Origin: Phycisphaerales bacterium | GTDB taxonomy: Bacteria > Planctomycetota > Phycisphaerae > Phycisphaerales > SM1A02 | Assembly: GCA_022446795.1 (NCBI GenBank) | Contig: JAKVBX010000022.1 | Span: 1 to 59,270 of the forward strand | Length of the DNA: 59,270 nt | Reading direction: 5' to 3' | In this document: piece after piece, positions 1 through 59,270 of the stretch | Numbering within the stretch: position 1 is the stretch's first letter | Layout of the letters: each line of letters starts with the position of its first letter | Program-made: the position numbers and the translations under genes | Notes under the pieces: generated by a model | What the model was told of the DNA's origin: nothing | Seen by the model: only the letters and a program-made list of their open reading frames with translations | Database searches by the model: none

Positions 1-275
1 CCGCTACCGGTGGAGCAAGCGGAGACCAGTTCGGCTCCAGCGTCGCCATCGACGGTGACACCTGCGTGATCAGTGCCCCTGAATCCAACTCAGATACCGG
101 CAGTGCCTACGTCTTCACCAAGAGCGACGGCACCTGGAGCCAGGCCGCGGAACTCACCGCTACCGGTGGAGCAAGCGGAGACCAGTTCGGCTCCAGCGTC
201 GCCATCGACGGTGACACCTGCGTGATCAGTGCCTCTGAATCCAACTCCTATACCGGTAGTGCCTACGTCTACGGT
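1..275 (+). repeat. Near-identical 156-bp tandem repeat inside the FG-GAP gene
   Basis: The bases at 1-115 recur at 157-271 with only a few substitutions, an offset of 156 bases or 52 codons. Each unit encodes one FG-GAP blade. The second copy ends where the cysteine-rich tail begins. The near identity at DNA level points to recent duplication or gene conversion of repeats, probably continuing upstream of the window. Confidence 0.85.
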
Positions 276-500
276 TCAGGCAGCAGTGCGGTCGACAACG
301 ACGGCGCATGCTGCTACGACGGTCTGTGCTTCTCGATCACCGAATCCGAGTGCACCGCCGTGGGTGGATCGTTCACCGCCGAAGCGTGCTCGGCTGACAC
401 CGCCTGCCCGACCGCCTGCAGTTCGGATTCGGACAATGACGGCGATGTCGACATCGAGGACCTCATGACCCTGCTCGCTACATTTGGTGCCTGTCCCTGA
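3..500 (+). CDS. Secreted FG-GAP repeat protein with dockerin-like C-terminus (5' end outside window)
   Basis: The reading frame is open from the window edge, so the N-terminus and any signal peptide are missing. What is visible is FG-GAP-type repeats (GDQFGSSVAIDGDT, then GSAYVF and GTWSQ) like those in beta-propeller surface proteins. A cysteine-rich linker (ACCYDGLCF, CTAVGG) follows, then a terminal calcium-loop segment DSDNDGDVDIEDLMTLLATF that resembles one dockerin type I / EF-hand repeat. Planctomycete secreted proteins often end this way. The role is probably extracellular adhesion or structure; nothing in the visible part indicates an enzyme. Family assignment is fairly sure, exact function unknown. 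Confidence 0.8.
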   Translation, partial: ATGGASGDQFGSSVAIDGDTCVISAPESNSDTGSAYVFTKSDGTWSQAAELTATGGASGDQFGSSVAIDGDTCVISASESNSYTGSAYVYGSGSSAVDNDGACCYDGLCFSITESECTAVGGSFTAEACSADTACPTACSSDSDNDGDVDIEDLMTLLATFGACP

Positions 501-677
501 ATTGGTTTTTTTCAGGGTAATGTCACTTCGTGATGAACTGAATCAGGCTCATTTGTTTGCGGTTGGTGACGGTGAAAGCCGCATTGAGACCACATGATCA
601 CCAGATACTACTATTGATTTCAGCCCTGAATGTTCTTGACTTCGGCTTGGGCACAGGTGCCCGTGGGAGAGGGATCC

Positions 678-1679
678 ATGCATATCCGAAATACCATCGT
701 GGCGGCCATCGCGTCGCTGAGCTTTGCCGGAACCGGGCTCGGGCAAGTGACGTTCGAGTTCACCAACTCCGGACAGACACTCGGACATAGCTACAGCACC
801 TCGATCGCCCTCGGAGATCTCGACGGCGATGGCGACCTCGATGCCATGGTCGCGAACGCCGGCTCTGTTACCGGCGCCCAGCCCAACACCGTCTGGACCA
901 ACGACGGCACCGGCACCTTCACCGTCTCCGACCAGGCACTCGGAACCAGCGACAGCAGATCGGTCGCCCTCGGCGACCTTGATAGCGATGGCGATCTCGA
1001 TGCCATGTTCGGGAATGACAGCCAGCCCAACACCGTCTGGACGAACAACGGCAACGGCACTTTCGTCAACTCCGGACAGACGCTCGGAACCAGCAAGAGC
1101 CGTTCTGTAGCCCTCGGCGACCTCGATGGCGACGGCGATCTCGATGCCATGATCGGGAACTGCGGCGAACCCAACACCGTCTGGACCAACGACGGTAGCG
1201 GCTTCTTCACCAACGCCGGCCAGGCACTCGGAAACAGCTGCAGCAGCTCGGTCGGCCTCGGCGACCTCGACGGCGATGGCGATCTGGATGCCATGGTCGC
1301 GAACTACATGCGACCCAGCACCGTCTGGATCAACGACGGCACCAGCACCTTCGCCGACTCCGGACAAACGCTCGGAAGCAGCTACAGCCGTGCAGTCGCC
1401 CTCGGCGATCTCGACGGCGACGGCGACCTTGATGCCATGATCGGGAACGCAGGCGAACCCAATACCGTCTGGCTCAATGACGGCACCGGCACCTTCACCG
1501 ACTCCGGCCAGGCACTCGGAAACAGCGAGAGCCTTTCAATAGCCCTCGGCGACCTCGACCATGACGGCGATCTCGATGCCATGGTCGGAAACGCTGGCCA
1601 GCCCAACACCGTCTGGATGAACACGCCACCACCTCCGGAGAAGCCCTTGGACGCGGCCAAAGCTGGAGAGTTGCCCTAG
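678..1679 (+). CDS. Secreted FG-GAP/VCBS repeat protein, N-terminal part (frame broken)
   Basis: The 333-residue frame starts at the ATG at 678, chosen because a purine-rich stretch (gtgggagaggga, 662-673) lies just upstream and the first 23 residues form a clean signal peptide (MHIRNTIVAAIASLSFAGTG). An upstream in-frame ATG at 630 would bury that signal. Six repeats of the type LGDLDGDGDLDAM...NTVWTNDGTGTF follow, the FG-GAP/VCBS pattern with calcium-binding DxDxDG loops. The frame ends abruptly after GQPNTVWMNT in a proline-rich stretch unlike the rest. The next repeat continues in another frame, so this is most likely the N-terminal half of one long gene that runs to 3016. Confidence 0.75.
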   Translation: MHIRNTIVAAIASLSFAGTGLGQVTFEFTNSGQTLGHSYSTSIALGDLDGDGDLDAMVANAGSVTGAQPNTVWTNDGTGTFTVSDQALGTSDSRSVALGDLDSDGDLDAMFGNDSQPNTVWTNNGNGTFVNSGQTLGTSKSRSVALGDLDGDGDLDAMIGNCGEPNTVWTNDGSGFFTNAGQALGNSCSSSVGLGDLDGDGDLDAMVANYMRPSTVWINDGTSTFADSGQTLGSSYSRAVALGDLDGDGDLDAMIGNAGEPNTVWLNDGTGTFTDSGQALGNSESLSIALGDLDHDGDLDAMVGNAGQPNTVWMNTPPPPEKPLDAAKAGELP

Positions 1680-1760
1680 GTGATCTAGAAGACAACGGCG
1701 ACCTCGATGCCATGGTCGCGAACGTCGGCCAGCCCAATACCGTCTGGACCAACGACGCTT
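768..1760 (+). repeat. 144-bp tandem FG-GAP coding repeats
   Basis: The landmark gatgccatg occurs at 840, 999, 1143, 1287, 1431, 1575 and 1706. The spacings are 159, 144, 144, 144, 144 and 131 bases. The standard period is 144 bases (48 codons); the first interval carries a 15-base in-frame insertion and the last is 13 bases short, which breaks the frame. Confidence 0.9.
1621..1650 (+). other. Frameshift by a 13-base deletion in the last FG-GAP repeat
   Basis: Between the NTVWMN and ALG landmarks, this repeat has 29 bases where other copies have 42. Reading in the frame of the downstream gene from about 1634 restores the repeat sequence (SGEALGRGQSWRVALGDLED). The first frame stops at 1679 and the second is open throughout. 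This could be a true mutation, a repeat-slippage phase variant or an assembly error in repetitive DNA. Confidence 0.75.
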
Positions 1761-3016
1761 CGAACATTTCAGCGGTCTACAACCGGAACACCAGTACTTG
1801 GTTCGAATCGGCCAAGCAGGCCGTTGCAGCAGCTTCGGCCGATGACACACTCCTGATCGGAGGTGCCTCGTTCGACGTCCCGGGCATCATCGACGCACGA
1901 GGCCTGCCTTTGACCTTCGAGGCGCGCTCTGATGTCACCATCGCGGAGGATCTCATGTTCCTGCCGGGCAATGGCTCCAACTTCATCAGCCTCGATGGCG
2001 ATGCACTGAACACGTACGCCTCAAGCGGCCGGATCATCGCCCCCGAAGACGGCCAGTTGATCTTTAACGGCCTCGAGTTTCTCGACGGATCGCAATTCCA
2101 GCAGAATGGATCTTCACTGCTGGTCAATGGTCAGCTGGCCACCACCGGGGGCGTGACGTATCTGTCAGGCGAAGCCCTGGCGGTCGGGATCTCGACTGGG
2201 ATCAACGGGGTGAACCGGGTCGCGAACGACACCGACATCTACAGCGACTACGTTAACGACGGGGCCACGATCATCCAGCGCGGCACCCTCTACATCTATG
2301 GTGATCTCACCAACACCGGCACCATGACCGGCGACTTCAACAACGGGTTCATGGGTGGCGCCGGTCCCGAAGAGGGCGACGGCTACTCGATCGGGGGCGC
2401 CTACACGATCGGGTCCGAGGCAAGCCTCGTGCTGCCCGAGCCGATCTGGAACCTCGCGGTCGGGGGGAACCTCGACATCGCGATTAACGATCCCGCTCGA
2501 TTCGCAATGTCTGAGGCCACGATCGAACTCAACGGACTCGCCCCCGGCAACCAGCAGACGATGGAGACCCTGAGCGCCGACCTTGGCGCCGATGAAGCAG
2601 GGTTCGATCCGTCGAACTTCCCGATCAGAACACTTCGCATCACGAGCGATTCCACCACCCAGGTGGTGAACAACCATCCGAACTCGACCGACGACGCGTG
2701 CGAGGCGATCTACGTGAATGAGCTCGTGGTCGCTGCGGGTGGCGAACTCATCACCAACGGCTGTCCGATCTACACCCACACTGCGACGATCGACGGCACG
2801 GTCGACAACCTCGACGACATCATCATCATTGTCGACGAACCCTGCCAGGGTGACAGCGACGGCGACGGCGTGGTCGGTGTGCTGGACCTGCTCGCCGTGA
2901 TCGATGAGTGGGGCTGCACCCGCAACTGCAGCGCCGACTTCGACGGCAACGGAGACGTCAACATCATCGACCTGCTGATCGTCATCCAGTACTGGGGCGT
3001 CTGCCCCGGAAACTGA
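1712..3016 (+). CDS. C-terminal part of the FG-GAP protein: beta-rich region plus two dockerin-like repeats
   Basis: The first in-frame ATG is at 1712 but the homology begins earlier, at about 1634, inside the last FG-GAP repeat, so this is probably not an independent gene start; no signal peptide or Shine-Dalgarno is seen. After the repeat come about 340 residues of beta-rich, Asn/Gly-rich sequence (for example DLTNTGTMTGDFNNG) that look like a surface beta-helix or autotransporter-like passenger. The C-terminus carries two calcium-loop repeats, GDSDGDGVVGVLDLLAVI and DFDGNGDVNIIDLLIVI, each ending in WGC/WGVC, a tandem dockerin type I arrangement. The product is likely exported and cell-surface associated if the frame is restored. 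Confidence 0.7.
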   Translation: MVANVGQPNTVWTNDASNISAVYNRNTSTWFESAKQAVAAASADDTLLIGGASFDVPGIIDARGLPLTFEARSDVTIAEDLMFLPGNGSNFISLDGDALNTYASSGRIIAPEDGQLIFNGLEFLDGSQFQQNGSSLLVNGQLATTGGVTYLSGEALAVGISTGINGVNRVANDTDIYSDYVNDGATIIQRGTLYIYGDLTNTGTMTGDFNNGFMGGAGPEEGDGYSIGGAYTIGSEASLVLPEPIWNLAVGGNLDIAINDPARFAMSEATIELNGLAPGNQQTMETLSADLGADEAGFDPSNFPIRTLRITSDSTTQVVNNHPNSTDDACEAIYVNELVVAAGGELITNGCPIYTHTATIDGTVDNLDDIIIIVDEPCQGDSDGDGVVGVLDLLAVIDEWGCTRNCSADFDGNGDVNIIDLLIVIQYWGVCPGN

Positions 3017-3020
3017 TTCT

Positions 3021-5012
3021 TCAGGGCGAGGTCACAGGGCGTTCGGCCTTGGCGGTCTGGGCCGCGACCATGTCTCGATAGTGGTCGCTGGAGTCCATGA
3101 GTTCCTCGTGCGTGCCCTGGGCCAGGATGGTGCCGCCTTCCAGGACCACGATGAGATCAGCATGTCGAATCGTCGAGAGCCGGTGGGCAATGGCGAAGGT
3201 CGTTCGTCCACTGAGCAGTTGATCAATTGACTCCTGGATGAGCCGTTCACTCTGCGTGTCGAGATTACTGGTCGCTTCGTCCAGGATCAGGATGGTGGGG
3301 TTGGCGAGAATGGCTCGCGCGATGGCCAGCCGCTGTCGCTGGCCACCGGAGAGGCGCACCCCGCGTTCACCGATGAAGGTGTCGAAGCCATCGGGTGTCG
3401 CCTCGATGAACTCGGTGGCATTGGCGGCCGTGGCGGCGGATCGGATCTGTTCGTCCGTGGCGCCCCGGCGACCGAACGCGATGTTCTCCCGGATGGTCCC
3501 ATCGAAGAGGAAGACATCCTGTTCCACGATGCCGATCAGCGAGCGGTAGCGTTCCAACTGGATGTCGCGAAGATCGATGCCGTCGATCGTGATGCGGCCC
3601 TCGTCCGGATCATAGAAGCGGGCGATCAGATTGCAGAGGGTCGTCTTGCCGGCACCCGAGGCCCCGATGAACGCGACCAGTTGGCCCGGTTCTGCCGTGA
3701 AGCTCACGTCATGAAGGACGGGCTCACTGGACTTGGGGTACGCGAAGGACAACTGCTCGACCTGGAGCCGGCCGGTCACGGACCGTGGATCGAGGTCCCG
3801 GGCATGCTCGCGATCGGGCAACTCGCGAGGCTCGTCCATCAGGTCCAGCACCCGATCCAGGCCGGCCAGGTTGGTCTGGAACGAGGTGGCGCTCGACGCC
3901 AGCGTTTCAATCGGGCCCAGCAGCAGCACGAGGTAGGTCAGGAACATCACCAGGTCACCGGTCGTGATGGTGCCATCGAGAACCTGGGTACCGCCATAGA
4001 GCAGGAGCGCGGCACTGGCCAGCGGAATGGCGAGCGCCCAGACGGTTTCCGTGATCCGGGACCACCACCACGCGTGGATTTCCTGCCGCGCCAGCATGTG
4101 GTTGCCGGACGTGAACCGTGCGGTCTCCGATCGATCCCGGCCGAATGCCCGGACGACTCTCATGCCGGAGAAGACCTCGGTCGCATGCGCATCGATGCTG
4201 GATCGCTGTGCCCGGATATCCCGGTACAACGGGCGGATGCGGGCAATCCAGGTCCGGTGCGTGATCCAGACCATCGGGAGCAGCGCGACGGCGCCGATCA
4301 GGAGTCTCCAGTCGGTGAGGGCCAGGATGAACAGGATGCCGACGAGTTGAATGATGGCCCGCCAGGGGTTGTAGATCATGCCGAAGATCAGTTCGGCAAT
4401 CCCGCCGGCATCTTCACGCAGCAGGCTCGCCACGCCACCAGCGCGAAGTTCCGTCACGCGGCTCAGGGGGAGCCGGACGGCATGATCAAACACGTTCTTC
4501 CGCAGGGCGACCGCGAGTGTTCGAGTGGCCTTGGTGGCTTGCCAGCGACTGGTCAGGCTGCACGCGACACTGGCGAAGGCGACGATGACCAGGGCGATGG
4601 CAATGGCCACCAGCAGGCGACGGGGGCTGTCATCAATGGCCCAGGAGCCAGGGAGCCAGGCCGCCAATGCCGGTGGCAGGGGATCACCCGTGAAGGCATA
4701 GTCGATCACGAGCTTCGTGGCCGCCGGTGGCAGGAGCGCCAGCACGGTTCCGATGCTGAGCATGCTCAAGGCGAAGATGACCGCCTTGCGGCGGCGTCCC
4801 AGCATCGACAGGAACACCCGGAACAACGTTGTCGCGGAACGGGTGCGTTTCAGGCTCCGGGCCGTGCCGTGAAAGCTCAGGTGCGTGCGCTCCTGGCGGT
4901 GTTTTGCCCGACGTTCCCGAAAGAACTTCTTGTAGGTGGCGAATCGCCGGCCACTGGATCCGTGCGGAAGGGGTTGATCGAGATCTGGCTTTGATTCAGG
5001 CGGACGAGTCAC
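3021..5012 (-). CDS. ABC exporter, fused permease and ATPase (MsbA/LmrA type)
   Basis: This 663-residue protein is a half-transporter that works as a homodimer in the inner membrane, exporting a lipid or hydrophobic compound. An unusually long basic N-terminal tail (about 75 residues) precedes the six-helix ABC transmembrane domain (about 78-370). The nucleotide-binding domain has Walker A GASGAGKTT (450-458), Q-loop VEQD, signature LSGGQ (554-558), Walker B ILILDEAT and the switch histidine in AHRLST. The start is a GTG. It lies 42 bases after the FIST gene on the same strand, so the two may be co-transcribed. The substrate cannot be read from the sequence; with a hopene cyclase next door a lipid is plausible but unproven. 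Confidence 0.9.
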   Translation of the reverse strand: MTRPPESKPDLDQPLPHGSSGRRFATYKKFFRERRAKHRQERTHLSFHGTARSLKRTRSATTLFRVFLSMLGRRRKAVIFALSMLSIGTVLALLPPAATKLVIDYAFTGDPLPPALAAWLPGSWAIDDSPRRLLVAIAIALVIVAFASVACSLTSRWQATKATRTLAVALRKNVFDHAVRLPLSRVTELRAGGVASLLREDAGGIAELIFGMIYNPWRAIIQLVGILFILALTDWRLLIGAVALLPMVWITHRTWIARIRPLYRDIRAQRSSIDAHATEVFSGMRVVRAFGRDRSETARFTSGNHMLARQEIHAWWWSRITETVWALAIPLASAALLLYGGTQVLDGTITTGDLVMFLTYLVLLLGPIETLASSATSFQTNLAGLDRVLDLMDEPRELPDREHARDLDPRSVTGRLQVEQLSFAYPKSSEPVLHDVSFTAEPGQLVAFIGASGAGKTTLCNLIARFYDPDEGRITIDGIDLRDIQLERYRSLIGIVEQDVFLFDGTIRENIAFGRRGATDEQIRSAATAANATEFIEATPDGFDTFIGERGVRLSGGQRQRLAIARAILANPTILILDEATSNLDTQSERLIQESIDQLLSGRTTFAIAHRLSTIRHADLIVVLEGGTILAQGTHEELMDSSDHYRDMVAAQTAKAERPVTSP

Positions 5013-5054
5013 GCGTCAGGCCACTCCATGGGCTTGGTGGTTGTGCCTCGGCGA

Positions 5055-6275
5055 TCAACCGCTGCTGGGTCGGAACACGGTCAGCACGGCCGTGTGTCCA
5101 TGCAGGTAGCTCTCGTTACCGATGGGGCCGAACTCGCCAGCCGCGAAGAATCCCGCGATGGGCGGGGAATTGAGTCGGCGCCGGGTCATCGTGATGTCGT
5201 GGCCCTCGTGGCCGAACAGCGACTTGCCGCGGCCATTGCAGGTCACCAGCAAGGCCCCGAAGGGATCGTTGGCCAGTTGCTGGCCGTCCAGGAGCAGTTG
5301 AAGATCATCATGCGCCGCTTCGGCATCGCGAACCTGGAACTGGACCGTCTGGCCCGGACGGATCACGGCACCGATCGAGATGGCGCCGTCGGCCTGGTTG
5401 GCGCCAAGCACCGATCGAACCAGGAAGTCACCACGGCCGAAGTGGTCGCGGTGTTCGTCAACGACCAGTCCGATCAGCAGGCCGTTCTGCAGCAGGGACC
5501 GTTCGTTCGCGGGCAGGCTCGATGCCGTTGCTTCCAGTTGTTCCAGTGCCGGTCGACCACCCAGTTCGGTGATGAGGTGCTGGTCCTTGACGCCGGTGAC
5601 GACCATTGGCTGACCAACCGGACGGCAGCCCTGGGACACGATGAAGTCACATTCCATCCGGCCGCTGAGCGTGACCCCGACGGCGCCGCTGGTCTGGAAG
5701 GTGTCATCGAGGATCAGGCGGTTGATGCCGGGCCGCGAGCCACCCGAGGCCAGGCCACCGATGATGGGGAATCGTTGCGGGGGATCGGCACAGTTCGAGA
5801 TGGTGTGCAGCATCCGGTGCGTCGGCGTGGTGAAGGGATCAGCCAGCATCAGGATGCATCGCGTGTCATGCTGCAACCCGATGCGGTCCGGAAGCAGTTC
5901 CGGCTTGCTCAGTGGCAGGGGGTCGGTCGGCGTGCTCCGCCAGGGCGTCACGCGGACCTCCGGCAACCGCAGGGCCAGGGCCGACAGCCCCGAGACCCCA
6001 TCCAGTTCCACGTCATCACCCAGGATGGATTCGGCGGTGGTGCCCAGCAGGCACCCGGGCTGGAGCGTCCGGCGAAGGGTGTTCATCGCGTCAGAGAACG
6101 CGGCCACGTGCTGGAAACTGCCGAAGGCCACGAGCAGATCGGCCTTCTGTCCGAAGCGGTCGTGCAGGGTGTCGGCGACCTCCTGTGCCGCCGTCCGGGT
6201 ATCCGGGTGCGCACTGGTGGCGGAGGCGCCATCCCAGCCACCGGGGATCGGATCGGACTTGGACCATGAAAGCAT
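5055..6275 (-). CDS. FIST domain protein (FIST_N plus FIST_C)
   Basis: The 406-residue soluble protein matches the FIST architecture, a proposed small-ligand-sensing domain. The C-terminal hallmark is clear: GALLVTCNGRG, then HDITM and PIAGFFAAGEFGPIG followed by LHGHTAVLTVF. The N-terminal half holds LLVAFGSFQH and the GCLLGTTAESI segment equivalent to the usual GCST motif, though here it is changed to GTTA. No kinase, receiver or methyl-accepting domain is attached, so it acts alone or through a partner. The start at 6275 has no Shine-Dalgarno but a TAGCAT box six bases away, suggesting a leaderless transcript. The family call is firm; ligand and pathway are unknown. Confidence 0.85.
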   Translation of the reverse strand: MLSWSKSDPIPGGWDGASATSAHPDTRTAAQEVADTLHDRFGQKADLLVAFGSFQHVAAFSDAMNTLRRTLQPGCLLGTTAESILGDDVELDGVSGLSALALRLPEVRVTPWRSTPTDPLPLSKPELLPDRIGLQHDTRCILMLADPFTTPTHRMLHTISNCADPPQRFPIIGGLASGGSRPGINRLILDDTFQTSGAVGVTLSGRMECDFIVSQGCRPVGQPMVVTGVKDQHLITELGGRPALEQLEATASSLPANERSLLQNGLLIGLVVDEHRDHFGRGDFLVRSVLGANQADGAISIGAVIRPGQTVQFQVRDAEAAHDDLQLLLDGQQLANDPFGALLVTCNGRGKSLFGHEGHDITMTRRRLNSPPIAGFFAAGEFGPIGNESYLHGHTAVLTVFRPSSG

Positions 6276-6281
6276 CGCGCG

Positions 6282-6287
6282 ATGCTA
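6282..6287 (-). promoter_or_regulatory. Probable -10 element of the FIST gene (leaderless)
   Basis: On the minus strand TAGCAT is followed by six bases and then the ATG at 6275. No Shine-Dalgarno is present. The distance fits transcription starting at the start codon. No -35 is recognisable. Confidence 0.5.
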
Positions 6288-6311
6288 CCCGGAATCCAGC
6301 CACTTGTCGGC

Positions 6312-6317
6312 TACACT
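6312..6317 (+). promoter_or_regulatory. Probable -10 element of the hopene cyclase gene
   Basis: TACACT lies 31 bases before the ATG at 6349, and a strong purine-rich Shine-Dalgarno (gagggaggggga, 6330-6341) lies between. This makes a short leadered transcript, unlike the neighbouring FIST gene, which fires in the opposite direction from the same 73-base gap. Confidence 0.45.
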
Positions 6318-6348
6318 GCTGGTTTCCCGAGGGAGGGGGAGGACCAGG

Positions 6349-8400
6349 ATGCCCGCCACGATGGACGAGAAGACCACGATCAACCGCCTGCAGCAGGCAT
6401 TGGGTCGTGGCGTTGCGGCCCTCCGGCACGTCCAGCACTCTGATGGTCATTGGTGTGCCGAACTGGAAGGCGACTCGATCCTCGAGAGCGAGTACCTCCT
6501 GATGAAGTTCATCCTGGGCCAGGAGAACGAGCCCATGGTCGATGGCCGTGGCCGGGAACAACTGGAGAAGATCGCAGCGGGGCTTCGGTTGCAGCAGCGG
6601 GAAACCGGCGAGTGGGGCCAGCATCCCGAGGCCGGAATGGACCTCAGCGCCACGGTCAAGTCCTACTTTGCGCTGAAGCTCATGGGCGACGATCCCGATG
6701 CGCCACACATGGCCCGGGCCCGCGAGTTGATCCGCAAGGGCGGTGGGGCGGAATCCTGCAATACCTTCACGATGTTCTACCTGGCCTGCCTCGGCCAGGT
6801 TCCGTGGGCAGCGGTTCCCGCCATTCCCCCTGAGATCATCCTGCTGCCGAGGTGGTTCTACTTCACCATCTGGAAGATCAGTGCCTGGACGCGGGCCATG
6901 ATCATGCCATTGGCGATCCTCTCGGCGCACCGACCAGTCCGAAAGCTCACGCCCGAGCAGGGTATTGATGAGTTGTTCGTTGATGATCGCGCCCGGCGGA
7001 CCCTGGCCTTCGAGACCGGCGCCCCACCATTCTGGAAGTTCTTCTTCAAGACGGTTGACCATGCCCTGAAGGGGCTGCACCGGCTTGGCGGCACACCGTT
7101 CCGCCGCCGCGCGGTGCAGCAGTGTCTCGACTGGACCCTGAAACGAGGTTCCCAGGATGAGCCAGCGCCCACCGATGGCCTTGGCGCCATCTTCCCCTCG
7201 ATGGTCTACACCCAGATCGTTCTGCACACCCTCGGCTGGTCACGCGATCACGAGGTCGTCCAGCGGACGGAACGTGATCTTGATGACTTCTTCCTGGAGC
7301 GGCCGGGTGGCCAGTCCATCAAGATCCAGCCCTGCCTGAGCCCGGTCTGGGATACCGGAATCGCGACGTATGCCATGACCGAGGCTGGACTCGACGAACG
7401 AGACCCCTCGGTTCGGGCCGCGTCCGCCTGGCTGCGTGAGAAGGAATGTCGTTTCCAGGGTGATTGGTCGGAGACGGTCACACCGGAAGTCCCGACCTCC
7501 TCGTGGTACTTCGAATACGCCAACAGCTGGTATCCCGACGTTGATGACACGGCGATGGTGGCGATGGCGCTCAAGCGGGCTGGCGGTGACGCCAACGAAA
7601 CGTCTGGTCGACGGGGCGTTGACTGGTTGCTGGCGATGCAGAATGACGATGGCGGCTGGGCCGCGTTCGACAAGACGCAGCATCGGCAGATCCTGGAGTA
7701 CATCCCCTTTGCGGATCACAACGCGATGCAGGATCCATCCTGTTCCGACATCACGGGCCGGGTACTGGAGTGCCTCTCGTGGTACGGGTTCAGTACATCC
7801 AACCCGAGTGTTGACCGTGCGGTCGACTACGTGAAGCGAACCCAGACGGCCGATGGCGTCTGGATCGGTCGCTGGGGCGTCAACTACATCTACGGCACCT
7901 GGCAGGCGCTCGTTGGTCCGATCCGCTGCGGGGTCGATCGATCAGAGCCCTGGGTTCAGCGGGCCGGTGAGTGGCTCCGCCGCGTACAGAAACAGGATGG
8001 ATCATTCGGCGAGTCGCCCAACTCCTACATCGACCCCGCGACAAAGGGACAGGGGCCATCGACCGCGTCGCAGACGGCCTGGGCGGCGATGACGATGCAT
8101 GCGATCTACGGTGCTCGGGATGAAGGTGTCCAGAAGGCGTTGGAGTGGTTGGCCTCGACCCAGCTCACCGATGATGAAGCGCACGACCCGCTGGTGAATC
8201 CCGATGGTGATCCGGCAGGCTCATGGGCTGAACCCTGGTTCACCGGGACCGGCTTCCCGAAGGTGTTCTACCTCCGATATCACCTGTATCGCCTGTACTT
8301 CCCCGTCATGGCCCTGGCCCGGGTGCTGTCCGATCTCGATCAGTCGGCGACCGGAGTCGAGTCGGTTCAGCGGATGAAGCCGAAGGTGGTCATGCCCTAG
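6349..8400 (+). CDS. shc: Squalene-hopene cyclase
   Basis: The 683-residue enzyme cyclises squalene to hopene, the first committed step of hopanoid synthesis, as a monotopic membrane protein. The catalytic acid motif DVDDTAM is at residues 397-400, the expected DxDD. Several QW-type repeats are visible, including QNDDGGWAAFD, RVQKQDGSFGES and the C-terminal GSWAEPWFTGTGFP, and the conserved GRWGVNYIYGTW is intact. The start at 6349 is preferred over the longer open frame because of the strong purine-rich ribosome site at 6330-6341; an ATG at 6361 is also possible. One departure is DGVW where most bacterial enzymes have DGSW before the GRWG segment. The gene stands without other hpn genes. Its stop codon overlaps the converging RluA-type gene. 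Confidence 0.95.
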   Translation: MPATMDEKTTINRLQQALGRGVAALRHVQHSDGHWCAELEGDSILESEYLLMKFILGQENEPMVDGRGREQLEKIAAGLRLQQRETGEWGQHPEAGMDLSATVKSYFALKLMGDDPDAPHMARARELIRKGGGAESCNTFTMFYLACLGQVPWAAVPAIPPEIILLPRWFYFTIWKISAWTRAMIMPLAILSAHRPVRKLTPEQGIDELFVDDRARRTLAFETGAPPFWKFFFKTVDHALKGLHRLGGTPFRRRAVQQCLDWTLKRGSQDEPAPTDGLGAIFPSMVYTQIVLHTLGWSRDHEVVQRTERDLDDFFLERPGGQSIKIQPCLSPVWDTGIATYAMTEAGLDERDPSVRAASAWLREKECRFQGDWSETVTPEVPTSSWYFEYANSWYPDVDDTAMVAMALKRAGGDANETSGRRGVDWLLAMQNDDGGWAAFDKTQHRQILEYIPFADHNAMQDPSCSDITGRVLECLSWYGFSTSNPSVDRAVDYVKRTQTADGVWIGRWGVNYIYGTWQALVGPIRCGVDRSEPWVQRAGEWLRRVQKQDGSFGESPNSYIDPATKGQGPSTASQTAWAAMTMHAIYGARDEGVQKALEWLASTQLTDDEAHDPLVNPDGDPAGSWAEPWFTGTGFPKVFYLRYHLYRLYFPVMALARVLSDLDQSATGVESVQRMKPKVVMP

Positions 8401-9041
8401 AACGGCGTGGTGCTCTCAAAGACCATGGCATCACCGGTGGCGGGATTGGTGATTTCCAGCAGCGTGGCGTGCAGCAGCAGGCGAGGTGAGGCCGCTCGCC
8501 AGTGGTCGTCAGCGTAGAGATCATCACCCAGCACGGGGTGCCCGATGCTCAGCAGGTGCAGGCGCAGTTGGTGTGAGCGCCCCGTGACCGGGTGCAGTCG
8601 GACGCGGGTGCGGTCCTCTTCGCGTTCGATCACCGACCAGTGTGTCACCGAGGGCCGCCCCAGTTCATCGTCGATCATCTGCCGCGGCGGGTTGTCCATG
8701 TCCTTCCGAATGGCGGCATTGATGGTGCCTTCGTCGATGGCGATCAGCCCTCCGACGACGGCCTCGTAGGTCTTGTTCACCTCGCGATCCTGGAACTGCC
8801 GGCTCAACTCGCGGTGGGCGTCGGCGTCGCGGGCCAGCACGATGACACCGGAGGTATCCCGATCGAGGCGATGCACGATTCGGGCGCCGGGAAACGTGGC
8901 CTGGGCCCGGGCCACGAGGCAATCCGCCTTCTCCGGGCCGATACCGGGCACCGAGAGGAGTCCAGTGGGCTTCTCGAAGACGACCAGGCGGTTGTCTGCG
9001 TAGATGACGGGTGGAATGGCAAGGCCTTCCGGCACGGTCAT
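8397..9041 (-). CDS. RluA-family RNA pseudouridine synthase
   Basis: This 214-residue enzyme isomerises uridine to pseudouridine in rRNA or tRNA. Motif I is IVHRLDRDTSGVIVLA with the catalytic aspartate at residue 60. The FEKPTGLLS, VTGRSHQLRLHL and HPVLGDDLY motifs are in the right order. There is no N-terminal S4 domain, so it resembles the short RluA or TruC-like members rather than RluD. The ATG at 9041 was chosen because GGAG sits five bases upstream; in-frame ATGs at 9080 and 9176 would run into the divergent lipoprotein gene. The target base cannot be told from sequence. The stop overlaps the stop of shc on the other strand through a shared CTAG. Confidence 0.88.
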   Translation of the reverse strand: MTVPEGLAIPPVIYADNRLVVFEKPTGLLSVPGIGPEKADCLVARAQATFPGARIVHRLDRDTSGVIVLARDADAHRELSRQFQDREVNKTYEAVVGGLIAIDEGTINAAIRKDMDNPPRQMIDDELGRPSVTHWSVIEREEDRTRVRLHPVTGRSHQLRLHLLSIGHPVLGDDLYADDHWRAASPRLLLHATLLEITNPATGDAMVFESTTPF

Positions 9042-9063
9042 GGGGACTCCATCGGGGACGCGG

Positions 9064-9070
9064 TAGCATA
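9064..9070. promoter_or_regulatory. Overlapping divergent -10 elements for the RluA-type gene and the lipoprotein
   Basis: On the plus strand TAGCAT (9064-9069) is nine bases from the ATG at 9079. On the minus strand TATGCT (9070-9065) is 23 bases from the ATG at 9041, with a GGAG between. The two hexamers occupy the same DNA, so only one polymerase could melt the site at a time. Confidence 0.4.
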
Positions 9071-9078
9071 GCCCGTTC

Positions 9079-9705
9079 ATGCCTGTCTCCCGAGACAACC
9101 TTCCTGGCCTCCTGGCCGTCCTGTCACTGCTCGCGGTGTCCTGTGGCTGTACGACACACGAGGTGCAGTACCGCAAGAAGCCGGCGTACTACCATCAGAT
9201 GGCCAGTTCGAGCTTCAACGACGGCATGACCCGGGACGGGGTCGAGATCCGGTGGGAGGAGCCCGAGTCCGTTACCGACGATCTCTACGAGGGCTCCATC
9301 GGTGGCGAACCATTCCGGCTTCGCGAGGAAAGCGAGGACGGCGAGGTCGTGATCCGGGCGCACATTCCCCAGCACGTCCTGGTGAACACCCTGGGTTGCC
9401 TGCGAAACGGTGAGTACCAGCTCCTGTGGGATCAGATGCTCGCGAACTCGACGCGAGAGTTCTACCTTCGGCAGGAGGATGGATATCGCAAGTACGAGGC
9501 GCACCTTCGCAAGCACCGCAAGGACATGGCGGCGTTCCTGAACCGCATGATCGCGGGGCGGGTGTTCGGCGAGGTGGAGACCACGAAAGCACCGGACGGG
9601 ACCGTCCGGTGCCGCCTGCGGAAGAAGCTCCGGTCACACTTCAAGTTCAAGGAAGTGCTGATCGTGTCCGAGGGTCCCGGTCTGAAACTGCTGACGATCC
9701 GATAG
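9079..9705 (+). CDS. Small lipoprotein of unknown function
   Basis: The 208-residue product begins with a lipoprotein signal: a short basic start, the hydrophobic stretch LPGLLAVLSLLAVSC and a cysteine at about residue 22 followed by GCTTHE. It should be lipid-anchored in the cell envelope. The mature part is charged and mixed alpha/beta in character, with a lysine/arginine-rich helix around YRKYEAHLRKHRKDM and a basic segment RCRLRKKLRSHFKFK near the end. I recognise no family. It is divergent from the RluA-type gene and convergent with clpC, so it is probably a single-gene transcript. Its start lacks a Shine-Dalgarno and has a TAGCAT box nine bases upstream. Confidence 0.75.
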   Translation: MPVSRDNLPGLLAVLSLLAVSCGCTTHEVQYRKKPAYYHQMASSSFNDGMTRDGVEIRWEEPESVTDDLYEGSIGGEPFRLREESEDGEVVIRAHIPQHVLVNTLGCLRNGEYQLLWDQMLANSTREFYLRQEDGYRKYEAHLRKHRKDMAAFLNRMIAGRVFGEVETTKAPDGTVRCRLRKKLRSHFKFKEVLIVSEGPGLKLLTIR

Positions 9706-9710
9706 GGCCC

Positions 9711-9725
9711 GGCCACGTGGTGGCC
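9711..9725. terminator. Hairpin between convergent genes (possible bidirectional terminator)
   Basis: GGCCAC, loop GTG, GTGGCC form a perfect six-pair stem in the 51-base gap between the lipoprotein end and the clpC end. No clear T-tract follows on either strand, so termination activity is uncertain. Confidence 0.4.
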
Positions 9726-9756
9726 GATTCGCGGAATTCCGGAGAGTCACGAGTCG

Positions 9757-12279
9757 TCAGTTCGATTCAGTGACGGCGTCAGCCGGTTCATCCACTTCCG
9801 GTGTCGGCAGGTCCTCGGCATTCATCGTGAGCTCGGGTGCGCCTTCGACATAGGTCACGATGATCTTCTTGCCACTGCCGTACTCGCCGGCGAGCAGGGC
9901 TTCCGCCAGGGGATCCTCGACATGGGAGCTGATGGCACGCCGCAGCGGCCGGGCACCGAAGTCGGGGTTGTAGCCCTTCTCGATGAGGAAGTCCTTGGCC
10001 TGCTCGTCGAGCTCCAGGTCCATGCCCTTCGCACGCATTCGCTCGCACACCTTGCTCAGTTCCAGGTCGATGATGCCGTAGAGATCTTCACGGACCAGCG
10101 GCTGGAAGACGACGGTGTCGTCGAGACGGTTGATGAACTCAGGACGGAAGAACTTCTCCACTTCCGCCTTGAGCGCGGCCTGGACCTTGTCGTACTCCAT
10201 GACCTCGCCACGCTTGCCGAAACCGAATGACTGACCACCCTTGATCAGTTCGGCGCCAATGTTCGAGGTCATGATGATGATCGTGTTCTTGAAGTCGACC
10301 TTCCGACCGAACGAATCCGTGAGGCGTCCTTCCTCCATGATCTGGAGGAGCATGTTGAACACGTCCGGGTGCGCCTTCTCGACCTCGTCCAGCAGGACGA
10401 CGGCATAGGGGCGACGACGGATCTGCTCGGTGAGCTGGCCACCCTCCTCGTACCCGACGTATCCGGGAGGCGCGCCGACGAGGCGGGAGACGGTGTGCTT
10501 CTCCATGTACTCGGACATGTCGAGATACACCATGGCGTCCTGGTTGCCGAAGAGGAACTCGCTGAGCGCCTTCGCCAACAGGGTCTTGCCCACGCCGGAC
10601 GGGCCGACGAAGAGGAAGCAGCCCATCGGTCGATTCGGATCCTTCAGACCACTGCGGGCCTTGCGGATCGCCTTGGACACGTGGGTCACGGCTTCCTTCT
10701 GGCTGATGACCGTCTTGTGGAGCTCCGATTCCAGCTGCAGCAGTCGCGCGGACTCGGCCTCTTCCAGTCTCGTCAGCGGCACGCCGGTGATCTTGGACAC
10801 CACCTCGGCGATGACTTCCTCGTTCACTTCACCAGCGGTCTCGCTCATCTGGTCGCGCCAGTCCTTCTGCACGCGGTCCTTCTCGGCCCGCAGCTTCTCG
10901 GCCTGGTCACGCAGGTCGGCAGCCTTCTCGTAGTCGGCGGCCTTGACGGCGGCTTCCTTGTCGATGCCGAGCATTTCGATGCGTGATTCCAGCTCGGCGA
11001 GATCCGGCGGCTTGGTCATCGAACTGAGTCGAACGCGGGCGCCGGCCTCGTCGATGATGTCGAGCGCCTTGTCGGGCTGCACGCGATCGGGCATGTAGCG
11101 GGTCGACAGTTCAACGGCGGCTTCGATGGCGCCATTCGTGATCGTGACGCGGTGATGTTCTTCGTATCGACCGCGGAGCCCCTTGAGGATCTCGACGGTC
11201 TGGTCGGCGCTCGGCGGCTCGACCGCGATGCTCTGGAAGCGACGCTCCAGGGCGGAGTCCTTCTCGATGTACTTGCGGTACTCGTCGAAGGTCGTTGCGC
11301 CGATGCACTGGATCTCACCACGCGAGAGGGCGGGCTTGAGGACGTTCGAGGCGTCGATGGCACCCTCGGCACCACCGGCGCCGACGAGGGTGTGCAGTTC
11401 GTCGATGAAGAGGATGACGTTCCGGGCCCGTCGGACCTCGTTCATGACCGCCTTGATGCGTTCCTCGAACTGGCCGCGGTACTTCGTGCCGGCGACCATC
11501 ATGGCCAGGTCGAGCACGACGACCCGCTGGTCATGGAGCAGGTCGGGGACGTCCTTGTCGATGATCCGCTGGGCGAGTCCCTCGACGATGGCGGTCTTGC
11601 CGACACCGGCTTCGCCAAGCAGGACGGGGTTGTTCTTGGTTCGGCGGCAGAGGATCTGGACGAGCCGTTCGATCTCGTCGTATCGACCGATGACCGGATC
11701 CAGTTCGCCGTTGCGGGCCAGCTCGGTGAGATCGCGGCCGAAGCTGTCCAGGGCCGGGGTCTTGCTCTTGCCTCGGCGGGGGGCGGCGCCACCCTCGGGT
11801 GCGGCGGGTTCGCCGGCCTCTTCCATCTCTTCGCTTTCCACGCCGGCGCCCAGCAGGTTGAGGACTTCCTCGCGGACTTCCTCGAGCTTCACGCCGAGGT
11901 TCATGAGCACCTGGGCGGCGACGCCGTCCTGCTCACGAAGCAGTCCCAGCAGGAGGTGCTCGGTGCCGACGTAGTTGTGGTTCAGGTTGCGGGCTTCCTC
12001 GATCGCGTACTCGAGCACCTTCTTGGCCCGCGGGGTCTGGGGAAGCTTGCCCATGGTGACCATCTCGGGCCCGGACTTGACCAGCTTCTCGACTTCCAGG
12101 CGAACCTTGCGAAGGTCGATGTCGAGGTTCTTCAGCACGTTGGCGCCAACGCCCGAGCCTTCCTTGACGAGGCCAAGGAGGATGTGCTCCGTACCGATGT
12201 ACTCATGATTGAACCGCTGGGCTTCCTGGTTGGCCAGCGCCATCACTTTCCGCGCACGATCCGTCAGTCGCTCGAACAT
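9757..12279 (-). CDS. clpC: ClpC, AAA+ unfoldase of the Clp protease
   Basis: The 840-residue protein unfolds substrates and feeds them to ClpP, and in many bacteria works with adaptor proteins in heat and general stress. Two N-terminal Clp repeats ([15 protein letters not shown] and [15 protein letters not shown]) come first. The first AAA domain has Walker [10 protein letters not shown] (222-230). A middle region with a UVR-type segment ([18 protein letters not shown]) marks it as ClpC rather than ClpA or ClpB. The second AAA domain has [13 protein letters not shown] and the C-terminal D2-small domain follows. A GGAG lies upstream of the start. No mcsA/mcsB or ctsR is adjacent. It is divergent from a secreted zinc peptidase. 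Confidence 0.97.
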
Positions 12280-12412
12280 CTCGATTCTCCAACTTCCTGG
12301 TCTACGGTGGTGTACCGTCGAGTCCCATCAGGGTATCCGCCAAATCGGTATCCCGCAGGGTTCCGGGCTGATAGGGTGCTGGCAGCCGATGCCAGGCAGA
12401 CCCATCCAGAGT

Positions 12413-12432
12413 GAACCCCCATTTTGGGGTTC
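12413..12432. promoter_or_regulatory. Palindrome in the clpC / zinc peptidase divergent region
   Basis: GAACCCC, six-base loop, GGGGTTC form a perfect seven-pair inverted repeat within the 200-base gap 12280-12479. It does not resemble CIRCE or a CtsR box. It could be an operator for either gene or a hairpin in the leader of the peptidase gene. A TAGACC hexamer on the minus strand about 27 bases before clpC may be part of its promoter. Confidence 0.35.
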
Positions 12433-12479
12433 CATGAGCGCATCGATCGGTCTTCCTCATCGGCTCCGGAGGTGTTGAT

Positions 12480-13820
12480 GTGAACCGGAACCTCCCGAGA
12501 CTGTTGAAACGGGCCATTCCCGGCCTCCTGATCGCCCTGCTCGTATCGGGAGCCCGGTCCGAGGTGGTTATCGAGCCAGCCCGGACCGTTCGCCTGGTGG
12601 GGACCGATGGCGAGTCGATCCGGGCCGAGGTCAGCCGACTGGACCGGGAGGGGTTGCATGGTCCGGGGGGGACCGTGCCCTGGCCGCAGGTCCGCCCGCG
12701 GGAGGTGAGTCAACTCTGGTTGAGCCTGATGGACCGCGGTCGCGGCCAGGATTGGCTCGACGGTGCGTGGGTCATCCTGGTTCATCCCGGGGCGACCACC
12801 CGTGACCGGCGGGAGGCAGATCGATTCCTGGGAGAAGCCAGCCGCCTGCTGGAGGATGGTCCCACGCAGGTGGCCACCCTTCGGGAAGCTGCCGCGGCTC
12901 ACGTGGCCGGCCGTCGGGAACGGAATCTCGTGGATGCCCGCCGCCAGCGACGGCAACTGGGTGTGGAGGCGGGGGGCTGGACTGCCACGCCCTGGCCTTC
13001 GGCGGACCAGGCGGCCCTGGATGCTCGGAAGGAACGAGTGCGATCCCTGCTCCAGGACCAGTTGGGCAAGGCCGGCGATGAGGCGGCATCGGGGCGGATG
13101 ATGACGACGCGGCACTTCTACCTGGCCAGCGACGAGCCACGGACTGATCTTCATGGCATCGGGCTGGAACTGGATCACCTCATCTCGGATCTGAATTCGA
13201 CCTTCGGTCGGCCACTGGATGATCGTCCGTTCGCGGCGCGAGCCGGGGTACTGGTGTTTTCGGATCCAGCCAGGCGGCGGGCCATCGAGAACGTCGCCTT
13301 CGAGTTTCCCGGCCAGGGGGACACGCTGGCCCGAGTGCATGTCAACGGCCCTGGTGACGGAGACGTCTACCTGGTGATCGATGCCTCGGACCTGGCCCTG
13401 GCCCGCCAGCAGATGCGGCACGAAGCGGTGCATGCCTGGATGCACCGGCACCGATCACCTGTTCGGCCTCCGGCCTGGTTCAACGAGGGATTGGCCCACG
13501 CGGTGGCCTGGTGGCGGGTGTCGCCCGGTGACCAGGACTGGCGTGCAGAAGCCGTGGCTCACATTCGCAAGCCGGGATACGTTTCGTCGTTGATGGCACG
13601 CGAGTATGCCCCTGGGACGTGGACCATGACCGGGGTCGACACGGCGGTGGCGGGGCTCCTGGTGAGGCGGCTCCTGGAAGAGCGAAGAGACCAGGTGATC
13701 GACTGGATGGATCGGATGAAGCGGGGCGAACCCGCGGAGGCGGCCTTTGTCCAGGCCTTCGGCGCAGAGGTCCCCGAGGTCCTCGGTCGAAACCTCCGCT
13801 ACTGGGAACTCAATGACTGA
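12480..13820 (+). CDS. Secreted gluzincin-type zinc metallopeptidase (peptidase MA-like)
   Basis: The 446-residue product starts at a GTG with GGAGG five to eight bases upstream and has a signal peptide (RAIPGLLIALLVSGARS). The C-terminal half carries the zinc motif MRHEAVHAWMH (HExxH) and, about 18 residues on, WFNEGLAH, whose glutamate is the usual third ligand of gluzincins. This is the arrangement of peptidase MA-like domains. The N-terminal half, rich in Arg, Glu and Ala, is likely helical and of unknown use. It should act in the periplasm or outside. Substrate unknown. The 3' end overlaps lolD by 11 bases on the opposite strand. Confidence 0.8.
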   Translation: MNRNLPRLLKRAIPGLLIALLVSGARSEVVIEPARTVRLVGTDGESIRAEVSRLDREGLHGPGGTVPWPQVRPREVSQLWLSLMDRGRGQDWLDGAWVILVHPGATTRDRREADRFLGEASRLLEDGPTQVATLREAAAAHVAGRRERNLVDARRQRRQLGVEAGGWTATPWPSADQAALDARKERVRSLLQDQLGKAGDEAASGRMMTTRHFYLASDEPRTDLHGIGLELDHLISDLNSTFGRPLDDRPFAARAGVLVFSDPARRRAIENVAFEFPGQGDTLARVHVNGPGDGDVYLVIDASDLALARQQMRHEAVHAWMHRHRSPVRPPAWFNEGLAHAVAWWRVSPGDQDWRAEAVAHIRKPGYVSSLMAREYAPGTWTMTGVDTAVAGLLVRRLLEERRDQVIDWMDRMKRGEPAEAAFVQAFGAEVPEVLGRNLRYWELND

Positions 13821-14508
13821 CTGGTGACTCGTCCGGCACGACCTGGCCCTGCTGCAGGACCACGGTGCGGTCCGCCAGCGCGGCGATGCTGCGGTCATGC
13901 GTCACCATCATGATGCCCAGGCCGGCCTCGTGCTCCCGCTTGAGCAGGTCGAGGATCTCCTGGCCAGTCTCGGCATCCAGGTTCCCGGTTGGCTCGTCGG
14001 CCAGCAGGATCTCGGGACCGTTCAGCAGCGCTCGCGCGATGGCGACACGCTGGCGTTCGCCGCCGGAGAGTTCCCGGGGCCGGTGGGTCAGCCGATGGTC
14101 GAGTCCGAAGGCCTCGAGAAGTTCGCGTGCCCGTTTCCGGTCACCACGGATCCCGGCGCCCACGAGGCCGGGCAGCAGCGTGTTTTCCAGGACATTCAGT
14201 TCCGGCAGCAGGTGATAGAACTGGAAGACGAAGCCGACGTCCCGGTTGCGATACCGGTTGCGGGCGCCTCGGACGTGCGAGGAAATGAGCTCGCCCTTGA
14301 AGCGGATCTCTCCGCTATCCGGCGTATCGAGACCGCCCAGCAGGTGAAGCAGCGTGCTTTTCCCGGAGCCACTGGCGCCGAGAATGGCCACCCATTCCCC
14401 GGGTTCCATATGGATGGAACTGCCGCGCAGGACGGGAACGTCCACCGTACCCATGCGGTAGGTCTTGTACAGGTTCCGGGCTTCCAGCAGCGGTGAAGAC
14501 TCACTCAT
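13810..14508 (-). CDS. lolD: LolD-type ABC transporter ATPase
   Basis: The 232-residue ATPase powers the LolCE/FtsX-type permease encoded just upstream. Walker A is GASGSGKST (44-52), the signature is LSGGERQRVA and Walker B is LLADEPTGNLD, the last being the hallmark of the LolD/MacB/FtsE class. The start overlaps the permease stop by eight bases, which implies translational coupling. In Gram-negative bacteria the complex extracts lipoproteins from the inner membrane. The lipoproteins elsewhere in this window and the presence of lpxI fit an outer membrane. A MacB-like exporter is the alternative. Confidence 0.88.
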   Translation of the reverse strand: MSESSPLLEARNLYKTYRMGTVDVPVLRGSSIHMEPGEWVAILGASGSGKSTLLHLLGGLDTPDSGEIRFKGELISSHVRGARNRYRNRDVGFVFQFYHLLPELNVLENTLLPGLVGAGIRGDRKRARELLEAFGLDHRLTHRPRELSGGERQRVAIARALLNGPEILLADEPTGNLDAETGQEILDLLKREHEAGLGIMMVTHDRSIAALADRTVVLQQGQVVPDESPVSH

Positions 14509-16387
14509 AGCGCAAGGCCCTCACCGGATCGATGTCAGCAGCACGGGCCGCGGGAATCGCGGCGCCGACGAGACTGAAGATGACGGCCCCGATCATCGTG
14601 ATGATGGCCTCGGGGACGTCGATGTCGTTTGGAACTTCGGTGAAGTAGTAGACCGCCGGATCCCAGATCACCAGGCCGCCCTGGGCATCGAGGAGGAAGA
14701 TGAGCGTGGTGAACACACCCAGGACGAGTGTCCCCATGACCCCGAGTACCACCGGCAGGATGCGGCCACCGAAGAGCTTGATCACGGTCCAGAAGAACAT
14801 GATGGCGGTCGCCACGGCAAGTCCCCAGGCCAGCCACTCGGGCGGCTCGGCCAGCATGTCGTGAATGCCGTTGACGTTGCTCGTGACCAGCCAGCCCAGC
14901 AGCAGGCCGAAGAAGGCGCCGACGACGCCGACGACCAGCCCGTACAGCATGAAGATCCACACGATGCCCGGTCGCGAGGCGCCGATGCTCCGGAGGATCC
15001 CGATGTCACGGGTCTTCTCGTAGACGATGGCCCAGAAGATCGCGAGTACCAGTGCGGCGCAGACGACGTAGACAATTGAGAACAGCGTGCGCATCAGGGC
15101 GCGTTCCTTCTCGACCGGGCCGATGAAGGCGGCGTTCTGTTCTTCCCATGTCAGTACGTTGAGCCCGAAGTTGATCCCTTCCCTCGGTGGGCGGGGACCG
15201 TCCGGGTGGGCCTCCTCGACGCGGGTGACGAATGCCCGGTAGGCCTCGCGGACGCGTTCACGCAGGGCAAGCGGCTCGACGCCGGGTTGTCCGCGGACCA
15301 GGATCATCGTCGCCCGGGCGGGCTCGACACCGACGACCTTGGTCGGGTCCAGGTCATCGACGATCTCGGCTTCGTCCAGGTGCATCAACCGCTGGGCGAC
15401 CTCGATGGGCAACATGACGCGGCTTTCGTCAACAGGGAATACCCCGCTCGAGAACTCGTTGAGGAACGGCAGGACTTCCGTCTCCGGTTCGAGTGTCCCG
15501 CCGGAGGCATCGACCGGGATCGTGGTCAGGGCGCCCTGGAATCGTGGCAGCCACCAGTGTCCGTTGCGGCCGATCTTGTACTGGCCCTCGCTGTCGCGGT
15601 AGTTGGCGTCGGAGACGTGGATGCCCGCGACCATGCCCGGTTGGCCGTTGCGTCGCATCGTGAGACCGTCTTCGCGGTAGTTGTCTTCCAGGTCGAAGTC
15701 ATTCTCGATCTCGGCTTCCACCGCGGACTGGATGGTCTCGAGTTGATCTTCCCGCAGGGTCTTGCGGATGACATCGGGCGAGTTCAACACGACGGTCCGC
15801 AGGTGATCGATCCACTCCGGCTGCGTCAGCGCGGTGGCGAGGTCGGCGACCTGGCCGTCGCTCATGCTGGTCGTGTCCTCGTAGCCACTGGCCCGGAGGA
15901 TGGCGATCTTCTGCTGTCGATCAAGTGACTTCGCAACGGGTCCATAGAGTCGGTCGCGTGCGACGTAGTAGCGGGCGGCCTCCGGGATGGTGGGCCACAT
16001 CAGCGTGTCGGCATAGGTGGTGACCTTGGCGAAGCGGCCCGGGTCAACCCCCCAGATCTGGACCATCTTCGGTTCCTTGCCGGCGCCCTCGGGGTAGGGC
16101 ATGCGCAGGACGCCGATGGTGTCGACCAGCGGGGCGGCAGCAGCGGCTTCAGGCAGGGCTTCGATCTCCTCGATCAGGTCGTCGTACCAGGGGATGCCGA
16201 CCACGGGATAGGAGATCACCACGTCACCCATCAGCGTGCGGCCGGAATCACGGACCATGTCCAGGAAACCGGTCATCACCGAGACGACGACGATCACCAG
16301 GGCCACGCACAGGGCGACGGCAGCGACTGCCAGCACGGGAATGATGCGGCTGGTGAGGTACCTGCTGGTGAGGAGGAACTGGTACAC
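14501..16387 (-). CDS. lolC: LolC/LolE-type ABC transporter permease with enlarged periplasmic domain
   Basis: The 628-residue membrane protein has the FtsX layout: one N-terminal transmembrane segment (about 12-40), a large periplasmic domain, and C-terminal membrane segments. The RDIGILRSIGASRPGI segment and the terminal PAARAADIDPVRALRYE are the family's signature cytoplasmic stretches. It is about 200 residues longer than typical LolC or LolE. The extra length lies mainly in the periplasmic domain (about 40-410), and an extra hydrophobic segment (LPVVLGVMGTLVLGVFTTLI) sits between the usual last helices. Start is GTG. Only one permease gene is present, so it may act as a homodimer. It follows nnrE by 35 bases. 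Confidence 0.85.
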   Translation of the reverse strand: MYQFLLTSRYLTSRIIPVLAVAAVALCVALVIVVVSVMTGFLDMVRDSGRTLMGDVVISYPVVGIPWYDDLIEEIEALPEAAAAAPLVDTIGVLRMPYPEGAGKEPKMVQIWGVDPGRFAKVTTYADTLMWPTIPEAARYYVARDRLYGPVAKSLDRQQKIAILRASGYEDTTSMSDGQVADLATALTQPEWIDHLRTVVLNSPDVIRKTLREDQLETIQSAVEAEIENDFDLEDNYREDGLTMRRNGQPGMVAGIHVSDANYRDSEGQYKIGRNGHWWLPRFQGALTTIPVDASGGTLEPETEVLPFLNEFSSGVFPVDESRVMLPIEVAQRLMHLDEAEIVDDLDPTKVVGVEPARATMILVRGQPGVEPLALRERVREAYRAFVTRVEEAHPDGPRPPREGINFGLNVLTWEEQNAAFIGPVEKERALMRTLFSIVYVVCAALVLAIFWAIVYEKTRDIGILRSIGASRPGIVWIFMLYGLVVGVVGAFFGLLLGWLVTSNVNGIHDMLAEPPEWLAWGLAVATAIMFFWTVIKLFGGRILPVVLGVMGTLVLGVFTTLIFLLDAQGGLVIWDPAVYYFTEVPNDIDVPEAIITMIGAVIFSLVGAAIPAARAADIDPVRALRYE

Positions 16388-16422
16388 GAGACGAGGATGA
16401 TATCCCCACCGGGGGCGGTTGT

Positions 16423-17112
16423 TCAGCCGGGTTGATCAATGGCCAGTGATTGGGCCAGCGAGCGGGGCACCCCGATGTCGACGACGTGAATGGTGCCGGT
16501 CCAGGTTGCCGCGGCAGGATCGAGGAACCCGCGTTTCCACCCCACGAAGGTGGCTGTTGCCGTGGCCTGGACGGCAGCGCCCAGCGGCTGCCCCGTGTCG
16601 GCGTCCAGGCCGGACGGGATATCGATGGCCAGTACCGGTGCTGACGATGCATTGATGGCGTCGATCAGGTCCCGGGCGCCGCCACCGACGGGTCGATCCA
16701 GTCCGGTGCCCAGGAGGGCATCGATGATCAATGTGGCATCGACAAGCGGCTCGACGTGGCTCGTCACCGGGATGTTCAGTTGTCCTGCGGCCCGGGCATT
16801 GACCGCGGCATCGGATCCCGGTCGCGGCTCGGTCCGGGTGACGATGGTGACCGGAATGCCATGTCCATGAAGCAGACGCGCCATCGCGTAGCCGTCGCCG
16901 CCGTTGTTTCCCGGACCACACGTGATGACGATGGGCGCGGTGGGCTTGGGCCCGGCCAGCATGTCCCGGGCGATGGCGACTGCGCCCATGGCGGCATTCT
17001 CCATCAGGACAAGGCCAGGCATGTCGTGTGATTCGATGGCCTGTCGATCGACTTCCCGGATACCGGCGCGATCGAAGACAAGTGGCTTCGCTGGACGTGC
17101 GTCTCCACGCAT
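16423..17112 (-). CDS. nnrE: NAD(P)H-hydrate epimerase (YjeF N-terminal domain)
   Basis: The 229-residue enzyme interconverts the R and S forms of damaged, hydrated NAD(P)H so that a dehydratase can repair them. The Rossmann-like domain shows MENAAMGAVAIA, the phosphate loop CGPGNNGGDGYAMARLL (66-74 and on), DALLGTGLDRPV and AIDIPSGLDADTG, all family hallmarks. The C-terminal ADP-dependent dehydratase domain found in bifunctional Nnr proteins is absent and no nnrD is seen in this window. The start has no Shine-Dalgarno and sits five bases after a TAGACT box. It heads the nnrE-lolC-lolD operon. Confidence 0.92.
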   Translation of the reverse strand: MRGDARPAKPLVFDRAGIREVDRQAIESHDMPGLVLMENAAMGAVAIARDMLAGPKPTAPIVITCGPGNNGGDGYAMARLLHGHGIPVTIVTRTEPRPGSDAAVNARAAGQLNIPVTSHVEPLVDATLIIDALLGTGLDRPVGGGARDLIDAINASSAPVLAIDIPSGLDADTGQPLGAAVQATATATFVGWKRGFLDPAAATWTGTIHVVDIGVPRSLAQSLAIDQPG

Positions 17113-17117
17113 GCCGA

Positions 17118-17123
17118 AGTCTA
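17118..17123 (-). promoter_or_regulatory. Probable -10 element of nnrE (leaderless)
   Basis: TAGACT on the minus strand is followed by five bases and the ATG at 17112. The spacing fits transcription starting at or within a base or two of the start codon. Confidence 0.45.
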
Positions 17124-17200
17124 CCGTGCCCTTGATGCTCTCGGCCTTGTCGAATCCCCGACAGCCGGTGATCGCATCGCGGTGGCGTGGCGTATTCCTC

Positions 17201-17206
17201 TACACT
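17201..17206 (+). promoter_or_regulatory. Probable -10 element of the GT2 gene (leaderless)
   Basis: TACACT is followed by six C/G bases and the ATG at 17213. No Shine-Dalgarno is present. The same hexamer precedes shc. Confidence 0.5.
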
Positions 17207-17212
17207 CCCCCG

Positions 17213-18412
17213 ATGGTCGTCCTGATGATCCTGTGCTGGATCACGCTTGCCATCGCCGTGGTGTCGCTCGGCGTCTGGGCGGTGGTGGGCTGGCGATTGC
17301 GCCGGGCGATGCGAAGCGGACTGAGTATCCGTGAGCATCTCGACGAGGATGTGACCGAAGAGATGGTCAGCATCGTGGTACCGGCACACAACGAAGCTCG
17401 GATCATCGAGCGGTGTGCCCGCGGATTGCTGAACCAGGACTGGCCTCGGCTCGAGATCATCTTCGTGGCTGACCGGTGCACCGATGAGACCGTCGAGATC
17501 CTCCGTCGAACCGTCGCTGACGATCCCCGCGTGACCATCATCGAGAACGACGCCTGTCCCGATACGTGGGCGGGGAAGTGCCATGCGGCGCGTGTCGGTG
17601 CCGCGGGTGCCTCGGGGGCGTACCTGGTCTTCATGGATGCCGACACGCTGTCGGCGCCGAACCTGGTTCGGGCTGCCGTGACCTCGGCCAAGGCGCGAGG
17701 GTCGTCCCTCTTGAGCCTGCTGACCAAGTTGACAGCGGATGCGATCTACGAGCGACGGACCCAGACGGTGGCCTCCATGCTGCTCCTGACGCTGTATCCG
17801 CCGGACCGGGTCAACCGCGAGGATTCTCCGCGACCGTTTGCCAATGGCCAGTTCATGCTCTTCGATCGCAAGTGGTACGAGAAGATCGGTGGGCACGAGG
17901 CCGTCCGGGATGATCTGCTGGAGGACATCGCGTTCTCACGCTGCGTTTCAGCCGCGGGCGGGCGGGTTCACCTGCTGGATTCCGATGGGCTGCTCGAGTG
18001 TTCGATGTACTCCTCGTCGGATGCCTTTCGCCGTGGGTGGCAGCGCATCTTCATCGAAGCCTGTCGACGCAAGCCCGGCCGCATGCGGCAGTGGGCCTTT
18101 CGAATGCGGGTGCTCGGGCTGCTGTTTCCCGGGCTCGTCATCACTGCGCTCGTCCTGGGTGCGATCGCCTGGGCCCAGGGTGAAACGGCTGTCGGCGTGG
18201 CGACGGTGGCCCTGGCCGTGGGAGCGCTGCTCGTGCAGGCCGCGGTCCTGGTCGTGATCTACCGGTTGTTTCACCAGTCGTCGCGGTCCATCTGGCGGTT
18301 CCCCATGGGCTGCCAGGACGTGGCAACCATCCTGCGGGGTGGTGCCAGCGTGTTGGAACGGCGGGAGCCGGTGACCTGGGGTGGACGAGAATACGTACTG
18401 GAGCCGAGATGA
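17213..18412 (+). CDS. Membrane glycosyltransferase family 2 (HpnB/CrtQ-like)
   Basis: The 399-residue protein has an N-terminal membrane helix (MVVLMILCWITLAIAVVSLG), a GT-A domain beginning VSIVVPAHNEARIIERC, the metal-binding DxD in VFMDADTLS (D142, D144), and the acceptor-side LLEDIAFS. Two or three C-terminal membrane segments follow (about 300-360). The SLL...LYPPDRVN and ANGQFMLFDRKWYEKIGG segments resemble hopene-associated HpnB and carotenoid CrtQ glycosyltransferases, so a polyisoprenoid lipid acceptor is plausible; the hopene cyclase lies 9 kb away. The start at 17213 is chosen because the TACACT box is six bases upstream; the open frame extends further 5' without support. ATG at 17225 is an alternative. 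Confidence 0.8.
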   Translation: MVVLMILCWITLAIAVVSLGVWAVVGWRLRRAMRSGLSIREHLDEDVTEEMVSIVVPAHNEARIIERCARGLLNQDWPRLEIIFVADRCTDETVEILRRTVADDPRVTIIENDACPDTWAGKCHAARVGAAGASGAYLVFMDADTLSAPNLVRAAVTSAKARGSSLLSLLTKLTADAIYERRTQTVASMLLLTLYPPDRVNREDSPRPFANGQFMLFDRKWYEKIGGHEAVRDDLLEDIAFSRCVSAAGGRVHLLDSDGLLECSMYSSSDAFRRGWQRIFIEACRRKPGRMRQWAFRMRVLGLLFPGLVITALVLGAIAWAQGETAVGVATVALAVGALLVQAAVLVVIYRLFHQSSRSIWRFPMGCQDVATILRGGASVLERREPVTWGGREYVLEPR

Positions 18413-18434
18413 TCGGCACAAGTAAGGAAGACTG

Positions 18435-19220
18435 ATGCGAATCCTGCTGACCAATGACGACGGAATCATGGCACCCGGGCTGCTGGCGCTGCACGACGCC
18501 CTGGAGGGCCTCGGTGAGATCGTGACCTTTGCACCCAAGACCGTGCAGTCGGCCACCAGTCACGGCATTACCTACTCCGAGCCGCTGATGGTCGAAGAGG
18601 TTGAGATGAAACCGGGCGTCCTCGGCACGGCGGTTGACGGTCGCCCGGCTGACTGCGTCAAGTTGGCGCTTCGCTCGCTGTGGGAGGAACGGTTCGGTGA
18701 AGGCAGTCGACCGGACCTCACGATCAGCGGCATGAACAGCGGCGCCAACATCGGGATCAACGTCATCTACTCCGGGACCGTGGCTGCTGCCGTGGAGTCC
18801 GCGTTCCTCGGGATACCGGCCATCGCGGTCAGCCTGCTCCTGGCTGATCGAAATCGGATCGAGTGGGCCCGGGCCGCGACCATCGCTCGTACGGTCATCG
18901 ACCGGGTCCTGGAACGCACGCTTGATGCGCACGAGGTGGTCAACATCAACATTCCGAAGACGGAATCGCCTGACCGACCGATGCCGGAGATCCGGGTGGT
19001 CGGCATGAACAGTGCACCGCTTGAAGAAGGCTACGACCGTCGCGTCAGCCCGGACGGCCAGGTCTACTACTGGGCGGCGGGAACCGGGTTGAACTTCACG
19101 CGGACCTCGCCCGGGTCGGATGTCGAGGCGGTGCTCGGGGGCCACATCAGCGTGACGCCGCTGAGTTACGTCATGACGGACGATGCCCGCATGCAGACGT
19201 GGCGTGACGTCTTCGAGTGA
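18435..19220 (+). CDS. surE: SurE, 5'/3'-nucleotidase
   Basis: The 261-residue phosphatase removes phosphate from nucleoside 5'- and 3'-monophosphates and is tied to stationary-phase survival. The metal-binding start MRILLTNDDGIMAPG, the GRPADCVKLA segment and SGMNSGANIG followed by IYSGTVAAAVES are all diagnostic. Divalent metal ligands D8 and D9 are intact. The start has an AAGGAAG Shine-Dalgarno. It follows the glycosyltransferase by 22 bases and is likely in the same transcript. Pcm, the usual partner in proteobacteria, is absent here. Confidence 0.95.
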   Translation: MRILLTNDDGIMAPGLLALHDALEGLGEIVTFAPKTVQSATSHGITYSEPLMVEEVEMKPGVLGTAVDGRPADCVKLALRSLWEERFGEGSRPDLTISGMNSGANIGINVIYSGTVAAAVESAFLGIPAIAVSLLLADRNRIEWARAATIARTVIDRVLERTLDAHEVVNINIPKTESPDRPMPEIRVVGMNSAPLEEGYDRRVSPDGQVYYWAAGTGLNFTRTSPGSDVEAVLGGHISVTPLSYVMTDDARMQTWRDVFE

Positions 19221-19224
19221 TCCA

Positions 19225-20481
19225 CTACTTGACGGTGAGGACGAGTTCCAACTGGACAGGAATTCGCATGCCCTTTTCCAACTCGGCCAACGGCTTGCCC
19301 TTCGCACGCCACTTGTAGAGGCTGGCGAGAATCACGTCATCGATACGCTTGTTGCCCGATCCGCGCACGATCGCAGCGTGAAGTGGTTTCCCCGCCGAAC
19401 CGAACTCCAGCCGAACGAGCAGGTTCTTGCCACCGCCACCGGTGACGCTCTGAAGCGCGGTCCACTTGGGCTTCCGCGGGAAGAGTTGCAGTCCAGCAGC
19501 CGCAAGTGGCTTGCCGGTGAGCCATTCTCGCCGCGGCACCTTCACGGTCGAGGTTGCCGATGAGTCTGACTTGGCGGCATTCGGCCGCGGAGGCAGGTCG
19601 TCGGCCGTCTCTCGCTGTGCCTGGGAGGACTCGGGTCCTGGAGGCCCGTCCCCGGTCGTTCCACCAGGGCCGGGGGTCGACTGCGGGGTAGGCGGTGTTG
19701 GTGGCGCCGGGGGCTTGGTCTCCTGCGGCGTGGAGTCCTCGGGCTTCTTCTGTTCCGGCGGTGCCGTGGCCTCGGGCTTCTGTTCCTCGGAGGCGGGTTG
19801 CTTCGACTCCTCGGGATTGGGTACCGGTTCACGGGACTCGGTTGGATCCGCCTCGGGATTCGCGTCCTCGGGGTTGTCCTGCTTGGCGCCAGCTTCGGGT
19901 GTGGTGGATTCACCCTGGGCTGCGGTGCCTGAATCGGTCGTGGGGATACCGCCGGGTGGTGGCGGTGTCTTCGTGGGCTCGACGGACTCCGGTCCCGTTG
20001 CGGGCGCGGGCTCCTCGGGAGCCGTGGGCGCGTTGGAGGCGACCTCCTGGTCCTGCTCGGGTTGCACCGTCGGCTCGGTGGTTGGATCGACGGGTGTCTC
20101 CGCTGGTTGTTGAGACGGATCCTGTGGCGGGGTGGGTTGGGATTGTGGGGCAGCGGGGGCGCCGCCGGACACGGGCATGGCGGAGGCGGCCTGCAGTTCC
20201 GCCTGCTCGACCTCGGCCAGCCGGGCCATGTGCTTCTCATATTCCTCGTACCCGACCCACGTCAGTGTCGACGCCTCGGATTCGTCAATGCCCAGGTGGA
20301 GTTCTTCGACATCTTCCTTCTCAACGCGTCGCTTGAACTCCGACTCGTTGACGGCCGCCTCCTGGATCTCCTTCTCCGCCGGCGCCGAGGCCTGCACGAG
20401 GCCGGGAAGCAGCACGAAGAGGTGCAGGACGACGGAGCCCAACAGGGCCACCCATACCGTGATGCGATCGGTACTCATCAT
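19225..20481 (-). CDS. TonB-like energy transducer with long Pro/Glu-rich linker
   Basis: The 418-residue protein has an N-terminal anchor (ITVWVALLGSVVLHLFVLLPGL), a very long Pro/Glu/Thr/Gln-rich spacer (about 90-330) able to span the periplasm, and a C-terminal TonB-like domain (LLVRLEFGSAGKPLHAAIVRG, DDVILASLYKWRAKGKPL). It would pass proton-motive-force energy to outer membrane receptors. The start is the ATG at 20481, because its ATGA overlaps the exbD stop; a longer open frame upstream lies inside exbD. It ends four bases from surE on the opposite strand. No exbB is found in the window. The TonB C-terminal YP motif is not evident, so the partner may be non-standard. Confidence 0.78.
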   Translation of the reverse strand: MMSTDRITVWVALLGSVVLHLFVLLPGLVQASAPAEKEIQEAAVNESEFKRRVEKEDVEELHLGIDESEASTLTWVGYEEYEKHMARLAEVEQAELQAASAMPVSGGAPAAPQSQPTPPQDPSQQPAETPVDPTTEPTVQPEQDQEVASNAPTAPEEPAPATGPESVEPTKTPPPPGGIPTTDSGTAAQGESTTPEAGAKQDNPEDANPEADPTESREPVPNPEESKQPASEEQKPEATAPPEQKKPEDSTPQETKPPAPPTPPTPQSTPGPGGTTGDGPPGPESSQAQRETADDLPPRPNAAKSDSSATSTVKVPRREWLTGKPLAAAGLQLFPRKPKWTALQSVTGGGGKNLLVRLEFGSAGKPLHAAIVRGSGNKRIDDVILASLYKWRAKGKPLAELEKGMRIPVQLELVLTVK

Positions 20482-20912
20482 GGTGTGCTCCGACCGGCAT
20501 CGCGGTCCTGGCCCACGAGTTGGATGTCGATTCCGGCGAGGTGGAGTTGATCCCACAGGCCCGTGAGCATCGGGCCTCGGTCCACGGTGCCCTCGCCAGC
20601 TTCCATGATGAGATAGACGGTCATCTCGGGTTTGTCGGACAACGTCTCTTCGATGACCGGAAGCACGTCCTCCATCGCGACCTGGTCATGGCCCACGTGG
20701 ATGGCCCCATCGAGCCCCAGCGTGATTCCGATCGCGGGGGTGGGCTCGGGGTCCTCGGATGAGGAATAGGCTTCCAGCGGCACCGGGAGCATGTCGACAC
20801 GCACCATGAGCACCATGGCGTAGATGAAGAACGTCAAAATCAGGAAGATGACGTCGATGAGCGGCATCAACTCGATTCGCGGGTCTATTTCTTCGCGACG
20901 GAGTTTCAGCAT
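20478..20912 (-). CDS. exbD: ExbD/TolR family protein
   Basis: The 144-residue protein has the ExbD layout: short cytoplasmic start (MLKLRREEIDPRIELMPLID), a single membrane helix (VIFLILTFFIYAMVLMV) containing the conserved LIDVIF...LTFF core with the proton-relevant aspartate of LID (residue 20), and a periplasmic domain (GITLGLDGAIHVG). With ExbB and TonB it forms a proton-driven motor. Its stop overlaps the start of the TonB-like gene by four bases. ExbB should be encoded elsewhere. Distinguishing ExbD from TolR by sequence alone is not possible. Confidence 0.88.
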   Translation of the reverse strand: MLKLRREEIDPRIELMPLIDVIFLILTFFIYAMVLMVRVDMLPVPLEAYSSSEDPEPTPAIGITLGLDGAIHVGHDQVAMEDVLPVIEETLSDKPEMTVYLIMEAGEGTVDRGPMLTGLWDQLHLAGIDIQLVGQDRDAGRSTP

Positions 20913-20935
20913 CTCGTCACCGCAGCCGAGTTGGC

Positions 20936-21292
20936 CTACAGGTCCAGTTGCAGCGTGGCGAGGGCGGTCGTGACGTTCTCGCTGAAGGTGAAGATCCGGT
21001 CGAGCCCGGTGGCGAGCAACGCGGTCCAGATCCCGTCACTGACGCTGCAGATGATCAGTCGATGACGTGGTTCGGCCTTCTCGAGCAACTCACGGGCCGT
21101 GAGCAGGGCGGCCAGGTTCGAGGAGTTGACGGTGGCGACGTTCTGAAGATCAACGATGACGTCCGGTACCTCGTCCTGGGCGTCACGCAACGTACGGAGC
21201 CGCTGGAGGAGATTGTCCATGTCCTCCGAGAACATCGGCTCGTCATTCAGCTCGGCGATGACGATCGTGTCGGACCAGGTATTCAGGGCCAT
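20936..21292 (-). CDS. STAS domain protein (anti-sigma factor antagonist-like)
   Basis: The 118-residue protein is a single STAS domain. The pattern VPDVIVDLQNVATVNSSNLAALLTARELL matches the phosphorylation loop of SpoIIAA/RsbV-type proteins, where a serine (here one of NSS) is phosphorylated by an anti-sigma kinase. The usual DSSGL reads NSSNL. The start at 21292 follows GGAGAAGGGAG; an upstream in-frame ATG at 21337 has weaker support. It lies 63 bases after gyrA and 23 before exbD on the same strand. No RsbW-like kinase or PP2C phosphatase is nearby, so its partner is unknown. Confidence 0.8.
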   Translation of the reverse strand: MALNTWSDTIVIAELNDEPMFSEDMDNLLQRLRTLRDAQDEVPDVIVDLQNVATVNSSNLAALLTARELLEKAEPRHRLIICSVSDGIWTALLATGLDRIFTFSENVTTALATLQLDL

Positions 21293-21355
21293 CTTGCTTC
21301 TCCCTTCTCCGGTTTCCACCGGAGAGTCAGTCGCCATCCTACCCGACGAATGGCC

Positions 21356-23998
21356 TCACGCGGTGCCTTGTTCGCCGGCGACTGCGGTTCCTTCTTCTTC
21401 CAGGTCATCTTGACCGCCGTCAAAGACCTTGGCAGTGGCAACCAGCACGTCTTCGTCCTTGAGATTGACGACCCGGACACCCATCGTATTTCGTCCGATC
21501 TGGCTGATCGAGTCACCCGGGATCCGCACCAGCATGCCGGAGGAACTGACCAGGATCACACTTTCGCCCTCTGACAGGCAGCGGATGGAAACGACTTGTC
21601 CATTGCGTGCGGTCGTCCGGATGTCCCGGCGGCCCTTGCCGCCTCGACTCTGTGGACGGGTGCTGCCGTCTTCCGAGTGCACGAGGTACTCGGACATTGG
21701 TGTTCGCTTGCCATAACCGTTCACGGTCACGGTCATCAGGTCGGCTTCGTTGATCACCCGGACAAGACCCACGACGCGGTCGCCGTCGGCGAGATCGATT
21801 CCCTTGACGCCGGAGGCAGCCCGGCCCATGACGCGGGCATCATCCTCGTTGAAGCGGATGGACATGCCGTTGGCCGTGGCGAGAAGCACGTGATCAGTTC
21901 CGTCGGTGTGCACGATGCCGATGAGCTCATCGCCCTCGCGCAGGTTGATGGCGTTGATGCCCGCGACGTTCACGTTGCGGTAGTCCCGCAGCGCCGTTCG
22001 CTTCACCCGGCCCTGGGCGGTGCCGAAGAACAGGAAGTTCTCGCCACGCTCGAAGTCCTTGATGCTGAGGAAGGCCACGACCCGTTCGTTCTCGCGAAGT
22101 CGCAGCAGGTTGACGATCGCCCGGCCTCGGCTGGTCCGCGACATCTCGGGAACCTGCCAGACCTTGAGTTTGAACACCCGGCCCGTATCGGTGAAGCAGA
22201 GCAGGTCGTCATGGCTCGATGAGGAGAAGAGGTGCTCGATGAAGTCCTCGTCCCGCGTGCCGGCGCCGCGAATGCCACGTCCGCCACGCCCCTGTTCCCG
22301 GTAGGTATCGAGCGGGACCCGCTTGATATAGCCCTCGTGGGAGATCGTGACGACAACGTCATGCTCCGTGATGAGCTCGCCCATGTCGAAGCCATCGTCT
22401 TCGCTGTCCTCGATCTGGGTCATTCGCGGGGTTCCGAACCGCTCGCGAATGGCGAGGCAGTCTTCCCGGATCAACTCGCGGACGCGTTCCTCGCTGGCGA
22501 GGATGGACTCGTACTCTTCGATCTGTTCAAGCAGCGAGGTGTACTCGGACGTGAGCTTCTCGATTTCCAGGCCGACCAGTTGGATCAGGCGCAGGGCGCC
22601 GATGGCCTCGGCCTGGACGCGGGAGAGGGCGATGCCATCGCCTTCCTGGGAACTGGCCAGCAACGATGGCGGCACCTGCGGGGCGTACTCGTGACCGGCC
22701 GGGATCGAGAAGTGGCGGGCCATCAGTCCGGCAATGGCCTCTTCCCGGGTCCGGCTGGCGCGGATCAGCTTGATGACCTCATCGACGTCGCAGACGGCGA
22801 GGATCAGGCCCTCGAGACGGTGCGCCTGCTTGCGGGCTTCGCGGAGCAGGTGCTCGGTGCGACGGCGGATGACCGTGCGGCGGTGATCGATGTAGCACTT
22901 GATCAGCGGCCGCAGGCCCAGCGTTCGCGGTCGACCGCGGTCCAGGGCGATGTTGATGATCGAGTAGGTCGTCTGCAGCGGCGTGTGCCGGTAGAGCTGC
23001 TTCTCGACGACGTCGGGGTCCGCACCCTTCTTCAGGTACACGACGATCCGTGTGCGATGCGACTTGCCCGAGAGGTTCTTGATGTCGGAGATCCCGTCGA
23101 TGCGATCCGACTTGGCGGCATCGACGATCTTGTCGATCAGGTTGTTCTGGACGACCTGGTAGGGAATCTCGTTGATGACCAGCACCGAACGACCACCGAT
23201 GGTCTCCTGGCTGACGCGGCCGCGGACGCGGATCCGGCCACGACCGTGAAGCGCCGCCTGACCGATTCCCGTTCGCCCGACGATGATGCCACCGGTGGGG
23301 AAGTCCGGGCCCGGCATGATCTCAAGCAGTCGCTCGATCTCGATGTCCGGTTCATCGAGGACGGCGACGATCGCGTCGCAGACCTCGGTCACGTTGTGGG
23401 GCGGCATGGAGCAGGCCATGCCCACGGCGATGCCGTTGGAACCGTTGACCAGCAGGTTCGGGAACCGACCCGGAAGCACCAGTGGTTCCGTGCGTGTTTC
23501 GTCGTAGTTGGGTGCGAAGTCGACCGTATCCAGCTTCAGGTCATCGAGCATCTCGACGGCTGCTGCGGTGAATCGTGCCTCGGTGTACCGCATGGCCGCC
23601 GGCGGATCGCCATCGATGGAACCGAAGTTGCCCTGCTTGTCCACGAGGAGGACCCGCATCTTCCAGTCCTGGCCCAGGTTGACCAGGGTGGGATAGATGA
23701 CGGACTCGCCGTGGGGGTGGTAGTTGCCCGAGGTATCACCGGCGATCTTGGCACATTTCCGGTGCTTGCGGCCGGGACTCAGGTTCAGGTCGTTCATCGC
23801 GACCAGGATGCGGCGCTGCGAAGGCTTGAGTCCGTCACGGACGTCAGGCAGGGCCCGGTCCATGATGGTGGACATCGCGTAGGTCAGGTAGCTGTCGTGC
23901 AGTTCACGGTCGATCTGCTGTTCGACAACATGACCTTGCCCGTTGTTGGAAACCTCGGGTGAACGGGCATCGTCTTGAGGGATGTCACGGTCGGTCAT
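21356..23998 (-). CDS. gyrA: DNA gyrase subunit A
   Basis: The 880-residue subunit cleaves and rejoins DNA during negative supercoiling, with GyrB supplying ATP hydrolysis. The N-terminal breakage-reunion domain has [28 protein letters not shown] and the catalytic tyrosine Y138 in [10 protein letters not shown]. The GyrA box [10 protein letters not shown] at the start of the C-terminal wrapping domain identifies gyrase rather than topoisomerase IV, and six beta-pinwheel repeats follow. The quinolone-determining loop is atypical: the Ser83 equivalent is S99 but the Asp87 equivalent is P103. GGAGG precedes the start. No gyrB is in the window. Confidence 0.97.
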
Positions 23999-24064
23999 CG
24001 CGGATCCGCTTCGCCTCCTGGACCCCTCCCCGGCGCGTTGAATTCGTCCTGGAGCGGGCCCCGT

Positions 24065-24070
24065 ATTCTA
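24065..24070 (-). promoter_or_regulatory. Probable -10 element of gyrA
   Basis: TAGAAT on the minus strand lies 66 bases before the gyrA ATG, within the 136-base gap after the tlyA-like gene. A GGAGG Shine-Dalgarno lies between. No -35 stands out, so gyrA may also be read from the upstream genes. Confidence 0.4.
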
Positions 24071-24134
24071 CCTCAAACGAGGTCCTGGCGAGCGTCCGGA
24101 ACGGTCCTGATGTGGACTGCTGGTGGCGCCGTGA

Positions 24135-24752
24135 TCACGGGTCCGGCAGGGGCTCCAGGAGCGCCAGGAACTCGAGATTTCCAGCGCTTTTTTTCTTCCG
24201 GCTGCTCTTGGCGCCGCGGATGGGTGAGGTGGTTCGGGCCAGCACCGTCCAGCCCATCCCGGGCAGCGATTCGAGTGTCCGGTCCAGCACCTCGTGGGCC
24301 TCCTCATCGGACAAGGTGCCACCGCGGCCACCACGGGACTCCGCGGATCGCTCGTAGTGCGGCTTGATCAGCGAGATGACGCGACCGCCGGTGGCCAGCC
24401 ACTGGGCCGCCACCGGGAGAACCCGCGCCTGGGGCGTCCAACCCGTGTCGATGACGATGAGATCCACGAGGTCTTCCGGGGGCTCGGCATGCATGACGTT
24501 GGTCCGCTCCCGGACCTCGACACGGTCATCCTGTCGCAGGGTCCAGTCGAGCACGCCATAGGCGGTGTCCACGCTGATGACCTGAGTGGCGCCGTGCTGA
24601 AGGAGGCAATCGGTGAAGCCGCCGGTGCTGCATCCGAAGTCGGCGCAGCGAAGCCCGGTGACATCGACCTGGAACTCCCGCAACGCGTGATCGAGTTTTT
24701 CCCCGGCCCGGGACACCCAGCGCCGGGATGGTGGGGACGGCTCGTTCGTCAT
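24135..24752 (-). CDS. TlyA/FtsJ-like RNA methyltransferase lacking the S4 domain
   Basis: The 205-residue protein has a Rossmann SAM-binding fold of the FtsJ/TlyA kind. WVSRAGEKLDHALREFQVD, then ADFGCSTGGFTDCLLQHGA (SAM loop) and VISVDTAYGVLDWTLR match TlyA closely, and LIKPHYE is the expected late motif. TlyA proteins carry an N-terminal S4 RNA-binding domain of about 60 residues; here the protein starts directly at the catalytic domain. TlyA 2'-O-methylates cytidines of rRNA; a hemolysin role is historical. The middle catalytic aspartate motif reads VIDTGWTPQ instead of IDVSF. The gene starts four bases after the lpxI stop. Confidence 0.78.
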   Translation of the reverse strand: MTNEPSPPSRRWVSRAGEKLDHALREFQVDVTGLRCADFGCSTGGFTDCLLQHGATQVISVDTAYGVLDWTLRQDDRVEVRERTNVMHAEPPEDLVDLIVIDTGWTPQARVLPVAAQWLATGGRVISLIKPHYERSAESRGGRGGTLSDEEAHEVLDRTLESLPGMGWTVLARTTSPIRGAKSSRKKKSAGNLEFLALLEPLPDP

Positions 24753-24756
24753 GGCA

Positions 24757-25662
24757 TCACGATCCGTCGTCAGCGATGCCGACGATGGCGATACCGGCCC
24801 GGTCGGCCGCCTCGACGACAGCGGGACGATCGATCAGGATGACCTGCCCGGTACCGATGGCGATGCAACCGGCGCCGGCGGCGGCCAGTTCCGTGATGGT
24901 CTGGACACCGATGGTGGGAACATCGGCGCGGCGATCATGGTCTTTCCGGGCCGTCTTGAGCAGTGTCCATCCGCTTCGACGGCACAGGCCGCCGGCCCGT
25001 TCGATCATCCCGGTGGTTCCTTCGAGCGCCTCGACCGCGATGACATCACCTTCGCGCACGGCGATCGACTGGCCGATGTCCATGTCAACGGTCCGCGTGA
25101 GCAGGGGCCAGCCGAACGCAATGTCCGCCTTCTGCAGATCCGTGGGCTGGGTCCTGCCCAGGACACCCTCGCTGGCGAGGTGATCCTCGATGAACGTGGT
25201 CGAGTCCAAGAGCCGAATTCCTCCTCGGTCGAGTTCATCCGCGATGGCCGCCAGCACGGTGGCGTTGCGACGGTCGTGACGCAGGCGACGATACCAGAGC
25301 AGGGCCGAGCGGAGATCCGGGATCTGCCGGACCAGCCGCAGGGGATCATGCATGCGAGCCTTGGAGACGCGACCGACCATGACCGCCTCGGTGGCGCCCC
25401 ATCGTTTCAGCGTTCGCAGCCACTGGCCCATGCGATAGAGCCCGACCGTTCGATATCGATCGCAGCAGGATTCCAGGTCATCATCCGCGTGGCCGCGGAA
25501 GGCGACGCAGGCGACCGGTCGGCCCGCGGCCTGCATGCCCTCGGCGACGACGACCGGGAGGCGGCCCTCGCCGGCAATGAGACCGATTGGCCTGGAGTCG
25601 TCCACGCCGGGATTGTAGTTCCCCTTGCTGCGATGGCGGTGCTGGGCCGGTGGAGCGGTCAT
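24757..25662 (-). CDS. lpxI: LpxI-type UDP-2,3-diacylglucosamine pyrophosphatase
   Basis: The 301-residue enzyme hydrolyses UDP-2,3-diacylglucosamine to lipid X in lipid A synthesis, replacing LpxH. The N-terminal domain begins IGLIAGEGRLPVVVAEG and has GLYRMGQWLRTLKRWG and MVGRVSKAR; the C-terminal domain has DIGQSIAVREGDVIAVEALEGTTGMIERAG, then VGVQTI-type and GAGCIAIGTGQVILIDR segments. This pattern is the LpxI (DUF1009) family. It implies a lipid A-containing outer membrane. The ATG at 25662 sits six bases after a TAGCAC box without a Shine-Dalgarno; a GTG at 25605 closer to the domain is the alternative start. Confidence 0.88.
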   Translation of the reverse strand: MTAPPAQHRHRSKGNYNPGVDDSRPIGLIAGEGRLPVVVAEGMQAAGRPVACVAFRGHADDDLESCCDRYRTVGLYRMGQWLRTLKRWGATEAVMVGRVSKARMHDPLRLVRQIPDLRSALLWYRRLRHDRRNATVLAAIADELDRGGIRLLDSTTFIEDHLASEGVLGRTQPTDLQKADIAFGWPLLTRTVDMDIGQSIAVREGDVIAVEALEGTTGMIERAGGLCRRSGWTLLKTARKDHDRRADVPTIGVQTITELAAAGAGCIAIGTGQVILIDRPAVVEAADRAGIAIVGIADDGS

Positions 25663-25668
25663 GGTGAC

Positions 25669-25678
25669 GTGCTAGGCT
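25669..25678. promoter_or_regulatory. Overlapping divergent -10 elements for lpxI and the LOG gene
   Basis: Plus strand TAGGCT (25673-25678) is seven bases before the ATG at 25686. Minus strand TAGCAC (25674-25669) is six bases before the ATG at 25662. They share a CTAG core in a 23-base gap, so both genes would be leaderless and mutually exclusive in firing. Confidence 0.45.
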
Positions 25679-25685
25679 GTGCGGT

Positions 25686-26297
25686 ATGGGTGAAATCAAG
25701 CGAATCACGGTTTTCTGCGGCTCCTCCACGCGGGCGGACGCGGTCTTTCTCGAGGCCGCGGCGCGGCTGGGCACCCTGATCGGTGAACGGGGGTTGACGC
25801 TCGTGTTCGGCGGTGGCTCGGTCGGCTTGATGGGTGCCGTGTACGCGGCGGCGAAGGCGGCTGGTGCGAAGACCATCGGCGTGACGACGAAGCAGTTCGT
25901 CGAACTGGAACAGGCGGTCCCCGATTGCGATGAACTCGTGGTGAAGGAGTCGATCGGGGATCGCAAGCAGATCCTGCTGGATCGTGGTGATGCGATCCTG
26001 GTGCTGCCCGGTGGGCTCGGGACGTACGAGGAGTTCTTCGACGCCTTCGTCGGTCGGGTCCTGGGGCATCACACCAAGGCCATCGCCCTGGTGGATATCG
26101 ACCAGGCCCTGTCCCCCCTGGTGAACATGATCGAGGACGGTATCCATCGGAAGTTCATCAGCCACGGTGTTCGGGACTACCTTCACATCTGCCAGACGCC
26201 CGAGGACGCCCTGGATCGGGTCTTGATGGGAACGGAGCACGTGGTGGACCCGAGCCGGATGGTGCCGTCCGGCGACTGGGACGAATCCGACAGCTGA
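25686..26297 (+). CDS. LOG family protein (TIGR00730, phosphoribohydrolase-like)
   Basis: The 203-residue protein has the LOG family signature PGGLGTYEEFFD and the N-terminal ITVFCGSSTRAD plus LVFGGGSVGLMGAV, a Rossmann-like nucleotide-binding fold. Family members cleave the N-glycosidic bond of cytokinin riboside monophosphates or AMP-like nucleotides; the physiological substrate in bacteria is often unclear. Of the usual second motif RKxxM, here DRKQILLDR keeps the Arg-Lys but not the Met. The transcript is likely leaderless. It is followed 59 bases later by the polyprenyl-phosphate sugar transferase gene, which has its own start signal. Confidence 0.9.
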   Translation: MGEIKRITVFCGSSTRADAVFLEAAARLGTLIGERGLTLVFGGGSVGLMGAVYAAAKAAGAKTIGVTTKQFVELEQAVPDCDELVVKESIGDRKQILLDRGDAILVLPGGLGTYEEFFDAFVGRVLGHHTKAIALVDIDQALSPLVNMIEDGIHRKFISHGVRDYLHICQTPEDALDRVLMGTEHVVDPSRMVPSGDWDESDS

Positions 26298-26344
26298 ACG
26301 TCGGGCGTTCTTTCGTTCCACGGCGGGTGATCCGGTTGTCCGGG

Positions 26345-26350
26345 TACCAT
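26345..26350 (+). promoter_or_regulatory. Probable -10 element of the polyprenyl-phosphate sugar transferase (leaderless)
   Basis: TACCAT is followed by six bases and the ATG at 26357, with no Shine-Dalgarno. Confidence 0.45.
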
Positions 26351-26356
26351 TGACGC

Positions 26357-27502
26357 ATGGTCTGGCCCGTACTGGTGCTCCTGCCCGTTGCGTTCATCGT
26401 GAGTGTCATCCTGACGATGTTCCTGGTCCGAGTGGGCCATGGCCTCGGCACTCTTGATTCGCCTGGTGCCAGTGGACACGCCAAGGCCATCCGCCAGGTG
26501 CCCAACATCGGAGGAATCGCGATTGCCTGGCCGCTCATCGGGGCCATGCTCGGGGGACTCGTACTCGTCTTCGTGGCCTGGGACTTCCTGGTCTCGATCG
26601 TGCCGTCGCTGGAAGCCTACGAGGCCCGCCTGGATGACACGACGCCGACCGTCCTGGCCTTCGCCATTGGCGTGCTCGTGCTTCACGTGATGGGGTTCAT
26701 CGACGATCGACGCAGTGTCGGTCCCTGGCCCAAGCTCCTGGTCCAGGTCGGCGTGGCCGCCGCGCTCTCGATCTGGTTCGATGTCCGCCTGCTGCGGATG
26801 ATCGATGAGCCGCTGGGCATCGGGTCGGTGCCCAGCGTGATCATCACGGTCGTCTGGATCGTGATCATCACCAATGCCATCAACTTCCTCGACAACATGG
26901 ACGGCCTCGCGGGTGGCGTCGGGGCCATTGCTGGCCTGTTCCTGATGACGGCTGCATTGTTGAACGACCAGTGGTTCATCGCGGCCACGCTGGCCGTGCT
27001 GGTTGGTTCGATCGCCGGGTTCCTGGTCTTCAACATGCCTCCAGCGAAGATCTTCATGGGCGACTCGGGCTCACTGGTGATCGGCTTCGCCCTGGCGGTG
27101 CTGGTCGCCCGCACGACCTTCTACAACCCGGAAGAGAACGGCACGGGTCTCGGGTCCGGCTGGTATGGACTGTTCATGCCCGTGGCGATCCTCGCCGTGC
27201 CGCTGTACGACCTTGTGACGGTGAGCGTCCTGCGCATCTGCCAGGGCCGCAGTCCGCTGGTGGGCGACCAGCAGCACTATTCCCATCGACTCGTCTCCCG
27301 CGGGCTCTCGCCCCGTGGCGCCGTACTCGTGATCTGGTGCGTGGCCGCCGTGACTGGAATTGCCGGTGTGTCATTGGCCCACCTGGCGCCATGGCAGGCC
27401 ATTCTCGTCGGGGTCCAGGTGGTGTTGATCCTCGTGATGCTGGGCGTGCTGGAACACGCCAGCCGCGGCGCCACTGTGGGGAGGCGTGATGAGCAACGCT
27501 GA
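26357..27502 (+). CDS. Polyprenyl-phosphate N-acetylhexosamine-1-phosphate transferase (MraY/WecA family)
   Basis: The 381-residue integral membrane enzyme moves a sugar-1-phosphate from a UDP-sugar onto undecaprenyl phosphate, starting assembly of a surface polysaccharide or similar glycan. The family marks are the N-terminal LDSPGASGHAKAIRQVPNIG, the aspartate pair in MGFIDDRRS, NAINFLDNMDGLAGG and FMGDSGSL, with about ten membrane helices. It lacks the MraY-specific peptidoglycan context, so WecA-like is more likely than MraY. The gene overlaps the following ligase-like gene by 14 bases, indicating translational coupling. Confidence 0.9.
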   Translation: MVWPVLVLLPVAFIVSVILTMFLVRVGHGLGTLDSPGASGHAKAIRQVPNIGGIAIAWPLIGAMLGGLVLVFVAWDFLVSIVPSLEAYEARLDDTTPTVLAFAIGVLVLHVMGFIDDRRSVGPWPKLLVQVGVAAALSIWFDVRLLRMIDEPLGIGSVPSVIITVVWIVIITNAINFLDNMDGLAGGVGAIAGLFLMTAALLNDQWFIAATLAVLVGSIAGFLVFNMPPAKIFMGDSGSLVIGFALAVLVARTTFYNPEENGTGLGSGWYGLFMPVAILAVPLYDLVTVSVLRICQGRSPLVGDQQHYSHRLVSRGLSPRGAVLVIWCVAAVTGIAGVSLAHLAPWQAILVGVQVVLILVMLGVLEHASRGATVGRRDEQR

Positions 27503-29723
27503 GAAGCCTGAACTGGATCGCCAACCGCCTGCGCAGGGCTTCGGGATGGCGTTGTTCGGGACGGTCGTGATCGCGGGCACCGTGGTGATCCGGATGTCGA
27601 ATGCCGCGATCACCTTCTCGTGGTTCGACGTTGATCCGATGACGGTCGATGCCGCAGCCGTCGGGCTGCTGCCGGGCTTCCGGCTGTGGCTTGATGCCAT
27701 CATGCTCCTTGGTGCGGCACTGATCCTGGCCGCCCATGCTCGGCAACGGATCCCGGCGTGTGGTTGGGTGCTGCTGCTGGCCGTGATTCCCATTCCGCTG
27801 CTGCTGTGGCACGGGTGGGGAGATCCGGTTGACCTGGAACAAGGAAGTCTCTGGATTGCGTCCGTGATTTCCGCTGTTGCCCTTGCGCATGCCGCATTGG
27901 ATGCCCGACTGCGGGCGATCGGCACCTGCATCGTGCTGGGGGGCCTGGCGTTGGTGCTGGTTCGAGCCGTCTCCCAGGTGGCCTGGGATATTCCCGCGAC
28001 GATCGCGTGGTTCGAGGCCAATCGCGAGGAGACGCTGGCGATGCGCGGACTGGAGCCGGGCTCATCAGCGGCATTGGTCTTCGAGCGTCGACTGCGTGGG
28101 GCCGCACCGACGGCCTGGTTCACGACGGCGAACCTGCTGGCGAGCGTCATGGCGGCCGGTGCCTCGGCCTGGTTGGCCATCACCATCGCTTCGGTTCGAG
28201 CGAAGTTGACCTCCGGCGTGTCGGGCCTGTGCGCGCTCCTGGCCGTGGCCATGGCGGCCATGGTGATTGCATCGGGATCACGCGGTGGAATCGTCGTGTT
28301 GGTCATCGGCGTGTGCTTCGTCGTGGCGAGCGTCTGCTGGTCCCGGTGGTCACGTGTCGGTGGACTGGTGGCCGTGTCGCTTGTGCTCCTGGCCTTGCTG
28401 GCCGCGCCGCTGTCGGGCCTGCTGGGCGACCTGCCCGGGACGCGCAGCCTTCTCATTCGCAACGGGTATGTCACGGGCGCAGCCGACATCGTGATGGAGT
28501 CACCCCTGGCCGGGGTGGGGCCCGGCGGTTTCCGCGAGGCCTGGTTGACGGCCCGATCGCCGGAGAGCCCGGAGGAGATCGACTCGCCCCATGCCATGCC
28601 CTGGGACTGGGCCGCGGCCATCGGTGTCGCGTCACTGGCGTGGATGGCGTTGGTCCTGGCCGCCCTCTGGTGGTCAAGTCGATCGTGTCGACCGACGTTG
28701 TTGTCGACCGAGGCGTGGCCGTTGTGTCGTATTACCTTCTCCGCCGCCGCATTGATCGTGGGCTTCGGCCTGGCACGCACGCAGATGCTGGAAGTCATCA
28801 CCATGGGTTCGGCGGTCGCCTTCTTCCGCATCCTGGGCTGGTTGTTGTTCATCGCCCTGGCCGGGTTCCTGGGATGGCTCTGGAAGCGGGCCGAGACCGG
28901 TATCACCTGGGGATTGTGCGCGGCGGCTGTCGTGTTGGTCATCCATGCGCAAGTGGAGATGACCATCGAGCAGGCCACGACAGCCCCCTGGTTGCTCGCG
29001 GTCCTGGGCCTGGCGGCGCCCATACGATCACAAGGCGAGGAGACCGCTTCACGATCCCCCGGGGTGATGATCGCGGGGCTCAGCGCCGGTGTTGCTGCCG
29101 CGTTGGCGATCCTGGTCGTCATCATCGGGGCCTGGCCGGCGACGTCCGCCCAGCGGGCCGAGCGTGTCCATGGGATGCTGATCAACTCGGGCCGGTCCCT
29201 GGACAACACGTCAGGACTGGTGACGCTGTCGGGACGGGAATCAGCCGCTGATGGACTGCTGGAAGCGGCGGCGATCCGCGATGATGATCGTCTTCGATTC
29301 GTCGCGGCCGAGCAGTTGCTGGCCGGTCTTTCCCTCGCGATGCAGGCGACCACACCGCCGTCGGAAACACAGGCCGAGGCGGCCCGTCAACGCGCGTTCA
29401 ACATCGCCATGGACGTCTTCGACCGGACGGGTTCCGTGCCGGCTGGTCAACTGGCGGTCACGGTCATGATGGGCTCCGGCGATGCCGCGGACCTGGCCAA
29501 GGCCGTGATCGTGGCGGAGCGGGTGGCGGCGGCGGACCCGGCTGGCCTGTGGTCGAACCGTCACCTTGCGGATGCGCTCTGGGAATCCGGTGAGCGGGAC
29601 GTGGCCGCCGGGGTCTACCAGCGGGTGCTGGAATTGAATGCGGCCCGCACGATCGATCCGCTGCGTCAACTGTCGGACGCGGATCGCACGCTGATCGAGG
29701 AACGCGCTCGCTGGTCGCCCTGA
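27489..29723 (+). CDS. O-antigen ligase/polymerase-like membrane protein
   Basis: The 744-residue protein has about a dozen hydrophobic helices spread through residues 15-540 and a C-terminal soluble, mainly helical region (about 550-744). In the middle, SPLAGVGPGGFREAWL resembles the GxGxGnF segment of Wzy_C/WaaL-type O-antigen ligases and polymerases. The C-terminal helices may form TPR-like hairpins. Directly downstream of a polyprenyl-phosphate sugar transferase, a role in extending or ligating a lipid-linked glycan is likely, though the assignment rests on one motif and topology. The ATG at 27489 is chosen after a GGGGAGG; a GTG one codon earlier is also possible. It ends six bases from dsbD on the other strand. 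Confidence 0.7.
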   Translation: MSNAEKPELDRQPPAQGFGMALFGTVVIAGTVVIRMSNAAITFSWFDVDPMTVDAAAVGLLPGFRLWLDAIMLLGAALILAAHARQRIPACGWVLLLAVIPIPLLLWHGWGDPVDLEQGSLWIASVISAVALAHAALDARLRAIGTCIVLGGLALVLVRAVSQVAWDIPATIAWFEANREETLAMRGLEPGSSAALVFERRLRGAAPTAWFTTANLLASVMAAGASAWLAITIASVRAKLTSGVSGLCALLAVAMAAMVIASGSRGGIVVLVIGVCFVVASVCWSRWSRVGGLVAVSLVLLALLAAPLSGLLGDLPGTRSLLIRNGYVTGAADIVMESPLAGVGPGGFREAWLTARSPESPEEIDSPHAMPWDWAAAIGVASLAWMALVLAALWWSSRSCRPTLLSTEAWPLCRITFSAAALIVGFGLARTQMLEVITMGSAVAFFRILGWLLFIALAGFLGWLWKRAETGITWGLCAAAVVLVIHAQVEMTIEQATTAPWLLAVLGLAAPIRSQGEETASRSPGVMIAGLSAGVAAALAILVVIIGAWPATSAQRAERVHGMLINSGRSLDNTSGLVTLSGRESAADGLLEAAAIRDDDRLRFVAAEQLLAGLSLAMQATTPPSETQAEAARQRAFNIAMDVFDRTGSVPAGQLAVTVMMGSGDAADLAKAVIVAERVAAADPAGLWSNRHLADALWESGERDVAAGVYQRVLELNAARTIDPLRQLSDADRTLIEERARWSP

Positions 29724-29729
29724 CCGCCA

Positions 29730-31694
29730 CTACTTCCTGGCGTCATCGACGGCTTCGACCACCTGTTCGACGGTGTAGAAGTCACCTTCGAACACGATGT
29801 CACCATCGGGCTTGAACACCAGCAGCAGTGGAATGCGCAGCCCGCCGACGGCGGCGAGCATGTCGTTGCCCGCTTCGTTGTTTCCGGTCAGGTCGACCTT
29901 CATCGGGACGACCCCGGGTTCCTTGAGCAGCTTGACCACCGTGTCCGAGGCGAGGACGGATTGTTCCAGCGCCTTGCAGTTCAGGCACCACTCGGCGGTG
30001 AACTCCATGACCACGATGTTGCCTTCATCCTTGGTCTGCGTGAATCGCTCCGGCGTGTAGTACACCCAGTCGATCGGTCCCTTCTGGGTCAGCGTGATGC
30101 CGCCCAGGATCGCCGCGGCCAGGAGCAGCATGCCGATGCCTCCGAAGATCACGCGGTTGCCAGTTCGCTTCGTGATCTGCATCGTCCGGATGATCAACCA
30201 GCCCGAGGCCAGCATGATCACGGCGGCGACGATCCACAGGTAGAACCGGCTGGGCGGCTCCGGTGGCGTGACCAGCATGCCGCTGATACCGACACCGATG
30301 AAGTAGGCCGCGGCGGCGAGCATCAACAGGCCCATGACCTGCTTGATCAACTCGCTGGCCGGTCCAGCCTTGGGCATCTTGTTGGTCAGCTTCGGGAAGA
30401 TGCTGAGGAAGAGGTATGGCAGTGCCATGCCGATGCCGACGGCGGCAAATGTCACCAGGGCCGTGAGCACCGGCTCACCAGCCGCCCAGGCCATGGCAGC
30501 ACCCATGAACGGCGCCGTGCACGGCGTCGACAGAATGGCCGTCATGATGCCGAACAGGAAAGAGCCCCAGATCGTGTCGTGACTGGGGTTGAACATGTAG
30601 AGCTTGCCGGGCAGTTGCAGGGTGAACATCCCGCACATGCCGATGGCGAGGATGGCGATCAACACGCCGACGCTGATCGTGAACGCGGGGTATTGGAACA
30701 GCTGGTTCGTCGCTGTGAACTCGGTGAACACCTTGATGGCGACACCCAGGCCCAGCCAGAAGGCCACGATGCCGATGGCCATCGCGACCCCCAGGACAAT
30801 CGTCCGTCCCCGGTTCTTGGATCCACCGCTGAGCGACATGATCTTCAGGGGAATGACGGGCAGCACGCAGGGCGTGAAGTTCAGCAGAAGGCCGCCGATG
30901 GCCGCCACGATCAGGAAGACGATCATGCCCCAGGTGCTGGCGGTGTCGAGCGAGAACTCCAGTCCGAACGTGTCGAAGTCGACGAACTCGGCATCGGCAT
31001 TCAGTTCGCTGAAGACCGCCGGGTTGAAGCCGCCGAAGATCGTGCTGTCGGGCCGGGCCGTTGGATTGGCCTGCATGGCTTCCAGCGAGACGATCTCGAC
31101 CGTGACCGGGATCCCGTACTCGTCCCAGTCGCTGCCCATGTCGGGCAGGGGGGTGGGCGCGAGGCAGGACGTGTCATCGCAGACCTGGAAGACCGGCTTG
31201 ATGGTCAGCGTGGCGGATCCCAGCGGCGCATCCATGGGAATCGTGACCGGGACGTAGGCGATCGCCTTCCCTTCGAACACCGAGTAGGGCACCGGGTCGC
31301 CGGTGAAGGTGACCTTGATCTCGTGGGTCTCGGGCCACTGGATGTACCGGGGGTGCGCCTGGAGGGGACTGTCGGCGGGTTCGAAGAACAGCTCCGTCTT
31401 GTAATAGTCCGACGGGTCGCCCAGCTCGGGTGGAACTACCGGGTCATTGGTATGGATATGCCAGCCGGCGTCGTGGTCGAAGATCACGGCGATGACCAGG
31501 TCCTCGCCAGGCACGGCCCGCTCGGAATCCGGGATGGCCTGGACGCGGACGCGATCCCGCGAGTCATAGAACTGGGGCGTGCTGTCGGGTGCGGCCTGGC
31601 CGGGAAGGCCAAGACCGGGGAACCCCCCGGAGTCACCGGTTGGTCCCGCCAGGGCGATCGGGGCGAACAGGGTCAGGAGCAGCGTGGCGATCAT
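29730..31694 (-). CDS. dsbD: DsbD-type thiol:disulfide interchange protein
   Basis: The 654-residue inner membrane protein carries electrons from cytoplasmic thioredoxin to periplasmic proteins. All three DsbD parts are seen: a signal peptide (MIATLLLTLFAPIALAG) with the periplasmic alpha domain holding the Cys pair VCDDTSCLAP; an eight-helix CcdA-like core with NFTPCVLPVIPLKI and STPCTAPFMGA; and a thioredoxin-like gamma domain with TAEWCLNCK. The start at 31694 gives a clean signal peptide; the frame is open further upstream without support. The usual DsbD is near 560 residues, so the periplasmic domain here is enlarged. The 188-base gap to fliM is divergent and I see no clear element in it beyond a TACACC hexamer toward fliM. 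Confidence 0.92.
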   Translation of the reverse strand: MIATLLLTLFAPIALAGPTGDSGGFPGLGLPGQAAPDSTPQFYDSRDRVRVQAIPDSERAVPGEDLVIAVIFDHDAGWHIHTNDPVVPPELGDPSDYYKTELFFEPADSPLQAHPRYIQWPETHEIKVTFTGDPVPYSVFEGKAIAYVPVTIPMDAPLGSATLTIKPVFQVCDDTSCLAPTPLPDMGSDWDEYGIPVTVEIVSLEAMQANPTARPDSTIFGGFNPAVFSELNADAEFVDFDTFGLEFSLDTASTWGMIVFLIVAAIGGLLLNFTPCVLPVIPLKIMSLSGGSKNRGRTIVLGVAMAIGIVAFWLGLGVAIKVFTEFTATNQLFQYPAFTISVGVLIAILAIGMCGMFTLQLPGKLYMFNPSHDTIWGSFLFGIMTAILSTPCTAPFMGAAMAWAAGEPVLTALVTFAAVGIGMALPYLFLSIFPKLTNKMPKAGPASELIKQVMGLLMLAAAAYFIGVGISGMLVTPPEPPSRFYLWIVAAVIMLASGWLIIRTMQITKRTGNRVIFGGIGMLLLAAAILGGITLTQKGPIDWVYYTPERFTQTKDEGNIVVMEFTAEWCLNCKALEQSVLASDTVVKLLKEPGVVPMKVDLTGNNEAGNDMLAAVGGLRIPLLLVFKPDGDIVFEGDFYTVEQVVEAVDDARK

Positions 31695-31882
31695 GGTTCT
31701 TCTGGATCCTCTGTTTCCGGGGCCGGGGCCCGTGGTCGAGGGCGAAGGAGAGGCTCGCGAGAAGACTTGGTTCGCGTGGAACTCAAGCAGGGTTCCCGTG
31801 CCTTCCGATAAGTCAGAAGCATACACCCGCCCCGGCGTCGGCGGCCGCATTTCCCGGGGCGTGGTGGCAGCGAGATCGAACC

Positions 31883-32905
31883 GTGTCCAACTCCCTCCAT
31901 CGCCATGAACGTCCAAGCCCGGAATCGGAGGGAATCTGCACCCTGCACCCGTCATCTGACGAGGGCGTGCTCTATGCCCTGGGGGGGCGGACCGCCGCCC
32001 GGCCAGCGATCCGGCCCTATGACTTCAAGCGGCCGGAGCGGATGAGCCAGGACCAGTTGCGGTCCTTGAAATCACTCCATGAGAGCTTCGCCCGCAACTA
32101 CGGCGGCCAACTCACTGGCATGAGCCGGATGATCGTGGATATCGAGATCGAGGCGGCTGAGCAGATTTCCTACGCCGAGTACATCGGTGGGCTGGGGAAT
32201 CCGACGTGCTTCGCGACTGTCCGGGCGCCCGAGTTGGGTGGCCGGTTGGTCCTGGAGATGTCCCGAGAGGTCTATTACCCGCTCATTGAACGACTGCTGG
32301 GTGGTGATGTCCACGGTTCCATCATTCCAAGCCGTGCCCTGACCACCATCGAGGCCCGCCTGGCCCGATCCGTGTTGCATCGAGCGATGCAGCCGCTCCA
32401 CGAGGCCTGGTCCGGACTGAGAGCGGTCAACTTCGCCATCGACACCGTCGAAGCCAATCCACAGATCGCCCAGATCGTCTCGCCCAACGAGGTCGTCCTG
32501 GCCATGCGATTCCGGGTGGGGCTGTCTGGTGGCGGAGGGACCATGAGCCTCTGCCTGCCCTATACCCTTGTGGAGACACTGGTTGACGACCTGGGATCCC
32601 GATCCTGGACGACGACCGGCGACGCGGGGCAACCCGGTCACCAGGTGCCTGCTGTCCGGGAGCGGTTGACCGAGGCCGCGGTGAAAGTCTCTGCGGTCCT
32701 GGCATCCACGACGATCACGCTCTCCGAACTCCGCTCGATGCAGCCAGGTGATGTGGTGGTCACAGGCGTGCCAACCACGGCTCCTGCGACCATTTGCGTC
32801 GAGGGTCGGGCCAAGTTCCATGCCACGCAGGGGCAGCACGGCGGCCGCCGGGCGGTCCAGGTCCTCGGTCCCATGATGGGATCAGGCATCGATCAGCCGG
32901 GCTGA
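31883..32905 (+). CDS. fliM: Flagellar motor switch protein FliM
   Basis: FliM forms the C-ring that sets flagellar rotation direction and binds phosphorylated CheY. The start of the middle domain AIRPYDFKRPERMSQDQLRSLKSLHESFARN is unmistakable, followed by IEIEAAEQISYAEYI and a C-terminal SpoA domain (LSELRSMQPGDVVV). No ATG precedes the homology. The GTG at 31883 gives 340 residues, close to the usual 334; a CTG at 31943 preceded by GGAGGGA, or a GTG at 31967, are alternatives. The N-terminal CheY-binding LSQDEIDALL is present only as a poor match (SSDEGVLYAL). No other flagellar gene is in the window. The start is the uncertain part. Confidence 0.85.
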   Translation: MSNSLHRHERPSPESEGICTLHPSSDEGVLYALGGRTAARPAIRPYDFKRPERMSQDQLRSLKSLHESFARNYGGQLTGMSRMIVDIEIEAAEQISYAEYIGGLGNPTCFATVRAPELGGRLVLEMSREVYYPLIERLLGGDVHGSIIPSRALTTIEARLARSVLHRAMQPLHEAWSGLRAVNFAIDTVEANPQIAQIVSPNEVVLAMRFRVGLSGGGGTMSLCLPYTLVETLVDDLGSRSWTTTGDAGQPGHQVPAVRERLTEAAVKVSAVLASTTITLSELRSMQPGDVVVTGVPTTAPATICVEGRAKFHATQGQHGGRRAVQVLGPMMGSGIDQPG

Positions 32906-32936
32906 AACTCGTTTTTTACTGCCTCAAGGCCGCTTT

Positions 32937-32958
32937 ACCGCCCTCGCGGAAGGGTGGT
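32937..32958 (+). terminator. Hairpin downstream of fliM
   Basis: ACCGCCCT, loop CGCGGA, AGGGTGGT form an eight-pair stem with one G-U. It lies 31 bases after the fliM stop and only a weak T-rich stretch follows. It may terminate fliM transcription; the nusA promoter begins five bases later. Confidence 0.4.
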
Positions 32959-32962
32959 TTGG

Positions 32963-32991
32963 TTGCGGGTCCATGCGGTGCTGGATACAGT
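32963..32991 (+). promoter_or_regulatory. Probable sigma70-type promoter of the nusA-infB operon
   Basis: TTGCGG (32963-32968), an exact 17-base spacer and TACAGT (32986-32991) make the best -35/-10 pair I found in the window. Transcription would begin near 32998, leaving a leader of about 385 bases before nusA. Confidence 0.5.
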
Positions 32992-33057
32992 ACGGGATAC
33001 GTTTTCCCGCCACGGGGCGGGGACGTTGTTGGAACTTGTCTCGTTTGGAGTTTCTCG

Positions 33058-33102
33058 ATGAGTGGCTCCGTGAATCTTGCTGAACACCGTCATGTGGGCT
33101 GA
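33058..33102 (+). CDS. Putative 14-residue leader peptide upstream of nusA
   Basis: ATG at 33058 is preceded by GGAG with a seven-base spacer. The product would be MSGSVNLAEHRHVG and then TGA. It contains two histidines and an arginine but no strong run of one amino acid. It lies about 60 bases downstream of the predicted start of transcription and 160 bases before the hairpins. A real leader peptide is plausible; a chance short frame cannot be excluded. Confidence 0.35.
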   Translation: MSGSVNLAEHRHVG

Positions 33103-33236
33103 TCTGGCCCAAGGCGGTTGTGTTGATTCGATGGGCGTTGGTGTCCATCGGGTCGAGAGTGCAGATGGTCCGCGCCTTGCCCGTCTTCGAGGTGGCATCG
33201 TGGTCTGAGTGAGCGTCCATGTTGACGTTCGCTCGG

Positions 33237-33346
33237 ACGGCACAAGCCGCCGGGCAACCGTGGGCCACGGGCTGGCTGCCGGAAACGGCACGATGCCCGT
33301 GGCTTGTCTCTTTTCGGGAACCGTGGAAACACACCACCACGGTTCC
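33237..33346 (+). promoter_or_regulatory. Structured RNA leader of nusA (three consecutive hairpins)
   Basis: The first element is a small stem CGGC-ACAA-GCCG (33238-33249). The second is GCCACGGGC (33264-33272) pairing with GCCCGTGGC (33295-33303), enclosing an internal loop and an inner stem GCCG-GAAA-CGGC (33278-33289) capped by a GNRA tetraloop, with a T77/A90 pair extending it. The third is GGAACCGTGG (33317-33326) pairing perfectly with CCACGGTTCC (33337-33346) around a ten-base loop. The last stem ends 37 bases before the nusA ATG. This stretch replaces the usual rimP. It may be an attenuator or a feedback site for NusA. The remainder of 33103-33236 shows nothing I can name. Confidence 0.5.
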
Positions 33347-33383
33347 ACACCTGGTACTGATCCTTGGGGAATGGGCAACGAAC

Positions 33384-34820
33384 ATGAATGCCGAGACCAT
33401 CCGAATCATCGACACCATTGCTCGTGATCGGAATATCGAGCGAGAGCTGCTGATCAATGACCTGGAACAGGCCATGATCAGTGCAGCCCGCAAGCACTTC
33501 AACTCTCTTGATGCCGAGGAGTTTCGCTGTCGCATCGATCCGCTCAGCGGTGAGATGCATCTCTGGCGAGCGGATGAAGAAGGCAACTTCAACGAGATTC
33601 CGATTGCCAGCCTCGGTCGCATCCCGGCCCAGACGGCCAAGCAGGTCATGATCCAGCGCTTCCGCGAGGACGAGCGAGCGAGCATTCTCGACGAGTTCTC
33701 CAAGCGGGTCGGCGAGGTCCTGACCGGAACCGCCCATCGCTACGAGGGCGGCGCCCTCGTGGTGCAGGTCGAGCGGACCGAGGGCTTCATGCCGCGGTCT
33801 GAGCAGATCCAGGGCGAGCAGTTTCACCCGGGTGATCGGGTCCGATGCCTGATCAAGGAAGTCCGCGAGGACGGCAGCCGAGTCAAGATCGTGCTGTCTC
33901 GCAGCCATCCCGATTTCATCCGCCGGCTCTTCGAGGCCGAGGTTCCGGAAGTTGCTGAGCACATCATCGAGATCAAGGCGATGGCCCGCGAGGCGGGCTT
34001 CCGCACCAAGATCGCCGTGTCCTCCATTGATTCGAAGGTGGATGCGGTCGGTGCCTGCGTCGGCGTTCGCGGCAGTCGTATCCGAAACATCGTCGACGAG
34101 CTCGGCGGAGAGAAGATCGACATCGTTCGCTGGAACGAATCGAGCCAGGTCCTGATCGCCAATGCCCTGAAGCCGGCCGAGGTGGAGGAAGTCAGTCTCT
34201 GCTTCGAACTGGGACGGGCCACCATCATCGTTCGCGAAGATCAGCTGTCACTGGCCATCGGTCGCCGCGGGCAGAATGTCCGGCTGGCGGCTCGACTGAC
34301 GGGTTGGGACATCGACATCCTGACGCCGGCCGAGTTCGCCAAGAGCCTCGAGACGCTCGAGTCGACCATCCGACCCATCGAGGGTGTCGAGGACGGCATG
34401 CTGGATCGCATGGGTGCGTTGGGCATGATCAGCGTGTTCGATGTCGAGGAAGTCGGCGTCGAAGTGCTCCAGGGCGACGTTGGAATGTCCGAAGAGATCT
34501 CAGCCCGGGTGGCCGAGGTCTGTGCGGAACGGGCCCGCGAGGTTGCCGAGCAGCAGCAGCGTGAGAAGGAAGAGGAAGAGAAGCGCCGGTCCGAGGAAAT
34601 GGCTGCGGCCGATTCCCTGCTGGCGGGCCCGGAGACGGATGCGCCAGCCGAGGCGGCTGCGGATGCGATTCTCGGTGGTGGCCCGGTCGAGACCGGTTCG
34701 AATGACGAGGAAGCCGACGATGGGGCCGGTGCCCCGGGTTCCGAAGTGACTGCCGATGTCGCCAGCGAGGCGACGGAAGGCAGCGAGCAGCACGAGGAGG
34801 ACCCTTCCGCCGCGTCGTGA
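33384..34820 (+). CDS. nusA: Transcription termination/antitermination factor NusA
   Basis: The 478-residue protein binds RNA polymerase and nascent RNA, affecting pausing, termination and antitermination. Order of parts: N-terminal polymerase-binding domain (to about 125), S1 domain (TGTAHRYEGGALVVQVERTEG), KH1 with GVRGSRIRNIVDELGGEKIDI, and KH2 with AIGRRGQNVRLAARLTGWDI. A helical region and a long acidic Glu/Ala/Asp tail (about 400-478) follow, without the paired acidic repeats of E. coli. The ATG at 33384 matches the normal N-terminus (MNAETIRIIDTIARD); the open frame extends upstream through the hairpins. It heads the operon, with infB 68 bases after. Confidence 0.95.
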   Translation: MNAETIRIIDTIARDRNIERELLINDLEQAMISAARKHFNSLDAEEFRCRIDPLSGEMHLWRADEEGNFNEIPIASLGRIPAQTAKQVMIQRFREDERASILDEFSKRVGEVLTGTAHRYEGGALVVQVERTEGFMPRSEQIQGEQFHPGDRVRCLIKEVREDGSRVKIVLSRSHPDFIRRLFEAEVPEVAEHIIEIKAMAREAGFRTKIAVSSIDSKVDAVGACVGVRGSRIRNIVDELGGEKIDIVRWNESSQVLIANALKPAEVEEVSLCFELGRATIIVREDQLSLAIGRRGQNVRLAARLTGWDIDILTPAEFAKSLETLESTIRPIEGVEDGMLDRMGALGMISVFDVEEVGVEVLQGDVGMSEEISARVAEVCAERAREVAEQQQREKEEEEKRRSEEMAAADSLLAGPETDAPAEAAADAILGGGPVETGSNDEEADDGAGAPGSEVTADVASEATEGSEQHEEDPSAAS

Positions 34821-34888
34821 TCGACGTCAGTGGCAGGAAGATGTTCCAGGATCAGGCGTGCCACGCAGGTGGTCGCCAGGAGTAGTCC

Positions 34889-37615
34889 GTGGCGAAGAAG
34901 GCCAACACAGTCAGGGTCCACCAGATTGCCAAGGAACTTGGCGTCACGTCCAAGGACGTCATCGCCAAGTGCGCCGACGAGGGCATTGCTCAGGTGACGA
35001 ACCACATGTCGACACTGTCGGCGGGTCTCGCGGCCACCATTCGCGAGTGGTTCGATTCAGGTACCGCCACCAGCGCGGCGGTGCAGACGGCGGCACCAGT
35101 GGATGTCGACAAGGCTCGGGCACGCGCCAAGCGTCGAACGCCCAAGAAGAAGCCGATCGAGACGGCCGAGGTCGCCGTCGTCGATACCGCACCGCCAACG
35201 CCTGAGGTCCCTGTGCCACCCCCGATTGAGCGACCGCCCGCGGTAGCGGCCGAGGTGACTCCCGTTGCTGATATTCCGCCGACGCCCGAGATCGACGGTG
35301 GTGACCAGGCCGAAGAGGCGGGTACCGCCGAACCTCCGCAACCGGAATCGACGACCGCTGTTCCCAATGCACCAGAGCGACCGAAGGTCATCAAACCCTT
35401 GGGCCGCAAGTTGGAGCGCCCCGTCAAAACGACCCTGTCCGGTCCCAAGGTGATCCGCGTCGAGCAACCCGACCCGGTCCGGCAACCACGACCGGCATCG
35501 CGTCCGTCAGGTGGCCGTGGACCAGGTGGCCCCGGTGGACCGGGCGTACCCATGCCTGGTGGTGGACCGATGGGTGCTCCAGGCGAGGGTGATGATCGTC
35601 GTCCTTCGCGTCGGAACAAGCGCCGAAGTTCCTCTCGCCCCGAGGGGCGTTCGGGACGTGGCACATCGACGCCGTCACAGGGACAGGGCCGGCAGGGCAA
35701 CTGGAGACAGCAGGATCTCCTGGAGCGGGAGCGTCGCTTGTCGCGATCCGGCGGCTTCTTCAAGGCGGCTCGTCGCGATGTCCAGAAGCGAACCGATGGA
35801 TCCGGTGGGCACCGGGCGAAGACCGCGGCCGAGACCGGCGGCAATGTCGTCGTCACGGAGCCGATCACCATCAAGGAACTGAGTTCCGTCAGCGGCGTCA
35901 AGGCCAACCAGATCGTCAAGAAGCTGTTCCTGGCCGGCCAGACCGTCACGATCAACAGCGTGCTCGATGCCGACTCGGCGGTCGAGACCATGCTGGAGTT
36001 CGGGATCGAACTGGAAGTCATCGAGCAGAAGACGGCCGAGGAACAGATTGCCGAGGAATTCGCCTCGCGTGACATGGTTGACGAACAGCCACGTTCACCG
36101 GTGGTGACGATTCTCGGTCACGTCGACCACGGCAAGACCTCGCTGCTGGACAAGATCCGCAATGCCAACGTCGCCGAGGGCGAGGCTGGTGGTATCACGC
36201 AGGCGACCAGTGCCTTCCAGGTTCCGGTCGAGCTGAGCGATGAGAGCCGGCTGGTCACCTTCATCGATACGCCGGGCCACGAAGCCTTCACGGCCATGCG
36301 GGCCCGTGGTGCCAAGTCGACTGACATTGTCGTCCTGGTCGTTGCGGCGGACGACGGCGTGATGCCGCAGACGATCGAGTCGATCAACCATGCCAAGGCG
36401 GCCGAGGTCCCGATCGTCGTGGCCCTCAACAAGATCGACAAGGCGGAAGCAACGGATTCGAACATCCAGCGCATTCTTGGCCAGTTGGCCGAGCATGAGT
36501 TGAACCCCGTCGAGTGGGGTGGTGAGACCGAGGTGGTCCGTACCAGCGCAACCGGTGGCGAGGGTGTACAGGATCTCCTGGAGGTTCTTGACCTGCAGGC
36601 CCAGTTGCTGGAACTGACGGCGGACTTCGGCGGTCGTGCCGAGGGCGTGGTCCTGGAAGCACAGATGCAGGAAGGCCGAGGTGCCGTGGCCAGCGTGCTC
36701 CTTCAGCAGGGCCAGCTCAAGAAGACCGACTTCATCGTGCTGGGCCGAGCCTACGGTCGCGTCCGCGACATGGTCGACGATCATGCTCGCCGGATCGACG
36801 TGGCCTATCCGTCGATGCCCCTGGCGGTCTCGGGCATGAACGAGGTGCCGGATGCCGGTGACAAGTTCTATGTCGTGAAGTCCATCCGCGAGGCGGAAGC
36901 CGCTTCCAAGGAACGCATCGAGGCCGACCGCAACAGGTCCCTGGCCCGCGAGAAGGTGACGCTCGACAACATCTTCGAGAAGCTCGAGGGCGCGGATCAG
37001 AAGGAACTGCCGATCATCATCAAGGGCGATGTCCACGGCTCGGTCGAGACGCTGGACGCCACGCTCCGGAAGTTGTCCACGGATGACATCGCGGTCTCGG
37101 TCAAGCACTCCGCGGTTGGCGGCATCAACGAATCGGACGTGGCGTTGGCGGAGGCCTCCGGCGCAATCATCGTTGGCTTCAATGTGACCACGTCGGCTGG
37201 AGCGCGTCGTGCGGCGGAGAAGGCCGGCGTTGACATCCGGCTCTACGAAGTGATCTACGACATCAGTGACGACCTCAAGAAGGCCATGGTCGGCCTGCTT
37301 GATGCCGAGCATCGCATCGAGGTCATCGGTCATGCCGAGGTCCGCGAGGCCTTCAAGATCTCCAAGGTCGGCATGGTCGCCGGCTGCTATGTCACTGATG
37401 GCTCGATCGAGCGGAACGCGTTGATCCGCGTGACACGTGATGACATCGTGATCGAGTCGGATCGCAAGCTCTCGCAGCTCAAGCGATTCAAGGACGATGC
37501 GAAGGAAGTCAAGAGTGGCCAGGAGTGCGGCATGCTCATCGATGGCTATGACGACATCAAGGTCGGGGACGTGCTGGAGTGCTACACGTCCCAGGAGGTG
37601 GCACCGACGCTGTGA
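34889..37615 (+). CDS. infB: Translation initiation factor IF-2
   Basis: The 908-residue GTPase brings initiator tRNA to the 30S subunit and promotes subunit joining. An N-terminal IF2_N-like domain (VRVHQIAKELGVTSKDVIAKC) and a long Pro/Gly/Arg linker (about 75-300) precede a second IF2_N segment (TIKELSSVSGVKANQIV). The G domain has G1 GHVDHGKT (410-417), G3 DTPGHEAF (460-467, catalytic H464), G4 NKID (514-517) and G5 TSA. Switch I is atypical: T437-Q-A-T-S-A where nearly all IF-2s have TQHIGA. Start is GTG with CAGGAG upstream. The C-terminal domains II-IV are complete. Confidence 0.97.
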   Translation: MAKKANTVRVHQIAKELGVTSKDVIAKCADEGIAQVTNHMSTLSAGLAATIREWFDSGTATSAAVQTAAPVDVDKARARAKRRTPKKKPIETAEVAVVDTAPPTPEVPVPPPIERPPAVAAEVTPVADIPPTPEIDGGDQAEEAGTAEPPQPESTTAVPNAPERPKVIKPLGRKLERPVKTTLSGPKVIRVEQPDPVRQPRPASRPSGGRGPGGPGGPGVPMPGGGPMGAPGEGDDRRPSRRNKRRSSSRPEGRSGRGTSTPSQGQGRQGNWRQQDLLERERRLSRSGGFFKAARRDVQKRTDGSGGHRAKTAAETGGNVVVTEPITIKELSSVSGVKANQIVKKLFLAGQTVTINSVLDADSAVETMLEFGIELEVIEQKTAEEQIAEEFASRDMVDEQPRSPVVTILGHVDHGKTSLLDKIRNANVAEGEAGGITQATSAFQVPVELSDESRLVTFIDTPGHEAFTAMRARGAKSTDIVVLVVAADDGVMPQTIESINHAKAAEVPIVVALNKIDKAEATDSNIQRILGQLAEHELNPVEWGGETEVVRTSATGGEGVQDLLEVLDLQAQLLELTADFGGRAEGVVLEAQMQEGRGAVASVLLQQGQLKKTDFIVLGRAYGRVRDMVDDHARRIDVAYPSMPLAVSGMNEVPDAGDKFYVVKSIREAEAASKERIEADRNRSLAREKVTLDNIFEKLEGADQKELPIIIKGDVHGSVETLDATLRKLSTDDIAVSVKHSAVGGINESDVALAEASGAIIVGFNVTTSAGARRAAEKAGVDIRLYEVIYDISDDLKKAMVGLLDAEHRIEVIGHAEVREAFKISKVGMVAGCYVTDGSIERNALIRVTRDDIVIESDRKLSQLKRFKDDAKEVKSGQECGMLIDGYDDIKVGDVLECYTSQEVAPTL

Positions 37616-37639
37616 GCCAAGCGGCGGTCGAGATCGCAC

Positions 37640-38059
37640 ATGGGTCATCATCGGGCTCAGATCGAATCGGTATTGAAGCGCAGCGTCCAGGACGTCCTGT
37701 CGCGCGGTCTGGCCGATCCACGGATCCAGGGATTCGTGACGGTCACGCGGGTCGAGGTGAGCCCGGACGAGCGGCAGGGCACGGTCTGGTGCTCCGTGAT
37801 GCCGGCGGAACGGGCCCCCCTGGTACGACAAGGATTGAAGGCGGCGTCGGGACGGATACACCGTGAGCTGAAGGACAAGTTGGAGATGCGACGCGTTCCC
37901 CGGCTCCAGTTCCGGATTGACGAGTCGCTGAAGCGGGAAGCCGATGTCTTGGCGGCGATCAGCGAAGCCAAGCGGCAGGACGAGAAGTTGAGGCGATACC
38001 GGGAAGGCCAGGAGGTCGAGCCGGGAGACGCCGAGCCAACCGAGGACGAGGAATCGTGA
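37640..38059 (+). CDS. rbfA: Ribosome-binding factor A
   Basis: RbfA binds the 30S subunit during late 16S rRNA maturation. The 139-residue product shows the KH-like fold: RAQIESVLKRSVQDVLSRGLADPRI, then VTVTRVEVSPDERQGTVWCSV and LQFRIDESLKREADVLAAI. It has an acidic tail as usual. It is 24 bases after infB and its stop overlaps the next gene in a GTGA, so the nusA-infB-rbfA unit clearly continues into the HhH-GPD-like gene. Confidence 0.93.
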   Translation: MGHHRAQIESVLKRSVQDVLSRGLADPRIQGFVTVTRVEVSPDERQGTVWCSVMPAERAPLVRQGLKAASGRIHRELKDKLEMRRVPRLQFRIDESLKREADVLAAISEAKRQDEKLRRYREGQEVEPGDAEPTEDEES

Positions 38060-39120
38060 AGAACTCTGCGAAACACGCCACGAAGTTCAAGTCGGTACTG
38101 AAACGCCTGAAGTCGTCCGAGCCGGTTCTTCCGGCCCAGGGCGATCCGGTCACCATGCTGGCCTTTGCCTTCTGCGCGTGGGAATCAACGACGACCAAGG
38201 CGCTGGAGAGCTGCCAGAAGCTCCGCAAGGCGCTGGTCGACTGGAACGAGTTGCGGGTCTGCAAGCCGTCCGAGATCGCCGAGATGGCGGGGTTCAATGA
38301 TCCGCTCCGGCTGGAGCGGGCCGAGCGGTTGCGTACCTCGCTGCACTCGGTCTACCTGCGGGAACACGAGACATCGCTCGAATCGCTGCGGGAGATGAAG
38401 AAGCGGGAGACCCGGGACTACATCGAGTCCCTGGGGGGCATGGTGCCGTATGTCTCCTCCTTCGTGCTGTTGCACTGTTTCGACATTCACAGCATTCCCG
38501 TTGATGATCAGCTGCGTCGCCTGCTGGTCGAGAAGGATGCGATCGAGGGTGATGCCGACGTCGATGAGGTCGCCTCCTGGGTAACCCGGCAGGTGGGTTC
38601 GGACGCGGGCTCGGATGCATCGGCTCGTCTCCAGCATTGGGTGGATGCCGAGTCTGCCCGGTTGGCCAAGGACCTGACGGCGGCGAATCGCCAGGAGGCC
38701 CAGGTCCGTAAACGCCAGTTGACCAAGATGGAAGCGGAGCGGAAGAAGGCCCTGCAGGAAGCAGCGGCTGAGGCCAAGCGACTCGCGGCGAAGAAGGCTG
38801 CCAAGAAGGCCCCTGCCAAGAAGGCGCCTGCGAAGAAGGCGCCCGTCAAGAAGGCTGCAGCCAAGAAGGCGCCGGTGAAGAAGAAGGCACCCGCCAAGAA
38901 GGCCGCTGCCAAGAAGGCCCCGGCCAAGAAGAAGACAACCAAGAAGGCCGCGACGAAGAAGGCAACAGCCAAGAAGAAGGCGCCCGCGAAGAAGGCTGCG
39001 GCCAAGAAGAAGGTCACCAAGAAGGCCGTGAAGAAGAAGGCGCCAGCCAAGAAGAAGGCCGCCAAGAAGACCACGTCCAAGAAGGCGCCGGCACGAAAGA
39101 AGAAGGGTCGGGGCAGTTGA
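38056..39120 (+). CDS. HhH-GPD-like protein with histone H1-like lysine/alanine tail
   Basis: The 354-residue protein joins two parts. Residues about 30-190 align without gaps to the endonuclease III core: [15 protein letters not shown] is the hairpin-helix and [11 protein letters not shown] holds the aspartate (D150) at the exact distance of 18 residues from where EndoIII has its catalytic lysine. That lysine is Y132 here, as in monofunctional T/G-mismatch glycosylases of the MIG type, and the second hairpin glycine is lost. The iron-sulfur cysteines are absent. Residues about 240-354 are [14 protein letters not shown] repeats as in histone H1 and Hc1 tails, expected to bind DNA. Start is GTG overlapping rbfA. 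Glycosylase, structural DNA-binding or nucleoid roles are all possible. Fold assignment is by my reading and not verified. Confidence 0.65.
38780..39110 (+). repeat. Low-complexity Lys/Ala coding repeat
   Basis: AAGAAG-rich DNA encodes repeated [11 protein letters not shown] and KKKAPAKK units of irregular length. It is a protein tail and not a satellite or CRISPR: no constant-length spacer or repeat exists. Such tracts vary in length between strains. Confidence 0.85.
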
Positions 39121-40646
39121 TGCGGATCTGTTGGCTGTTCCTCGCCTGTTTCATCCTTTTGCCGGCAGTTGGCACGGCTGACACGCTTTCCGATGCTCTC
39201 GAGAAGGTCCAGGCGGATCACGACCTTCAACTGCATGAATCGACGGTGGTGGCGGACCGGGACTGGACGAGCCAGTCCTCCCGCGACAGCCTGCGGCAGT
39301 ACATCCGGGCTCGCCAGGCGCTGGGTCGTGACGAGACCGTGGCGGCCTATGGACTGCTGGCGGATGCCATCAGTTTCGATCCGGACAACGCGGCGGCCTG
39401 GCGACAGCTGGCCTTCCTGCGGGAACGCGAAAACCAGTTTGAACAGGCCCGGAAGGCCTGGGAAAAGGTTCACCAGGTCGACCCTGGTGATCCTGACGCG
39501 TTGTACGCGCTGGGGATGTCAGCGGCGCAGCGGGGGCAGATCGAGGAGACCGTTCGCCTGCTTCTGCCATGGGAACTGAGTGATCGACGCAATCGATTTG
39601 ATCGGATGCAGCCCTTCCGCGGCGTGCATGTCGCGACCCGGTTGGCCGCGGCGCTCGATCGGATGGGGGAAACGGAAGCGGCAACGCTGCTGAGGGATTC
39701 AGCCCGTTCGGATATCGACGCCTTGGTCCAGGGTGCGGCGGGGTACCAGATCGACCTGGGGTCCTGGCTTCGGTTCGTGGAGATCCTGCAGCGGGAGCGG
39801 TCCTACGAGACCGCCTTTGACGTGTTGGCTCTCCTGATTCCCACGTCAGTCGTGCAGGAGCGACAGCGAATCGACATGTTGGTCCTGGCGATCGGCATGG
39901 CCATCGCCTTCGATGATGGGCAGCACACCTCCGCGTTGATTCATGATCTGCACCGACGAGAGATGCTGAACGTGGAGGGTGCCGTCAACGGCCAGGCGAA
40001 TCTCGCGATGTCGCTGGACGAGGCAGCCGCGATCTTCAGTCGATTCGGGAACATAAACGCGGCCGCATGGCTGTACCAGGACGTGATCGAGGTTGATCCA
40101 GCTGCGGTCATGGCACGCAACAACGTGGCGTATTTCATGCTCGAGGACGGCCGGATTGATCCGGCCACTGAGCGTCTGCTGGAGTCGGCCTGGCGTGCCG
40201 CACCGGAGGACGCCTCGGTGCTCGACAGCTATGGCTGGATGCAGTATCTCAAGGGGCGTTTCGAAGATGACGATCGTGGTCCGGGTGCGGTTCAGCTCCT
40301 GGACCAGGCGAATCGCCTGGCGGGTGATGTTCCCAGCGTGGAGATCCTGGATCATCTCGGTGATGCGAGGTACCGAATGGGGGATTCAGCCGGAGCCGTC
40401 GAGGCCTGGACACAGGCCCTCGCCATACTGGACAACACGCAGGTTCGAATGGATCAGATCCGGCAACTGGAAACGACCCAGCAGACCCTGTGGGGGTGGT
40501 GGGGGCAGCGGATCGTGAATCCACGTGATGTGTATGATCTTCAGTTCGGTCCGCTGGAAGAACGCCTTCGGGCGAAGCTTGAAGCGATCGCGTCCGGTGA
40601 GTCCCCCGCGGTTCGCCGGACTTTCGAGGAACAGGCGGGCGATTGA
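39120..40646 (+). CDS. Secreted or periplasmic TPR-repeat protein
   Basis: The 508-residue protein starts at ATG 39120, whose A is shared with the previous stop codon, and has a signal peptide ([20 protein letters not shown]). TPR motifs are clear: AAYGLLADAISFDPDNAAAWRQLAFL, then QARKAWEKVHQVDPGDPDALYALG, AAWLYQDVIEVDPAAVMARNNVAYF and SAGAVEAWTQALAIL. It is probably a scaffold for protein complexes in the periplasm. No enzyme motif is seen. It is co-transcribed with the HhH-GPD-like gene and followed 33 bases later by yebC. Confidence 0.8.
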   Translation: MRICWLFLACFILLPAVGTADTLSDALEKVQADHDLQLHESTVVADRDWTSQSSRDSLRQYIRARQALGRDETVAAYGLLADAISFDPDNAAAWRQLAFLRERENQFEQARKAWEKVHQVDPGDPDALYALGMSAAQRGQIEETVRLLLPWELSDRRNRFDRMQPFRGVHVATRLAAALDRMGETEAATLLRDSARSDIDALVQGAAGYQIDLGSWLRFVEILQRERSYETAFDVLALLIPTSVVQERQRIDMLVLAIGMAIAFDDGQHTSALIHDLHRREMLNVEGAVNGQANLAMSLDEAAAIFSRFGNINAAAWLYQDVIEVDPAAVMARNNVAYFMLEDGRIDPATERLLESAWRAAPEDASVLDSYGWMQYLKGRFEDDDRGPGAVQLLDQANRLAGDVPSVEILDHLGDARYRMGDSAGAVEAWTQALAILDNTQVRMDQIRQLETTQQTLWGWWGQRIVNPRDVYDLQFGPLEERLRAKLEAIASGESPAVRRTFEEQAGD

Positions 40647-40679
40647 TGCCCTCGGTCGGGGCATCCGGAGTCGAGTGTC

Positions 40680-41432
40680 ATGGCAGGTCATAGCAAGTGG
40701 GCAAACATCAAGCACCGGAAGGCCCGGCAGGATGCCGTCAAGGGCAAGGCCTGGTCCAAGTGCAGCCGCGCGATCATGGTGGCGGTCAAGAATGGCGGAC
40801 CGGATTCTGATACCAACCTGACGCTGCGATATGCCATCGAGGACGCCAAGAGCGTCAACATGCCCAAGGACACGATCCAGAAGGCCATCGCGAAGGCCAG
40901 TGGAGAGGGCTCCGACGGCGCACAGTTCCAGGAAATTCGCTACGAGGGCTACGGCGCCAATGGTGTCGCGATCATCGTGGACTGCCTGACCGACAACGTG
41001 CAGCGGACCGGCCCCGATCTCCGGCATGCCTTCGAGAAGCACGGCGGCAATCTCGCCAAGCCCGGTGCGGTCGCGTTCAGCTTCCAGACCAAGGGCATCG
41101 TGCTGGTCGAGTCCAGTGCCGCGACCGAGGACCAGTTGATGGAACTGGCGCTCGAGAGTGGGGCCGAGGACGTCACCGGCAGCGAGGGTGGCTGGGAGAT
41201 CACGACGACTCCGACGGATTTCGTTCCGGTGCTCAAGGCACTTGAGGACGCGGGGGTTCCGACGGTGTCCGCGGAGATCACCATGATCCCGGACCTGCAG
41301 GTCACCTGCGACGCGGACACCGCTCGCAAGGTCATGACCATGGTGGACGCCTTCGAAGATCACGATGATGTCCAGAAGGTCTATACCAACGCCGAGATCT
41401 CGGATGAGATCATGGCCTCCCTGGACGGCTGA
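40680..41432 (+). CDS. yebC: YebC/PmpR family protein
   Basis: The 250-residue protein has the invariant start MAGHSKWANIKHRKARQDA and the family segments NMPKDTIQKAIAKASGEG, RYEGYGANGVAIIVDCLTDN and KHGGNLAKPGAVAF. Family members were first called transcriptional regulators. More recent work links them to relieving ribosome stalling, which fits a translation-operon neighbourhood. A GGAG is upstream of the ATG. Confidence 0.95.
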   Translation: MAGHSKWANIKHRKARQDAVKGKAWSKCSRAIMVAVKNGGPDSDTNLTLRYAIEDAKSVNMPKDTIQKAIAKASGEGSDGAQFQEIRYEGYGANGVAIIVDCLTDNVQRTGPDLRHAFEKHGGNLAKPGAVAFSFQTKGIVLVESSAATEDQLMELALESGAEDVTGSEGGWEITTTPTDFVPVLKALEDAGVPTVSAEITMIPDLQVTCDADTARKVMTMVDAFEDHDDVQKVYTNAEISDEIMASLDG

Positions 41433-41437
41433 ATCGC

Positions 41438-41725
41438 GTGTCGAGCGTTCCGCCAGTTCGGCGAGAGATCGTCTTCCACGGCCGGGTGCAGGGCGTGGGG
41501 TTCCGAATGACGACCGAGCGGATCGCCGGCGGTCACGACGTGACGGGCTGGGTCCGCAACGAGCCCGACGGCACGGTTCGCTGTGTCGTGGAGGGGGGCC
41601 TGGGGGGCATCGAGGCCTTCCTGGCCGAGGTCCATGAGACGATGAGCGGCTACATTGCCGATACCCGCGAGCACCAGGCCGAGGCCTCCGGTGAATTTGT
41701 CGGGTTCGAGGTGCGATTCACATGA
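41438..41725 (+). CDS. acyP: Acylphosphatase
   Basis: The 95-residue enzyme hydrolyses acyl phosphates. The active-site loop VQGVGFRMTTERIA carries the catalytic arginine and GWVRNEPDGTVRCVVEG contains the catalytic asparagine. Start is GTG, six bases after yebC. Its stop overlaps the next gene in ATGA. An isolated acylphosphatase domain like this is the common form. Confidence 0.92.
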   Translation: MSSVPPVRREIVFHGRVQGVGFRMTTERIAGGHDVTGWVRNEPDGTVRCVVEGGLGGIEAFLAEVHETMSGYIADTREHQAEASGEFVGFEVRFT

Positions 41726-42180
41726 TCCAGCGTCTTCCGATCCCGATCCTGTTCACCCTGGTGGTCATCGTGTTGTCCGGATGCTCGGCTCGCGAGACTT
41801 TCCCGGGGTCCACCAGCGACCAGGTCTGGACGGCGATGAAGGCCGTGGCGATGACGCCGGACTACGAGAGTGCGCATTACACCAAGCGGTGGTCGATCAT
41901 CAGCAACTTTGTTCACGTGGACGAGGACTCCCACGTCATCGAGATCGACCGGGAGTTGGAACGGTTGCTGCGTCGGCCGATGACCACTCCGCTCTACCAG
42001 GATGCCCGGTGGATGTTCACGGTGGAACTGGTTCCCGGCGATCCGCCGGCGGCGATCATCCACAATCGCAGCATCAGCCTGCCGACCAAGTTCCAGTTCG
42101 AGGCGGATCGCTACTTCTCGGACATGCGGATGCTGCTGGAAACGCCGATGGATCCATCGGCGGCGTCACCGGCAGAGTAG
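41722..42180 (+). CDS. Small lipoprotein of unknown function
   Basis: The 152-residue product has a lipoprotein signal (IPILFTLVVIVLSGCSA, lipobox LSGC, cysteine near residue 21). The mature part is a small alpha/beta region with paired Arg/Glu segments (IEIDRELERLLRRPM) and a beta-rich centre (ARWMFTVELVPGDPPAAII). I do not recognise the family. The start overlaps the acylphosphatase stop by four bases, so it is the last gene of the nusA-led transcript, ahead of a hairpin at 42247. Confidence 0.75.
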   Translation: MIQRLPIPILFTLVVIVLSGCSARETFPGSTSDQVWTAMKAVAMTPDYESAHYTKRWSIISNFVHVDEDSHVIEIDRELERLLRRPMTTPLYQDARWMFTVELVPGDPPAAIIHNRSISLPTKFQFEADRYFSDMRMLLETPMDPSAASPAE

Positions 42181-42246
42181 TTTCCCAGCGAGGATTCCCA
42201 TGCCCTGCATCCTCAAGTCAGGTGTTTGACGTCGTTGTTCAATCCA

Positions 42247-42261
42247 TGGGGCGAAGCCCCA
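42247..42261. terminator. Hairpin between convergent genes
   Basis: TGGGGC, loop GAA, GCCCCA form a perfect six-pair stem in the 88-base gap between the lipoprotein stop and the kinase stop. No T-tract follows. Bidirectional termination is plausible. Confidence 0.4.
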
Positions 42262-42268
42262 GTGGGTA

Positions 42269-44620
42269 TCAAATGACACCGGGCAGCAGTGGGTCTTCAG
42301 CGGTGTCTCGCAGATCCTGCAACTGTGGTAGCCCATCGATTCGTGTTGATGGGACTGGGCCGGCGGGCGAGCCATTTCCGGCGGATGACTGAATGCGATT
42401 GTGATCACTCGTGGGCCTGGCCGGATCAGTCGACTGCTCTCCTGGCGGTCTTGACTGGGTCAGCAACATCTCGCGGACCTTCTCCATGTTTGTCCGTGAT
42501 CCCTCGGTAGCCGGGTGGTCCGGGCCAAGAGCAGGATGTGCTTGACGACCGGTGTATGCCCGAGTGAAGTACGCCAGGGCTTCCTCGAGTCGCTGCTGCT
42601 TGAACCGGAGATGTCCCATCATGTTCAGTGATGTAAAGGACTCCGGGTCCTGTGGTCCCTTGATTTCCAGGCAAAGTTCCAGGCCGCGTTCCAGGAGTGG
42701 AGCAGCTTCGTCATATTCCATGAGGTCGAAGTGGAGCACGCCGAGGTTGTGGTACGCGGACTGCGTTTCCTCGTGCCGGTCGCCGAGATGCGTCTGCATT
42801 CCAGTGAGGACATCACGCAGCCATGGCTTGGCCTCGTCCCGCCGACCCTGGTTCACGAGGCAGGCACCCAGATCGTTCATGACAACGAGCGTCTTTTCGT
42901 CGTGGTCACCAAAGTGCGTTTTCGCATTCACAAGAGCTGTCTGGAGGATCGGCTCAGCCTTGCTCCAGTGGTCGCCTACAAAGTACGCATGGTGGAACTG
43001 CGCCGTCCAGAACACCTTGTGAACCAGGTGCTTCAGCTCGGGGTCTTCATCGAGAATCTCGGCATTACTTTCCGTGACCTGTGTCCAGAAGTTGTTGATG
43101 ATCTCGCTGGACAGCGCCGAATCCAGCGGCATGAAGTCATTTGCATGCTCGTAGACAGTCTTGCTCATCGAGGCAACGGCTGTCGCCAGGAGTGTCTCCA
43201 CACGCTTGGTCCTGCCGCGATCTTCCTGCTTCTTGGCTTCCAACTCAAGCCTGGAATTCTCAGCCTTGACTAGTGCGACGGTGGCGTTGTGATTGGATCT
43301 TTCGGCTTGTTCCAGGGCCAGTTCCGCTTGGGCATAAGCGATATCGGCGCGGGCTGCGAAGACGCTTGTCAGCACGACTCCGGTCAGGACCAGCAGCACG
43401 AAGCAGGCGGCGATCGTTGCCTGAGCCCGGTTGCGGGAGATCAACTTCCGGAACCGGTAAGTCCGGCTGCATGGCGCTGCTTCCAGGGCATCGCGGTTGA
43501 GATATCGTCGAATGTCATCAGCAATTGACTCCGGGGTGGAGTAGCGGCACTGCCGACGTCGACTCACCGCCTTGAGCGGGATCCAGTCGAGTTCGCGTTC
43601 CAGCAGTCGCTTCAGGCGCCTGGGGTCCAGTCGTCGCGTGCGTGCGATCTCAGCCTGGGTCGCCTCATCCAGTTGACTGAAGCGTTCGCTGGCCGATGGC
43701 GGGTCGATCTCTCGCAGCATTCGACCGGCTTCGGTTTGTCCCACGCGGTTGAGTTCACGGCGATCGAATGGTGTGCAGCCAGCGACCAGTTCGTACAGGA
43801 TGACGCCCAGGGCGTAGACGTCGGTTCGGGTATCGATGTCCTGTTCCCACCCGTTGAACTGCTCCGGGCTCATGTAGGGATCGGTTCCACCCCGGACACC
43901 GTCCCGCTGCCCGGAGGCGGCGCCCGCGAGGACCTTGGAGATCCCGAAGTCGATGATCTTGGGTTGAGGTTGGTCCCGGATGTCGGTCATCACCAGGATG
44001 TTTCCGGGCGTCAGGTCGCGGTGGACCACCAGTTTCTCGTGGGCGTATTGGACGGCTTCGCAGATCTTGATGAACAACGCCAACCGGCTCGGGATATCCA
44101 GTTCGTGCCGGTCGCAGTATGCCGTCAACGTGTTGCCATCGACATGGTCCATCGCGAACCAGAGCTGGCCGGTGGCGGTCGTGCCGGCATCTCGCACGCT
44201 GGCGATCCCGGGATGCTCCATCATGGCGAGCGTCTGTCGCTCGGACCGGAATCGATCGATGAAGGTCTGCGTGTCGATGCCGGGCTTCATGAGCTTGAGC
44301 GCGACATGGCACTTGAGCGAGGTGTGCTCGGCCAGGTAGACCACGCCCATGCCGCCGCTGCCGATGCGCCGGATGATCCGGTACTGGTCGATCATCTCGC
44401 CGCTGTCGAACCCGATGGGGGAGCCGGTGGGATTGGATGAACTGGCCTGGGTCTGCTCGGCATCGACTTCGCTGTCGGCGGCGTCGTGCGCCAGCAGTGA
44501 TTCCACGTCGGCACGGAGTTGATGATCGTCACCACAGTTTTCGTCGAGAAAGGCAGCTTGTCGATCGCCGCTGAGGTCACGGGCGTTCAGGAAGAGGTCC
44601 TTGGTTCGATTGCTGTTCAT
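42269..44620 (-). CDS. Serine/threonine protein kinase with transmembrane segment and TPR sensor
   Basis: The 783-residue kinase has a conserved 60-residue pre-kinase module (LDENCGDDHQLRADVESLL), a Hanks kinase domain (about 80-350), a transmembrane helix (about 400-422), a coiled region and kinesin light chain-type TPRs (about 560-700). Active-site residues: glycine loop IGSGGMGVV, K109, E127, catalytic D202, DFG 224-226. The catalytic loop reads HRDLTPGN with T204 where Ser/Thr kinases have lysine. The gene starts 36 bases after an ECF-like sigma gene on the same strand, the arrangement also seen at 55.7 kb. It probably phosphorylates that sigma factor or its regulators; this is inference. 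AAGGGAAG precedes the start. Confidence 0.88.
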   Translation of the reverse strand: MNSNRTKDLFLNARDLSGDRQAAFLDENCGDDHQLRADVESLLAHDAADSEVDAEQTQASSSNPTGSPIGFDSGEMIDQYRIIRRIGSGGMGVVYLAEHTSLKCHVALKLMKPGIDTQTFIDRFRSERQTLAMMEHPGIASVRDAGTTATGQLWFAMDHVDGNTLTAYCDRHELDIPSRLALFIKICEAVQYAHEKLVVHRDLTPGNILVMTDIRDQPQPKIIDFGISKVLAGAASGQRDGVRGGTDPYMSPEQFNGWEQDIDTRTDVYALGVILYELVAGCTPFDRRELNRVGQTEAGRMLREIDPPSASERFSQLDEATQAEIARTRRLDPRRLKRLLERELDWIPLKAVSRRRQCRYSTPESIADDIRRYLNRDALEAAPCSRTYRFRKLISRNRAQATIAACFVLLVLTGVVLTSVFAARADIAYAQAELALEQAERSNHNATVALVKAENSRLELEAKKQEDRGRTKRVETLLATAVASMSKTVYEHANDFMPLDSALSSEIINNFWTQVTESNAEILDEDPELKHLVHKVFWTAQFHHAYFVGDHWSKAEPILQTALVNAKTHFGDHDEKTLVVMNDLGACLVNQGRRDEAKPWLRDVLTGMQTHLGDRHEETQSAYHNLGVLHFDLMEYDEAAPLLERGLELCLEIKGPQDPESFTSLNMMGHLRFKQQRLEEALAYFTRAYTGRQAHPALGPDHPATEGSRTNMEKVREMLLTQSRPPGEQSTDPARPTSDHNRIQSSAGNGSPAGPVPSTRIDGLPQLQDLRDTAEDPLLPGVI

Positions 44621-44656
44621 GCCATCTTCCCTTGTGCTCGTCGCCAGTCGTGGGTG

Positions 44657-45250
44657 TCAGGGGGTGCGTTCATCGGGACCGCACTCGCGCCGAAGCCAGG
44701 CGGACGCAAAGTGCCAGTTGTCCCGGGCCGTTGTTTCCCCCATGTCCAGGTCAGCTGCGATCTGCCGGTAGGTGTGACCGAAGGCCCAGCGTCGCCAGAA
44801 GATCTCGAAGGCCACGGGATCGGATTCGTTCAGGCGATCCAGTGCCGAGCGGATGTGCTCCGTGTCGTTCGGCAGTTTGGTAAGCCGCTGCAGTCCGTTG
44901 GCGCCCATGGGCAGCGTGTCGATCTCGGGATACTCCCGCTCCAGGCCGCCGCCTCGCTTGATCGCTTGGCGCTTGCGGGCGTGGTCTACGAGGATTTGTC
45001 GCATGACCCGGTACGCACAGCCGTAGAAGTGCTTTCGGTCATTCCACCGGGGATTCTGTCTCGCGGCGGTGGCCACCCGTGCGTAGAGATCGCTCACCAC
45101 GATCGACGGCTGAAGGTCCGGCTGCTGGCTGTCATGGCTCAGCAGGGTGGCCGCCATGTTGCGAAGTTCGCTGTAGACCGACTCCCACAACGCATTTACG
45201 GCGTCGGGGTCATTGAGCAGCTTCGTGATGTTCCCACAGGCGGTGGACAT
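44657..45250 (-). CDS. ECF-like RNA polymerase sigma factor (Sig-70_X6 type)
   Basis: The 197-residue factor has the region 2 helix HFYGCAYRVMRQILVDHARKRQ followed by KRGGG, and a region 4 helix-turn-helix (YRQIAADLDMGETTARDNWHFASAWLRRE). This is the sigma-70_X6 pattern common in planctomycetes, in which anti-sigma factors are often replaced by protein kinases. No anti-sigma factor gene follows; a kinase gene does. It is the same length as the second sigma factor at 55693-56286. The start codon is preceded by a TAGAAC hexamer nine bases upstream, so a leaderless start is possible. Confidence 0.9.
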   Translation of the reverse strand: MSTACGNITKLLNDPDAVNALWESVYSELRNMAATLLSHDSQQPDLQPSIVVSDLYARVATAARQNPRWNDRKHFYGCAYRVMRQILVDHARKRQAIKRGGGLEREYPEIDTLPMGANGLQRLTKLPNDTEHIRSALDRLNESDPVAFEIFWRRWAFGHTYRQIAADLDMGETTARDNWHFASAWLRRECGPDERTP

Positions 45251-45568
45251 GGATGGCTAGTTCTATTCTTTGATGCGTTATCCGGGGCGGCATCCGCGGT
45301 GGTTTCAGGCATTTTTTTCGATCTTCGGCCTGTCCCCACCGGTCCTCCGTGGTGGGTGGCCGGGGGCATGGATCCGGGCAAAGAACATCCTTGTTCTTGG
45401 AAATTCGCGACAAGTTCTGCCCCTGGAGTGGCGTTCTGCGCATGCCTCCCGGGGATACCTGGTGTCTCCGCGTGATGGTGAAGTGAAGAGAAGCCCTGCG
45501 CTCAGCGTGGGGAGCGATGCCATGGATGTCGCAGGCGTTGTGCCCGGTCAACGGGCCAGGAGAGAGCT
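45251..45568. promoter_or_regulatory. 318-base divergent intergenic region with an 18-bp palindrome
   Basis: The gap between the sigma gene (minus) and the unknown gene (plus) contains AAGAACA-TCCT-TGTTCTT at 45381-45398, a perfect seven-pair inverted repeat, with a related AAGTTCT half-site at about 45411. A second inverted repeat, CCCACC...GGTGGG, lies near 45334-45355. Either could be an operator for sigma-factor control. A T-tract lies at 45311-45317. I see no gene here. Confidence 0.45.
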
Positions 45569-46111
45569 GTGCCGAGTCCTTCCAGGATCATCCTGACGAT
45601 TCTCGTCGTCGGTGTTGCGTTGGCGCAGATCTTCAGGCCCGCGGACAGGCCCTACGTGTTGCCGGTCGTCATGCCACCGCCGGTGGTGATGGTGGGGGAA
45701 GAGGCCGGCCCGTTCTTCATGACAATGCAGAAGACCGCCACCCGCGTGGTGGCCTGGTTCGACGCCCGGTCCCGCGGCGAGGAAGCGGGAGGGTGCCTGG
45801 TGTGCATGACCACGGCGAGTGAGACCGCCGTACGGGTCGATCCCACGGGTACTCGGCACAGCCGGGCGCTGGTCCTTCCATCTCGGCACGACCTGGTGCG
45901 GGTGATGGACGAGCACATCCAGTTGATCTGCTGGCCTGACGAGTTGGCGGTGAACCTGGTGGGGCGGGCGGCTCGCGTCCTCCGCCCGATACACATGAAC
46001 AAATTCCACGGGGTGCTCGTGTGCTGGAATGCCAATCATCCCGGCCCAGCAGTCGTCAACCGCGATGGTGAGATGTTCAACCTGTTCATCTCGCTGGAGG
46101 CGTGCCACTGA
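45569..46111 (+). CDS. Membrane-anchored protein of unknown function
   Basis: The 180-residue product starts at a GTG with GGAGAG five bases upstream and has one N-terminal hydrophobic segment (IILTILVVGVALAQIF), either an anchor or a signal peptide. The rest is soluble and mixed alpha/beta, with four cysteines (CLVC, C in LICW, C near VLVCW and C near the end). No family is recognised. Its reality is supported by the ribosome site and by a strong terminator 50 bases after its stop. It is divergent from the sigma factor gene and convergent with the WD40 kinase. Confidence 0.6.
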   Translation: MPSPSRIILTILVVGVALAQIFRPADRPYVLPVVMPPPVVMVGEEAGPFFMTMQKTATRVVAWFDARSRGEEAGGCLVCMTTASETAVRVDPTGTRHSRALVLPSRHDLVRVMDEHIQLICWPDELAVNLVGRAARVLRPIHMNKFHGVLVCWNANHPGPAVVNRDGEMFNLFISLEACH

Positions 46112-46161
46112 GCGGCACGTCAACGCGGTTGTCCAACACGAGTGCCATCGGGGAGATGGTA

Positions 46162-46199
46162 GAGCCGGTCCGTGCGTGCCGCGGACCGGTTCGCATTTT
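46162..46199 (+). terminator. Rho-independent terminator of the unknown membrane-anchored gene
   Basis: GAGCCGGTCC (46162-46171) pairs with GGACCGGTTC (46183-46192), and GTG/CGC extends the stem inward to 13 pairs with two G-U, loop CGTGC. GCATTTT follows on the plus strand. It is the strongest terminator in the window. Confidence 0.65.
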
Positions 46200-46221
46200 G
46201 TGGTGGGGGTAGTGGGGGCAG

Positions 46222-49200
46222 TCAGGGTGCAGCAGGTTCCGCGGTGGCGTTGGAGTTGGCCTTCTGGGTCTCTTCCAGCCACTGGCGGTACTTGGTTGCC
46301 TCGACATCCCGGATCTCTTCCAGCATCTGGCGGTACTTGGCTGCCTCGACATCGTGGCCGGCGTCGGGTTCGAGTTCGTGATGACGTTCAAGGACAGAAA
46401 CGAGTTCTCGCAGATTCGACACATCTTGAAAATCGGTCAGTTGGCAAGAACGCTTTGCCGCGCGACGTGACAGTTCGCGGAGTTCCTTCAGCACCTCGGG
46501 TGACGCCCTGAGCGGATCGTTGTCCCTGACATAACTCCAATCGCCGGAAAGCAGATGGAGCAAGAGGGGGTCATCCCAGCTATGCTGAACTTCCTGCTCG
46601 TAGGAGGCAAGAACTTCGCGATGCACCAGGCTGTTGCGTGAGTCTGCGAGCGCCATGAAAACCAGTTGATCGAGGATCGGGGCGTCGGCAGGGAAGCGGG
46701 CCTTTTCGAGATCCAGGCCTGTTGCCAACTCATCGGGAGGCCGTGCCACCAGGCGTGCGACAATTGGTTTGAGCGATTCGATTCGATCGCGTTTGGCCGC
46801 CTGCGATCGTGCCCACTGGGCAGGCGGGCGTGTTTCATACGTGCGAATCACCCCATCACTGCTGGCGGAGGCCAGGCGGGATCCGTCCGGAGAGAAGGCG
46901 AGGTCCACGATGGCATGGCGATTGCCTTCGATCAACAGGAGTTCCGCACCCAGGCGAGTGTCCCAGATCCGGACAGTCCCGTCATCGCCTCCGGAGGCGA
47001 GCCGGCGGCCGTCCGGGCTGAATGTCATTGCGCGCACGACATCTTCATGGCCCTCCAGGAGCATGCTCTCATTATGACCGCTCTGTAGATCGATACGCTG
47101 GATCGAAGTCCACCCATATCCCAGGACAGCCAGGTAGTTGCCGTCAACATCAAATGCGACAGACCTGATCGGCTCTCTTGTCCTTTTGGTCCACGCAATA
47201 GGTTCTGTATCGGGAAGTGAGTAGACGCCCTGTATGGCGAGAGTATTGTCGGTCAGGGTGAGCTCATCAATGCGAGTCTGGAAGAGGAAACCGCCTCCGG
47301 GGGCTTTGCTCATGAACCGTTCGGCCGCAATAGACAGTTCCAATTGGTTGACTTGCCCTGTCTGGAGATCATGTGCAACAACCAACGCGCCTTCATGATC
47401 CATGTGGTTTTGGCGGATCAGCAGGGTGGTTCCATCAGTGTTGAACGTGCATGTCGAGGGGTATCCGTGGGCTACTGGAAGTCGTATGGAATCAACGCCT
47501 GGTCTGGCCGAGTGGACTACAAGTTGAGCGCTATGATCACCGGCGGCATCGGACCACGTCGCCCACGTCATCCCATCCGGAGTACACGCCAGGATGTCCG
47601 CAGGCAGGCCGTTCACGACCGTGCCAGTCGGCCATTCCCAGATTCTCTTCCCTTTCCTCAGGCGGCGTCCATCTGGAGAAAATCTGGCAACGCCGGCAGG
47701 ACGTGGATAGCTGTCCAGCGGACCAAGCAACTCAAGCGTTTCGGCGTCCCATAGACGCAAGATGCCCGAGTCCGAGGAAACGATTGTCTGGCCATCCGGG
47801 CTGAAGCAGACACTGGCTCCGAATTCTGCGCTGGGGCTGAATCTGGCGTTCTGCCTGAATGCCTCGTCAAGCATCATGAGATCCCAGGTCAACATGCCCT
47901 CGTTGAATGTGGTTGCCGCGAGATGTGAACCATCAGAACTGAATGCGATTGAAGTAAGCTCAGTGTCTGAGCGTGGTCGCCATGCCACGTCTCCCGAATC
48001 TGCATCCCAGATGGTCAGTTCGGGATTGTCGACAGGCGATGAGAAGCCCGCGACAAATTGCCCGTCGGAACTCAACGCAAGGGTATCGGGCATGATCTCG
48101 GTGCCCGTGAAATCATGGACCAGGGCTTCGGTCTCTTGGCTCCAGACCCGCATGTCGCCAGTTGCATCTATTGATGCGAGCCGGCTCCCATCACCACTGA
48201 ATCGAAGCGTGTCAATACCCAGTTCATGACCTTTGCGACTTGTGATGAGGCGTTGCTGCTCGATGTCCCATGTCCGCAGTTGGCCATCCAAGCCGCCGGT
48301 GACCAGGTGGTCGCCAGTCGGGGTGAATACCAGGCTGGTGATGTCGTCTTGCGGGATTTGCCAAGTTGCTGATGGGACAATGGGCTGTCCATCTTGCCGT
48401 ACGCTGACATCATGGACTTGGGTCTTCCCGTCGCTATCGGTAAATGCCAGCCAGGTGGCATTGTCGTTGATCGCCACCCCGGTTATCTCGGAATCGTGGC
48501 GCAACCAGGCTCGCGCCCCGGGATCCTGGAGGTCAATCAGTGCTACTCGGTCAAATGCCGCGAATGCCAGGATCGACGCTGTGGAGGCGTAGTCCAGCAG
48601 GCCGCCGGCTGCATCGCCAGGCCCGACCTCAGTGGAGCAGTCAATGAAGTTCTCCGTGGTCACATTGTCATTACATCTCCAGAGGGTGACAGTGGCTTCA
48701 TGTGCAACAGCGAATAGGCCATTGTCCAAGGCCAGGATCTGGCGAGACTCTCCATCCATGGTGGCTTGGCCACTCGGAAATGGTGTGGCCACAACCTGTT
48801 TCAAGTAGCCGATCTCGAATGGAACTGACTCCCGAGGGGCAAGCAACCGGCGGGCCTGGTCCAACTTGACGCGTGCCGTTCCCGGCCGGCCCATTTTCAG
48901 GGCATGCTGGGCCTGGTACAGCCAGTATGAGTACTCGCGAGCTTCAGCAGTCAAACGAGCCTGCTCTTCCGCCTCCGCCAATTGACTGGCGAGCGTGCGT
49001 TGCTGTGCTTCTTTCGTCGCGGCATCCTCCGCCCGCGTAGTCTGTTCCTTGGCTGTCTTCGTGGCGGCTGTCGCTTCCATCCACAGGGTGAGCAGGCCGG
49101 TGGTCGCAACCAGCAGAACCAGCACGAATGAAGCGGCCGTGATCACCGGCACCTTGTTTCGCTTCATGAACTTCCTGAAGCGATACCGTCGCGTCACCGG

Positions 49201-50331
49201 TCCGGCTTCCAGGGCCTCGCCATCCAGGTAGCGCTGCACGTCTTCAGCCAGATCATCAGGTGATGCGTATCGCTCACCACGATCCTTGCGAAGTGCCTTC
49301 AGCGGAATCCATTCCAGTTCACGCCGCAGGGTGTTCTGGAGGGAACTCGTATCGGTCCCGCGAGCCTTGGCGATGGCCCTAGCCTCGTCGTTGTCAACGG
49401 ATGACAACTGCGTGCTGGGCTTGGGTGGATCCGCCTCGCGGATCGACTTCTTCATCGCTTCCTGGCCCGAGTCGCTGGTGGTTTCGCCCGAGAAGGGGAC
49501 CTGGCCACTGATCAGTTCATAGAGGATCACGCCCAGGGTGTAGACATCCGTGCGGGTGTCGATGTCATCCGATCCCCTGACCTGCTCCGGACTCATGTAG
49601 GCCAGCGTCCCCACCAGTTGCCCGATGGTGGTGTGCAGGGTCATGTCGGTGAGATCGCTGGAGATGGCCTTGGCGATCCCGAAGTCGATCACCTTGGGTT
49701 GGGGCTGGTCGTCCTCGCCCCGGGTCACCAGGATATTGCCCGGCTTGAGATCCCGATGCATGATGCCACGTTGGTGGGCATGCTGAATGGCACCGCAGAT
49801 CTTGATGAAGAGCTTCAGCCGTTGTTTCGTATCGAGTTTGTTCTCATCGCAATAGGCCAGCAGCTCCTCGCCCTTGATGTACTCCATGGCGAACCAGGGC
49901 CGACCAGTATCGGTGGCGCCGGCTTCGAGGACCTTGGCGATGCACGGATGATCCATGCGCGCCAGGGCCTGGCGCTCGGCCTGGAAACGAGCGAGGGTAT
50001 TGCGGGTATCAAAGCCGGGCTTGATGACCTTGAGGGCCACCCGTCGCTTGACGGGCACGGACTGTTCCGCGAGGTACACGGCACCCATTCCGCCGACGCC
50101 AAGGCGATCTCGAATGGTGAAGTGGGCAACCGTATCTCCGCGTTGGTATTCGCCGGCGATCCGTTCGGGTGATGGATCTCTCACGGTCGAGGATTGGTTC
50201 ACCAGCAGCGAGTCCACCTCGGCCCGGAGATCGGCATCATCTCCACACTGCTCATCCAGGTACGCGGCACGATCCTCCGGGGCCAGCTTGATGGCCTCGA
50301 CGAAGATCTGCTTGGCGCGGTGGAAGACCAT
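46222..50331 (-). CDS. Serine/threonine protein kinase with WD40 propeller sensor
   Basis: This 1369-residue kinase has the pre-kinase module (LDEQCGDDADLRAEVDSLL), a kinase domain (about 70-350; glycine loop LGVGGMGAV, K101, HRDLKPGN 192-199, DFG 216-218), a transmembrane helix (about 396-418) and an alanine-rich coiled segment. A large WD40 region (about 560-1230) follows; repeats such as FSPDGRRLASGGDDGTVRI are textbook. A helical tail (about 1240-1369) ends it. The active site is intact. The WD40 region of the gene is much AT-richer than the kinase region. It is the last of three kinase genes behind the second sigma factor, with only six bases between it and the preceding kinase. Confidence 0.9.
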   Translation of the reverse strand: MVFHRAKQIFVEAIKLAPEDRAAYLDEQCGDDADLRAEVDSLLVNQSSTVRDPSPERIAGEYQRGDTVAHFTIRDRLGVGGMGAVYLAEQSVPVKRRVALKVIKPGFDTRNTLARFQAERQALARMDHPCIAKVLEAGATDTGRPWFAMEYIKGEELLAYCDENKLDTKQRLKLFIKICGAIQHAHQRGIMHRDLKPGNILVTRGEDDQPQPKVIDFGIAKAISSDLTDMTLHTTIGQLVGTLAYMSPEQVRGSDDIDTRTDVYTLGVILYELISGQVPFSGETTSDSGQEAMKKSIREADPPKPSTQLSSVDNDEARAIAKARGTDTSSLQNTLRRELEWIPLKALRKDRGERYASPDDLAEDVQRYLDGEALEAGPVTRRYRFRKFMKRNKVPVITAASFVLVLLVATTGLLTLWMEATAATKTAKEQTTRAEDAATKEAQQRTLASQLAEAEEQARLTAEAREYSYWLYQAQHALKMGRPGTARVKLDQARRLLAPRESVPFEIGYLKQVVATPFPSGQATMDGESRQILALDNGLFAVAHEATVTLWRCNDNVTTENFIDCSTEVGPGDAAGGLLDYASTASILAFAAFDRVALIDLQDPGARAWLRHDSEITGVAINDNATWLAFTDSDGKTQVHDVSVRQDGQPIVPSATWQIPQDDITSLVFTPTGDHLVTGGLDGQLRTWDIEQQRLITSRKGHELGIDTLRFSGDGSRLASIDATGDMRVWSQETEALVHDFTGTEIMPDTLALSSDGQFVAGFSSPVDNPELTIWDADSGDVAWRPRSDTELTSIAFSSDGSHLAATTFNEGMLTWDLMMLDEAFRQNARFSPSAEFGASVCFSPDGQTIVSSDSGILRLWDAETLELLGPLDSYPRPAGVARFSPDGRRLRKGKRIWEWPTGTVVNGLPADILACTPDGMTWATWSDAAGDHSAQLVVHSARPGVDSIRLPVAHGYPSTCTFNTDGTTLLIRQNHMDHEGALVVAHDLQTGQVNQLELSIAAERFMSKAPGGGFLFQTRIDELTLTDNTLAIQGVYSLPDTEPIAWTKRTREPIRSVAFDVDGNYLAVLGYGWTSIQRIDLQSGHNESMLLEGHEDVVRAMTFSPDGRRLASGGDDGTVRIWDTRLGAELLLIEGNRHAIVDLAFSPDGSRLASASSDGVIRTYETRPPAQWARSQAAKRDRIESLKPIVARLVARPPDELATGLDLEKARFPADAPILDQLVFMALADSRNSLVHREVLASYEQEVQHSWDDPLLLHLLSGDWSYVRDNDPLRASPEVLKELRELSRRAAKRSCQLTDFQDVSNLRELVSVLERHHELEPDAGHDVEAAKYRQMLEEIRDVEATKYRQWLEETQKANSNATAEPAAP

Positions 50332-50337
50332 CGAACG

Positions 50338-52713
50338 CTACGGCGTCTGCTTGCTCTTGAGTGCCGTCATCAGCAGGCCGAACTGATCCGTCAACTTCTG
50401 GGTCATGACGGCATCGCCACGGGCCTTCTGTCGATCCTGGGTCGTGGTGATCAGGGCGAGTCGAAGCTCGGCCGAATCCATTTCGTCGATCTCCTGTTGG
50501 GTATAGATCTCGACGTCAACCGAGGGCGTGTCATCCGGCTTGGTGGGGGGGCGTGATCCCGGGGGCCGACTTCGGCTGCCGGTCGGGGGGGCGGAATCAA
50601 CTTCCTTGTCCGGCGCCCGGGACTGGGCCTGGCGTGAGAGGGCCGTTTCCCGCGAGTTCCAGGTTTCGAGCAGGCTGTCCATCGCGACGATCATGGACTT
50701 CGTCGCCGGGTGGGCCGGACCCCAGTTCATGCTGTAGACCCCGACGGCTTCCCGGTACCAGTCCATGGCGTCCTGGTACTGGCCTTCACGGGCCAGGTCG
50801 GTCCCACGCTGGTAGAGCACCTTCCCCAGGGTGTCGACCGCTTCGCGAAGCAGCGGATCATCCGCCACCAGTACCTTGCGTCGAGTCTCGAGTACCTCGC
50901 GGTGGAAGTCCGCCGCCGGTGCGTACTCGCCCAGGTACCACAGCAGGTATCCCATGTTCACCAGCGACTTGATCGTGTCGGGATGGTCATCGCCCAGCGC
51001 CCGGCGACGCAGGATCATGGCGCGTTCGATTTCCTCGCGGGCCGCCTCTGCGTTGCCCAGGGACAGCTGGAAGTGACCCAGGGCGTTGCGGATGGTGGCT
51101 TCATAGGCAGGGGTATCACCGAACTGACCGCCGAGACGATCACTGGCGGTCTGGACCATGCCTTCCATCGCCTGCACTGTTTCGCGAAGCTTGGGCGTAT
51201 CCCGATTGAACAGGTTGGTGATGGACTGGACATTCTGCATGGCCGTCTGGGTCATGTCACCAAAGGTCGGCAGCACCTTCTGGACAGGATCGCGGAGCAT
51301 GTCGTCAATGAAATTGATGGCCCGGTCAGCGGTCTGTCTCTGGTACTCGGCCCGCTCCGCCTGTTGCTTGGCCTCGTTCCTGGCACTGACTGCCGACTGC
51401 ATGGCCATGTCGGCCTGGCGGGCCTGCTCCCGGGCCTCGTCCTGGGCCTGGACGGCTTCGAGCCACAGCACCAGCGAGATGACCGTGGCACTGATCATCA
51501 ACAGGATGAACGATGCCGCGGTGGTCACCTGCACCTTGTGTCGCCGCAGGTACTTCTTCACCCGGTACGCCTTGCTGGGCGGTCCCGCTTCCAGGGGCTC
51601 CCGGTTGAGGTACCGCTGGACGTCGTCCCGCAGCGCCTCGGGGGAGGAGTAACGCTCGGTTCGGTCCTTCCGAAGTGCCTTGAGCGGAATCCACTCCAGT
51701 TCCTTCTTCAACTGCTTCTGCAGATCCTCGACGTTCGTCCGGCGGGCCTTGGCGATGTTGGTGGCCGCCTCGCCGCCCATCGAGGTGATGTTGGTGCTGG
51801 GCTTGGGTGGCTCCACTTCCTGGATGGAATGCTTGAGTGACTCCTGGTTGGAGTCGCTCGTGGTCTCCAGGGCGAAGGGGACACGGCCCGAGAGCAGTTC
51901 ATAGAGGATGACGCCAAGTGAGTACACGTCGGTTCGCGTGTCGATGTCGTCGGACCCGCGGACCTGCTCGGGACTCATGTACGAGAGCGTGCCCACGAGC
52001 TGGCCGATGGACGTGTGCAGGGTCAGGTCCGTGAGTGGCGTAGACACGGCCTTCGCGATGCCGAAGTCGATGATCTTGACCTGCAGTCGGTCATGCTGGT
52101 CACGCGAGACCAGCAGGTTGCCGGGCTTCAGGTCACGATGGATCACGCCCTTCTGGTGGGCGTGCTGAATAGCATCGCAGACCTGGATGAACAGCTCCAG
52201 CCGTCGACGGGTGTCGAGCCGGTTGTCATTGCAGTAGGCATTGAGATTCAGGCCCTTGATGTACTCCATCGCGAACCAGGGCCGTCCGGTATCGGTCGCA
52301 CCGGCCTCGAGCACGCGGGCGATGCCGGGATGGTCCATCATCGCGAGGGCCTGCCGCTCGGCCTGGAATCGGGCCAGCGTGTTGCTGGTATCGAAGCCGG
52401 GCTTGATGACCTTCAGGGCCACCTGCCGTCGCACGGGTCGGACCTGGTCGGCGAGATACACCGCGCCCATACCGCCGGAGCCAAGTTGATCTCGGATCGT
52501 GAAGGGCCCGACGATGTCACCCCGGTGGTACTCACCGGCAATGGGAATCCGGGTGGGGTCCTGGATCGTGGAGGCCTGGCGTTGCAGCAGTGATTCGACC
52601 TCGGCCCGCAGATCCGTGTCATCGCCGCAGGCCTCGTCCAGGAAGGCGGGGCGGTCCGCCGGCGCGTGATCGAGTGCCTCGGTGAAGATCTGCTTGGCAA
52701 GGTGGTAGGTCAT
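50338..52713 (-). CDS. Serine/threonine protein kinase with TPR sensor
   Basis: The 791-residue kinase shares the layout of its neighbours: pre-kinase module (LDEACGDDTDLRAEVESLL), kinase domain with LGSGGMGAV, K101, HRDLKPGN 192-199 and DFG 216-218, a transmembrane helix (about 396-418), a coiled segment rich in Ala/Gln/Glu, then TPRs (about 520-690). An acidic/proline-rich stretch and a conserved DEMDSAELRLALIT-type helix end the protein. The first four bases overlap the stop of the upstream kinase, showing coupled translation. Of the kinases here it is most like the WD40 kinase in its first 420 residues, which suggests tandem duplication followed by sensor replacement. Confidence 0.92.
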   Translation of the reverse strand: MTYHLAKQIFTEALDHAPADRPAFLDEACGDDTDLRAEVESLLQRQASTIQDPTRIPIAGEYHRGDIVGPFTIRDQLGSGGMGAVYLADQVRPVRRQVALKVIKPGFDTSNTLARFQAERQALAMMDHPGIARVLEAGATDTGRPWFAMEYIKGLNLNAYCNDNRLDTRRRLELFIQVCDAIQHAHQKGVIHRDLKPGNLLVSRDQHDRLQVKIIDFGIAKAVSTPLTDLTLHTSIGQLVGTLSYMSPEQVRGSDDIDTRTDVYSLGVILYELLSGRVPFALETTSDSNQESLKHSIQEVEPPKPSTNITSMGGEAATNIAKARRTNVEDLQKQLKKELEWIPLKALRKDRTERYSSPEALRDDVQRYLNREPLEAGPPSKAYRVKKYLRRHKVQVTTAASFILLMISATVISLVLWLEAVQAQDEAREQARQADMAMQSAVSARNEAKQQAERAEYQRQTADRAINFIDDMLRDPVQKVLPTFGDMTQTAMQNVQSITNLFNRDTPKLRETVQAMEGMVQTASDRLGGQFGDTPAYEATIRNALGHFQLSLGNAEAAREEIERAMILRRRALGDDHPDTIKSLVNMGYLLWYLGEYAPAADFHREVLETRRKVLVADDPLLREAVDTLGKVLYQRGTDLAREGQYQDAMDWYREAVGVYSMNWGPAHPATKSMIVAMDSLLETWNSRETALSRQAQSRAPDKEVDSAPPTGSRSRPPGSRPPTKPDDTPSVDVEIYTQQEIDEMDSAELRLALITTTQDRQKARGDAVMTQKLTDQFGLLMTALKSKQTP

Positions 52714-55661
52714 GGATACAGGAGCGGACTCAGCAGGTTCTTCTTCTCGGGCTTGTCCCAGGCATCCTCATCATAGAGGTCAGTCAGTTTCTGGAGAGCC
52801 TTCTGCGTCTGCGGGTGCTCCAGGCCCGATCGGCCGAGGCTGATCTTCCAGGCTTCGGCGTACCGCTTCTCCGCCTCCCGGTAGTCCTTCTTACGGCGCA
52901 GGACATCGCCCATCTGGATCAGGCATCGCAGGCGGATGGGGTGGTCGGCGAGATTCCAGCCAGCCAATTGGTTGTTGGCCCAATTCAGCTCACTGATCGC
53001 GGTTTCTTCCTCCTTGGCTTCGGCGAGGGCTTCGGCCAGGGCCAATCGGGTCAGGATGATGTCGGGATGCCAATCAAGATCACGTCTGTAGTCACCAGTG
53101 TTCGAATTGAAGTGCTTCAAGACCTCAATTAACGATCTTTCGACGGTCTCAGCAACCGTGTTTTCAGCTCTCAGCCGTGAGCGGCCTAAGACACGCTTCA
53201 GGCGAATCGACTCGATGTGATTGTCTTTCCAGTCGTCGTACTGGTCGTTATAGAAACTCCCAAGGTCTTCGGAGCGCTCGTGGCCCTGCTCAAGATCCAG
53301 TTCCGCTTCTACTCGCCGGAGACGGATGGAGTCGGGGTGCGTATCGGGCAGTTGATTCTCGCGCTTGGCCTCCTCCAGGTATTCACGAGCGACATCGTGT
53401 TGGTCGTCCCAGAGTTCAAGCTCCGCAAGTGCAGATAGCGTCCGGATGGTGTCCGGATGCTGCGGGCCGATGCTGTCATTGTCTTGCTGGCCCTCCAAGG
53501 CCTCACCCAGGCGCTGCCGGGCGCTGTCGTAGTCACCCAGGGCCCAGTGCAGTTGGCCAAGCGCTCGCATTGCTCGGAACTCGTCGGCGGGTGTTACTGC
53601 CTTGAGTTTCGCTTCGTCGAGTTTCTTGCGGGCATCCGTGTATTCAGCACTCTCCAGGTGATACAAGCCCAGGCCCAGTGACCACTTGGACCGGTACTCA
53701 GGAAAATCGATTCGATTTTTGTAGGCGTCCTCCAAGTCCCGCTTCGCACGGGGGGGGTACCCCTGCTCCAGGCGAAGCATGCCTTGTCCCCAGCGGGCCT
53801 CCCAATAATCACGATTGACGTCATCGCGGTTCAACTCGTCATATTCGGCGATGATCTCGTCATATGGGTTGCCCTCGTGGTACTTCCCCTCGAGGTGGTC
53901 GAGGCGGGCGATCTTCGCCCGTGTCCGGAGCGTGCTTGGATCTTCTTCGCCCGTGTTGGCCCGTTGCCAGGCCAGGGCGTCTTCCAGGTGTTCCCTGGCC
54001 TCCTTGTAATTGGCGAGCTTGATGCCAGTGTCGCCCTTCTTGAAGTGCAAGTCGCCCTCTTCGTCTGGCTCGGGGACAATCTGGTTCAACTGTTCATTGG
54101 CAGCACGGTCGCTTCCCCTCGATGCTTCGTCTTGAGTGATCAGTTCTCGAACCAGTGTGTCCACGGGCCTTTCGTATTCCTTGCCCTGGAGGACCTCTTC
54201 CAGCGCTGCTGTCAATCTCTTCCGTTCTTCCGGTCGGCCAGCTTTTTTGGCTCGCTCGTTGAAGTTCTTGACACCTTCTTCGATGACTTCAAGTGCATCG
54301 CGAGCAACGCTGTTATCGCGATTCGCCTGGACGTACGCCGCTTCCCGCGTCCTCCAGAGCGTCAGTGAAATGGCGGTTGCGGCCAGCAGCAGCAGCACGA
54401 AGGAGGCGGCCGTCAGCACGGTGACCTTGTTGCGGCCGTAGAACTTCTGGAGGCGGTAGGACGTCGTCGGGGGAGCGGCCTCCAGGGCCAGGTCCGAGAG
54501 GTAGTTGCGGATGTCCCTGGCCATCGCCTCGGCGGAGGGATATCGCTCCTCCGGGTCCTTCTCGAGCGCTCGCATGGGAATCCACTCCAACTCCCGCCGG
54601 AGGGTCTTCTCCAGTTGCAGGGGCTGGCTGCGGCGACACGCGGCGATTTCCGCAATCTCCATCGGATTCAAGGCGGTCAGGCGGGTACTGGGCTTGGCGG
54701 GGACCTGCTCTCGGATGACCCGCTTGATTTCCTGCAGGCCCATGGCTTTGACGTTGTCCCACTTGAATGGCAACCGCCCGGCCAGGAGTTGATAGAGGAT
54801 GACGCCCAGCGAGTAGACATCGGACCGGGTGTCGACGGCCAGTCCGCCATCGATCTGCTCCGGGCTCATGTAGAAGATGGTGCCGATGACGGCGTTCTCG
54901 GCGGTGTTCAGCGTGGCTTCAGTCAGCGACTCACCGATCGCCTTGGCGATTCCGAAGTCGATGATCTTGGACTGGGGAACACCATGCTCGTCCGTGGACG
55001 CGAGGATGTTCCCGGGCTTCAGGTCGCGGTGAATGATCCCCTTGACGTGGGCATGCTGAACCGCATCGCAGATGCTCGCGAAGAGCGCCAGCCGATCGCG
55101 GGTATCCAGTTGATGCTCATCACAGAACCTGGTGAGATGGGCACCGTTGATGTACTCCATCGCGAACCACGGGCGGCCTTCCCGGGTGGCCCCGGCTTCC
55201 AGCACCTTGGCGATACCCGGGTGTTCCATCATCGCCAGCGCCTGTTGCTCGGCCTGGAACCGGTTCAGGGTCGCCCGGGTATCGGTTCCCGGCTTGAGAA
55301 TCTTCAGCGCGACCTTCCGGCGAACGGGTTGGGACTGCTCCGCGAGGTAGACGAGGCCCATGCCGCCTTCGCCCAGCACGCTGCGCACGGTGAAATGGCT
55401 GACGGTATCCCCGGCGTGATACTCACCGGGAATGGCGGGCACGGCATCGCCGAGGGCGACGCCGTCGGCGGGCCGGGGCGTGCTGGCTTTCTGCTCCTTG
55501 ACCGTCGGGGCATTCTGCTCATGGTTCTTGAGCAACTTGTCGACCTCGGCGCGAAGTTCGACATCATCACCGCAGGCTCGACCCAGGTAGTCCTGGACCC
55601 GGGACTTGGGAAACCGTACGGCCTTGTTGAAGATCTTCTTGGCACGATCGTAGTTCTTCAT
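52710..55661 (-). CDS. Serine/threonine protein kinase with long TPR-like sensor
   Basis: The 983-residue kinase has the pre-kinase module (LGRACGDDVELRAEVDKLL), a glycine loop LGEGGMGLV, K120, HRDLKPGN 211-218, DFG 235-237, and a transmembrane helix near residues 415-437 (TVLTAASFVLLLLAATAISLTL). Its C-terminal half (about 450-983) is helical, highly charged and TPR-like, with pieces such as HPDTIRTLSALAELELWDD. This half is AT-richer than the kinase half. It is the first kinase after the sigma factor, 31 bases downstream, and overlaps the next kinase by four bases. Confidence 0.9.
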   Translation of the reverse strand: MKNYDRAKKIFNKAVRFPKSRVQDYLGRACGDDVELRAEVDKLLKNHEQNAPTVKEQKASTPRPADGVALGDAVPAIPGEYHAGDTVSHFTVRSVLGEGGMGLVYLAEQSQPVRRKVALKILKPGTDTRATLNRFQAEQQALAMMEHPGIAKVLEAGATREGRPWFAMEYINGAHLTRFCDEHQLDTRDRLALFASICDAVQHAHVKGIIHRDLKPGNILASTDEHGVPQSKIIDFGIAKAIGESLTEATLNTAENAVIGTIFYMSPEQIDGGLAVDTRSDVYSLGVILYQLLAGRLPFKWDNVKAMGLQEIKRVIREQVPAKPSTRLTALNPMEIAEIAACRRSQPLQLEKTLRRELEWIPMRALEKDPEERYPSAEAMARDIRNYLSDLALEAAPPTTSYRLQKFYGRNKVTVLTAASFVLLLLAATAISLTLWRTREAAYVQANRDNSVARDALEVIEEGVKNFNERAKKAGRPEERKRLTAALEEVLQGKEYERPVDTLVRELITQDEASRGSDRAANEQLNQIVPEPDEEGDLHFKKGDTGIKLANYKEAREHLEDALAWQRANTGEEDPSTLRTRAKIARLDHLEGKYHEGNPYDEIIAEYDELNRDDVNRDYWEARWGQGMLRLEQGYPPRAKRDLEDAYKNRIDFPEYRSKWSLGLGLYHLESAEYTDARKKLDEAKLKAVTPADEFRAMRALGQLHWALGDYDSARQRLGEALEGQQDNDSIGPQHPDTIRTLSALAELELWDDQHDVAREYLEEAKRENQLPDTHPDSIRLRRVEAELDLEQGHERSEDLGSFYNDQYDDWKDNHIESIRLKRVLGRSRLRAENTVAETVERSLIEVLKHFNSNTGDYRRDLDWHPDIILTRLALAEALAEAKEEETAISELNWANNQLAGWNLADHPIRLRCLIQMGDVLRRKKDYREAEKRYAEAWKISLGRSGLEHPQTQKALQKLTDLYDEDAWDKPEKKNLLSPLLYP

Positions 55662-55692
55662 CAGGCTGCTTCTTCAGAATGCACCGTGTCAC

Positions 55693-56286
55693 TCACTCGT
55701 TCGATTCATGCTCCTCGATCCGGGTTCGGAGCCACGCTCGCGCATGCCTCCAGTGGGTGTCCACTTCAGCCGTATCGATGCCCATCATGTCACCGACCTG
55801 TTCACGGGTCAGGCCCAGCGCGAAGCGGCCCCAGAAGACGTCGAAGCCGGTGGGGTCCAGTTCACGGAGGTTGTCCAACGCCGGCAGCAGGGCGTCGGTG
55901 CTGTCACCGAGCGTGTCCAACTGGCGAAGACCGCCGGCGGCGAGATCCAGGTCCACGCGGCGGTGGTTGCCGCCACGCTTGAGGCTGTTCCGGGCGCGGG
56001 CATAGTCGATCAGGATCTGTCGCATCACCCGCCAGATGGCGCCGTAGAACTCGCGGCGATTTCCGAACTGGGGCGGGGCGGAGGCATTGCCGTGGATCTT
56101 CAGCCACGCTTCGTTGACCAGGAGCGTGGGCTGGATGTCATCCGAGGCCCGCTCGCGGGCGACCAGCATCTCGGCCTGGCCGCGGATCTCCGCCTGGGCG
56201 ATGACCCAGAGATTCTGGGCGGCGGCGGCATCACCGTCCGCCGCATCATTCAGCAGTTGCGTGATCTCCCCGATATCCGTGCCCAT
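55693..56286 (-). CDS. ECF-like RNA polymerase sigma factor (Sig-70_X6 type)
   Basis: The 197-residue factor starts at ATG 56286 with GGGAG nine bases upstream; an open frame extends to 56373 without support. Region 2 reads REFYGAIWRVMRQILIDYARARNSLKRGGN and the region 4 helix-turn-helix reads TREQVGDMMGIDTAEVDTHWRHARAWL. It is a paralogue of the factor at 44657-45250 with exactly the same length. No anti-sigma gene is nearby; three kinase genes follow in the same direction. The obvious model is kinase-controlled sigma activity, known for other ECF/kinase pairs, but not shown here. Confidence 0.9.
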   Translation of the reverse strand: MGTDIGEITQLLNDAADGDAAAAQNLWVIAQAEIRGQAEMLVARERASDDIQPTLLVNEAWLKIHGNASAPPQFGNRREFYGAIWRVMRQILIDYARARNSLKRGGNHRRVDLDLAAGGLRQLDTLGDSTDALLPALDNLRELDPTGFDVFWGRFALGLTREQVGDMMGIDTAEVDTHWRHARAWLRTRIEEHESNE

Positions 56287-56456
56287 GTCCGATGCTCCCG
56301 TGGAGACCGACCGTACCAAGACCCAATTCCCTTGGCAATGGAACCCCGGGAATCCATGGCGGTCAACCGTCATGATCGCTGCTGCGGGGCTGCTGGGCGG
56401 TGGGGCGAGGGGTCGAAACCACCGGATCTCGTTGAGGCGGACCGGTCATGGGGGAC

Positions 56457-56462
56457 TACCAT
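56457..56462 (+). promoter_or_regulatory. Possible -10 element of the SOUL lipoprotein gene
   Basis: TACCAT lies 43 bases before the ATG at 56506 in the 219-base divergent gap with the sigma gene. A GGAG lies about ten bases before the start codon. The same hexamer precedes the gene at 26357. Confidence 0.3.
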
Positions 56463-56505
56463 GTTGCGGCTGCCAGGCAGGCGGCAGAGATGGAGTCAGT
56501 CAACG

Positions 56506-57285
56506 ATGTTCCGCATTGGTACCGGTTTCGTAGTGGTCATGATCATTGGTGGATGTGCCTCGTCACGCGAGCCATCATCGACGGCTGCGTCTCCCGTTCC
56601 ATCGACACCTCAGCCAACGCTGATGACACCGTTGGATCGTGCCACGCCAGTGGCGTCGACGCCCGATTGGAACGTGCAGCGGGTCAAGGGTGATGCTGAT
56701 CTCCAGCCACGGATGATGGGTGGGCAATGGCGACTGGGTGACATGGTCGTGGAGGAGAATCTCCCCGTGGGGTACCCGCCACCGACGCCACCGGGCGTGA
56801 TCGAGATCAAGCGATACCCCTCGGTCCGGCGAGCACAGGTCAGCTCGGATCAGCCGTATCCAGACGCCGGCATGTGGGCGGGATTCTGGCCCCTGTTCCG
56901 GCACATCGAGCGAAACGAGATCCCGATGACCTCGCCGGTGGAAATGGACATGGCGGACTGGTCCGGCGAACTCAACCAGCCGCCCTCGTCCTGGACGATG
57001 TCCTTTCTGTATCGCACCGAGGACATGGGACCCATCGGGTGGGAGGGCAATGTCGAGGTGGTTGATCGCGAGCCGGTCACGGTCCTGGCCATTGGTCTGC
57101 AGGGACCATACGGCGTACGCACCATGGCCCCGGGCGTGAAGGAACTGCAGGATTGGCTCGAGACTCAGGACGAGTGGGAAGTCGCGGGCGATCCGCGGGG
57201 CTTCTACTACAACGGTCCCTACATTCCCAATCGGCTCAAGTGGGGCGAGGCGCAGGTTCCTGTTCGGCGACGTGCAACGCCCTAG
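56506..57285 (+). CDS. SOUL-family heme-binding lipoprotein
   Basis: The 259-residue product has a lipoprotein signal (MFRIGTGFVVVMIIGGCAS, lipobox IGGC). The soluble part matches the SOUL/HBP family: VIEIKRYPSVRRAQV at the start, RNEIPMTSPVEMDM in the middle and GFYYNGPYIPNRLKW near the end. SOUL proteins bind heme or related tetrapyrroles. A long proline-rich linker (about 25-75) follows the cysteine. ATG 56461 would give a longer start lacking a good signal. It lies between the sigma factor and the fifth kinase; any functional tie to them is guesswork. Confidence 0.82.
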   Translation: MFRIGTGFVVVMIIGGCASSREPSSTAASPVPSTPQPTLMTPLDRATPVASTPDWNVQRVKGDADLQPRMMGGQWRLGDMVVEENLPVGYPPPTPPGVIEIKRYPSVRRAQVSSDQPYPDAGMWAGFWPLFRHIERNEIPMTSPVEMDMADWSGELNQPPSSWTMSFLYRTEDMGPIGWEGNVEVVDREPVTVLAIGLQGPYGVRTMAPGVKELQDWLETQDEWEVAGDPRGFYYNGPYIPNRLKWGEAQVPVRRRATP

Positions 57286-57299
57286 CGGTCAGCGACGGA

Positions 57300-59270
57300 T
57301 CACTGGGCAACGGCAACATCGTTGGCGGCCGTGAGCAGGGCCCGACATCGATCCAGCTCGGCCGGGCGGTTCCACTGCTCGTACAGAAGCACCAGTTCCT
57401 CGAGAACGAGTTTCGCATCCGGACTGTCTGTTCCATGCTTGTCGCAGGACACCTGGTACACGTCGCTGAGAATGACCTCGGATGCTTCGAACTGAGCACG
57501 GTCGCGCAGCACCATGCCGACCCGCGCCTTGGCGGACAGCGTGTCGGGATGTTGGTCACCGAGGACTTCGACTCGAGCGGTCCACGCCCGGCGGAACCAC
57601 TGTTCCGCGTCCTCCAACTGTGATTGTTCCAGGCAGAGGGCACCGAGCCCGATGTACTCCCGGATCGTGGAAGGGTGCGTGTCCCCGAGAACGCGTTGCT
57701 TGATTCCCATGGACTTCTGGTGCAGTTCCTTCGACTCCTTCAGTCGTCCCATGTCCTGCAGCAGGCCCGCGAGGTTCCCCATGACACTCAGGGTCCCGGG
57801 ATGCTCCTCGCCCATCACGCGGCAGCGGATGGCCAGGACACGCGTGTACTGCTCGTGCGCCTGCTCGTTCTTGCCCTGTGACCAGTACAGCGTCGCCATG
57901 TTGCCCATCGAGTTCATCGTGGATGGATGATCTTCTCCCATCGTGTCGAGGCGAATCTGGAGCGACTCGTTGAAGAAGGTCTCGGCATCGTCGTATCGAC
58001 CCTGCATGGCCATGAGGATGCCCATGTTGTCGATCGTGTTGAGCGTGTTGGGATGGTCATCCCCCTTGACCCGACGGTAGGCATCCATGGTTTCCTGGAC
58101 CAGGGACTGTGCTTCCTCGATCTTCCCGGTCCGACGCAGCAACTCGCCGAGGTTGGCCTGCGTCTGGAGCGTGTCGGGGTGTTCTGTTCCCAGGGTGATC
58201 TGGCGAATGGCCAGGATCTGGCGATAGTCCGAGGCGGCATCCTCGAACTGACCTCGGTCCATGGCGAGGTTGGCCTTGTCCATCACGGCCGCAAGCGTGT
58301 CCTCGTGATCGAGCCCCAGTTCAGCGCGGCGGATGTTCACGGCCTCGAGGATGTGCGTCTCGGCCTGTTCATGCAGGCCCAGCTGGTGGTAGGTCGAACC
58401 GATGATGTGCCGGAGATCCGCCTCGACCAGCGGCTGGCCGTCCAGGTCGGTCTCGAGTTTTTCTCCCGCGTTGGCGAGGACCATCTTCATCAGTTCCTTG
58501 TCCATGTCGCCGGCCTTGCGAGGGTCGACCGATGCGAGCATGCCGGTGACGAAGTCCTTGACCGCGGTGGTCCGTGTCATCTCCAGGACCGCGCGTTCGC
58601 GTGATTGAGTGGCTGACCACCACAGGGAGGTCGAGACGACAGTGGCGGATACCAGGAGCAGGACGAAACAGGACACCGTTGCGACCGGGACCTTGTATCG
58701 TCGAAGGGTCTTCTTGAGCCGGTAGATGTGGCTGGGTGGTCCCGCCTCCAGTGGTTCCCCCACGAGGTACCGGCGGACATCGGCCGCCAGGGCTTCCGGC
58801 GAGGCATAGCGATTGTCCGCTTCCTTGCGGAGGGCCTTGAGGGGAATCCACTCCAGTTCCCGTCGCAGTTGTCGTTCCAGGTCATCGATGTGCGTCTGGC
58901 GGGCTTCGGCGATGCGGGAGGCTTCGGCGTCATCAAACGAGGTCAATCGTGTGCTGGGCCGTGGTGGTTCGGCGTTCCGAATGGTCTGTCGAATGGAATC
59001 CAGCCCGTCGGTATGCATCAGGCTGGTGTCAAACGGTACCCGGCCGGTCAGCAGTTCATACAGGATGACGCCAAGGGCATAGACGTCGGTCCGTGTGTCC
59101 ACCTTGGTCCCGCCCGAGTCCAGTTGCTCGGGACTCATGTAGGCCAGGGTTCCGATGAGTTGGCCCTGGGTCGTCAGCAGCGTGTCCTCGGTGAGTGGTT
59201 GGGCCACTGCCTTGGCAATGCCGAAGTCGATGATCCGTGGCTGGGGATGGCCTTCGTCGTCAACGGTGAC
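57300..59270 (-). CDS. Serine/threonine protein kinase with TPR sensor (N-terminus outside window)
   Basis: The gene runs off the right edge; on the minus strand its start is missing. The visible part begins inside the kinase domain at PRIIDFGIAKAV (DFG loop), so the catalytic loop is unseen. The region then includes GTLAYMSPEQ and DTRTDVYALGVILYE, a transmembrane helix (VATVSCFVLLLVSATVVSTSLW) and about eight 42-residue kinesin light chain-type TPRs with the recurring HPDTL / HPSTM / HPGTL turn. These are the cleanest TPRs in the cluster. It ends 15 bases from the SOUL gene on the other strand. Confidence 0.88.
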   Translation of the reverse strand, partial: VTVDDEGHPQPRIIDFGIAKAVAQPLTEDTLLTTQGQLIGTLAYMSPEQLDSGGTKVDTRTDVYALGVILYELLTGRVPFDTSLMHTDGLDSIRQTIRNAEPPRPSTRLTSFDDAEASRIAEARQTHIDDLERQLRRELEWIPLKALRKEADNRYASPEALAADVRRYLVGEPLEAGPPSHIYRLKKTLRRYKVPVATVSCFVLLLVSATVVSTSLWWSATQSRERAVLEMTRTTAVKDFVTGMLASVDPRKAGDMDKELMKMVLANAGEKLETDLDGQPLVEADLRHIIGSTYHQLGLHEQAETHILEAVNIRRAELGLDHEDTLAAVMDKANLAMDRGQFEDAASDYRQILAIRQITLGTEHPDTLQTQANLGELLRRTGKIEEAQSLVQETMDAYRRVKGDDHPNTLNTIDNMGILMAMQGRYDDAETFFNESLQIRLDTMGEDHPSTMNSMGNMATLYWSQGKNEQAHEQYTRVLAIRCRVMGEEHPGTLSVMGNLAGLLQDMGRLKESKELHQKSMGIKQRVLGDTHPSTIREYIGLGALCLEQSQLEDAEQWFRRAWTARVEVLGDQHPDTLSAKARVGMVLRDRAQFEASEVILSDVYQVSCDKHGTDSPDAKLVLEELVLLYEQWNRPAELDRCRALLTAANDVAVAQ

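Follow-up and report, generated by a model that had tools for sequence, protein, structure and literature searches.

An endonuclease III-derived domain with a lysine-rich tail, often encoded behind rbfA in Planctomycetota

The gene, its operon and its distribution

The window, the whole stretch of 59,270 nucleotides that we analysed (positions 1-59,270, forward strand, of contig JAKVBX010000022.1 in the Phycisphaerales bacterium assembly GCA_022446795.1), carries in this order nusA, infB, rbfA, a gene for an HhH-GPD-derived domain with a lysine-rich tail, a TPR protein gene, yebC and a gene assigned to acylphosphatase by an NCBIfam match below cut-off (Table 1). The stop codon of rbfA and the start of the HhH-GPD gene overlap by 4 nt (gtga) and, by their coordinates, the stop of the HhH-GPD gene overlaps the listed start of the TPR ORF by another 4 nt. 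The start of nusA probably lies at MNAETIRI within the listed ORF 33219-34820. In the E. coli nusA-infB-rbfA operon, truB occupies the slot that is taken by the HhH-GPD gene in the window. A spurious ORF or a frameshift artefact was considered and rejected, since the frame, the domain and the start overlap recur across many genomes. Elsewhere in the window, inspection by eye suggested a FliM-like protein (31589-32905), a DsbD-like thiol reductase (29730-31955), a protein kinase with a TPR-like C-terminus (42269-44620) and an ECF-sigma-like gene (44657-45250).

Table 1. Coordinates of the genes and protein features at the locus (window positions)
Feature	Position	Strand	Evidence or remark
nusA	33384..34820	+	TIGR01953 E 5.5e-104, above cut-off
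infB (IF-2)	34889..37615	+	TIGR00487 E 9.4e-209, above cut-off
rbfA	37640..38059	+	TIGR00082 E 5.2e-18, above cut-off
Complete gene, HhH-GPD-derived domain plus lysine-rich tail	38056..39120	+	GTG start, 354 aa
HhH-GPD (endonuclease III-type) domain, residues 1-200, without FeS loop	38056..38655	+	AlphaFold2, Foldseek, VIA-align
Motif D62-W-N64-E-L-R67-V68, most conserved stretch of the family	38239..38259	+	88-row alignment
Helix-hairpin-helix-aligned segment; model helices 116-124 and 131-142 (protein numbering)	38401..38481	+	AlphaFold2 and profile alignment
Tyr132 codon, aligned to the EndoIII AP-lyase Lys	38449..38451	+	profile alignments
Asp150 codon, aligned to the catalytic Asp	38503..38505	+	profile alignments
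Linker, residues 201-239; predicted continuation of the last helix of the domain (181-248, model numbering)	38656..38772	+	
Lysine/alanine-rich tail, residues 240-354; pLDDT <50 from about residue 252	38773..39117	+	
TPR-repeat protein	39117..40646	+	family matches all below cut-off
yebC	40680..41432	+	NF001030 E 1.2e-99, above cut-off

The gene is a member of a widespread Planctomycetota family. Profile searches detected the domain in 60 of 61 genomes spanning genus to order, the window's own included, and the one genome without a match in this search (G001) is of the same genus. Across the phylum, 230 of 294 genomes contain the domain (own genome included, weakest matches counted as scored) and 64 gave no match. 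The profile of 17 relatives that represents the window family (A1) passes over ordinary Nth and MutY proteins in the seven genomes compared (G000, G037, G040, G041, G042, G044 and G045): each yields a single match to A1, ten candidates at most being scored, but two or three to PF00730.

The operon with rbfA that had been described for the window recurs throughout the 80 named loci, in 79 of which rbfA precedes the gene on the same strand by no more than 272 nt; the remaining locus (L097) has only 111 bases of upstream sequence. Upstream we also found infB in 75 and nusA in 55 loci, and downstream yebC in 50 and a TPR gene in 41, tallies that depend on flank length (67 of the 80 loci have more than 2.6 kb of downstream sequence). 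The start codon is embedded as NTGA, the form of the 4-nt overlap, in 64 of the 80. A record titled Leptolyngbya sp. PLA1 (L134) bears a Phycisphaerales-type locus, and its organism name looks wrong.

A search for the same gene and neighbourhood in other Planctomycetota had been suggested by the initial annotation, and outside the named loci it gave a divided picture. Among 60 further phylum loci, a non-random set made up of L041-L060 (20 of 30 search loci) and 40 loci chosen manually, most of them from high in the list, rbfA is upstream in 29 and yebC is downstream on the same strand in 26. Fifteen of these 26 are without rbfA, and in 14 of the 15 yebC lies within 226 nt; a yebC match of unplaced position at L189 was left uncounted. 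Overall, 44 of the 60 loci have rbfA upstream, yebC downstream or both, and neither rbfA nor downstream yebC was found in 16, within flanks of 1.5-2 kb upstream and 0.03-1.9 kb downstream. Twelve of the 60 (L041-L052) come from the window's class and one (L042) from its family; the ten best loci (L031-L040), which are the window and same-order loci, were omitted from these counts.

Fold and kinship with endonuclease III

The initial annotation had assigned an HhH-GPD fold to the product of 38056-39120 and had staked that assignment beforehand on the predicted structure. An AlphaFold2 model built from a 62-sequence alignment (A3, the window and 61 related loci) reached a mean pLDDT of 97.2 and a pTM of 0.92 over residues 2-204. 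Foldseek against the PDB returned 66 matches at E<=1e-3, led by D. radiodurans EndoIII-3, and the best 50 of the 66 are all HhH-GPD glycosylases. VIA-align placed two endonuclease III-DNA complexes at the top (1orp and 1orn; Z 17.1, 191 residues, rmsd 3.4 and 3.3), and all 50 matches listed are glycosylases of the HhH-GPD fold, including MutY, 1kea and the clusterless MutYX structure 8uuc (Z 14.6). The window domain is accordingly predicted to have the all-helical, two-lobed HhH-GPD glycosylase fold. A BFVD fold search stayed without a match at E<=1e-3, with DNA glycosylases again in its three top rows. In a full-length prediction from 11 sequences (pLDDT 75.9) the domain is kept and its last helix is extended as given in Table 1, and residues 251-343, 346-348 and 350-353 fall below a pLDDT of 50. 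Pfam PF00730 gave no match at E<=1 for the window protein or the 17 A1 members, which reflects sequence divergence, since fold and profile comparisons do detect the domain; in the window's own genome the same search at E<=1 found two other genes only, and genes of the MutY and Nth types are present there separately.

At the level of the single window sequence the resemblance to endonuclease III is slight, being marginal in a PDB search (E 0.026) and well below the cut-off of 400 bits for the NCBIfam DR2438 monofunctional glycosylase model NF053634 (E 5e-5, 22.9 bits). All 17 A1 members match this model at E<=1, with a best value of 1.3e-10, and all of their NCBIfam matches are below cut-off. 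The A1 profile matches D. radiodurans EndoIII-1 (DrEndoIII-1) at E 1.7e-9. Aligned directly by hhalign, the window family gave a negative result with Planctomycetota Nth (probability 1.2%, E 0.044) and a weak one with MutY (probability 4.2%, E 0.0099). A further set of 14 phylum members (A8), which we would guess to be of the Planctomycetia type, has E-values of 8e-32 with the window family and 2.4e-9 with DrEndoIII-1. The connection runs through 15 of the 16 FeS-bearing members from the phylum search (A7), all outside the window's class. By hhalign they pair with A3 at a probability of 99.9% (E 4e-34); they also match DrEndoIII-1 (E 1.9e-33, covering positions 5-221 of a 232-position profile) and Planctomycetota Nth (E 8e-15). 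These living intermediates tie the window protein to endonuclease III, so that the kinship is clear despite the negative comparison with Nth. With the family profile, the fold and the FeS-bearing relatives taken together, the resemblance to endonuclease III is far beyond chance, and the intermediates suggest that the FeS cluster was lost rather than gained.

Active site, conserved motif and tail

Consistent with the gapless alignment to endonuclease III proposed earlier, HMMER profile alignments to DrEndoIII-1 place Y132 at the position of the AP-lyase Lys and D150 at that of the catalytic Asp. The Lys column of A3 contains Tyr in 36, Phe in 25 and Ser in one of the 62 rows, and the Asp150 column contains Asp in 61 and a gap in the remaining row. 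Since the A3 loci were gathered with a narrower alignment (A2) and two patterns spanning the D62-N64-R67 stretch and the PVD site, conservation of both in A3 is biased upward, at Asp150 too. A broader alignment of 88 rows (the 60 phylum loci, the window and 27 of the 80 named loci) has no Lys in the Lys column, with five rows carrying K one column earlier, and keeps the catalytic Asp in 64 rows: in 6 of 16 FeS loci, in 30 of 44 other phylum loci, and in the window and its 27 named relatives. Asp is also present in 13 of the 14 A8 rows. Its loss extends to loci of the window's own class (L041, L043-L046, L048 and L052), where gene and locus are kept. A quick tree, drawn from its midpoint and with 41 of 85 inner branches open, gives rough minimum counts of 10 changes for Asp and 10 for FeS, the direction of which is presumed. 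Loss of the Asp is suggestive and is no proof of a pseudoenzyme, because an HhH-GPD enzyme from a crenarchaeon is reported to be active although Ser replaces the Asp (PMC11754123).

The FeS cysteines are missing from the window protein, as had been noted from its translation, in which the [4Fe-4S] motif C-x6-C-x2-C-x5-C was not found. This motif is present in 16 of the 60 other phylum loci, all outside the window's class, and two of the FeS members (L190 and L191) are located behind rbfA. By eye, a HisG-like ORF directly follows the FeS-bearing members L058, L059, L190 and L191.

The most conserved stretch of the family lies away from these sites. N64 and R67 are present in 88 of 88 rows, D62 in 86 and V68 in 85, among rows that were found by profiles and patterns in which this motif weighs, so that members without it could be missed. 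By entropy, Asp150 ranks 19th and the hairpin Gly128 69th of 206 columns. Of the hairpin glycines, the first (G128) survives in 48 of 88 rows, and the window protein has lost the second, reading GMV in place of GVG. The D and R of the motif are common to plant ROS1, and the conservation of D-x-N-x-x-R may in part be a structural feature of the ROS1 branch.

The polycationic tail of 115 residues was likewise borne out, with 50 K, 37 A, 9 P and a net charge of +53. Across the 80 named loci the segment after residue 200 ranges from 0 to 183 residues (a few cut by contig ends) and has a positive net charge in 77; 61 loci have at least 20 residues after residue 200 with at least 20% K+R, and by hand count lysine makes up less than 10% of the segment in 16. 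The term fusion is therefore misleading: the joining is no rare or one-off event, and in this widespread family the domain is constant and tail length varies. The tail end of one locus (L110) is rich in Glu, Arg and Ser and resembles the lysine repeat in another frame, which would point to a natural or an assembly frameshift within the repeat. The domain carries an average net charge of -1.4 in the 80 named-locus members (over residues 1-200) and of -2.6 in A8 (n=14), compared with +4.1 for Nth (n=10), +10.2 for MutY (n=6) and +5.9 for the FeS members (n=15), in sets that differ in sequence length; this hints at a shift of basic charge from the domain to the tail.

The initial annotation had read the tail as histone H1-like and suggestive of chromatin. 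The window tail scores 29.1 bits against Pfam HC2 (cut-off 40) and 43.9 bits against the NCBIfam H1-like model NF038053 (cut-off 80). A 21-base pattern coding for K-K-A-x-A-K-K was located at three places of the window's own genome, 17 times in all: ten times in the HhH-GPD gene, six in a DksA/YteA-like protein and once in trigger factor. The DksA/YteA-like protein (G000:C1 171099-171305, L230; match below cut-off) has a long N-terminal lysine/alanine-rich extension, and the trigger factor (G000:C11 ~46696, L231; TIGR00115 E 1.8e-45, below cut-off, start outside the stretch) a C-terminal lysine-rich tail. Because the same type of tail is found on these two proteins, it is no marker of chromatin as such, and the chromatin reading is weakened by this as well as by the common neighbours nusA, infB, rbfA and yebC.

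Proposed function and comparison with known systems

The reading we favour, with a confidence somewhat short of even, is that of a nucleic-acid-binding factor which derives from a repair enzyme, can fill its role across the phylum without base excision and most likely acts on rRNA or ribosomal particles, or at the interface of transcription and translation. The Planctomycetota family would trace back to a [4Fe-4S]-bearing endonuclease III in the DrEndoIII-1/ROS1 branch, and in the window lineage the FeS loop and the AP-lyase Lys would have gone and a disordered polycationic tail be present. Loss of catalysis would be the shared state of the family, and its common function would be independent of base excision. 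The fold would serve for docking or recognition, with the D-x-N-x-x-R motif as its most important part, while the tail would provide electrostatic binding to nucleic acid, probably to ribosomal RNA or nascent ribosomal particles, or at the site where transcription meets translation. We lean towards the ribosome and RNA because the gene follows rbfA in some lineages and precedes yebC in others; YebC is reported to contact 23S rRNA (PMC12234827). Operon position is weak evidence, however, and RNA instead of DNA is the presumed target only; the basic domain of the FeS members, as expected of a DNA-binding enzyme, counts against it. The narrower proposal, that within Planctomycetota an endonuclease III-type enzyme became a non-catalytic ribosome- or RNA-associated factor, encoded next to yebC or expressed as part of the nusA-infB-rbfA operon, in which D-x-N-x-x-R is an invariant site and a lysine tail replaces the FeS DNA-binding loop, is possible but doubtful.

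It is rather unlikely, in our estimation, that the window's clade and the A8-type members are active monofunctional glycosylases, similar to MutY or MIG, in which the tail replaces the FeS loop for DNA binding and whose activity was lost in other lineages. Catalysis may persist in these two groups, as judged from Asp in 61 of 62 A3 and 13 of 14 A8 rows, yet the residue was repeatedly lost elsewhere, the window's class included, and gene and locus persist there. Similarly, Tyr stands at the Lys site in 14 of 14 collected Planctomycetota MutY, where the MutY profile also aligns weakly, but 25 A3 rows have Phe in its place. The matches of all 17 A1 members to the DR2438 model and the presence of clusterless MutYX among the structural matches fit a glycosylase, whereas the strongest constraint lies outside the active site and the genome already has its separate MutY- and Nth-type genes.

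About equally unlikely is a nucleoid-associated protein whose HhH-GPD domain attaches to DNA or bends it, with no excision, while its H1-like tail compacts the DNA and so contributes to the condensed planctomycete nucleoid. The fold is typical of DNA-binding proteins, but the domain is slightly acidic on average, unlike Nth and MutY, and the hairpin is altered, with the second Gly gone in the window and G128 in little more than half of the rows. Resemblance of the tail to HC2 and H1-like models, below cut-off in both cases, has to be set against the same tails on trigger factor and the DksA-like protein, the 16 named loci with little lysine, and neighbours that are mostly transcription and translation genes. 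Part of a report on Gemmata describes bead-like particles of unresolved identity on its DNA and treats the question of its nucleoid protein as unresolved (PMC3440768), which makes this explanation worth a direct test.

A literature search of partial coverage, with most subscription papers outside it, found no paper title pointing to the window family. The gene is found phylum-wide, stands in the nusA-infB-rbfA operon, and went unrecognised by the Pfam HhH-GPD model in all 17 members that were scanned. With FeS cysteines and the catalytic Asp present in some of its extant members and absent from others, the family lends itself to direct tests of how a repair enzyme may be converted into something else, and it is a concrete candidate for a planctomycete ribosome factor or nucleoid protein.

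Among known systems, chlamydial Hc2 and the bacterial H1-like proteins have a lysine/alanine composition like that of the window tail, with matches below the curated cut-offs, and are nearly all tail. A signature protein of the PVC superphylum is reportedly conserved, small, basic and nucleic-acid-binding and without an endonuclease III domain. MutY and MIG have the fold and the Asp in common with the window protein, and Tyr occupies the Lys position in MIG as it does in the 14 Planctomycetota MutY; in contrast to them, the window protein has no FeS cysteines, an altered hairpin and an added lysine tail. Plant ROS1 and DME are large eukaryotic 5-methylcytosine demethylases with an FeS cluster. 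VDWKAIR of ROS1 aligns with VDxNxLR of the family and the PVD site is common to both, but ROS1 keeps the hairpin Lys, and neither ROS1 nor DrEndoIII-1 has Asn at the position of Asn64. The best sequence relative by profile is DrEndoIII-1 (DR2438; 4unf, 8a5c, 8a5f), which shares the fold, the aligned Asp and the hairpin with the family. According to an excerpt of the work on this enzyme, it has the Lys and a [4Fe-4S] cluster, shows reduced EndoIII activity and ends near residue 259 (PMC9268735). The window family differs from it in having Tyr or Phe for the Lys, no FeS cysteines, Asn64 and a long tail, which DrEndoIII-1 is without, whereas the FeS-bearing planctomycete members match DrEndoIII-1 over nearly its full length.
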